Shown: in pieces, positions 1-30,942 of the stretch
How the letters are laid out: each line of letters starts with the position of its first letter
How positions within the stretch are numbered: position 1 is the first letter of the stretch
Virus record (IMG/VR): IMGVR_UViG_3300037459_000170
Coordinates: 1 to 30,942 of that record
Source of the DNA: a virus
Direction: 5' to 3' (one strand)
DNA length: 30,942 nucleotides
Position numbers and translations under genes: made by a program
The notes under the pieces: model-generated
The model's input: the letters and a program-made list of their open reading frames with translations, nothing else
Databases searched by the model: none
Told to the model about the DNA's origin: nothing

Positions 1-29
1 TCCGCCACTACCTTGAGGCCCGGCGGTGA
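1..29 (+). CDS. 3' end of an upstream gene (partial)
   Basis: Only the last eight codons and a TGA stop lie in the window (residues RHYLEARR). The stop overlaps the GTG start of the next gene as GTGA, the same coupling used by many neighbours, which is why I treat this as a real gene end. Nothing can be said about function. Confidence 0.4.
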
Positions 30-280
30 CCGTTCGGCGCTTTACATTCCGCGGGTGTTTTTTCATCGGCGCCAAGTACCCGCTGAGCAACGCACTTGAG
101 TGGAAGCTGCAGCGAGACCTGGAGATCGAAACGCTCAAGCAAAGCCTGAGCATGGTCGCCCGCGACGGGGATTGGCTGCGGTGGGCGGAGGCGCGAGGCG
201 AGGTGGACGGGATGCTGCCCGACCACCTGCGCGAGGCGTACCTGCGAGTGATGCAGGGGGTGCCGTGCCCTACCAGCTGA
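26..280 (+). CDS. hypothetical protein, 84 aa
   Basis: This 84-residue protein starts at a GTG that overlaps the previous stop as GTGA. The N-terminus is basic and aromatic (MTVRRFTFRG). It is followed by a likely helical stretch (about residues 24-50) and a charged, Trp-containing segment around residues 50-65. It overlaps the next gene by 16 nt. I see no recognised domain. It heads a run of small, tightly packed genes upstream of the capsid module, where phages often carry unconserved accessory proteins. Function is unknown. Confidence rests on the coupling and the codon pattern. Confidence 0.55.
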   Translation: MTVRRFTFRGCFFIGAKYPLSNALEWKLQRDLEIETLKQSLSMVARDGDWLRWAEARGEVDGMLPDHLREAYLRVMQGVPCPTS

Positions 281-495
281 CGTTTGTGGACCAGGCCACC
301 GGCACCCCCGTGATCACCCTGTGGCGCGAGCGGTTCCGGTTTTACGTGGGTGAGCTGCATTTCCACCGCTGCCCGGAGTGCTACGAGGACGGGCCGTGCA
401 TGATGAACTGCGAGTGGGAGCCGGAAATGAGCGAGGGCGACGAGCCGATGCGCGGCAGTCACTGCCAGTGCGACGCCTGCCGGGTAGCCCCATGA
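265..495 (+). CDS. small Cys-rich, probable zinc-binding protein, 76 aa
   Basis: I start this at GTG 265 (MPYQLTFVDQ), because longer readings of the frame run through the upstream gene. The N-terminal half looks like a short beta-strand domain. The C-terminal half is Cys-rich, with CPEC, CMMNC and CQCDAC clusters (roughly residues 35-72), enough to bind one or two zinc ions. The stop overlaps the next ATG as ATGA, so it is probably translated together with the nuclease downstream. The metal site is inferred from Cys spacing only; I do not recognise a named family. Confidence 0.6.
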   Translation: MPYQLTFVDQATGTPVITLWRERFRFYVGELHFHRCPECYEDGPCMMNCEWEPEMSEGDEPMRGSHCQCDACRVAP

Positions 496-1178
496 GCAGC
501 TGGAAAGCCGAAACCCACTTGGCGCGTGAGGTCCAGGCGTGGCTCGCGGCCCAAGGGTGGGACGTGTACCCGGAGGTGGAGGGCTACGGCGGCAGGGCTG
601 ACCTGGTCGGCGTCCAGGACGGGCTGGTGTGGGTCGTGGAATGTAAACGCACGTTCGGGCTCGGCGTAATCGCCCAGGCCGACCGCTGGCTACAGGCGGC
701 GCACTACGTGAGCGTGGCGATCCCTGTTGCCAAACACAGCGACAGCCGCCGACTGGCCCGCAGCGTCTGCGAGGAGCGAGGCATTGGCGTGATCGAGGTG
801 CCTGACGTCGGCAGGGAGCTGCCGGAGTGCGAGTGGGGAGCCTGGGCGAACATGGCCCCCGTGTTCCACCGCCACGCGCACCGGCTCGCCAGGGACCTGC
901 GGGTCAAGCTGTCGGTGGAGCACAAGCAATTCGCGCCGGGCAATGCCGTCGGAGCCTATTGGACGCCGTACAAGGCGACCTGCAAGCAGGTGCTGCAGTT
1001 CGTGTGCGAAAATCCCGGCAGCACGATCCGCCAGGTGGTGGACGGGATCAAGCACCACTACGCGACCGACAACTCGGCCCGCGCCACGCTCGTGCGGTGG
1101 ATCGGCCGGGGCATCGTCCCAGGCGTGGAGCTGGACAGGTCGGAGCGGGTCTACCGGGTGAAGCTGAGCACGCCGTGA
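492..1178 (+). CDS. PD-(D/E)XK-type nuclease with C-terminal winged-helix-like domain, 228 aa
   Basis: The N-terminal ~110 residues have the layout of a PD-(D/E)XK restriction-like nuclease: a helix with an early Glu, then GGRADLVG with Asp37, a hydrophobic strand, and ECK (Glu50, Lys52). These are the expected metal-binding and catalytic residues (seen). Family knowledge predicts Mg-dependent DNA cleavage. Residues ~150-225 look like a winged helix (a helical segment, then GSTIRQVVDGI and a basic wing), which probably guides DNA binding. The start is the ATG that overlaps the previous stop as ATGA. The substrate could be a host or phage DNA junction or ends; nothing here decides this. It is not an obvious homing enzyme, because the neighbours are intact. 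Confidence 0.75.
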   Translation: MSSWKAETHLAREVQAWLAAQGWDVYPEVEGYGGRADLVGVQDGLVWVVECKRTFGLGVIAQADRWLQAAHYVSVAIPVAKHSDSRRLARSVCEERGIGVIEVPDVGRELPECEWGAWANMAPVFHRHAHRLARDLRVKLSVEHKQFAPGNAVGAYWTPYKATCKQVLQFVCENPGSTIRQVVDGIKHHYATDNSARATLVRWIGRGIVPGVELDRSERVYRVKLSTP

Positions 1179-1462
1179 AAGTGGCCGAGCACAGGATCTC
1201 GCAGGCGGCACTCTCGGCGGCGCCCCGCCTCCCGGACGAAAACGACGGCCTGGAGTTGCTCCGAAACCTGCGGCACGCTCTAACCGCGGCGGGGCTGGAC
1301 CCCGACGACTACGAACTGCGCCAGGACGAGCACCCGTTTCGGGCTCATGTCGTTTTCTCGCTGCACTACCTGGGCGTTCCCCGCGATACGTACCGCCACG
1401 ACCCAACGGCCGAGCACGACCGCGCCCGCGAGGCGCTGGCTGCGGTATGCTCGCGGCCATGA
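1175..1462 (+). CDS. hypothetical protein, 95 aa
   Basis: This 95-residue protein starts at a GTG that overlaps the nuclease stop as GTGA, so it is likely coupled to it. The sequence is mostly helical and charged, with a DPDDYELRQDEHPF segment near the middle and an acidic, Ala-rich C-terminus (EHDRAREALAAV). There is no signal peptide, membrane segment or cysteine cluster. The stop overlaps the next ATG as ATGA. I do not recognise a family. The position right after the nuclease suggests, but does not show, a shared role. Confidence 0.6.
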   Translation: MKVAEHRISQAALSAAPRLPDENDGLELLRNLRHALTAAGLDPDDYELRQDEHPFRAHVVFSLHYLGVPRDTYRHDPTAEHDRAREALAAVCSRP

Positions 1463-1869
1463 ACGACGCCGACGGAGCCCCAAGCCTGCCCACCAATCCA
1501 ACGCCGGGAGAGATCCTGTTCCTTTGCGAGATCGCCGCTGCGCCTGAGGGGCATGGCGTCCACCTTGGCCTCACCATGAATCAGCAGCGCCTGCTTGAGG
1601 CGGGCCTGGTTGAGTACAAACAGACCGCTGGTGCGCTGGACCACAGCAGGATCTACGCCACGCCGTCCGGTATCGCCGCCGCGCTGCCATTTCAGCAGGT
1701 GTACGACGTCCGCGAAAGGATCCCGGGGCTGCTTGACGAGGTGGACGGGCGGATCACGGGGGCGCTCGTGCATTTCGTCGCCCTCAAGGACGATGGCTCC
1801 CGCACGATCCACACGAAAATTCTCGGCCGGGACGCGCTCATGTGCGAGTGCATGCCGCAACGTCGCTGA
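1459..1869 (+). CDS. hypothetical protein, possible winged-helix fold, 136 aa
   Basis: I choose ATG 1459 (MNDADGAPS) because it overlaps the previous stop as ATGA; an in-frame ATG twelve bases upstream is possible. Residues ~15-75 read like a small winged-helix domain (GEILFLCEIAA, then LTMNQQRLLEAGLVEY, then a strand with RIYATPSG), a pattern seen in DNA-binding and phage regulatory proteins. The rest is mixed alpha/beta. The winged-helix reading is inference. It ends 125 nt before the leaderless gene at 1995, so it closes the first coupled gene run. Confidence 0.6.
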   Translation: MNDADGAPSLPTNPTPGEILFLCEIAAAPEGHGVHLGLTMNQQRLLEAGLVEYKQTAGALDHSRIYATPSGIAAALPFQQVYDVRERIPGLLDEVDGRITGALVHFVALKDDGSRTIHTKILGRDALMCECMPQRR

Positions 1870-1959
1870 CGACCAACCTACACGCGCGCGCGTCTTGACC
1901 CCCGGATCGATGGACCCCACCGACGACGTGATCGACGTGTCGCCCGAATCTCCAGCCGA

Positions 1960-1988
1960 TTGACTGGCCCAACCCGTCCGAGTAAGGT
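1960..1988 (+). promoter_or_regulatory. sigma70-like promoter for a leaderless gene
   Basis: TTGACT at 1960-1965 and TAAGGT at 1983-1988 are separated by 17 bp. The -10 ends 6 nt before ATG 1995, so transcription should begin at or next to the start codon. This is the clearest two-box promoter in the window. The 125-nt gap holding it has no other convincing gene; a 17-codon frame at 1910-1963 is too short to support. Confidence 0.7.
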
Positions 1989-1994
1989 CCGGAC

Positions 1995-2399
1995 ATGGCG
2001 AACCTTTCGGCAGTTGTTCAAGGGTCCCTCCAGGTCAAGCCCACCGCCGCGGCGACGGTGGACGAGCAGAAAAGCAGCGGCTGCAGCTACGGCCTGAGCC
2101 TGCGCGACCAGAACAAGGCGCCGGCCTGCGAGATCTCTCAGCAGATCGCCAAAACCACCAGCGGATCGTTCGTGGCCCTGCCGTTCCCGGCGAACCTGCG
2201 GGCGCGCGTGTTGTACATGCGGATGCGCACCAGCGACCCGATCCAGGTTCGGATCACCCAGGAGGTCGCCGGCGTGACGCTGCTGGCGAACGTCAACGGC
2301 ATGATCTTGATGGAGTTTAGCGACGCTGACCGGATCACCATGGTGGAGGTGGACGGGACCGCCGAGTTCGAGTGGGCGGCGTTCGGCGATCAGACATGA
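1995..2399 (+). CDS. hypothetical protein, probable beta-rich virion-type fold, 134 aa
   Basis: The protein starts at ATG 1995, 6 nt after a strong -10, so its mRNA is probably leaderless. It has a low-complexity N-terminus. From about residue 50 it has alternating strands (RARVLYMRMR, PIQVRITQEV, VTLLANVNGMILMEF), ending in an EFEWAAFGDQ strand. The composition resembles small phage structural proteins such as decoration or head-associated domains, but I do not recognise a family. Having its own strong promoter suggests a need for independent or abundant expression. The stop overlaps the next ATG as ATGA. Confidence 0.65.
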   Translation: MANLSAVVQGSLQVKPTAAATVDEQKSSGCSYGLSLRDQNKAPACEISQQIAKTTSGSFVALPFPANLRARVLYMRMRTSDPIQVRITQEVAGVTLLANVNGMILMEFSDADRITMVEVDGTAEFEWAAFGDQT

Positions 2400-2659
2400 T
2401 CGTCACCACGCAGCAGCTGCACACGACGTGCCGCGCGTGCAGCGAGCCGGCCACGAAGATCTTGCACGGCGTGGACATCGTGGGGCATGAGGGCGCTTTT
2501 TTCCCGGTCGTGTGCTTTCACCCGGTGTGCGACAGCGAGGCGTGCCAGGGCGCGATTGCGGATGAGGTGACCGAGTGGGTGGCGGAGCGGAAGGCCGCCA
2601 TGCTTGAGCGCATGAAAGCAGGCACCGCCCCCGGCGGAGCACGGGAGGGGGCCAATTGA
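2396..2659 (+). CDS. small Cys-rich, probable zinc-binding protein, 87 aa
   Basis: ATG 2396 overlaps the previous stop as ATGA. Near the N-terminus is CRAC, followed about 35 residues later by a VCFHPVCDSEAC cluster, so four to five Cys and one His could form a single zinc ribbon or treble-clef-like site (seen as spacing only). The C-terminal third is a charged helix (EVTEWVAERKAAMLERMK). It is the second of three Cys-rich mini-proteins in the window. A role in nucleic-acid or protein binding is possible but not shown. The stop overlaps the next TTG as TTGA. Confidence 0.6.
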   Translation: MIVTTQQLHTTCRACSEPATKILHGVDIVGHEGAFFPVVCFHPVCDSEACQGAIADEVTEWVAERKAAMLERMKAGTAPGGAREGAN

Positions 2660-2871
2660 CCGGGCGCGATCCAGTTGCCCCGGTGCGCAAACGGCCGCGC
2701 CGGGTCGCCAAAAAGCTGGCGAAGCGCTACGGCATGGCGCGCTGCCGGGGCTGGTCAATCGAACGCCTCTCGCGCGCCACCGCCCCGCTTGCCGCCATTA
2801 TCATGGACAACACCCTGACGGAGCTGTACCGCGACGTCCTCCTGCCGGAGTTGCAGCGGGGGGCCGCGTGA
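2656..2871 (+). CDS. small basic hypothetical protein, 71 aa
   Basis: The start is a TTG that overlaps the previous stop as TTGA, and the stop overlaps the next GTG as GTGA, so it is embedded in a coupled run. The N-terminal 25 residues are strongly basic (RKRPRRVAKKLAKR), which would suit nucleic-acid binding. The remainder is a helical, hydrophobic segment ending in LTELYRDVLLPELQRG. No family is recognised. The TTG start is chosen only from the overlap; initiation there is presumably weak without coupling. Confidence 0.5.
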   Translation: MTGRDPVAPVRKRPRRVAKKLAKRYGMARCRGWSIERLSRATAPLAAIIMDNTLTELYRDVLLPELQRGAA

Positions 2872-3668
2872 CCACGACCGCCGACGAGATCGCCCGCCGC
2901 GTGGGCCTGGTGCCGCCGACCGAGTGGCACGCCGAGCACGGCGACCTGCCCGGGTACACCACCACGATGCTACTCAACGTCGTGGCCGCGCTGGCGGACG
3001 GGTGGGAGTGCAAAGTGTCCGCGTCCACGATCAAGGACGCCCGCAGGCTCGTTTCCAGAGCGGTAGGCATCGCGGCGGACGCCAACGTGCACCTGCGGCC
3101 CTACTGCCTGGAGCCGATCCCCGTCGAAAGGGGGATCTCCATGCAGGCAGCCGGTGCATTCGACTCCGAGGGGACCAAGTGCGCTTGGTTCCAGGACCAC
3201 TACCGCCCCCGCGCACCAGGTATGAGCGGGCGAACGCTGGACCCGGACCTGATCAGGGTCAGCTCCACGGAGCCGGAGCGCCGAGAGGGCTACGAGTGGG
3301 TGGTGCGACCGTTTGCGCGTCTGGACGGCGTGCGGGCCAACCGTGCGATCATCGCGGACGACGTAGAGTGCACGAAAGCATTCGAGGACTGGTGGCTGGC
3401 CGAGGTGAGATCGCGGGTGAGGCCCCGCTGCCTGCCGCTCGGCCAAGCCGAAAGCATGGCGCGCTTCGCAGCCCCGCCGGTGGACCCGTTCAGGGCCACC
3501 AGGCGCACCCGGCAAGTGTCGATCCCAGTGCGGGACCCCGCCGCCGACCCCAACGATCCCGCCGCCGGCTGGTCATTCCACGACGAAACGATCCACGAGG
3601 AGCGGGTTTGGGTTGAGGGGTCCGGGCGATTCCTGACCAACAAATGGCAGCGCGTGGAGCAACCCTAG
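2868..3668 (+). CDS. hypothetical protein upstream of scaffold, 266 aa
   Basis: This starts at a GTG overlapping the previous stop as GTGA and ends 21 nt before the scaffold gene. The N-terminal ~80 residues are helical (ADEIARRVGLVPPTEW, then VVAALADGWECKV). The middle holds aromatic and Cys residues (CAWFQDHYRP) and an EDWWLAEVRSRVRPRC segment. The C-terminus ends with RVWVEGSGRFLTNKW. Its position between accessory genes and scaffold is where a portal-proximal or head-morphogenesis protein could sit. However, the length is too short for a portal and no protease triad is visible. I do not recognise it. Confidence 0.6.
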   Translation: MTTTADEIARRVGLVPPTEWHAEHGDLPGYTTTMLLNVVAALADGWECKVSASTIKDARRLVSRAVGIAADANVHLRPYCLEPIPVERGISMQAAGAFDSEGTKCAWFQDHYRPRAPGMSGRTLDPDLIRVSSTEPERREGYEWVVRPFARLDGVRANRAIIADDVECTKAFEDWWLAEVRSRVRPRCLPLGQAESMARFAAPPVDPFRATRRTRQVSIPVRDPAADPNDPAAGWSFHDETIHEERVWVEGSGRFLTNKWQRVEQP

Positions 3669-3689
3669 AAGCAAGCGAGGAGCAGCGAA

Positions 3690-4433
3690 ATGTACTTTCC
3701 AGACGACGACCCAGACCCGCCAGACGATCCACCGCCAGACGATCCGCCCGCGGACGATCCACCGGACGACGATCCGCCAGCCGACGACCCACCGGCGGAT
3801 GACCCTCCAGCGGACGATCCGCCAGACGACGATCCGCCCGCGGACGACCCCCCGGCCCAGGAGACCTCTGCGCAAAAGCGCAAGCGCCTACTAAAGGACC
3901 CGGAGGTGCAGCGCATGATCAAGCAGCAGGCCGACAAGGCCCGCCGCGATGCGCTCACCAAGGCGGCGAAGGAGGCTGAGACCAAGGAAGCCCGCACCAA
4001 GATGGACGCCGAGGAGCGCCTGAAGGCCGAAAAGGCCGACGCGGAGACGGCGAAGGAGGCAGCGGAGGCCGCCCAGGCGCAGGCGGAGATGGCCCTAGAC
4101 TTCTATAAGTCCGTGGTCAGCAGCGGCCACAGGTTCGCAGACGCCGAGGACGCGCAGTACGTGATGGAGCTGGCGGCCAAAAAGGTGGAGGCGGACGGTG
4201 TGGACTGGGGCGCCGCCATGGACGAGATCGCGGAAAACAAGCCGCACCTGTTCATCCAGCCCGGCGAGGACGACCCGTCACCCAAGAAAACCAAGGCCAA
4301 CACGCAGCCGCCGAACAAGAAAAAGGGCGCGCCGCCCAAGGATCCGCCCGGCGATAAGCCGCCCAAGGACGCGCTGGCCATGAGTAACGAGGATTTCCGG
4401 GCGCACATGACAAAGCTCGGCCTGCCGCACTAA
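3690..4433 (+). CDS. probable capsid scaffolding protein with DDPP-repeat N-terminus, 247 aa
   Basis: Three parts are visible. Residues 5-55 are an acidic Asp/Pro repeat (about nine copies of a five-residue unit such as ADDPP). Residues ~58-135 form a long charged heptad-rich helix typical of a scaffold coiled coil. The C-terminus has Lys/Pro-rich linkers and a short terminal helix (MSNEDFRAHMTKLGLP), like the capsid-binding tail of scaffolds. It lies directly before the major capsid gene, the usual scaffold position. A GAGGAG Shine-Dalgarno sits 6 nt before the ATG. The scaffold role is inferred from composition and order; the repeat is unusual for this class. Confidence 0.75.
   Translation: MYFPDDDPDPPDDPPPDDPPADDPPDDDPPADDPPADDPPADDPPDDDPPADDPPAQETSAQKRKRLLKDPEVQRMIKQQADKARRDALTKAAKEAETKEARTKMDAEERLKAEKADAETAKEAAEAAQAQAEMALDFYKSVVSSGHRFADAEDAQYVMELAAKKVEADGVDWGAAMDEIAENKPHLFIQPGEDDPSPKKTKANTQPPNKKKGAPPKDPPGDKPPKDALAMSNEDFRAHMTKLGLPH
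3702..3854 (+). repeat. in-frame ~15-bp tandem repeat coding for (A/D)DDPP
   Basis: About nine to ten imperfect 12-15-bp units code for an Asp/Pro-rich tail. Codons vary synonymously between units (GAC/GAT, CCA/CCG/CCC/CCT), so the protein pattern is kept while the DNA repeat has drifted. Confidence 0.85.
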
Positions 4434-4458
4434 GCGGCCAGCGACATACCCCAAAAAT

Positions 4459-4506
4459 GCCCCGGTGGGCCAGTCTGCAGCTGGCTTGTCGGGGCTAGCT
4501 TGTTTT
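4459..4506 (+). terminator. probable intrinsic terminator after scaffold
   Basis: GCCCCG (4459-4464) pairs with CGGGGC (4490-4495), and an inner GCCAG (4469-4473) pairs with CTGGC (4481-4485) around a 7-nt loop. It is followed by a T-rich run (TTGTTTT). The internal loop makes it weaker than the two terminators near 16.7 kb. Confidence 0.55.
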
Positions 4507-4512
4507 CAGGGC

Positions 4513-4542
4513 TTGACAATGGGCGGGAGCGCCCGCAACAGT
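4513..4542 (+). promoter_or_regulatory. possible promoter for the major capsid gene
   Basis: A perfect TTGACA is at 4513-4518. The best -10 at suitable distance is AACAGT (4537-4542, 18-bp spacer), a poor match. The spacer holds a small GGGCG/CGCCC hairpin. Transcription from here would give a ~95-nt leader ending in the CAC-rich element. Confidence 0.4.
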
Positions 4543-4614
4543 CCAGGCGTAACCGAACCCCGCCAATCCGACGGAGGACCTACCTAACGCTGCCACGCAA
4601 CTGACGAGCCCACA

Positions 4615-4632
4615 CCCACCACCACCACGGAG
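4615..4632 (+). promoter_or_regulatory. CAC-repeat leader plus GGAG Shine-Dalgarno (capsid gene)
   Basis: CCCACCACCACCACGGAG lies 11 nt before the capsid ATG. The same CCACCACC-plus-purine pattern precedes five other structural genes in the window. Confidence 0.65.
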
Positions 4633-4643
4633 CAGGCAGCATC

Positions 4644-6044
4644 ATGGCCCAGGTAGCACTCGGATCAATCATCCCGCAGTTGGCGTTTCTTGACGCCCTC
4701 GTGCAGGACAACACACTGGCGCGGATCTTTCACGATGCGCTGTACCCTGAGCTGCTGTACCGCATGGAAGCCGTGCCCGATAAGTGGGCGGCCAACCTTG
4801 GGCAGCGCGAGATCCAGACGCGGTCTGGTCTCTTCGGCGTAGACACCGACCCGGTGGACGCTGGCGCGGATCCGTTGCCGGAAAACGAGGCGTTTGAGCA
4901 GTGGGAAGTGACGGCGGCGCAGCACGGCAAGTCCACGGACGTGAACATGTCCGTGAGCCGCACGACGCTGAACAGCCTTTTCTTGCGCAAGGCGAAAAAC
5001 CTTGGGCTCAACGCCGGGCAGACCCTCAACCGGCTCGCGCGGAACCGACTGTTTTGTGCGTACGTCGGAGGGCACACCATTGCGGAGACTGCGGCCAGCC
5101 CTGACGACTTTTTCGAGGTGGCCTCTATTACGGGCTTCCAGCAACAGCTGCTGGACGGACAGCTGAACCCGGTAAGCGCCGCCAACGGCAAGCCGTTCCT
5201 GATCAACGGCGTGCTGTCGGCGGAGACCGTGATCGCTGTGGCGCCGCTGGACGCTGCGTTTCCCAACGGTCGCGGCCTGGTCACGACCAGCGGGGACGTG
5301 ACCGTGGTGGCTGGCGATACGATCCAAGCGGCGGATGCCGCGACGGTGATCCGCGCCGGCGGTGGCACCAGTGTGGACGCCCTCGCGACCACCGACCTGT
5401 TGACCCTGGCGGACGTTCGCCGGGCGGTCGCTACCCTGCGCCGCAACCGAGTGCCGCCCCACTCGGACGGCTACTTTCACGTACACCTGGACCCGCTCAC
5501 GGAATCGCAGCTATTCGCTGACCCCGAATTCCGCCAGCTCAACGAGTCCAACTACGGGGACGCGCCTTACCAGATGTTTGCCGTCGGCAAGCTCCTGGGC
5601 TGCGTGTTCTACACCAACAGCGAGAGCCCCTCCGACCTGAACACCGGCCCGCTGCAGGTCAGCCGACCCGTTGACGAGGCCTCGGCGCGCCTTGGTCGAG
5701 AGATCGGGGCCGAGGTGATCAACGCCGCCGACGTGCGGATCCTGCGAACGATCGTCACCGGCGGCGGCGCCCTCTACGAGAAGTACGTGGACGAGTCCGA
5801 GTACCTGAGCGAGGCCGGATACCAGGGCAAGATCGGCGGTTTCGGCGTCGTCAACAACGGGATCGCAATCCCGATCGAGCGGATCCGGTACATCGTTCGT
5901 GCCCCGCAGGACCGATACCAGCAGCAGGTCAGCCAGACCTGGAGCTGGACCGGAGACTTTGGTGTGCCCTCGGATTTCCTGGGCGGCCTCACCGGCGCAC
6001 GTTTCAAGCGCGGCGTGGTGATCGAAAGCGGGCAGAACGTCTAG
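4644..6044 (+). CDS. major capsid protein, 466 aa
   Basis: This is called the major capsid protein from its place directly after the scaffold, its length, and an overall pattern like HK97-fold capsids, possibly the N4 gp56-like group. Features include an N-terminal helical arm, then strands, with a YFHVHLDPLTESQLFADPEF segment around residues 275-300 resembling the strand-loop-helix common in that group. Residues ~195-260 are Gly/Ala/Val-rich and may be an inserted surface domain (VVAGDTIQAADAATVIR). The C-terminus has the expected beta-rich region. The leader is ~95 nt with a CAC-rich element and GGAG. It should form most of the head shell. The subgroup is uncertain. Confidence 0.85.
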   Translation: MAQVALGSIIPQLAFLDALVQDNTLARIFHDALYPELLYRMEAVPDKWAANLGQREIQTRSGLFGVDTDPVDAGADPLPENEAFEQWEVTAAQHGKSTDVNMSVSRTTLNSLFLRKAKNLGLNAGQTLNRLARNRLFCAYVGGHTIAETAASPDDFFEVASITGFQQQLLDGQLNPVSAANGKPFLINGVLSAETVIAVAPLDAAFPNGRGLVTTSGDVTVVAGDTIQAADAATVIRAGGGTSVDALATTDLLTLADVRRAVATLRRNRVPPHSDGYFHVHLDPLTESQLFADPEFRQLNESNYGDAPYQMFAVGKLLGCVFYTNSESPSDLNTGPLQVSRPVDEASARLGREIGAEVINAADVRILRTIVTGGGALYEKYVDESEYLSEAGYQGKIGGFGVVNNGIAIPIERIRYIVRAPQDRYQQQVSQTWSWTGDFGVPSDFLGGLTGARFKRGVVIESGQNV

Positions 6045-6050
6045 CCCGTT

Positions 6051-6077
6051 CGCCCCTGGCCGTAGTGGCCGGGGGCG
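6051..6077 (+). other. 11-bp stem-loop after the capsid gene
   Basis: The arm 6051-6061 pairs with 6067-6077 (one T-G wobble) around a GTAGT loop, seven bases after the capsid stop. No T-run follows, so it is more likely an mRNA-stabilising or processing hairpin, or a partial terminator. Confidence 0.55.
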
Positions 6078-6112
6078 CTCCCTGTAACCCAAGCAAGCAA
6101 CCGCCAACATTT

Positions 6113-6127
6113 CCACCACCACGAGGA
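6113..6127 (+). promoter_or_regulatory. CAC-repeat leader plus GAGGA Shine-Dalgarno
   Basis: CCACCACCACGAGGA precedes ATG 6135 by 7 nt. It is a member of the CAC-leader set upstream of structural genes. Confidence 0.65.
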
Positions 6128-6134
6128 CAAGCAA

Positions 6135-6536
6135 ATGCCCACGCTTCAAGACAACCTAGATCGGGTCAACCCGAACAACCACCCGGCCGACCTGCAGGCC
6201 CTGCGCGACCCGAATGGCGACGGCTTCGGCGCGCTCCTGGCGGGGCTGATCCCCCGCGAGATCGTCCGCACCAGCCTGACGTCCCAGGCTGCACACGTTG
6301 AGCCGGAGGCCGGCGTGATTCTGGCCTTGTCGGACGGCACCGACGAGTACCTGATCGCCCCGGTCACCGCCGGCACGCCGCTGGCAAAGGGCGCACTCGC
6401 AAACGGTGTTGCCACCGTGGGCTACGACGTCAACGGCGTAGCCACGATCACCTTTGAGGGGGTAAAAACCGCCTACACGGTGGTTAAGATGGTGCTGCCC
6501 GCAGGCATGGGCGACGCGCTGGCTGCCAACCTCTAA
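6135..6536 (+). CDS. probable head decoration protein, 133 aa
   Basis: This gene directly follows the capsid gene and shares its CAC-rich leader type, which fits an abundant capsid-associated protein. Residues ~45-125 form a compact beta-rich domain (GVILALSDG, EYLIAPVTAGTPL, VATVGYDVNGVATITFEGV). The same order of motifs occurs in the 146-aa protein at 27975 near the spike, so this looks like a reusable virion-surface domain. From memory, such domains appear in decoration or head-fibre proteins of other phages; that is inference. The N-terminal ~40 residues (NPNNHPADLQALRDPNGDG) may be a capsid-binding arm. Confidence 0.65.
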   Translation: MPTLQDNLDRVNPNNHPADLQALRDPNGDGFGALLAGLIPREIVRTSLTSQAAHVEPEAGVILALSDGTDEYLIAPVTAGTPLAKGALANGVATVGYDVNGVATITFEGVKTAYTVVKMVLPAGMGDALAANL

Positions 6537-6560
6537 CCGATCTCGGCGGTCGCATGAGGC

Positions 6561-6593
6561 GGGACCATCCCCACGTGGGGGCGGTCCCGTTTT
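6561..6593 (+). terminator. intrinsic terminator after the decoration-like gene
   Basis: GGGACC (6561-6566) pairs with GGTCCC (6583-6588), with an inner CCCC/GGGG helix around ACGT, followed by TTTT. It ends eight bases before the next promoter, giving a terminator-promoter junction like those at 16.7 and 16.85 kb. Confidence 0.7.
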
Positions 6594-6600
6594 CGCGTTG

Positions 6601-6609
6601 TGGTAGCGT
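6601..6609 (+). promoter_or_regulatory. extended -10 (TGG-TAGCGT), leaderless start
   Basis: TGG then TAGCGT, ending 6 nt before ATG 6616. No clear -35 is present. Confidence 0.6.
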
Positions 6610-6615
6610 CCACGA

Positions 6616-7041
6616 ATGCCGACCGACCAGCAGCTGGAAACACTCGCCGCCCTCCTGACGACAAACGAGCCGTTTGGCGAAGACGGGATCGTCACCACCG
6701 ATCGCCTACGAGAGCTGATCGCGGAGGGTTTCGATCCGAACGACCCAGGCCAGCTGGTGGAGGCGTTCGTGACCGGCCTGGGGCAGGAGTGGACGCCCGG
6801 CCACCCGTTCCGCGAGGAGCCGGAGTATGCCTGGGCGTTCGTCGGAGGGCGGAGGATCGGTTACCGCGTACCGGCCCCAGTGCTGGAGTACATCGACGCG
6901 CTACGGCAGCAGATCCAGGATATGGAATGCAAGCGCGTGGCGGCGTACCGAAAGCACCGTGCCGAACTGGCCGACGCCTTGGGCACGCCGCCGCCGGACA
7001 TCGAACCGATACCGCCTGGGGCCGACGCGCCCACCATGTGA
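6616..7041 (+). CDS. hypothetical protein, 141 aa
   Basis: ATG 6616 lies 6 nt after an extended -10, so the mRNA is probably leaderless. The N-terminal half is helical and acidic (QQLETLAALLTTNEPFGEDG). The centre has an aromatic segment (PEYAWAFVGGRRIGYRVP), followed by a helix (LEYIDALRQQIQDMECKRV) that could form a short coiled coil, and a Pro-rich tail. Its location between decoration-like and connector genes is common for head-completion or accessory proteins, but I recognise no family. The TGA stop may also act as the TGn of the next promoter. Confidence 0.6.
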   Translation: MPTDQQLETLAALLTTNEPFGEDGIVTTDRLRELIAEGFDPNDPGQLVEAFVTGLGQEWTPGHPFREEPEYAWAFVGGRRIGYRVPAPVLEYIDALRQQIQDMECKRVAAYRKHRAELADALGTPPPDIEPIPPGADAPTM

Positions 7042-7047
7042 TAGCCT
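7039..7047 (+). promoter_or_regulatory. extended -10 (TGA-TAGCCT) using the upstream stop codon
   Basis: The TGA stop of the preceding gene is followed at once by TAGCCT, forming TGn-TANNNT. The next ATG is 20 nt downstream with a GGAG Shine-Dalgarno, so this start is leadered. Confidence 0.45.
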
Positions 7048-7067
7048 GGAGGCAGGAGAGTCACCAC

Positions 7068-7256
7068 ATGCCCAAGTACGGCGGAAAGCAAACCCCTGCC
7101 GGGGGATCCGGCAACAGCAACGACCTGCACGGTAAGGCCGACCCCAAGCCGGACAGCGGGGCCCCGTGGCCTCCCGGCACCAGCAGCGAGGGCGGGATCA
7201 CGTCCACCGCCCGGCAGACCGGATCGAACCCATCCGGTCACAGCTCCGCCCACTAG
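7068..7256 (+). CDS. small disordered Gly/Ser/Pro-rich protein, 62 aa
   Basis: The protein is almost entirely Gly, Ser, Pro, Thr, Asn and charged residues (YGGKQTPAGGSGNSNDL and SEGGITSTARQTGSNPS), so it is probably unstructured. A GGAGGCAGGAGAG purine run upstream supplies a Shine-Dalgarno, and TAGCCT supplies a -10. It sits between head genes and the coiled-coil protein. Its size and composition suggest a small linker, tail or DNA-associated protein, but no function can be named. Confidence 0.55.
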   Translation: MPKYGGKQTPAGGSGNSNDLHGKADPKPDSGAPWPPGTSSEGGITSTARQTGSNPSGHSSAH

Positions 7257-7284
7257 CGGGGTTGGACGGGACGCGCCTCGGCGG

Positions 7285-7293
7285 TGGTACACT
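7285..7293 (+). promoter_or_regulatory. extended -10 (TGG-TACACT)
   Basis: TGG-TACACT lies 42 nt before ATG 7336 and would give a leader of roughly 36 nt containing the CCCACCACCGGAGA element. TTGGAC at 7262 is 20 bp upstream, too far for a good -35. Confidence 0.6.
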
Positions 7294-7316
7294 GCCGGGG
7301 CGTTCGTTATTCTGCG

Positions 7317-7330
7317 CCCACCACCGGAGA
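7317..7330 (+). promoter_or_regulatory. CAC leader plus GGAGA (coiled-coil gene)
   Basis: CCCACCACCGGAGA precedes ATG 7336 by 5 nt. This is a shorter copy of the CAC-leader element. Confidence 0.55.
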
Positions 7331-7335
7331 CACCC

Positions 7336-8100
7336 ATGGCGAAACCCACCAACGCGGATCTGACCACATCCCTCGCGGAAGCGACCGCATCACTCGCGCA
7401 AATGACCGAGCGCGCCGAAGCAGCCGAGGCGGCGCTGGCCGAATCTGTCGACGCGAGCGATGGCGAGCCGCAGGAGTACACGCTCCCGGAGATGGACGGC
7501 AACCCGGCCGGCGTGACGACTGACGCCGAGTTTGCGGTGAGGGCATGGAGGGAGCAGGCCGAGGCGAAGGGCGACGGCACGCTCTGGAAATTGCCAGGCG
7601 GCGAGACGGCCACCGAGGACCCGCACGAGGCGGTCGCCGCATGGAGAGACGCGCTCACGCAGGCAGGTGAAACATTCAGTAGCGACGTCGATATGTACCG
7701 AGAGGATGTAGCGAAAAAGGATAGCGTGATCGCTGGCCTACGTGAGACGAGCGACGCCATGAACACCGAGATCGAGGATCTGAAAAAGGCGGGCATGAGC
7801 CCGGAGGTCGCGGCCGACCTGGAGAAGTCCAGGGCCGACCTGATCGTGGCGAAAAAGCGGGTGGCGTCGCTGACCTCGCAGCTCGGCGAACTGCGACTGA
7901 TCGCCGGCCATCTCAATGCGCTGACGGTGGACGAGGTCAGGGCGATCATGAAAAAGGACACCGCCGCCAAGTTCATGGTGGCCGCTGATTACGAGTTCAT
8001 GAGCCGCCGGATGGACCGCGGCCGCGTGCTGCAGGGCCGGCACTACCCGCAGATCACCGAGTACATACAGGACGGCCTCAAGCTGATCCAGGCCGAGTAA
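7336..8100 (+). CDS. coiled-coil protein, 254 aa, function unknown
   Basis: Residues 5-40 and ~125-190 are strong helical heptad regions (LAEATASLAQMTERAEAAE; then SVIAGLRETSDAMNTEIEDL). They are separated by a mixed, Trp-containing segment (EFAVRAWREQAEAKGDGTLW). The C-terminus is helical and basic-aromatic (YEFMSRRMDRGRVLQGRHY). The gene has its own extended -10 and a CAC-rich leader like the capsid, sheath and tube genes, which suggests abundant late expression. It could be a second scaffold-like, head-internal or neck protein. No family is recognised. Confidence 0.65.
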   Translation: MAKPTNADLTTSLAEATASLAQMTERAEAAEAALAESVDASDGEPQEYTLPEMDGNPAGVTTDAEFAVRAWREQAEAKGDGTLWKLPGGETATEDPHEAVAAWRDALTQAGETFSSDVDMYREDVAKKDSVIAGLRETSDAMNTEIEDLKKAGMSPEVAADLEKSRADLIVAKKRVASLTSQLGELRLIAGHLNALTVDEVRAIMKKDTAAKFMVAADYEFMSRRMDRGRVLQGRHYPQITEYIQDGLKLIQAE

Positions 8101-8111
8101 GCGGGGTCCAC

Positions 8112-8522
8112 GTGGCGCTGACCGAACCGGAGAAAACGGCCGTTCGGTACCACCTGGGGTACCTCTCGATCACGCAGCCCACGGCGATCGCGTTGGGCTT
8201 CCCCACGGCGTCGCACCTGCAATTCATCGTTGAGTCCGCGATGAATTCGATCATCCCCTCGGCCGAGCCGAGAGTGCGGCGGTGCATCCAGGACCTGGAC
8301 TGCATCGAGGACCAGCAAAGCTCGTTCCGCACGAGCCTGGAGATCGTCAAGTCGGGGACGACTGAGATCCGCGGGTCGGAGGCATTCTACGAGCTGGACA
8401 TGCAGTACCGCCGGTGGGCGCAGCGCCTCGCTGACATACTCGGCACGCCGCTCAACCCATTCAGCGCACAGCACCAGGACCTGCAGACCCAAGGCGGCGG
8501 GGTCGTGATAGAGCCTGGATAG
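8112..8522 (+). CDS. probable head-tail connector/head completion protein, 136 aa
   Basis: The start is GTG 8112, 11 nt after the previous stop. The N-terminal helix-turn-helix-like run (LTEPEKTAVRYHLGYL, then a Pro-containing turn, then SHLQFIVESAMNSI) and a long helical second half are typical of small all-helical head completion (gp6-like) connectors that dock to the portal. A YELDMQYRRWAQRLADILG helix and an unstructured tail follow. Position after the head genes and before the neck/tail genes fits this role. The assignment rests on fold pattern and order, not on a diagnostic motif. Confidence 0.55.
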   Translation: MALTEPEKTAVRYHLGYLSITQPTAIALGFPTASHLQFIVESAMNSIIPSAEPRVRRCIQDLDCIEDQQSSFRTSLEIVKSGTTEIRGSEAFYELDMQYRRWAQRLADILGTPLNPFSAQHQDLQTQGGGVVIEPG

Positions 8523-8534
8523 AAGGATAGACCG

Positions 8535-9242
8535 ATGCCCACCCCCGACCCCGTGACCACCGGACTGAAACTGCTGCGGCACGACACGCTGCCGGATCTC
8601 TATACGGTGGTCAACGCGATCACCGGCGACTACACGCTGCGGATCCGCAAGGACGACGCCAACTTTGATCTGACGTTTGCGGCCGTCGTGCCATCCGACA
8701 CGCAGGAGATCATCCGCGACGGGCTGCTGACCTCGGCCCCGGTGATCCCTGGCGTGACAGTGTTGGCGGTGAGCACTGACGCGATCCGGATCGCGGGTGC
8801 CGAGGACGCAAGGTTTGTCAGCTCGATTGAGGACGAGCCCGGTGGCGGCGATAGCACCCTGCTAAAGGACGTGATGCCGCCCGGTGATCCCGACTTTTTC
8901 GGCACTCAGGTGGCGCCTGCGTTCGTTGTCAACGTGCCCAAGCACCTGCAGTCCCTGCCCGTTCGCGGATTGTCGCTGCGCGCGATCGTTGTTGACACGG
9001 CCGGCGACCCCGTGGCGCCCGGCTCCGGCACGCTCAGCATTGACGTGCTGGACATTCAGAGGGTGGCCGGCGTGGAGGTGGTCTGCCTCATCGCCGCGCT
9101 GACCACGGTGGGCCTCGACGAGGTGCAGCCGGTTGCGGGTGTGGTCGGAGGCATGCGGATCGGCGTACGGCTGCACACCTTCGCGAGCCTGCCAGCGACG
9201 GCGGACCAGATACTGCTCGCCATTCAGGAAACAACCGCCTAG
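8535..9242 (+). CDS. virion protein sharing a domain with the tail sheath, 235 aa
   Basis: Residues ~31-101 match, in order and spacing, residues ~273-348 of the tail sheath: GDYTLR, then a hydrophobic strand, SDTQ, IRDGLL, VIPGVTV, AIRIAG and an Asp/Ala turn. The sheath has GTYTLR, SDTQ, IRDALL, LSVPGVTF and AIEILA. The C-terminal half is a separate beta-rich domain (TLSIDVLDIQRVAGVEVV, then GMRIGVRLHTFAS). A GAAGGA Shine-Dalgarno precedes ATG. The shared domain and the position suggest a neck or head-tail interface protein. Function is otherwise unknown. Confidence 0.6.
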   Translation: MPTPDPVTTGLKLLRHDTLPDLYTVVNAITGDYTLRIRKDDANFDLTFAAVVPSDTQEIIRDGLLTSAPVIPGVTVLAVSTDAIRIAGAEDARFVSSIEDEPGGGDSTLLKDVMPPGDPDFFGTQVAPAFVVNVPKHLQSLPVRGLSLRAIVVDTAGDPVAPGSGTLSIDVLDIQRVAGVEVVCLIAALTTVGLDEVQPVAGVVGGMRIGVRLHTFASLPATADQILLAIQETTA

Positions 9243-9265
9243 GAGCGCGATAGGAGCCGGCACGC

Positions 9266-9496
9266 ATGGTAATGACCAAGCAGGACAAAAAGTGGCAAGC
9301 CGAGGGCGACGCCCACACGATGGCATCCGCCGTGGCGATCACGGCCGACCCCAAGCGACTCAAGGCGGCCCAGGCTGCTGCGAAATCACTGGCAGGCGAG
9401 GCCGACGAGGACGCGAAGCGAGCGCAGGATCGCGCCAAGGGCATGCGGGCACTGGCTAAGAAAAAGGCCGCGAAAAAGCTCAAGCCGAAAAAGTGA
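9266..9496 (+). CDS. small Lys/Ala-rich basic protein, 76 aa
   Basis: The protein is a highly charged helix with many Lys and Ala residues, ending in a basic tail (ALAKKKAAKKLKPKK). An AGGAG lies 8-9 nt upstream of ATG 9266; the second in-frame ATG (residue 3) is an alternative start. The composition resembles small DNA-binding or nucleoid-like proteins, or a DNA-packaged basic peptide. This is inference from composition only. Confidence 0.55.
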   Translation: MVMTKQDKKWQAEGDAHTMASAVAITADPKRLKAAQAAAKSLAGEADEDAKRAQDRAKGMRALAKKKAAKKLKPKK

Positions 9497-9498
9497 TC

Positions 9499-9504
9499 TA
9501 GTCT
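9499..9504 (+). promoter_or_regulatory. -10 (TAGTCT), leaderless start
   Basis: TAGTCT ends 7 nt before ATG 9512 and begins 2 nt after the upstream TGA. There is no TGn and no clear -35. Confidence 0.5.
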
Positions 9505-9511
9505 CGTCGGC

Positions 9512-9817
9512 ATGCCGACACCAAAGGGAAAAGCAAAGGGCACCGTGATGCCCACGCCCGCCGAGATTTTCGACGCCGCGAAACGCCGGGCGGTCTTCGT
9601 GCGCTGGATCGATTCGTGCGGCTCCGGCGGCTGGCGGGCTGTTGAGCCCATGTACCAAATGCACGCCAGCACGGTGGACTCCGTGGGTTACGTGCTGCGC
9701 GAAGACGAGGAGGAGATCGTGATCGCGCAGTCGCTTGATCCCGACAACGACAGCGTGGACAACTGCCTGACAATTCCGCGCGTTGGGATCGTGGACATCT
9801 GGGAGATCGACCAGTAG
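9512..9817 (+). CDS. conserved-type phage hypothetical protein, 101 aa
   Basis: The mRNA is probably leaderless. After a basic N-terminus the core reads as a small beta-rich domain: VRWIDSCGSGGWRAVE, then TVDSVGYVLREDEEEIVIAQ, then CLTIPRVGIVDIWEI. From memory this order (W-D-S, GW, a S-V-G-Y strand, a polar turn, then I-A and a T-I-P strand) recurs in small phage proteins of unknown function, so it is probably real and folded. The TAG stop is the first half of the next gene's -10 hexamer. No function can be assigned. Confidence 0.65.
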   Translation: MPTPKGKAKGTVMPTPAEIFDAAKRRAVFVRWIDSCGSGGWRAVEPMYQMHASTVDSVGYVLREDEEEIVIAQSLDPDNDSVDNCLTIPRVGIVDIWEIDQ

Positions 9818-9820
9818 CGT
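9815..9820 (+). promoter_or_regulatory. -10 (TAGCGT) fused with upstream TAG stop
   Basis: The TAG stop of the preceding gene is the first half of TAGCGT. The hexamer ends 6 nt before GTG 9827. The six bases between (GGGCCG) are identical to those before GTG 10467. Confidence 0.55.
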
Positions 9821-9826
9821 GGGCCG

Positions 9827-10108
9827 GTGCCCGGGGACGTAATCAGGCCGATCAACTTTGAGCTGCTGACCGAGCTGAATCAGTCCGACGACCAGACCAA
9901 GCATTTCATGGGCACGGCCAGGTGCACGGAATGCGGCGACGAGCATAAGTGCGTGGTGCCGACCGACCTGTGGGCGATGCACCCACCGGCCACGGAGTGT
10001 GTCGCGTGCGGGAAGCTGGCCTGCCTGTTCGTGGACCCCGACGAGGAGCCGCGCGACGGCGGCGACCCTTACACGTACCAAGTGATCTGGCCCGATAAAC
10101 GAACATGA
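9827..10108 (+). CDS. small zinc-ribbon-like protein, 93 aa
   Basis: The start is GTG 9827, predicted leaderless. CTEC (about residues 33-36) and CVAC (about 61-64) are two CxxC pairs separated by ~25 residues, the spacing of a zinc ribbon (seen). A further Cys lies at each side. The C-terminal part is acidic and Pro/Gly-rich. Its stop overlaps the next ATG as ATGA. The ribbon suggests nucleic-acid or protein binding; no specific family is recognised. Confidence 0.6.
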   Translation: MPGDVIRPINFELLTELNQSDDQTKHFMGTARCTECGDEHKCVVPTDLWAMHPPATECVACGKLACLFVDPDEEPRDGGDPYTYQVIWPDKRT

Positions 10109-10440
10109 TCCCCACCGACCAGACCAACTTCGCCAACGACCTGCAGGCGTGCATTGCCTCGATCCTTGAGGTGCCGATCGAAACGGTGCCGGCGGCACGC
10201 GAGGATCTAAACTGGCTGCGCATGCTGGCCGACGACCTGCACGAGGCGCATGGGGTCATGCTGCTGCTGGTGGACTCGCTGCCGGCCTGGTTCAAGGGCT
10301 ACGTGATCGGCCACGGCATGAGCAAGCGCGGCGACGCCCACAACGTGGTGATGCGACGCGGCGAACTGGCCCACGACCCGCACCCGTCACGCGTCGGCCT
10401 GGACACGCTGCGCAACTACGTGATCCTGGTCCGCTGCTAG
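10105..10440 (+). CDS. C39-like (papain-fold) cysteine peptidase domain protein, 111 aa
   Basis: A QACIASIL motif near the N-terminus (Cys16), GDAHNVV (His79) and HDPHPS (Asp91) give the Cys-His-Asp order of C39-like papain-fold proteins. The HDPHPSRVGLD segment is a feature I associate with small phage proteins of this fold. In bacteria this fold cleaves leader peptides or acts as an inactive binding domain; in phages the role is unknown, with lysis or virion processing possible. It starts by ATGA overlap with the zinc-ribbon gene. No signal peptide is seen, so activity would be cytoplasmic or in the virion. Confidence 0.65.
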   Translation: MIPTDQTNFANDLQACIASILEVPIETVPAAREDLNWLRMLADDLHEAHGVMLLLVDSLPAWFKGYVIGHGMSKRGDAHNVVMRRGELAHDPHPSRVGLDTLRNYVILVRC

Positions 10441-10451
10441 GCGGGGCCGGG

Positions 10452-10460
10452 TGCTACACT
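10452..10460 (+). promoter_or_regulatory. extended -10 (TGC-TACACT), leaderless start
   Basis: TGC-TACACT ends 6 nt (GGGCCG) before GTG 10467. No -35 is visible. Confidence 0.65.
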
Positions 10461-10466
10461 GGGCCG

Positions 10467-11225
10467 GTGCCCACGCTCAAAACGTTTGGCGGACCCGTGC
10501 GCGAGCCGGGGGCCTGCGGGTGCGACGAAAAGACGCCGACGACCCCGGTGACGCAAGGGCCGAGCCTCGTCCCCTCGTCGGAGGACTGCGGCCCCGGGCC
10601 GGGCGAGGAGCAGCTGCCGGGCAATCTTCCCGTGGAGGACGAGGCGTACCGCTGCAGCCTCGGCGTGTCGCTGCAAGGCGCGCTGGACCGGGCGCGCCGG
10701 ATCCCCCACACGCTTGGGCTCCGGCCTTACCGGGTTTTCCTGGTGTGGCAGCAGCGCGACCGCGACCGGGAATGGAGGACGGCTGTGGAGATGGAGCTGA
10801 TCCCCGTGCGGCTCGCTGCCCTGGACTCGGTGGACCTATCACTTTCGCAGGCCGGCCTCCAGCCCGACGGCGGGATCAACCTCACCGAGGTGAGCCCGTC
10901 CCAGGTTACCGAGGACGACCTGCGCGGGTTTCTGAACGGCGAGCTGTGGGGCTCGGACACCATCGATCGCCAGTTTTTCTACGAGGTGAGGCTGCACGAG
11001 CGCTGCGTGAGTGGCGACGGCGTGGACTCCAGGATCCTGCCGAAGGGCACCAAGCGGCGCAGGTTCATTCCAGGCTCGGAGCCCTATTTCGACGGGGCCA
11101 GCCACCAGTTTCGGGTCGGCCTCGTTGACCAGGAGATCGCTCGCGACCGCGACGGCAAGGACGCCACGATCGACCGCCGCCAGGTCACCACGGCCCTGCC
11201 CTCGGCTCCCCGGATCGTTCCATGA
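10467..11225 (+). CDS. neck-region protein, 252 aa, function unknown
   Basis: The GTG start is 6 nt after an extended -10. Residues 1-60 are a Cys- and Pro-rich flexible region (GACGCDEKTPTTPVTQGPS). From ~residue 60 a folded mixed alpha/beta domain follows (YRVFLVWQQRDRDREW, then VRLAALDSVDLSLSQAG, then WGSDTIDRQFFYEVRLHERC). The C-terminal ~70 residues are basic and beta-rich. The place between connectors and the tail-completion protein suggests a head-tail joining or tail-terminator role, but I do not recognise a family. Its stop overlaps the next ATG as ATGA. Confidence 0.6.
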   Translation: MPTLKTFGGPVREPGACGCDEKTPTTPVTQGPSLVPSSEDCGPGPGEEQLPGNLPVEDEAYRCSLGVSLQGALDRARRIPHTLGLRPYRVFLVWQQRDRDREWRTAVEMELIPVRLAALDSVDLSLSQAGLQPDGGINLTEVSPSQVTEDDLRGFLNGELWGSDTIDRQFFYEVRLHERCVSGDGVDSRILPKGTKRRRFIPGSEPYFDGASHQFRVGLVDQEIARDRDGKDATIDRRQVTTALPSAPRIVP

Positions 11226-11410
11226 GGCGCTCCGAGTTTGAGCGGCTGCTATACGGCGGCGTGCTCATGCTGCTGATCGGGCATCCGCACGATGGTGTAG
11301 CCGTGGCCCAGGCCCGTACGGGTTCGCGGTTCACCATGCGGCCGGATCTCCCAGGGTTGCCGGTGGTAGGGTCCGCGGATGGACGAGCCGACAAGCCAGC
11401 CAACCCCTGA
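11222..11410 (+). CDS. possible small protein, 62 aa
   Basis: ATG 11222 overlaps the preceding stop as ATGA, and the frame has a hydrophobic stretch (LLYGGVLMLLIG, residues 9-20). It overlaps the next gene by 32 nt and contains that gene's promoter. The C-terminal half is low complexity, so translation may be real but the product short-lived. If it is not a gene, 11226-11378 is a 150-nt spacer holding only the promoter. Confidence 0.4.
   Translation: MRRSEFERLLYGGVLMLLIGHPHDGVAVAQARTGSRFTMRPDLPGLPVVGSADGRADKPANP
11364..11372 (+). promoter_or_regulatory. extended -10 (TGG-TAGGGT), leaderless start
   Basis: TGG-TAGGGT ends 6 nt before ATG 11379. Confidence 0.6.
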
Positions 11411-11639
11411 CGACCCCGACCCCACCGAGCCCATGCGGCTGTGGCTAGCCAACCGACTGGTGGCGCGCGAGCCAGCCGAGGCGGATGGCCTGCACCACTG
11501 GCCGGCGACCGCGGAGCAGTACGAGGCGCTGCGCAACTGGCCGCACCTGGACAAGATCGGCAAGATGGACGGCACCGACGTGGTGGCGCTCGGCGTCAGG
11601 GTCAAGTGCCCGGCGGGCGTGATACCGTTGCGGCCATGA
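11379..11639 (+). CDS. hypothetical protein, 86 aa
   Basis: A predicted leaderless ATG starts this protein. The N-terminal 18 residues are acidic and Pro-rich. The rest has a helix (MRLWLANRLVAREPAEADGL), a Trp-rich stretch (HHWPATAEQYEALRNWP) and a final beta-hairpin-like segment (DVVALGVRVKCPAGVIPL). No family is recognised. The stop overlaps the next ATG as ATGA. Confidence 0.55.
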   Translation: MDEPTSQPTPDDPDPTEPMRLWLANRLVAREPAEADGLHHWPATAEQYEALRNWPHLDKIGKMDGTDVVALGVRVKCPAGVIPLRP

Positions 11640-11863
11640 TCGTCGCCAAATTCAACTGTGAAAGCGTGCTCCATTCCAACCCGGGCGGGAACATGCACCA
11701 GGAAACGATCACGCTACACGCCGTGACGGGCAAAGAAAACGAGGAATGGTCGCGCTACACGCCATCGGGGTCGGTGACCATCGCGATCACCAACCCGGAA
11801 GCGCAGGGCAGATTTGAGCCCGGCAAGGACTACCTGATCAGGTTTGAGCCGGCTCCGGCGTGA
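11636..11863 (+). CDS. conserved-type phage hypothetical protein, 75 aa
   Basis: ATG 11636 overlaps the preceding stop as ATGA. The compact beta-rich sequence has TITLHAVTGKENEEWSRYTP, then SGSVTIAITNPEAQGRFEPG and a final YLIRFEPAPA strand. From memory, the 'L.AVTG..N..WS.YTPSG....I.NP.A...F.PG' pattern is widespread in small phage proteins of unknown function. The stop overlaps the next GTG as GTGA. It may be a virion-associated or regulatory small protein; the role is unknown. Confidence 0.65.
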   Translation: MIVAKFNCESVLHSNPGGNMHQETITLHAVTGKENEEWSRYTPSGSVTIAITNPEAQGRFEPGKDYLIRFEPAPA

Positions 11864-12084
11864 AAACCGAAATCCTAGAAATGAAGATCGGTACGCTGTT
11901 CAGGTGGGGGGAGGCGATCCTGCGGTTGTGCCGCGTAAACACCGACCAGGACCCTGGCATGGTCAGCTTCGGTGCGAAGTGCGAGGCGTCGGGAGGCGCG
12001 TTTTCAAAAGGCGAGGAGCACACCTGGTGGGGGCCTGCAGAGAATGCCCGCGCAGAGATCGTGTGGGTTCCCAGGGGGCGGTAG
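11860..12084 (+). CDS. hypothetical protein, 74 aa
   Basis: The start is a GTG overlapping the previous stop as GTGA. The protein has an N-terminal strand-helix region (MKTEILEMKIGTLFRWGEA), a central Gly/Ser-rich part and a C-terminal strand (ARAEIVWVPRGR). The TAG stop forms the first half of the next promoter's TAGACT. No family is recognised. Confidence 0.55.
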   Translation: MKTEILEMKIGTLFRWGEAILRLCRVNTDQDPGMVSFGAKCEASGGAFSKGEEHTWWGPAENARAEIVWVPRGR

Positions 12085-12087
12085 ACT
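12082..12087 (+). promoter_or_regulatory. -10 (TAGACT) fused with upstream TAG stop
   Basis: The stop codon at 12082-12084 is the first half of TAGACT, which ends 6 nt before GTG 12094. Confidence 0.6.
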
Positions 12088-12093
12088 GTCGGC

Positions 12094-12663
12094 GTGACAG
12101 TCGTCCACCTGAGAACCATCCGCGATCTGGAGATGGCCCTGATCGCGCTCGGCAAAAAGGTGGAAAAGGAGGCGGTGCAAGGGATGCGCAACGCGGCCCG
12201 GTTCGGCGTGGCCGCAGCGATCCGCACGGGCGCCAAGGAACGGCGACGGCCCAAGGCGTCTGGCACCTACGAGCGCAGCTGGCTGGTGCACCCGCTGGAC
12301 GACGGGGCGACGGTGAGCAACTCGGCCAAGCACGCCATTTTCGTGGAGCGCGGGCGACGGCCAGGGCGCAGGCCGCCGCTGGAGCCGATCCTGGAGTGGG
12401 TATACCAAAAGCGGCTGGCGCCCCGGTCCAAGGCCGCACCCAAGCGGATCAAGGGCGCGAAGCGTTCGGCGTGGCATGCCGAGCAGGCGCGCAACGTGAT
12501 GGACGCCCACGACATTGCCGAGGCCGTGAGGTGGAAGATCGCGCGCAAGGGCACGCCCGGCCGGTACATCCTGCGCAAAACCGTGCCGATGATCGGCAAG
12601 CGGGCCACCCTGGAAATGCGACGAGCGATCCGTAGGGTGGTAGGCAAACCCCCGAAAAGGTGA
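12094..12663 (+). CDS. HK97 gp10-like tail completion/neck protein, 189 aa
   Basis: The N-terminal helix (IRDLEMALIALGKKVEKEAVQG) is followed by a helical run with many Ala and Arg, then YERSWLVHPLDDG, a VSNSAKHAIFVERG strand-turn and an Arg/Pro-rich loop. This is the layout of HK97 gp10-like proteins, which form the tail-completion or neck ring joining head and tail. The C-terminal ~60 residues are strongly basic, longer than in compact family members. GTG 12094 is a leaderless start. The position, two genes before the sheath, agrees. Confidence 0.75.
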   Translation: MTVVHLRTIRDLEMALIALGKKVEKEAVQGMRNAARFGVAAAIRTGAKERRRPKASGTYERSWLVHPLDDGATVSNSAKHAIFVERGRRPGRRPPLEPILEWVYQKRLAPRSKAAPKRIKGAKRSAWHAEQARNVMDAHDIAEAVRWKIARKGTPGRYILRKTVPMIGKRATLEMRRAIRRVVGKPPKR

Positions 12664-12666
12664 ATC

Positions 12667-13524
12667 ATGGGCGACCCAGGAAACACGAAACCCGTAGCCA
12701 ACCCCCGCCGGATCGTCAAGCGTCCGCTGGACACCGTACCGGAGGACGTGCCCCGCGGGCTGGACCAGCGCGGCCGGCTCGTGGTGATCCCGGTGGACCC
12801 CGCCGACGAGGCCCAGGCCAAGATCACCGTGGGCGGCGACGGCGTGCGGGTCCAGTCACCCAGGTCGGGGGCCGAGTACGCGTCCGACTTGACCCCGGTC
12901 AATCTGGCGCGCGACCTGGACGCCCTCTCCGCCATGCAGATCGGCATGGCCCGACTGCTCCAGGGGCTGACGATCGAGCAGCTGAACCTGGAGGCGCTGC
13001 TGAAAAACGACGATGTACAGTCGCGGGGCTTCAAACTGAGCAGGATCTTTTTCGATTGGCCGACCAACGAGGACGACGAAAAAACGACCCCGTCCGCATG
13101 CGTAATGTGTCCAGACGATCGTCTGTATGAGCGGCAGGACTTGTCCACGGTGTTGTTGGAGGAGACGCTGCACGTATTCGGTGCAGGCACGGTGTTGCGG
13201 AAATTGGCAGAGGTCACTTGCGAGCTGGTGATCACGTTCTGGGATTTCACCAAGGAGGAGCGGCGCGGCATGGCTGCGGCAATGGAGCGCGGGCTGCTGT
13301 CAGAGCCTGGCGACGACCGTCAGGGGCGACGCGTGGCCGTTGAGGAGTACTTTGACCGTGCGGCACGCTTCGATCTCAAGGGGATCAAGTACGCGGACAG
13401 TGCCGACGCTGCGCTGGCAAAGCAGTGGGTGATGCAGGCACGGATCGCAGCGGACATCGATCGCGTCGTGCTCGTCGTCGCGCCGCCGCTCATGCAGGTG
13501 CCCACGATCCCCGTGGACATCTAG
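12667..13524 (+). CDS. neck/tail-terminator-region protein, 285 aa
   Basis: ATG 12667 follows the previous stop by 3 nt, with an AAGGTGA Shine-Dalgarno. The N-terminal ~60 residues are Pro/Arg-rich. Residues ~75-105 are helical (LARDLDALSAMQIGMARLLQ). A central mixed domain has a Cys pair (CVMC) and strand-helix alternation (VTCELVITFWDFTKEER). The C-terminus ends in strands (IDRVVLVVAPPLMQVP). It lies immediately before the sheath, where contractile-tailed phages place the tail terminator, so that is the leading but unproven guess. Confidence 0.55.
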   Translation: MGDPGNTKPVANPRRIVKRPLDTVPEDVPRGLDQRGRLVVIPVDPADEAQAKITVGGDGVRVQSPRSGAEYASDLTPVNLARDLDALSAMQIGMARLLQGLTIEQLNLEALLKNDDVQSRGFKLSRIFFDWPTNEDDEKTTPSACVMCPDDRLYERQDLSTVLLEETLHVFGAGTVLRKLAEVTCELVITFWDFTKEERRGMAAAMERGLLSEPGDDRQGRRVAVEEYFDRAARFDLKGIKYADSADAALAKQWVMQARIAADIDRVVLVVAPPLMQVPTIPVDI

Positions 13525-13554
13525 GCGGGCCCTTGCTTTCCGTCGGGGTGTACC

Positions 13555-13563
13555 TGTTACACT
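13555..13563 (+). promoter_or_regulatory. extended -10 (TGT-TACACT) for the sheath gene
   Basis: TGT-TACACT, with a weak TTGCTT 19 bp upstream. The predicted start site falls just before the CAC-repeat leader, so the mRNA would begin with CCACCACC repeats. Confidence 0.65.
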
Positions 13564-13566
13564 CTG

Positions 13567-13609
13567 CCCACCACCACCACGGCCCCACCACCACGGAGAG
13601 CCCACCACC
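13567..13609 (+). promoter_or_regulatory. long CAC-repeat leader of the sheath gene
   Basis: This 43-nt leader contains three CCCACCACC-type blocks and one CACGGAGAG Shine-Dalgarno, ending directly at ATG 13610. It is the longest example in the window. Confidence 0.7.
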
Positions 13610-16141
13610 ATGGCCGGATTCAAAAGAGTATTTCGCGCGTTTCCTGGTTTCGACGTTCTGGCGAATATCGAAAGCACCAACGTTCTGGACATTGCCCCGC
13701 CTGGGCAAGTGCTCGGCGCCGGCGTTGGCGTCGTCCTGCTCGTTGGAGAATTCGATAACGGGGCCGTCAACACCCCCGCGGAGATCTTCGGCACCAACGA
13801 CCTGCTGACCAAGTTCGGGGGCCTCGGTTTCAGCATCGCCGGCAACACCCACGCGGGATCCGTCGCGGTCAAGTCGGGCGGCGATGAGCTGTGGAACGGA
13901 AACGGGTTTATTTGGCTGCGGAATAAGTCGTTTTCAGGCCTGATCATTTCGCGGGTGGACAACTCGGCCGGCTCGGTGGCGTTCAGCCGCCTAGCCTGCC
14001 TGACCGGTGGCGACGGGCCCTTTGATATTTCCGACGCGGACACGATCGAATTCACGCGCAACGGTTCGGTGGTTGTCACCGCGACATTCACCGCGACCAA
14101 GGGGATCCTGACTGCCGTGGGCGGCACGTTCCCGACCCTGTTCACGGGCGGGGAGACGCTGGAGATCAAGGACGGTACCGACGCCACGCGCGTGGTGATA
14201 TTCACGGCGGCCGACCAGCTGCTGGCGGACGTGATCCTGCGGATCAATGGGACCCTGGCGAAAGATCTGGCCTTTGACAACACCAGCGAGCTGGAGCTGC
14301 GCAGCTCGATCGCTGGCGGTCTCGGACGGATCGAGGTGGTCGGCGGAACCTCGCTGGCGGTTCTCGGCCTGCCCGCTGCCGTCGTTCAGCAGGTGGACAC
14401 GTACTCCGTGGACGTGGCGGAGGCGGGCACGTACACGCTGCGCACCGCCCTGAACGTGGCCGGAGTGCTTACCAACTTTGACGCCAGTTTCACGGCAGTG
14501 GCGGAATCGGACACGCAGATCCGCGACGCACTGCTGCTCGCGTACCAGGGGCTCAGCGTCCCGGGCGTCACGTTCACCGCCAGCGGCGCGATCGAGATCC
14601 TGGCGACGGGTGATGCCAATATCCTGTTTACCTCCACCGTTGAGGTGGAACCCACCGCCTCGGACATCGGCCTGACGCTCACCACGCCGGGCGTGGTCCT
14701 GGCCGGGTTCGGCCTCGGCAACGTGCTGAACATTGACGACGTGAGTGTGGACGACGCCGTGGTGGTCATAGACGCCGTGGCGGGGCTCCTTGCCGAAAAG
14801 GACACGGACGGAAACCTGCGCGTTTGCAACTCCGGCACCCCGGCAACCGGCACCCTGCAGGCGACCGGCGGCACCGTGCCCACCGTGTTTGGGTTCGATC
14901 TCGTAACGGTTGCGGACGCTGCACTGGCGGCGGACGTGACGATCCCGGCAGGCACCCGCGTGCAGGACTCCACGAGCACCGCCACGATCTGGGTAACCAT
15001 GGAGGACATCGACACGGGCACCGGCGGCGGAGCGTTTACGGCCAGCGTCCGACCACTCAACGACGACGACACGGCGATCGCCTCGATCGCCGCCAACGTG
15101 ACCCTGATCCTGGACGACCTGCCGGACGGGTTTAGCGTTACGAACGCAGCAGCGATCACTCGACTCAGCGCCAGCCAGCTGGACGCACGCTACCGCACCG
15201 CAATGGAGGCGACGCTGGCGAGTGCCGGCGTATCTCGCAAAGCAAACGTGATCTGCGCCGCGCGCTCGTCCGCCTCGATCATGGCGTCGCTGAAAACAAA
15301 CGCGCTGGACGCCACCGCCGCAGGGCTGGCGGCCCGCAAAGCGATCATGCGTCCGCCGCTTGCGACGACTCGCACCGAGGCCAAGGGGGCCACGGGCGTG
15401 GGCGTTGCCGTTCCGAGCATCGGCCGCGACGAGCGAGTGATCTACCTGTTCCCCGGCTGCACCACGCAGATCCCGGAGATCCAGGAGATCGGAGCCGTCA
15501 GCGGCGGGACCGGGTTCACGGACGACGGAATTATCGAAGTGGGCGCGGACTCGTTCTATGCCGGCGTTCGATCCGTCCTGCCGCCGGAGGAGAACGCCGG
15601 GCAGGACCTGGAGGAGACCAACGTGTCGCAGCTCAATGTGACGAGCCTGCAGGATGCTTTCAACCCCGACATAGCTGGAGGCGTCGGCCTGGGCATCGAG
15701 GATTATCAATCGTTCAAGGCAAACGGGATCATCGCGCTGAACAGCAACCCAGAAAGCGGGTTCTTTTTCCAGTCCGACGTGACCAGCGTGGACCCACAGG
15801 TGAGCGGGGTAAAGGCGCCCGCGAACCGTCGCTTTTTCGCTGACCTGGTGATCGACACGCTCGGCCAGATCGGGATCAAGTACGTAAAGAAGCTAAACAC
15901 GCCGAAGCGAAACAACGCCCTGATCCAGGCGATCCGCGGATTCCTGCGCTTGCTGCAGTCGCCCAACCAGCCCGACACGTCGCGGCTGGACAGCTTCCAA
16001 GTGTTTGACGATACGACCGACGACCAGCGGGCTCTCGGCCTGGTGTTCATTATCGTCAAAGTGAAAATGTTCCCCGCCATGCTTTCGATCACGTTCAGCG
16101 CCGAGGTGGGCACCACTGTGGTGATCGAAGAGGCGGCGTAG
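13610..16141 (+). CDS. contractile tail sheath protein, 843 aa
   Basis: The N-terminal region has a sheath-type segment (VLGAGVGVVLLVGEFDNG near residues 35-52). The C-terminal ~320 residues contain the conserved sheath core ending in IIVKVKMFPAMLSITFSAEV. Together with the tube gene downstream this shows a contractile tail. At 843 residues it is much longer than the usual ~400-650. The excess lies in residues ~150-480, which look like successive beta-rich domains on the outer surface. One (residues ~273-348) matches the protein at 8535. A promoter with a long CAC leader predicts high late expression. Confidence 0.9.
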   Translation: MAGFKRVFRAFPGFDVLANIESTNVLDIAPPGQVLGAGVGVVLLVGEFDNGAVNTPAEIFGTNDLLTKFGGLGFSIAGNTHAGSVAVKSGGDELWNGNGFIWLRNKSFSGLIISRVDNSAGSVAFSRLACLTGGDGPFDISDADTIEFTRNGSVVVTATFTATKGILTAVGGTFPTLFTGGETLEIKDGTDATRVVIFTAADQLLADVILRINGTLAKDLAFDNTSELELRSSIAGGLGRIEVVGGTSLAVLGLPAAVVQQVDTYSVDVAEAGTYTLRTALNVAGVLTNFDASFTAVAESDTQIRDALLLAYQGLSVPGVTFTASGAIEILATGDANILFTSTVEVEPTASDIGLTLTTPGVVLAGFGLGNVLNIDDVSVDDAVVVIDAVAGLLAEKDTDGNLRVCNSGTPATGTLQATGGTVPTVFGFDLVTVADAALAADVTIPAGTRVQDSTSTATIWVTMEDIDTGTGGGAFTASVRPLNDDDTAIASIAANVTLILDDLPDGFSVTNAAAITRLSASQLDARYRTAMEATLASAGVSRKANVICAARSSASIMASLKTNALDATAAGLAARKAIMRPPLATTRTEAKGATGVGVAVPSIGRDERVIYLFPGCTTQIPEIQEIGAVSGGTGFTDDGIIEVGADSFYAGVRSVLPPEENAGQDLEETNVSQLNVTSLQDAFNPDIAGGVGLGIEDYQSFKANGIIALNSNPESGFFFQSDVTSVDPQVSGVKAPANRRFFADLVIDTLGQIGIKYVKKLNTPKRNNALIQAIRGFLRLLQSPNQPDTSRLDSFQVFDDTTDDQRALGLVFIIVKVKMFPAMLSITFSAEVGTTVVIEEAA

Positions 16142-16173
16142 GCCGGCACCGGCAACCCTCACCCCCAAGCAGA

Positions 16174-16194
16174 ACCACCACCAAGCGAGTAGGA
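16174..16194 (+). promoter_or_regulatory. CAC-repeat leader of the tube gene
   Basis: ACCACCACC followed by AAGCGAGTAGGA lies in the 60-nt sheath-tube gap, 7 nt before ATG 16202. No terminator is seen here, so sheath and tube probably share a transcript. Confidence 0.55.
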
Positions 16195-16201
16195 CCAGCC
16201 C

Positions 16202-16636
16202 ATGCCACTGCAACGAATCAAAGGCCAGGAAACGATCATCACGATCTTGCAGGACGGCGACCTGCGATCGCGGATCGATTCGATCAGCGACGCGGAGGTC
16301 AGTTTCGACCTGGAGATCCTGGAGGAGGGCTACCTTGGCGAAACGGCCAACAGGTTTGACGCCATTTTCAACGGGATGGGTATCAAGCTGACGGGCCACT
16401 TGACCAATAAACAGTTTATTGATTTCACCAACGCGATCGTGGGCCGAGCCCAACGCCGCGCCGGTGGTGCCGTGCAGATTGACATCGCCACCACGCTGAT
16501 CTTTCCAGGCGGCGACCTCGTGAACATCGGGATCCCCGACGTGCAATTCGGCGCTGTACCGTTCAGCGACGGAGGCCGCGAGGAGTACGTGGAGTGGTCG
16601 CTGGAGGGCAAGGCGTCCGAGTTCGAGATCTTCTAG
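16202..16636 (+). CDS. tail tube protein, 144 aa
   Basis: This 144-residue protein lies directly after the sheath and has the size and mixed strand pattern of a contractile-tail tube monomer: an N-terminal strand-turn (IKGQETIITILQDGDLRS), a GMGIKLTGHLTNKQFIDFTN middle section and a C-terminal strand pair ending WSLEGKASEFEIF. It should form the inner tube through which DNA passes. The start has an AGGA Shine-Dalgarno and a CAC-type leader. Confidence 0.85.
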   Translation: MPLQRIKGQETIITILQDGDLRSRIDSISDAEVSFDLEILEEGYLGETANRFDAIFNGMGIKLTGHLTNKQFIDFTNAIVGRAQRRAGGAVQIDIATTLIFPGGDLVNIGIPDVQFGAVPFSDGGREEYVEWSLEGKASEFEIF

Positions 16637-16655
16637 CGGACTGGATCCCCGCTAG
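16633..16655 (+). other. 7-bp stem-loop at the tube stop codon
   Basis: CTAGCGG (16633-16639, containing the TAG stop) pairs with CCGCTAG (16649-16655). No T-run follows. It may protect the tube mRNA 3' end, seventeen bases before the first terminator. Confidence 0.5.
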
Positions 16656-16671
16656 GGGGACAGAGAAGTAG

Positions 16672-16707
16672 GCCCCCGCCGTCTGAGGATTCGGTGGGGG
16701 CTTTTTT
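16672..16707 (+). terminator. strong intrinsic terminator after the tube gene (T1)
   Basis: A 10-bp arm (16672-16681) pairs with 16692-16701, with one G-T pair, around a 10-nt loop, followed by six T. It ends the late neck-sheath-tube transcript. Confidence 0.9.
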
Positions 16708-16709
16708 CG

Positions 16710-16718
16710 TGGTAGCGT
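16710..16718 (+). promoter_or_regulatory. extended -10 (TGG-TAGCGT) of the ~118-nt RNA
   Basis: TGG-TAGCGT begins 3 nt after the T-run of T1. The predicted RNA start is near 16725. Confidence 0.55.
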
Positions 16719-16724
16719 TTGCGG

Positions 16725-16842
16725 GCAAGCGGGCCCGTTGACCGACCTACCAAAGAGCGCCAGCCGCTGAAAACGAACACCCCCGGCAGGAGGTGCACCG
16801 ATTGCCGGGCGCCCGCGTGGCTGCAGCTGCGCGGGATTTTTT
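16725..16842 (+). ncRNA. candidate small RNA or leader-attenuator, ~118 nt
   Basis: This unit runs from a promoter (16710-16718) to an intrinsic terminator (16812-16842) with no convincing standalone gene. It has three hairpins: CGGGC/GCCCG near 16723-16738, CCCGGCA/TGCCGGG (16782-16788 with 16803-16809), and the terminator. The second presents GGAGGTGCACC in a 14-nt loop, an exposed near-perfect Shine-Dalgarno complement. It could be a regulatory small RNA, a GGA-loop binding site for an RNA-binding protein, or an attenuator for the next gene. The reading is structural inference only. Confidence 0.45.
16812..16842 (+). terminator. intrinsic terminator (T2)
   Basis: CCCGCG (16812-16817) pairs with CGCGGG (16830-16835) around a 12-nt loop, followed by A and six T. 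Confidence 0.85.
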
Positions 16843-16844
16843 CG

Positions 16845-16853
16845 TGATAGCGT
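16845..16853 (+). promoter_or_regulatory. extended -10 (TGA-TAGCGT) after T2
   Basis: TGA-TAGCGT begins 3 nt after the T-run of T2, the same junction as after T1. It predicts an mRNA start near 16860, ~26 nt before GTG 16886. Confidence 0.55.
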
Positions 16854-16885
16854 CGGCTGGTCCCGTTCTGGATCGCAAGGTTTAG

Positions 16886-17257
16886 GTGTGGCGGGACACC
16901 GAGGCCCGCCCGCTGGCTTGTCGGCCCTGCGGGTTGGGCCTCACTAATCCAGTCATTTCGTGCGCGAATTATTCCGAGTTTATAACCATGGACGGGCTGG
17001 ACGACGAGATCGGCGGCAAGGGCTGGCACAAGGTGCGAGCGTTCGGCCACGTCTGTTTCGCCAAGCGCCTGGAAAATGGCCTGCTGCTCGCCATGCGGAT
17101 CGGCAACGTGCCGTTAGGCGTGCCATTCCGCAGCACGGGCGGGTGGGCTGTTTTGGACGTGATGACCTACGCGGCGGCGGATGCGTCGGCTACGGCCGCC
17201 AGCTCGGACGCATCCACGGCTGCCACCAGCTCCAGCGCGGCGGCGGCGTCGGCCTGA
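16886..17257 (+). CDS. hypothetical protein with CxxC and Ala/Ser tail, 123 aa
   Basis: GTG 16886 follows the T2 promoter by ~33 nt; an AAGG lies upstream. ATG 16988 is an alternative shorter start. The N-terminus has CRPC and a further Cys (possible metal site). The core (WHKVRAFGHVCFAKRLENG, then LLLAMRIGNVPLGVPFRSTG) is probably a small beta-rich domain. The last ~32 residues are Ala/Ser/Thr low complexity. These lie on the 91 bp that also code for the 3' end of the convergent minus-strand gene. Function is unknown. Confidence 0.5.
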   Translation: MWRDTEARPLACRPCGLGLTNPVISCANYSEFITMDGLDDEIGGKGWHKVRAFGHVCFAKRLENGLLLAMRIGNVPLGVPFRSTGGWAVLDVMTYAAADASATAASSDASTAATSSSAAAASA

Positions 17258-17520
17258 TTCATGGTCAGGCGGGACTGCAGGCGCCAGCGCTCGGCCACTC
17301 GGTGCCAGCGCTCGATGCTCCAGCGCACCGGCTGCCAGCCAACGACTTTGACGTGGCCCGTGGTGCGCCAGTCCTGAAACGCGAACACGATCAGCGCCCA
17401 CCCGCAGCGGTTTGAGATCACGCGCTTGAACAGCTGGCGGCGGCGCAGCTGGTCGGACCCGTTGCGGTACTCGCAGCCGACCGCCTCAATGTCCTCGTGG
17501 ACGTTGCCGGGGTCCCTCAA
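17167..17520 (-). CDS. conserved-type hypothetical protein, 117 aa
   Basis: TTG 17520 overlaps the upstream gene's stop as TTGA. The core (QLFKRVISNRCGWALIVFAF, then HVKVVGWQPVRWSIERWHRV, then ERWRLQSRLTMNQADAAA) is a Trp/Arg-rich domain. Its end resembles a 'GRWRLQSKFN' phage motif I recall from proteins of unknown function. The C-terminus is Ala-rich and overlaps, antisense, the plus-strand gene tail by 91 bp. It is the last gene of the minus-strand cluster. Confidence 0.6.
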   Translation of the reverse strand: MRDPGNVHEDIEAVGCEYRNGSDQLRRRQLFKRVISNRCGWALIVFAFQDWRTTGHVKVVGWQPVRWSIERWHRVAERWRLQSRLTMNQADAAAALELVAAVDASELAAVADASAAA

Positions 17521-17786
17521 ACCACGGTCCCAGTGTCGGTGCTGATCTGAATGTCGGCGCACATGGGCTTGAGTGTAAACGTCACCTTTGCGCGCACGCG
17601 TCCGGTGGTCGCGTCCTCCAGCACTCGGACGTGCAGGTGGGGCCGGGGCAGCTGTGGCATGTACTCCGCGATCCAGGCGTGAACCTCCGAGTCCACGCCG
17701 TCGCGCCAGCTGTTGGGCAGGCGGGCGCGCAGGTCGGTGATGCGCTTGCTCAGCACACGCACCGTGTCGGCGTTGATCTTCGCCAT
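17517..17786 (-). CDS. hypothetical protein, 89 aa
   Basis: ATG 17786 lies 21 nt after the upstream stop with no clear Shine-Dalgarno. The N-terminal helix (ADTVRVLSKRITDLRARLP) is followed by an acidic, Trp-containing middle and a beta-rich end (RVRAKVTFTLKPMCADIQIS). No family is recognised. Its stop overlaps the next TTG as TTGA, so the pair is probably coupled. Confidence 0.55.
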   Translation of the reverse strand: MAKINADTVRVLSKRITDLRARLPNSWRDGVDSEVHAWIAEYMPQLPRPHLHVRVLEDATTGRVRAKVTFTLKPMCADIQISTDTGTVV

Positions 17787-17807
17787 AACTACGGCTTAAC
17801 TATGCGC

Positions 17808-17981
17808 CTACTTTTTGCGGCCCGCTGGCCCTGCGCTCGCTCGCTCGTACGGGTCGGGGACCGGGGCGCCCGCCGGCGTCGGCGTGATCATCACCTGCTC
17901 GCGAGTGGGTGCGGGCTGAGCTGGCGCCGGCCTGCCCGTGCCGCCGCCGCTTGGAAGTCCTGCCTGGTTGCCTTGTGCCAT
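17808..17981 (-). CDS. tiny Pro/Ala/Gly-rich protein, 57 aa
   Basis: This gene is short but well supported: ATG 17981 lies 7 nt after TGC-TACACT, the window's best -10 form, and the frame closes with TAG at 17808. The product is disordered (SGGGTGRPAPAQPAPTREQ, ending AGPAGRKK). There is no domain. The composition suits a linker or interaction peptide; no function is claimed. Confidence 0.55.
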   Translation of the reverse strand: MAQGNQAGLPSGGGTGRPAPAQPAPTREQVMITPTPAGAPVPDPYERASAGPAGRKK

Positions 17982-17988
17982 GCCCTGC

Positions 17989-17997
17989 AGTGTAGCA
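17989..17997 (-). promoter_or_regulatory. extended -10 (TGC-TACACT), leaderless start
   Basis: On the minus strand TGC-TACACT ends 7 nt before ATG 17981. Confidence 0.65.
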
Positions 17998-18009
17998 GGG
18001 CGCGCGCGC

Positions 18010-18501
18010 TTACTTGCGACGGTTGCGGCGCCCCTTGGGCTTGTCGGGCTCGGTGGTGCTCACCACGGTCTCACCCACCTCGGCCTCCGGCTCGGCCTCA
18101 GTCTCCGGCTCGGTTACCACTGCGGGCGCAGCCCCGGCAGCCTTGCCTGCGCGGCCCTTGGTCTCACCCTTGGGCAGTGAGGTGGCAAAGCCGAGCATGG
18201 ACGCGTGCTGCGACCCTAGGCCAGCGTTGCGCAGCGCGAGCACGACCTGGTGCCGGCCTGCCTTAGAGCCACAGAGGTGCGACACCACGACCACCGACTG
18301 CTCCGGCTTGGACATATCGTGCGCACGACGGGCGGGGCGTTTCCCCTTGGCCTCAACGGCCGTGGCGTTGTGCACGTCGCGGGGGTGACAGTGCGACCCG
18401 ATCAGCTTCGCCAGTTCCTTGGAGGGCTTGGCCCCGACGGAAACGTAGGTCAGCAGCGGGGGCTTGGGTACGGTGTTGGTGTCAAACGACTGCGCGGGCA
18501 T
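18010..18501 (-). CDS. hypothetical protein with charged C-terminal tail, 163 aa
   Basis: ATG 18501 is 6 nt after TAGCAT (predicted leaderless). Residues ~15-110 are mixed, with His/Cys residues (LIGSHCHPRDVHNA), a VVVVSHLCG strand and an LRNAGLGSQHASMLGF turn. Residues ~115-163 are low complexity: Ala/Glu/Pro-rich, then a basic tail (DKPKGRRNRRK). I recognise no family; the basic tail would suit nucleic-acid binding. Confidence 0.55.
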   Translation of the reverse strand: MPAQSFDTNTVPKPPLLTYVSVGAKPSKELAKLIGSHCHPRDVHNATAVEAKGKRPARRAHDMSKPEQSVVVVSHLCGSKAGRHQVVLALRNAGLGSQHASMLGFATSLPKGETKGRAGKAAGAAPAVVTEPETEAEPEAEVGETVVSTTEPDKPKGRRNRRK

Positions 18502-18507
18502 GGGGCA

Positions 18508-18513
18508 ATGCTA
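18508..18513 (-). promoter_or_regulatory. -10 (TAGCAT) fused with upstream TAG stop
   Basis: On the minus strand the TAG stop of the upstream gene (18511-18513) is the first half of TAGCAT, which ends 6 nt before ATG 18501. Confidence 0.6.
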
Positions 18514-18891
18514 CACCCCGCGGGCCCACTCGTGCACGGCCCGCTCCACCTTGGCCCTGCACTCGTCGTCCAGCACGTTGCTGACCTGGTCCAGCACGTC
18601 GTCCAGCGTGGGGATCCTGCGCTCCAACATGAGCACCTCGGCCTTGGTGGTGTTCGCGGCCTGGGCCAGCACGTTGCGCATGACCGCCTGCCGCATGCCA
18701 ACGGGGAGCTGCTCCACGAGGGACGCCCCCGCTCGCAGCCAAATCTCCCAGGCGCTTTTGCTCGTCAGGGCCGCGCCCTCCGGGTCAAACCCTCGCGCCG
18801 CGTCGTCGGTGCAGACCAGAATAGACTCGCCCCGGCCGGCGGCAAGTGTCTGCCCCGCGGAACCCTCAACGATCCAGCTCGCCTCGCTCAT
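18511..18891 (-). CDS. hypothetical helical protein, 126 aa
   Basis: I use ATG 18891 because it overlaps the upstream stop as ATGA and has AGGAG 8 nt upstream; a longer reading of the frame is an extension into the neighbour. The N-terminal third is mixed. The rest is helical (SLVEQLPVGMRQAVMRNVL, then TLDDVLDQVSNVLDDEC). No family is recognised. The TAG stop doubles as half of the next promoter hexamer. Confidence 0.55.
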   Translation of the reverse strand: MSEASWIVEGSAGQTLAAGRGESILVCTDDAARGFDPEGAALTSKSAWEIWLRAGASLVEQLPVGMRQAVMRNVLAQAANTTKAEVLMLERRIPTLDDVLDQVSNVLDDECRAKVERAVHEWARGV

Positions 18892-19550
18892 TTGCTTGCT
18901 CCTCGTGCCCACCATCGCGACCCCGGCGGGCCTAGCGTCTGCGCCCCGTTCCCGCGGTACCGGCTTTTCGTGCCGTCGTGCATGTGCAGGGTCACCACCA
19001 TCTTGCGGCCGTGAGCGGCCAGCAGGGTGAGCAGTTCGCCGGCGGCGGGGGTCACGGGCCCACTGTAACGCAGTTTCCCACCGACCCTGACGACGACGCG
19101 GCGCACGCTGGCCGGGCTCACCTCCATGGGGTCCCTGCCGGTGACGATCGTGGACTTGCCAGCGGACGAGCCGGGGGCCACGGGATTATGCAACTCCGGC
19201 TTGCGGAGGCGGTCAGGCGGCACGCTGTAATCGCGGTGGCCGTCCACGGTCCTGACGAGGACGCGGCGGCCGTTCGGGCGCCAGCCAACGACCTGCACGG
19301 GGATCCTTTGCTTGCCCTTTTTGCCCACCCAGGTGGCGAATGCGCCGGCGCGGATCCACGCGAGCGGCTCGGCGGGGCCAGGGTCGATCGTGACAATCGA
19401 CTGATCGGTTCTCTCCACGGCGGGGATCAGCACTTCCACGGTGCGATCTTTGCCGATCGCCTTGTCAATGCCGACCGCCATCCCGTCGAACGTCTGCCGG
19501 TGGACGATCGCCGGCTCGTCAATATCGTTGTTCGGGTCGGCCTTGTTCAT
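18888..19550 (-). CDS. hypothetical protein, two beta-rich segments, 220 aa
   Basis: Two regions look folded: residues ~60-115 (PLAWIRAGAFATWVGKK, then IPVQVVGWRPNGRRVLVRTV) and ~145-205 (SVRRVVVRVGGKLRYSGPV, then KMVVTLHMHDGTKSRYRG). They are joined by a polar linker and could be SH3-like or barrel domains (inference). ATG 19550 follows a CATCGT-tgggcc spacer of 6 nt, a weak version of the leaderless -10. Function is unknown. Confidence 0.55.
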   Translation of the reverse strand: MNKADPNNDIDEPAIVHRQTFDGMAVGIDKAIGKDRTVEVLIPAVERTDQSIVTIDPGPAEPLAWIRAGAFATWVGKKGKQRIPVQVVGWRPNGRRVLVRTVDGHRDYSVPPDRLRKPELHNPVAPGSSAGKSTIVTGRDPMEVSPASVRRVVVRVGGKLRYSGPVTPAAGELLTLLAAHGRKMVVTLHMHDGTKSRYRGNGAQTLGPPGSRWWARGASK

Positions 19551-19582
19551 GGCCCAACGATGCCAGGAAAAAACCGCAGCCG

Positions 19583-20098
19583 CTAGACTCCGCCCATGCG
19601 TTCCCAGGCAGTGCGCCCACGCTCGCGCGGCTCCTCGTAGTCGTCGTCCAGGGCGGCGATGCGCTCAAGGGCCACCGTTTCGATCTGGCGCACGCGCTCG
19701 CGGCTCATGCCGATCGCCTCGCTGATCCGCTCCAGCTCGGTGCCGCCCTGATCGGCAATGTCCAGCGCGCAGCTGTGCGCCATTTCCCAGGGCTCGCCCA
19801 GGTAGTTCCACCGGATCGTCCCGGTGTCCTGGTTGACGTCCATAAACAGGTTGTATTTGCAGCCCACGAAAGGGCAGGGCCTCGGCAGGTCCACGCAGTC
19901 GGCCCTCGTGCGCGGTCGCCCAAACCGTTCCGGGTACAGCAGGCGGCCGATCTCCTCGGTCTCCTTGGTGTGTCGTTTGATCGACCAGGCGGCCAACCGC
20001 TCACCGCCTGAGCGCGCACGCTGCAGCGGCCAGGGTAGCGGTGCCACCCACTCCGGCACCACAGGCTCCGGGGCGGGGACGATCCGCAAGTGCACCAC
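19583..20098 (-). CDS. sigma-region-4-like transcription factor, 171 aa
   Basis: Residues ~118-150 form a clear sigma region 4.2 helix-turn-helix (ERISEAIGMSRERVRQIETV). It is preceded by a Cys-containing domain (Cys68, Cys75, Cys80, Cys110; PCPFVGCKYNLFMDVN) that may bind zinc. No region 2 is visible, so it should not act as a full sigma factor. It may bind the RNA polymerase beta-flap or the -35 region and redirect the host enzyme, as region-4-like phage factors do (inference). From memory this combination occurs in Myxococcota. GTG 20098 is the start used; GTG 20095 is equally possible. Confidence 0.75.
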   Translation of the reverse strand: MVHLRIVPAPEPVVPEWVAPLPWPLQRARSGGERLAAWSIKRHTKETEEIGRLLYPERFGRPRTRADCVDLPRPCPFVGCKYNLFMDVNQDTGTIRWNYLGEPWEMAHSCALDIADQGGTELERISEAIGMSRERVRQIETVALERIAALDDDYEEPRERGRTAWERMGGV

Positions 20099-20136
20099 AC
20101 GCGGCGGCGCCAGGGCGTGGTGGTCGGGCTCCGGCG

Positions 20137-20517
20137 CTAGTCTTTTTTTGCGAGCCGGTACAGCTTGCCCGATCGCTGCAGGACGCCCTTGCCGAACTGG
20201 TAGGACAGGACGCTGCCGATCGGCTTGTGGTCAAGGCCGGGCAGGGCCTCGACCAGCGTTTTGGCGGTCCAGCCCTTCCCTGGGTTCTGCGCCATGAGCG
20301 TTAGCACGGCGGTGGTGGTCGTGCCCGGTTGTTGTCCGCCCTTGTCGGCGTCCGGGGCTCGCGTTCGGCGTTGCTTGGCGAGGGCGGGCGGCTCGGCCTT
20401 GCGGGCGGCGCCACCCCGCAGTGCTAGCAGTTCGGACTCGATGGCCTTGAGGTCCTGCTGCAGTTGCAGGCGGCGCTCAATCAGCGCCACTACTTGATCG
20501 TACTCGTCGGGGGTCAT
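20137..20517 (-). CDS. winged-helix DNA-binding-type protein, 126 aa
   Basis: Residues 5-35 are a coiled-coil helix (VVALIERRLQLQQDLKAIES), then a basic linker. Residues ~68-124 read as a winged helix: TAVLTLMAQNPGKGWTAKTL, a recognition helix (KPIGSVLSYQFGKG), and a wing (LQRSGKLYRL). The layout suits a dimeric regulator. The start overlaps the upstream gene as ATGA. It lies beside the sigma-like gene, suggesting a phage regulatory module. The target is unknown. Confidence 0.65.
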   Translation of the reverse strand: MTPDEYDQVVALIERRLQLQQDLKAIESELLALRGGAARKAEPPALAKQRRTRAPDADKGGQQPGTTTTAVLTLMAQNPGKGWTAKTLVEALPGLDHKPIGSVLSYQFGKGVLQRSGKLYRLAKKD

Positions 20518-20819
20518 GTGTCGGCGTCCTCTTCGGCCACTCTATCCCACCACCTGTACCGGTGGCCGGTGAACAGGCGGATCTTGCAGTTGATGGCGCA
20601 GCGCCTGGGTGCGCCGCAGCCCAGTATCGTGGTGACCTTGCCGCGTGGATTCACCATGGCGATCTCGCCGTAGCCCCACAGGCGCCCCCGGTGTATCACG
20701 TACAGCCGGTCCCCAACCTCCACGAGTAGCCGGCGAGTGTGTCCCACCACCGTGCGCCACGACTTGCCAAGCTCCGGCAGCTTCGCCGCACGGTTCACCG
20801 TCACCACCACGTCGGTCAT
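20514..20819 (-). CDS. conserved-type hypothetical protein, 101 aa
   Basis: ATG 20819 lies 5 nt after TAGGCT; a TTG two codons upstream is an alternative. The sequence has a beta-rich core: VGDRLYVIHRGRLWGYGEI, then VTTILGCGAPRRCAINCK and RYRWWDRVAEEDAD. From memory the 'G-rLWGY' and 'RYRWW' pieces recur in small phage proteins of unknown function. There are three Cys near residue 70-80. Its stop overlaps the winged-helix gene as ATGA. Confidence 0.6.
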   Translation of the reverse strand: MTDVVVTVNRAAKLPELGKSWRTVVGHTRRLLVEVGDRLYVIHRGRLWGYGEIAMVNPRGKVTTILGCGAPRRCAINCKIRLFTGHRYRWWDRVAEEDADT

Positions 20820-20824
20820 GTGCA

Positions 20825-20830
20825 AGCCTA
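20825..20830 (-). promoter_or_regulatory. -10 (TAGGCT) fused with upstream TAG stop
   Basis: On the minus strand the TAG stop at 20828-20830 is the first half of TAGGCT, which ends 5 nt before ATG 20819. Confidence 0.55.
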
Positions 20831-21052
20831 GTGCAGCATGTCGGTGGGGTCGATCTCAAGGCAGCGCCCCGCGAGGCTGACCTGGAGACCTTCGCCGCGG
20901 AGCCGGGCTGCGAGGAGGCTCGCCGTCTGCTCGTCGCGTTCCACGATGCACGCACGCTCGCCGCCTCGGACGGTGGCGAGTACGGCGGCCAACGTGTTGG
21001 CCCCGGTGCCCTTGCGGGCTGGTGTTTGGATCCGGTGCATGTGGACGTCCAC
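20828..21052 (-). CDS. hypothetical protein, 74 aa, first gene of the minus cluster
   Basis: I use GTG 21052, 6 nt after TACGAT with a TTGCGC -35 17 bp further up, because upstream in-frame starts lie across the divergent promoter. The protein has a basic N-terminus, a helix (ANTLAAVLATVRGGERACIV) and a mixed C-terminus (LLAARLRGEGLQVSLAG). No family is recognised. Its stop forms half of the next promoter hexamer. Confidence 0.5.
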   Translation of the reverse strand: MDVHMHRIQTPARKGTGANTLAAVLATVRGGERACIVERDEQTASLLAARLRGEGLQVSLAGRCLEIDPTDMLH

Positions 21053-21058
21053 GCCCTG

Positions 21059-21087
21059 ATCGTATGGCCTCCGGCGGCGAAGCGCAA
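21059..21087 (-). promoter_or_regulatory. promoter of the minus cluster (TTGCGC-17-TACGAT)
   Basis: On the minus strand TTGCGC (21082-21087) and TACGAT (21059-21064) are 17 bp apart. TACGAT ends 6 nt before GTG 21052, so the start is leaderless. Confidence 0.55.
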
Positions 21088-21152
21088 CCGGGCACCTGCG
21101 CGAGTTTACGACCTGGGAACAAGGCAAGCCGATCGGCTGCAGTTGTTTGCGG

Positions 21153-21182
21153 TTGCGATGCTCGGCGGACGGGGTGTACGTT
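21153..21182 (+). promoter_or_regulatory. promoter of the tail-chaperone gene (TTGCGA-18-TACGTT)
   Basis: TTGCGA (21153-21158) and TACGTT (21177-21182) are 18 bp apart, the -10 ending 7 nt before ATG 21190. It is divergent from the minus-cluster promoter and shares its TTGCG -35. Confidence 0.55.
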
Positions 21183-21189
21183 GGCCGCC

Positions 21190-21786
21190 ATGGCCGACCA
21201 GGACCAAGAACAAGAGAAATCGCCAACCACACGCGTGGAGCGACGACCACCCGACGACGGCGAGCCCGACGAAAACGCCGGGTTTGCCAACCTGCCGAGA
21301 GCCGAGGGCACCCGCGTGCGATCGGGCGACAAAATGCCGGGAGGGCAGCAGGCGACCACCGGGATCCTGACGCCTGCGACGCTGCGCCAGCTCGCTGGCG
21401 CCGACGGTGAGCGGGAATTTGTGCAGTTCACGCTCAGCGAAAAGCTAATGGGCCTGGCCTGGAAGGCCGGGAAAACCGGCGGATTTCCCCCGGACAAGGG
21501 GGCGATATTCGCCATGGTGGAGCTGACGCCAGAGGAGGAGGACAAGGCGGTGAGCGCCGCCGGGGCGGGCATCAAGCTGCAGGCCGCGTTTTCCGAAATG
21601 GTCAAGGCGTCGATCTGGATGGTCGGCGGCGAGCTGATCAACTACGACACCAAGGGCAAGTGGTTGCGGGCGATCGGGCCCAGGGCGCGCAAGCAGGTGG
21701 AGCGTGCCTACAACGACCTGAACGGAATCGAGGAAGCCGAGGGAGAGGCAATCCTCGCCACGGCGCAGTCGTCCGTCCGGTCCTGA
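21190..21786 (+). CDS. tail assembly chaperone, short form, 198 aa
   Basis: The gene lies right before the tape measure, as G/GT-type tail assembly chaperones do. The N-terminus (~60 residues) is acidic and polar, followed by a helical domain (LRQLAGADGEREFVQFTL, then KLMGLAWKAGKTGGFPPD). The C-terminus ends ...AQSSVRS at UCC-UGA. Downstream, a 71-codon frame in the +1 phase has no start codon of its own. I therefore treat this as the short product of a frameshifting pair. It should bind the tape measure during tail assembly. ATG 21190 is a leaderless start. Confidence 0.75.
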   Translation: MADQDQEQEKSPTTRVERRPPDDGEPDENAGFANLPRAEGTRVRSGDKMPGGQQATTGILTPATLRQLAGADGEREFVQFTLSEKLMGLAWKAGKTGGFPPDKGAIFAMVELTPEEEDKAVSAAGAGIKLQAAFSEMVKASIWMVGGELINYDTKGKWLRAIGPRARKQVERAYNDLNGIEEAEGEAILATAQSSVRS

Positions 21787-22000
21787 AAAAGGGGACTGGC
21801 GGACGCCGCTGGCGAGGTCATTCGCGTGTCGCACCGCCGACTGGAGGCGCCACGCAGACGTGCAGCTAGATAACTGCTGGTATTTAGCGCGCTACGCTAA
21901 CCAGGACTACACGGCCATGACCCGTCTGCCGTGCTCCAAGGTGAATCGCGGGTGCGAAACGATCAGCAGGTTTCTCGAAAAGGAATTCGCGGACGACTAG
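21785..22000 (+). CDS. +1-frame extension of the tail assembly chaperone (fusion of 269 aa)
   Basis: If ribosomes move +1 at UCC-UGA (21781-21786), translation continues at GAA 21785 for 71 codons to TAG 21998. The extension is protein-like, with Trp and Cys residues (EKGDWRTPLARSF, then DNCWYLARYANQDYTAM and CETISRFLEKEF). The frame has no ATG, GTG or TTG between its opening at 21722 and the shift site, so it is hard to explain as a separate full-length gene. A GCGG-ACG-CCGC stem starts 13 nt after the stop. A -2 shift further upstream would give nearly the same product. Confidence 0.65.
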   Translation, partial: EKGDWRTPLARSFACRTADWRRHADVQLDNCWYLARYANQDYTAMTRLPCSKVNRGCETISRFLEKEFADD

Positions 22001-22003
22001 CGG

Positions 22004-22009
22004 TACACT
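22004..22009 (+). promoter_or_regulatory. -10 (TACACT) for the tape measure gene
   Basis: TACACT ends 9 nt before GTG 22019, so the leader would be at most a few bases. It lies 3 nt after the chaperone-extension stop. Confidence 0.5.
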
Positions 22010-22018
22010 CCGGGGACC

Positions 22019-24229
22019 GTGGCCGGCGAGCGCATTGATTACAACGTCAACGCCTGGCTACGGGCGCGCGGCAATTTCAGCAAGCAGATGGCGCGCAACG
22101 CCGCGAGCGTCAGGCCGCTGCACTCGCGCATGGTCGCCATGGGTCGCACGACGGAGACCTGGGGCCGCATGGTCATGGGCACGACGGCAGCGACGGCAGC
22201 GAGCTGGACGAAAACTGCGGGCGTTGTAGGCGGGCTGGTCGCCGCCGGCGGGCTCGCCATGCTCGTCAAGCAGGGGATGGACTTCAACAATCAGATGGAG
22301 GCCGGGCAGCTTTCCATCGCGTCCATGTATCAGCTGTATGGTCAGAACCAGCGCAACTTCCAGGCCAACCTCGCGCAGTCCAAGGGGGCCATGCGCGAGC
22401 TGTTCGATATGGCGAAAAAGTCGCCGGTTGAGTTCACGGAGGCCGTGGACATCTACCAGGGCGCCGCGTCGGGGCTGATCGTCGCCAACCAGTCCATGCG
22501 CGAGCAGATGGAGTTTATGAAGGGCGCCCAGATGCTCAAGGGCGTGATCCCTGACCTGGACGCGAAGACGATCGGCGCGCAGCTCGGCCGCACCATGATG
22601 GGCGGAGCCGGTGCGGAGTTCGAGGTGTGGAAGCGGCTGGCGCCGGCGATCCTCGAAAACGGCAAGGCCATGGGCACGTTCAACGATAGCGTGATGCTCG
22701 GTCAGAAGTTCACGCAGGAGTTCAACAAGATCGCGCAGGCGCAGCCAGAGGTGGCGATGGACCTGCTCAAAAAGTCGGTCAAGCCGCTGGAGGACCTGGC
22801 CGACGAGTACGAGCGATCGTGGGGCGGGATCATATCCACGACCAAATCGAACATGCGGATCATTTCGGGGTCGTTCGCCAAGCCTCTGAACGAGGCCACC
22901 AAGAACATGCTGTTCCAGCTGAATAAAACCGGCTTTATGTCGAATGAGAACATAGGAAAGCTGGAGCACATCGGCATGACCATGGGCATCATGCTGGCCG
23001 GGGCGGGTGAAAAGCTGTTCCTGCAGATCGTGGCCGGCGCCGAATTCCTGCGCGACAACTGGCAGGACGTTTTCCAGACGATCCGCAACACCGGCCAGGT
23101 CGTGGCGATGGCGATCAAGGGCGCCTTTTTTGTTGGCGTCGCCCGGATGCTTATCGGTGCGGGGATGGTCGGCAGCGGCAAGCTCATGCGAGCGGGGGGC
23201 GCTGCGCGTGGCGGGGCCGGAATGATGGCCGAAATGTTTGGCCGCATGCAGAAGCGCCAGCACTTCCGCATGGGCCGAGGGCTGCGAGGCAAGGGCGGCG
23301 GCGGCATAGCCGGGATGCTCGGCGCCGGTGCTGGTCGCCTACTGGGCACGAGCAGCAAGGGCGCCGGCCCATTCGGGAAAATGTTCAAGTTCATGGACAC
23401 GTTTACCCTCAAGGTCGGCAGCTTTGGCATGGTCCTGGCCGGCGGCATTCCGATCATCATTGGGCTGGCCTTGGCATTCGGCACCGTGATCACCGTGGTG
23501 GCGGGGCTGTCCGCGTACGTGATCCAAAACTGGCAAGCGATCAGCGGGGCGATCGTGCAGGGGCTCACCGACGGGCGGATCACGCTCGTGCCGCTGCTGA
23601 CGGCGCTATACACTTTTTGGGCCCGGCTCGTGATCGTGGGCGAGGCGTTTCTGGGCGGGTCCGATCACGTGGGCCAGTTCAACGGCATGCTCAACCTCAT
23701 GATCGGCATGATCGAGATCGCCAGCGGTGCGATCGCCGTGTTCATGAAAGCGCTAGCGATCTCGATCGGGATCTGGGGCGCGCTCAAGCTGACGCTCCTA
23801 GGCGTGATGAAAGTAATTCTCGAAATGCTCCGCCTGAACAACAAGGTGGGCCTGGCCTCGGACGAGTCCCTGGCAAACGCGGAGCGGAACTACGCGAAAT
23901 TCAAATCCGGCACGGTGGATACGTTCACCACCGTGGACCAGCTGCTGAGCAAGGCCGACCAGATCAAGAATTTCCAGTTTGACAAGGCCGACTTGGCGAA
24001 GGTGGAAAAGCAGGCCAAGGCGTGGGAGGACAAACTGAAAAAGGCGCTGAGCGGCGACCCGAAAAAGAAGCTCCCCCGCGCGCCCAAGGTGGCGATCAAC
24101 AAGGTGGAGATCGTCATGGACCTACGGGACTCGGACCCAGACCGGCTCATGGCCGCGTTTGTGGAACCGCTGGAGCGCATGGCCGACAAGCGCGTGCAGG
24201 CGTACGACCAGCTGGAGCAGGGGACCTAG
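22019..24229 (+). CDS. tape measure protein, 736 aa
   Basis: This is the longest tail gene after the sheath and lies between the chaperone and the baseplate genes. Long helical regions alternate with hydrophobic segments at residues ~60-83, ~466-505 and ~555-600, which are candidates for membrane insertion during DNA entry. A Gly/Arg-rich loop occurs around 395-440. The C-terminus is Lys-rich, then acidic. By the usual 0.15 nm per residue rule, 736 residues suggest a tail of roughly 110 nm. No lytic or peptidase motif is seen. Start GTG 22019. Confidence 0.85.
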   Translation: MAGERIDYNVNAWLRARGNFSKQMARNAASVRPLHSRMVAMGRTTETWGRMVMGTTAATAASWTKTAGVVGGLVAAGGLAMLVKQGMDFNNQMEAGQLSIASMYQLYGQNQRNFQANLAQSKGAMRELFDMAKKSPVEFTEAVDIYQGAASGLIVANQSMREQMEFMKGAQMLKGVIPDLDAKTIGAQLGRTMMGGAGAEFEVWKRLAPAILENGKAMGTFNDSVMLGQKFTQEFNKIAQAQPEVAMDLLKKSVKPLEDLADEYERSWGGIISTTKSNMRIISGSFAKPLNEATKNMLFQLNKTGFMSNENIGKLEHIGMTMGIMLAGAGEKLFLQIVAGAEFLRDNWQDVFQTIRNTGQVVAMAIKGAFFVGVARMLIGAGMVGSGKLMRAGGAARGGAGMMAEMFGRMQKRQHFRMGRGLRGKGGGGIAGMLGAGAGRLLGTSSKGAGPFGKMFKFMDTFTLKVGSFGMVLAGGIPIIIGLALAFGTVITVVAGLSAYVIQNWQAISGAIVQGLTDGRITLVPLLTALYTFWARLVIVGEAFLGGSDHVGQFNGMLNLMIGMIEIASGAIAVFMKALAISIGIWGALKLTLLGVMKVILEMLRLNNKVGLASDESLANAERNYAKFKSGTVDTFTTVDQLLSKADQIKNFQFDKADLAKVEKQAKAWEDKLKKALSGDPKKKLPRAPKVAINKVEIVMDLRDSDPDRLMAAFVEPLERMADKRVQAYDQLEQGT

Positions 24230-24232
24230 CCC

Positions 24233-25360
24233 GTGGCGTTTCCGTTCATCGTTCGGCAGATAGAAAACCCGGCGCGCGTGATCATCCTGCAGGGGCGCAG
24301 CCTGCCCTACCAGGGCGTGGCGTGGGGCGGCACGATGGAGCTGGACGTGTCCTGGTTCCCAGGCAATCCGGTGGCGTCGGTGCAGGTGATCGGCCCGCGT
24401 GAAAAGTCCACGACGATCGTTGGCAAGTGGAAAGACCTTTTCTTGGCTAGCCGCCAAAACCACGGCGTGCTTGCCAACTTCCCGCCGCTGACCAGGGCGA
24501 GCAGGCCCGACGCCACGGTGCGCGGTGGGACCACGTTCAAGTCAGCGGGCTCGGTGCCCTCCGACTTTGCCGAGCGCGCCAGGGTGCTGCGTGATGCATT
24601 CCGCCTGCTCCGAAAGGAGGGGGGCCTCGTTCAGGTGGAGTGGGGATCGATCGTGCGGTTCGGTTTCGTCAAGGAAACGACTTTCACCCACGACCGCGAG
24701 GAGGACATCGACTACGAGATCACGTTTGAATTCTTGGGGGACACGCCGAGCCAGCCCAAGCCGCTGCTGCCGCAGATCGAACTGTTGAGCCTGCTCAAGG
24801 CGTTGCTGGCGTTGCTGGACGCACTGATCAACACGCTGCTATCCGCGATCTTTGCGGCTCAGCAGTGGCTGACCCGAATCAATCAGTTCATCAATAAGAT
24901 CGGCTCGTTCATCACCGAGCTGCTGGACGCGATCAGCAAGTTGGGGGATTTCGCTTTTGCGCCGGCCAACGTGCTCGGAAACATCCGCCGCCAGCTCACC
25001 GCGATCCGCCTGGCGGCTCGTGACCTGTTCGCCAACCTGGACAACCAGAGGTCCGCTGCGGTTGAGGCAGCGTTCCTGGGCAACCCGGCAGCCGTCGCCC
25101 TCAACAATCTCCTGCAGCAGCGAGTGCGCGCGAACGTGCAGGAAATAGCGGCAGAGGCAGCACGCCAGGCGAACCTGATCAGCCAGATGAGCAGCCCCGC
25201 GCTCCTCGGTACGATCACCATGCCGGGTGGCACGACGCTGCGGGACGTGGCGCGCCGCTTTTTCGGCAACCCCGACGACTGGCGGGTGATCGCGGAGTTC
25301 AACGGGTTCGGTGGGTCCATCGTTCCGCGCGGCACGATCGTGCGCATTCCGAGGGTGTGA
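24233..25360 (+). CDS. LysM-type baseplate protein (gp53/XkdP-like), 375 aa
   Basis: GTG 24233 lies 3 nt after the tape measure stop. The N-terminal ~160 residues are beta-rich (VIILQGRSLPYQGVAWGGTM, then STTIVGKWKDLFLASRQ), followed by an amphipathic helical stretch (LLSLLKALLALLDALINTL, residues ~183-240). Residues ~325-375 look like a LysM repeat (GTTLRDVARRFFGNPDDWRV, then VPRGTIVRIP). Together these match LysM baseplate proteins of contractile phages, which join tube, hub and spike. LysM is expected to bind glycan or the hub. Confidence 0.75.
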   Translation: MAFPFIVRQIENPARVIILQGRSLPYQGVAWGGTMELDVSWFPGNPVASVQVIGPREKSTTIVGKWKDLFLASRQNHGVLANFPPLTRASRPDATVRGGTTFKSAGSVPSDFAERARVLRDAFRLLRKEGGLVQVEWGSIVRFGFVKETTFTHDREEDIDYEITFEFLGDTPSQPKPLLPQIELLSLLKALLALLDALINTLLSAIFAAQQWLTRINQFINKIGSFITELLDAISKLGDFAFAPANVLGNIRRQLTAIRLAARDLFANLDNQRSAAVEAAFLGNPAAVALNNLLQQRVRANVQEIAAEAARQANLISQMSSPALLGTITMPGGTTLRDVARRFFGNPDDWRVIAEFNGFGGSIVPRGTIVRIPRV

Positions 25361-25363
25361 CCC

Positions 25364-27043
25364 ATGCCGGCGGTGTTTTATCCCGGCTGCAAGGTACGGC
25401 TGCAGGTTCGCTTCGAGGACTTCCTGCCGACCCCGCCAGCGCCGGCGCTGCCTGGCGTGCCTGGGCCACTAGGCCCAGAGGGTTTCGGCCAGGGCTCGCT
25501 ATCCGTGGCTCCGGTGTTCGCCTCGGTGGCGATGGACGTGGTGCCCCTGACCTGCAACGTGGAGATGAACAGCTACCGCAAGGCCGACACGGCGCGCGCC
25601 ATGCTGCCGCTGCGAAACCTGCCGTTTGATCCGCGCATCATTCGAGCTGCAACGATCCAGATCTTCGGTGGCACGTTCGGCGCCGCCGAGTTTGCGGAGG
25701 CCAACGGCCCCGTAGGTGCGCCCGGCCTCGTACTGCCCGACACGGTGCCACTGGGCCGGGGTGAGTCTGGTCAGTCTAACGAGATATTCCGGGGGTTCGT
25801 GGACGACTGGGAGTCGGTGATCGAAGGGACCGACACGGTGACGCTGAGCGCTCGCGACTTGACCGGCCCGCTGCTGGACGCCGAGATCTCGGAAAACTTC
25901 CTGCGCGACCTTCCGCAAACCCTGCCGCTCGACCAGCTGATCCAGCTCCTGCTGACGGGCGACGGCGCGCCGACGCCCGAGATCTCCAGGCGGTTCGGTG
26001 TGCCCGGCTTTCGCGGGATCGTGGTGGTCAACGAAACGGGCGGAGGCATTCCGCCCCCGCCGTTCCTGCCCACGCTGGCGGAGATACGGCCGCCGCAGTG
26101 GCTGGACAGCAAGCGCACAGCGAAAAAGGGCCGCAAGCGTTCGCCCGGTGGGGGCCAAAACCAGAGCTATTGGGACGCCATCACGGACCTGTGCGTGACC
26201 GCGGGGTTTATCGTGTACATGCGGCCGGGCAAGATACCGATCGACATACCTGGGATCGGCACCGTCCTGCCTGCCGCCGAGATCGTGATCAGTAATCCGC
26301 GCACGTATTACAAGGAGAGCAACACCACGGGCACGATCGTGCCGCCCAACGTCCGTGTGCTCACGTACGGGCAGAACGTCGGCAAGCTCAAGATCAAGCG
26401 AAAGCTAGGCGGCGTCAAGGTTCCCACTGTTGAGGTGCGCGCGTTCGATACAGCGACTGGCGAGCAGCTCAGCTCGCGCTTTCCCCCGCTGCTCAAAAAG
26501 AAGAACAATCAACCAACGCCGAGCGGCCAGGGTGACCGCGAGGAGGTCAAGGTGTTCGTGCTGGACGAGATCAGCGGGCCCTTTGCCACCGCGCAGCTGG
26601 AGGAGGCGGCCAAGTCCATCTACGAGCAACTAGGCCGCGGCGAAATGGAGATCCGAGCGAGCACCAAGCACCTGGCCGCGCTCAAGGTGAACCGCGACAA
26701 GGGGATCGAGGCCGATCTCTTCCGGCTCAAGCCAGGCGACCCGATCGTGATCGAGATCGACCAGGCCGACATTGAGGCGGGCCGCGTCAGCGCTACTACC
26801 CTCTTCCAGGGCGGCAGCTTCGAGCAGCAGGTGGAGCGCATGCTGGCCGTGGGCATACCGCAGGCCGCCGCGATCAAGGCCGGGCAGGCGCTGGAAAACC
26901 CGTTTCTGCAAACCGAATTCCGCACGCAGACCGTGTCCGCCTCGTGGGCCAATAGCAGCGGGTGGGAGATGCAGATCACGGCGATCAACTACCTGGACAT
27001 TCGCGACAGCGTCCAGAAGATCACAGGGGGGCTCGGTGGCTGA
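25364..27043 (+). CDS. baseplate hub protein (gpD/gp27-like), 559 aa
   Basis: ATG 25364 is 3 nt after the previous stop. The first ~40 residues include a Pro-rich loop. Then come beta-rich domains (VAMDVVPLTCNVEMNSYRK, then IFRGFVDDWESVIEGTDTVT), typical of late-control-D hub proteins, with a helical middle (LPLDQLIQLLL). Further domains have WDAITDLCVTAGFIVYMRPG and a C-terminal GWEMQITAINYLDIRD. It should form the trimeric hub between tube and spike. A Lys-rich insertion (residues ~245-262) is unusual. Its end overlaps the next start by 8 nt. Confidence 0.8.
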   Translation: MPAVFYPGCKVRLQVRFEDFLPTPPAPALPGVPGPLGPEGFGQGSLSVAPVFASVAMDVVPLTCNVEMNSYRKADTARAMLPLRNLPFDPRIIRAATIQIFGGTFGAAEFAEANGPVGAPGLVLPDTVPLGRGESGQSNEIFRGFVDDWESVIEGTDTVTLSARDLTGPLLDAEISENFLRDLPQTLPLDQLIQLLLTGDGAPTPEISRRFGVPGFRGIVVVNETGGGIPPPPFLPTLAEIRPPQWLDSKRTAKKGRKRSPGGGQNQSYWDAITDLCVTAGFIVYMRPGKIPIDIPGIGTVLPAAEIVISNPRTYYKESNTTGTIVPPNVRVLTYGQNVGKLKIKRKLGGVKVPTVEVRAFDTATGEQLSSRFPPLLKKKNNQPTPSGQGDREEVKVFVLDEISGPFATAQLEEAAKSIYEQLGRGEMEIRASTKHLAALKVNRDKGIEADLFRLKPGDPIVIEIDQADIEAGRVSATTLFQGGSFEQQVERMLAVGIPQAAAIKAGQALENPFLQTEFRTQTVSASWANSSGWEMQITAINYLDIRDSVQKITGGLGG

Positions 27044-27971
27044 TCGGAGGGTACTGCGCAACGACTCACGCATGATGGCGATGGACCCGGCGCGGATCCG
27101 CCGTCCCCTCGGTGGTGGGCAGCAGAGGAATTTCCAGTGTTGGGGACTCGTCGGCCACACCGACAAGCTGACCGGCCTGCCGGAGCCCACGCCCTCGTAC
27201 GTTCGGATCGAACAGGGGCAGATCTTCGTGGAGTGCACGATCGTGCCCGACGGCGATCAGATCGTCGCGCGGCTCGGCATGGACGGCGCGGGCGAAGGGC
27301 TGGCCGAGTATTTCCCGCTTGCGTTCGGCTGCCGCGTGGTGATCGACCTGATCAACGGCAACCCGCAAAACGCCGTGATTCGGTCGTGCCTCAACGATGC
27401 AAACTGCTCGTTTCCAGAGGACGTGGCGGGCGTGCAGACTGGGGCGGTGGGCGCTCAAACCCCGGGCGTCAGCGTGCCGGCCCCGCTGTGGCGCTTTTTC
27501 AAGCTCGGCCCGGGGCAGCTGCTTGCGATTGAGACCCAGGGAGGTGCGGACATACTCCAGCACTCGGCTGGCGTCGTTCACCTGAAAGCCGGGACCGGCC
27601 ACCACCTGGAGGGGCGCGTGCACCTGGGCGAGGCTCCGACCGTTCCCCCGGTAGGGCAGACGGTTGGCCCCGCGGGCGTGCCGATCCCCGGCGTCCCTGC
27701 GATCCCGCACATTCCGATCCCCGCAACGCCGAGCACCCCCGCGCCACCTGCCACGATCGTGCCGTACGTTGGGTCCGAGGACGGCGTGATCCGTTCAAAG
27801 GACGGCGTGCAGTCGCACGTCCTGGTGGATCCCTCGTTCTGGGCGTTCATCACCGCGCTTTTTGCCCACCCCCTGATCGGGCCGGTGATCGGCGGCGTCC
27901 CTCCGATCGCCCTACACTCGGAGCACAGCGGACGCAACGGCCCCGGAAGCCAGCACACCGCGAGCGACTAG
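27036..27971 (+). CDS. baseplate spike/assembly protein (gpV-like), 311 aa
   Basis: GTG 27036 overlaps the hub end. Residues ~25-115 resemble the OB-fold of gpV/gp5 spike proteins (RNFQCWGLVGHTDKLTG, then FGCRVVIDLINGNPQNAVIR). The centre has a helical-linker region with QHSAGVVHLKAGTG, suggesting a beta-helix-like needle base. Residues ~208-245 are Pro/Ile/Ala-rich (PIPGVPAIPHIPIPATPS). The C-terminus ends His/Ser-rich. It should cap the tube and pierce the outer envelope. No lysozyme motif is visible. Confidence 0.75.
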   Translation: MADRRVLRNDSRMMAMDPARIRRPLGGGQQRNFQCWGLVGHTDKLTGLPEPTPSYVRIEQGQIFVECTIVPDGDQIVARLGMDGAGEGLAEYFPLAFGCRVVIDLINGNPQNAVIRSCLNDANCSFPEDVAGVQTGAVGAQTPGVSVPAPLWRFFKLGPGQLLAIETQGGADILQHSAGVVHLKAGTGHHLEGRVHLGEAPTVPPVGQTVGPAGVPIPGVPAIPHIPIPATPSTPAPPATIVPYVGSEDGVIRSKDGVQSHVLVDPSFWAFITALFAHPLIGPVIGGVPPIALHSEHSGRNGPGSQHTASD

Positions 27972-27974
27972 GCC

Positions 27975-28415
27975 ATGGCAAGCAATCAGAGCAGGCTCAA
28001 CTCCGGGATCCCTGCGATCCCCACGCCGCCGGAGCTGACCGACGGCGCCATCCGCTACGGCAACGCCTATCTGGGCGTGAGCGGGAAGGAGGGCGCGGCG
28101 ACCCAATGGGGCAACTACCTGCGCCGGATCCCCGTTGCGCTCACGGGGCTGGCGGTTGCGGCCAGCTCGCACACAACCTCCAGCCCCGGGGCTGTGCTTT
28201 CCGTGCAGGCAACCACCGCGACGTTCGCCGGCGGCAAGGTCATGGTGGCGTCAGGCGCAGCGGCTGGCGGCGAGGTAAAGGTGGTCTACAACGCTGACGG
28301 CACGGCTACGCTGACGTTCAACGGCATAGACGCCGTGACCGTTTGCGCAATCCACCAGCTGCAGGTCCCCGCCGAGGTGATCGCATTCCTGGACGCGGAA
28401 ACGGATCCAGCGTGA
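27975..28415 (+). CDS. virion protein with decoration-like domain, 146 aa
   Basis: ATG 27975 is 3 nt after the spike stop. The N-terminus is polar (SNQSRLNSGIPAIPTPPE). Residues ~55-135 align in order with the decoration-like protein at 6135: PGAVLSV versus AGVILAL, VKVVYNADGTATLTFNGID versus VATVGYDVNGVATITFEGV, and a final hydrophobic strand. It sits between spike and fibre, so it is probably an exposed baseplate or fibre-attachment protein. The stop overlaps the next GTG as GTGA. Confidence 0.65.
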   Translation: MASNQSRLNSGIPAIPTPPELTDGAIRYGNAYLGVSGKEGAATQWGNYLRRIPVALTGLAVAASSHTTSSPGAVLSVQATTATFAGGKVMVASGAAAGGEVKVVYNADGTATLTFNGIDAVTVCAIHQLQVPAEVIAFLDAETDPA

Positions 28416-28687
28416 GCACTGCAGCACAGTGGCGACCAGGCAACAAAGTGGCGCAGCGCATCGCCAACGCGCTGCTGCGGGCGTCGCGGGCGGGGCACTT
28501 GCCTGACGCGTTCCCGGCGTGGGCGGACACCACCTGCGTGCAGGGGATCACGCACACGCGTTTGACCCCGGGGACGCGTGCGCAGCTCGGCAGATTGTGG
28601 CGGCAGTACGGGTCCGCGGCGATGGCGGAGGGCGAGGCGGCGGAGGTTCGGGACGTGATGGAAACGGCGCTGCTGCTGAGCGCGTGA
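28412..28687 (+). CDS. hypothetical protein, 91 aa
   Basis: GTG 28412 overlaps the preceding stop as GTGA. The protein is helical and basic, with an RPGNKVAQRIANALLRASRA helix, a short polar middle and an AAMAEGEAAEVRDVMETALL helix. It ends 56 nt before the fibre gene. No family is recognised; a small chaperone or adaptor for the fibre is possible but not shown. Confidence 0.55.
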   Translation: MSTAAQWRPGNKVAQRIANALLRASRAGHLPDAFPAWADTTCVQGITHTRLTPGTRAQLGRLWRQYGSAAMAEGEAAEVRDVMETALLLSA

Positions 28688-28704
28688 CCGCAAGCGCCGC
28701 GCGC

Positions 28705-28713
28705 TGGTAGCAT
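28705..28713 (+). promoter_or_regulatory. extended -10 (TGG-TAGCAT) for the fibre gene
   Basis: TGG-TAGCAT, with GTGACC 18 bp upstream as a weak -35. The predicted start falls in the CAC-repeat leader. Confidence 0.6.
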
Positions 28714-28718
28714 GGGCG

Positions 28719-28743
28719 CCACCACCCGCCCACCACCACCACC
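28719..28743 (+). promoter_or_regulatory. CAC-repeat leader of the fibre gene
   Basis: CCACCACCCG followed by CCCACCACCACCACC runs directly into ATG 28744, with no clear Shine-Dalgarno. Confidence 0.65.
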
Positions 28744-30942
28744 ATGGCAACGGCACAGATCAGAATTGATCAGCCGGCGCACCCGTCCCAAATTCAGGGT
28801 GTCCCCGGTCGCAGCAGGCGCGACATTGTCCGAGGGCAAAGCGTCCAGCTGCGCAACGCGAACGACTCCGGCGTACGGTCGCACCGTTGGCAGATCCTCA
28901 GCCAGCCGAGCCTCACCAGCCCCGACGCGCTGAGCAATCCTAACTCGGCCGTCCCGACGTTCACCCCCAACGCCGAGGGGACCTACCGGATCCGGCTCAC
29001 CGTCAACGAGGGGAGGCAGGGCGAGGTCTTCACGATCCTGGTGGTCGTCCTGGACAGCCTCGGCAATCGAGTGCCGGCGGCGGGCGAGGAGGACGAGGCC
29101 AACTGGTTGGACGAAACCGGGTTTCAAAATACGCGAGGGTGGCAGCCTGACCTTGAGCGCTACCTGCTGAGCACGCGCCAGCAGTTCGATTTCAAGGGCA
29201 GCGTGAGGGCGGCTACCGTGATCGCCGGCACGCTCGCCACGGACTTTGAGGACGGGGACGTGATCGACACGGTCACGCTGGCCGAGCTGGACGAGATCCT
29301 GATCAAGAATCAGGCGGCCCAAGAGGAGAACGGCAAATACATCGTCCAGGCTTCCGGCGCGCCGATCCGCAGCTCGGACGCCGACGAGGACGCCGACGTG
29401 ACGGCCGGCTTGTTCGTGATCGTCGAGGAGGGCTCACTCAAGGGCACCGGGTGGGTGCTCACGACGCCAAACCCGATCATCGTTGGCACCACCGGCCTGG
29501 TGTTTTCGCAGTTTGGCGGCGGCCTGGTGACCTGGGCCGCGTCCCTGGCCCTCGGCAACGTCAGCGGCAGCGTCAACCCAACGCTGACCGCCGGCGATTC
29601 GCTCGTCCATGACATCGGCGCCAACGGTTCAGGGTCGATCAACTGGGACAACGCCACCAACCCGCGCCAAGGGTCGCTGACGTACGACGACGCCGTGGAC
29701 GAAATGCTGACGCGGGTGGAGGACGTGGACCAGGTCGGGCAGTCCGTGTCCGCCTTTGCCCCGGTCGCAGCTCGTGACAACGCGATCGATCTCGGCGTGA
29801 CCGCCACGCGGCGCTTTAGAAACGCGTTTCTGAGCGCGGCCATGTTCCTGGCCGGCGCCGTGGTGGCGGACGCCCCGATCACTGGCAACGATCTGGTGAT
29901 CGGCGGCGGCGCTTCCGGTGTGCCGGCGGGGCTGACGATCAACGTCAACAACGACACGGATGGTTATATCCACATAACCAGCGGCGGGTTGACGCCAGAC
30001 ATTTTCCTGCGCGGGGACGTCAGCGCAAACACGCTCACCATCGGAACCGGCAACGCCAGCCGGATGCGCATCACCAGTCACGTCTTACCTGGTGCGACCA
30101 GTGTCACGAGCCTGGGGCAGCCCGGTGACGCGTGGCTGGATGTGCACGTCGGGACGGCATACCTGGCCGGAGCCGACGGCGTGGAGACAGGGCCGGCGGA
30201 CGGGGCCAACATAATCGTAGGAAATACGACGTCCACGACCGCGGCGGGAATGACCTTCCTGACCACGTCGGCGGGCACGGGGTCGCTAGGCTGGTCGGAC
30301 GTTTCCGGGTTCATGATCGGCGGGCTTTCGTACTCCAACGTAGGCAACATCCTGGCGCAGCATGCAGGCGGTGCGGTCCGCACCATCCTGGACGACAACG
30401 GCAGCGACGCCGGCGGACCCATGTTCGGGCCCAACAGCGGGCAGACGGTTGCGCTCGGCACGGTCGCGGTCCCGTGGTCCTTTGTGAATGCGGGGGCGGG
30501 ACTATTTGCAGGTGCGACCGAGGCTAACGGAGCCCTCAGCGCTAAGTCCATAGTGTTTGGCGACGGCGCCGGCTCATACGGGATTTCGGCGTTCATCGGC
30601 ACGGGGTCGATTGGGCGGTTCGGCGTTACCGATGTTTCGGGCGGGGCAATGCGCGGCGGCTTCCAGATGAATACTGGGGGCGATATTATCATCCTGATCG
30701 CCGCGGGCACGGCCGTGACGAGTGCGACGTCTGCCGCGTTCTCGCCGTTTTCGGATGGCGACAAAACCCTAGGGCTGACCGGTTCGCGGTGGTCAACGGT
30801 CTTTGCGGTGGCCGGTGATTTTACCGGGAACGTGACCCTCAACAGTGCCAACCCGATTTTCACCGTAGGTAACGCACTCGGATCCCCTGTCATCATCATC
30901 GACAAGCTGGCAACGGGCATCGGCGTTGTCCGATGGAACGAC
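28744..30942 (+). CDS. tail fibre/receptor-binding protein (N-terminal 733 codons, runs off window)
   Basis: The frame stays open from ATG 28744 to the last base. Residues ~20-115 look like an Ig/PKD-like domain (GTYRIRLTVNEGRQGEVFTI). Residues ~150-265 match a common fibre segment (FKGSVRAATVIAGTLA, then ILIKNQAAQEENGKYIV, then GWVLTT and GTTGLVFSQF). From ~320 onward, short 'LG..G..W..V' modules repeat (IDLGVTATRRFRNAF, VTSLGQPGDAWLDVHV, KTLGLTGSRWSTVF), as in phage fibre shafts. A C-terminal chaperone or tip domain would lie beyond the window. Adhesion to the host is inferred from place and modules. Confidence 0.8.
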   Translation, partial: MATAQIRIDQPAHPSQIQGVPGRSRRDIVRGQSVQLRNANDSGVRSHRWQILSQPSLTSPDALSNPNSAVPTFTPNAEGTYRIRLTVNEGRQGEVFTILVVVLDSLGNRVPAAGEEDEANWLDETGFQNTRGWQPDLERYLLSTRQQFDFKGSVRAATVIAGTLATDFEDGDVIDTVTLAELDEILIKNQAAQEENGKYIVQASGAPIRSSDADEDADVTAGLFVIVEEGSLKGTGWVLTTPNPIIVGTTGLVFSQFGGGLVTWAASLALGNVSGSVNPTLTAGDSLVHDIGANGSGSINWDNATNPRQGSLTYDDAVDEMLTRVEDVDQVGQSVSAFAPVAARDNAIDLGVTATRRFRNAFLSAAMFLAGAVVADAPITGNDLVIGGGASGVPAGLTINVNNDTDGYIHITSGGLTPDIFLRGDVSANTLTIGTGNASRMRITSHVLPGATSVTSLGQPGDAWLDVHVGTAYLAGADGVETGPADGANIIVGNTTSTTAAGMTFLTTSAGTGSLGWSDVSGFMIGGLSYSNVGNILAQHAGGAVRTILDDNGSDAGGPMFGPNSGQTVALGTVAVPWSFVNAGAGLFAGATEANGALSAKSIVFGDGAGSYGISAFIGTGSIGRFGVTDVSGGAMRGGFQMNTGGDIIILIAAGTAVTSATSAAFSPFSDGDKTLGLTGSRWSTVFAVAGDFTGNVTLNSANPIFTVGNALGSPVIIIDKLATGIGVVRWND

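Follow-up and report, generated by a model that had tools for sequence, protein, structure and literature searches.

Frameshifted tail assembly chaperones are already known to be common, and tailed phages use -1, -2 (phage Mu) or +1 shifts for this gene, the versions coming from unrelated phages (PMC5009743). In phage lambda (gpG/gpGT) and its -1 relatives, a two-part gene stands between the genes for the tail tube and the tape measure, the extension has no start of its own, and the slip occurs near the end of the first part. The locus described here shares all of these features. However, lambda and its relatives enter the -1 frame on a heptamer of the form X_XXY_YYZ, whereas the present phage and its clade appear to enter the +1 frame (equivalent to -2) without such a heptamer.

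Phage Mu is contractile-tailed like the present phage and also enters the +1 frame of its chaperone gene, with -2 as the established route (PMC5009743). The slip site is nevertheless a different one, and the shift in Mu is experimental whereas ours is predicted. Forward shifts in phage tail genes are represented by tsh of the Listeria phages PSA, A118 and A500, which shift +1 at CCC_UGA (PMC5009743); this is, however, a major tail protein gene and not a chaperone gene, its shift codon is CCC (Pro) and not UCC, and the stop-codon site of our locus is unconserved. In the haloarchaeal myovirus HSTV-2, the chaperone gene itself very likely shifts +1 (PMC5009743). Antizyme genes carry UCC_UGA, the identical hexanucleotide to that at the end of our chaperone frame, but they are eukaryotic, regulated by polyamines and equipped with their own stimulators, whereas in the present set a single contig has the hexanucleotide. 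Arterivirus nsp2TF likewise reaches the +1 frame by a -2 shift, although it does so on eukaryotic ribosomes and needs viral nsp1-beta and a host protein. On its G_GUU_UUU site, re-pairing is complete for the A-site tRNA and poor for the P-site tRNA, as it would be at GGA_GAG, the candidate site described below.

The DNA that we analysed, referred to here as the window, is a 30,942-base IMG/VR virus contig of about 66% G+C from an uncultured contractile-tailed phage. Its main genes for the present purpose are the following.

4644-6044: major capsid protein, matching PHROG 1357
13610-16141: tail sheath, part of the contractile-tail module
16202-16636, plus strand: tail tube protein, with gene order conserved in relatives
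21190-21786, plus strand: tail assembly chaperone, 0-frame product of 198 aa ending in UCC-UGA, with homologs 5' of the tape measure gene in relatives
21785-22000, plus strand: extension in the +1 frame (T-like domain), with 71 aa beyond the stop, or 84 aa from 21746 on a -2 slip
22019-24229, plus strand: tape measure protein of 736 aa, the next gene, assigned by homology to relatives
From 24233: baseplate hub proteins

The sheath and tube genes upstream place the chaperone in the contractile-tail module. As in G/GT-type loci, the chaperone lies between the tube and tape measure genes, and the order sheath, tube, chaperone, extension, tape measure and hub is kept in relatives. The tape measure protein is 37-39% identical to the long protein found 3' of the extension in two of these, L134 and L131. 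Neither the chaperone nor the extension matched Pfam or PHROG at E 0.1, the tape measure and tube proteins matched no Pfam or PHROG family, and tblastn of the tape measure and sheath against named phages gave no match.

Several other features of the region were observed. A block of minus-strand genes (16652-21250) splits the tail operon between tube and chaperone. The minus-strand ORF at 20828-21250 extends about 60 bases into the beginning of the chaperone gene (21190-21250), antisense to it. In L134 the gap from tube to chaperone is similarly long (about 7 kb) and includes a homolog of the 18888-19550 gene, also on the minus strand; L131 has only about 0.4 kb between the two genes. The gene at 3690-4433 encodes a putative scaffolding protein with a long low-complexity repeat of the DDPPADDPP type near its N-terminus. 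A small protein encoded after the capsid gene (6135-6536) and a protein of the tail fibre region (27975-28415) have matches at the same loci in L131 and L135, and apparently represent a common domain.

The chaperone frame ends at UCC-UGA (21781-21786), as the first-pass annotation had read it. The +1 frame is open from 21722 to 22000, giving an overlap of 62 nt and 71 residues beyond the stop, and it holds no ATG, GTG or TTG before the 0-frame stop. A +1 slip at UCC, counted from ATG 21190, does yield the proposed fusion of 269 aa. Two possible internal starts had gone unmentioned: a GTG at 21860, which GGAGG (21843-21847) precedes by 12 nt, and, further on, an ATG at 21917. Within the window alone, codon usage gives a weak coding signal for the extension and GC by codon position no clear one. 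The extension is the best of six frames, yet its codon-usage score of -0.016 bit/codon falls below the 1st percentile of real gene segments. Evidence was therefore sought in relatives.

Single-sequence scans of viral contigs with the chaperone, tube, tape measure and capsid proteins gave no matches, and tblastn against named phages returned distant capsid relatives only. The successful route began with a capsid alignment (Streptomyces phage Kromp, Komagataeibacter phage phiKX2). This led to L004/G001, which shares 38% identity with the window in the tape measure and 37% in the chaperone, and sheath alignments followed. These yielded the contigs L131, L132/L133, L134 (the same contig as G001) and L135, which we refer to as the clade, and the more distant L136-L154. 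In a midpoint-rooted tree of sheath, tube and hub proteins, the five +1-frame phages group with 100% bootstrap, and L131 is nearest to the window (81%).

In L131, L132/L133, L134 and L135, and thus in all clade members found, a homologous T-domain comes after the chaperone and lies in the same +1 (=-2) frame. The frame relation and the homology of the extension thus rest on at least four independent relatives, which is more than chance. A profile built from the extensions of the relatives, without the window, scores the +1 frame of the window at 50.2 bits. As in G/GT-type genes, the out-of-frame ORF overlaps the first, is conserved, and has no conserved start codon of its own across the clade. 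Judged by this comparison, the extension is a real, conserved coding frame. The relatives likewise support the earlier proposal of a tail assembly chaperone that precedes the tape measure and gains, by frameshifting, a C-terminal extension without a usable start.

These alignments also bear on two readings in which no frameshift takes place. The extension could be a separate small protein translated from GTG 21860 (or ATG 21917), with GGAGG 12 nt upstream. Both the GTG and the GGAGG exist, and 42.4 of the 50.2 profile bits are retained by the part after the GTG; the match nevertheless starts before this first possible start, as does the first predicted helix (residues 218-236, the GTG being at residue 224). 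No start is conserved at that place in the relatives, where the extension keeps the same frame and is never a separate gene with a conserved start, so that we regard this reading as very improbable. It is barely credible that a sequencing or assembly error, or decay of the gene, has broken what is truly one continuous frame. The window is a single metagenome-derived contig, but independent clade contigs show the same frame break with different sequences and different 0-frame stops (TGA in the window; TAA, TGA, TAA and TAG in the relatives). This excludes a base-calling error, which the first-pass annotation had named as a possible refutation.

The AlphaFold model of the fusion has a confidently predicted chaperone domain (residues 101-180 at pLDDT 88-95), and its C-terminal domain is helical, at pLDDT 83-91 per 10-residue block from residue 221. 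The chaperone part of the model resembles YqbN (3KLU, residues 70-181, Z 8.0) and the HK97 tail assembly chaperone (2OB9, residues 61-179, Z 5.1), both with moderate scores. Taken together, the conserved frame, the profile match and the predicted fold make a base-calling error or a separate gene with its own start unlikely. We consider that the chaperone gene is very probably decoded by programmed frameshifting into the +1 frame.

The more distant relatives point to where the slip might occur. In these the extension is in the -1 frame, and twelve of them (L129, L139, L140, L142, L145, L149, L150, L152-L154, L138 and L148) carry a canonical heptamer, GGGAAAA, AAATTTT, TTTTTTC, AAAAAAA or GGGAAAC. 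The same two-part gene with canonical -1 heptamers in distant relatives further argues against a separate protein made from GTG 21860. In phiKX2 (L002:15900-16122), recognised from architecture alone, the chaperone is annotated as hypothetical and ends in A_AAA_AAC-TGA. The ORF after it lies in the -1 frame and is annotated as a gene of its own; the phiKX2 chaperone is a candidate for an unannotated -1 frameshift.

We aligned the chaperone C-termini without gaps from a conserved aromatic residue, taken as column 1. In relatives with an automatically found anchor, the -1 heptamers have their P site at column 13, 14 or 15, and L139, aligned by eye, agrees (GGA AAA at columns 13-14). The slip therefore has a fixed place in the protein, with the heptamers of the distant relatives at columns 13-16. 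At column 15, L134, L132 and L135 (the last aligned by eye) have UUU followed by C (L134:20485, L132:14706 and L135:14860). TTT accounts for 12%, 4% and 20% of the Phe codons in these three contigs, so that the joint chance of this coincidence is near 0.001. UUU_Y is especially prone to +1 shifts in bacteria (PMC5009743), and UUU_C at the conserved column is a candidate +1 slip site in these three phages. An in-frame X_XXY_YYZ heptamer, the mark of a canonical -1 shift, was found in none of the window, L131, L134, L132 and L135.

The first-pass annotation had placed a +1 slip at UCC-UGA 21781-21786, where slow termination would let tRNA-Ser move one base forward and give the 269-aa fusion. The site exists and the shift does lead into the +1 frame, but neither the site nor the direction finds support in the comparison. 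UCC_UGA occurs in the window only; the relatives end in ATC_TAA, ATC_TAA, GTC_TGA and CAC_TAG, last codons that re-pair 1/3 on a +1 slip, while UCC to CCU re-pairs 2/3. The hexanucleotide lies at columns 25-26, at least 10 codons further downstream than the conserved slip column. By inspection, there is no SD-like sequence 3 nt upstream as in RF2. No significant stem follows the stop (downstream folds z 0.04 to 1.23), and the short stem noted earlier, 13 nt downstream of UCC-UGA, is no stabler than shuffles (z 0.04). The locus thus lacks the conserved shift codon with stop, the upstream SD-like sequence and the downstream structure that mark RF2- or antizyme-type +1 sites. Randomised RF2 shift sites, moreover, favour CUU before the stop, with CCC and UUU next (PMC10885494). 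In favour of UCC-UGA, antizyme genes as a rule shift +1 on this hexanucleotide, and Listeria phage tail genes on CCC_UGA (PMC5009743). L134, L132 and L135 seem to shift +1 at UUU_C, so that +1 may hold for the whole clade. We consider a +1 slip at UCC-UGA unlikely, although it is the main rival to the reading that we prefer, a -2 slip at GGA_GAG. A +1 fusion would read through EAILATAQSSVR and then S-EK-GDWR, without AYNDLNGIEEAEGER, and the tryptic peptide expected from it is AYNDLNGIEEAEGEAILATAQSSVR followed by SEK(GDWR).

All +1 and -2 slips inside the overlap were scored for re-pairing. The -2 slip on GGA_GAG_GCA is the sole one in the window that re-pairs 3/3, and the elements of this candidate are as follows.

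21742-21747, plus strand: GGA_GAG, best candidate slip site (-2), with tRNA-Glu re-pairing from GAG to GAG at 21743-21745
21748-21752, plus strand: spacer of 5 nt between slip site and hairpin, of equal length in L131 (9825-9829)
21753-21817, plus strand: hairpin enclosing the 0-frame stop, from the fold and its L131 counterpart

The window and its sister L131 both have GGA_GAG at the same place in the alignment, columns 12-13, next to the column of the -1 slips in the distant relatives. A re-pairing -2 site inside the overlap is thus present in both phages, where GGA makes up 7.7% (window) and 22% (L131) of Gly codons. Perfect -2 re-pairing is possible at about 1% of codons, and the chance of one such site in a 20-codon overlap is about 20%, so that re-pairing alone is weak evidence. 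The P-site Gly tRNA would re-pair just 2/3. GGA_GAG is absent from L134, L132 and L135, which have the +1-prone UUU_C; a single mechanism therefore fails to cover the clade.

The hairpin downstream adds to the case for GGA_GAG. Positions 21753-21764 pair with 21805-21808 and 21810-21817, and 21771-21775 with 21800-21804; the apical region (21777-21784 with 21792-21799, loop 21785-21791) contains the UGA. The structure has a folding energy of -44.5 kcal/mol (z -5.8; 0 of 200 shuffles as stable), with limits that were set after the fold was seen. In an unselected 101-nt sliding scan the junction ranks 7th of 771 window stretches, and since about 1% of stretches are equally structured, the weight rests on the position of the hairpin and on L131. 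There, a corresponding hairpin (9830-9882, z -2.45) also encloses the stop.

In both phages the hairpin starts exactly 5 nt past GAG, and perfect stems of equal length at this spacing follow only 0.2% (window) and 0.36% (L131) of codons. Backward shifts usually have a structure 5-9 nt downstream; the window and L131 both have one at a short fixed spacing, and its stimulation of the slip is putative. The two stems share a CCUCGC/GCGAGG core, which could partly reflect shared coding sequence, and the pair next to it (outer-stem pair 7) reads C-G in the window but A-U in L131. Folded within 121 nt, L131 is ordinary (z 0.13), as is L134 (z 0.74). A hairpin common to the clade was looked for in such 121-nt folds and not found, L132/L133 and L135 forming other structures, and our claim is therefore confined to the window and L131. 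Because the hairpin encloses the stop, bypassing as in T4 gene 60 was considered; it was dropped, the frame being explained without matched take-off and landing codons.

A ribosome positioned on UCC-UGA would already have unwound this large hairpin, and GGA_GAG with the hairpin 5 nt downstream fits better than +1 at UCC-UGA. The shift into the +1 frame might instead occur elsewhere, for example at an inefficient site within 21722-21780, or as a lineage-specific +1 event. The relatives offer several sites each (UUU_C, GGG_G, GGG_A and CCC_G), suggesting that slip sites drift; no further site in the window re-pairs 3/3, and we regard this reading as improbable. As far as sequence comparison can tell, the slip is most likely -2 at GGA_GAG 21742-21747, a reading that we hold at about even confidence.

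In the mechanism we propose, most ribosomes would stop at UGA 21784 and release the 198-aa chaperone, while a minority would shift frame and continue into the helical T-like domain, so that the fusion would be about 270 aa long. At GGA_GAG, the ribosome would slip two bases back, the tRNA on GAG re-pairing with the GAG two bases upstream. The hairpin that starts 5 nt downstream and contains the 0-frame stop would help this slip, and reading would resume at AGG 21746, leaving AYNDLNGIEEAEGER as the junction peptide, followed by QSSPR and PSGPEK. If the two products work as lambda gpG and gpGT do, the part common to both would cover the tape measure, and the T-like domain would bring in tail tube subunits. 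The conserved extension with its frame, the location of the hairpin and the fixed slip column of the relatives are seen in the sequences; production of the fusion, the direction of the shift and the function of the product are what we infer.

With the tree rooted at its midpoint, the simplest account of the sequences is a single change of direction from -1 in this lineage. We tentatively suggest, at somewhat less than even confidence, that the chaperone frameshift moved from -1 to +1-frame access without leaving its place in the protein, and did so in two ways: +1 on UUU_C at the -1 slip column of the relatives in L134, L132 and L135, and -2 on GGA_GAG with a stop-enclosing hairpin in the window and L131. 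If the -2 shift is true, it would be the second phage example after Mu, and its hairpin, which holds the normal stop codon, would be unusual. What would be new here is that the direction of the shift changes within one lineage while the place of the slip stays fixed. A single series of homologous genes would thus make a switch of direction without loss of the fusion product testable on a handful of natural sequences.
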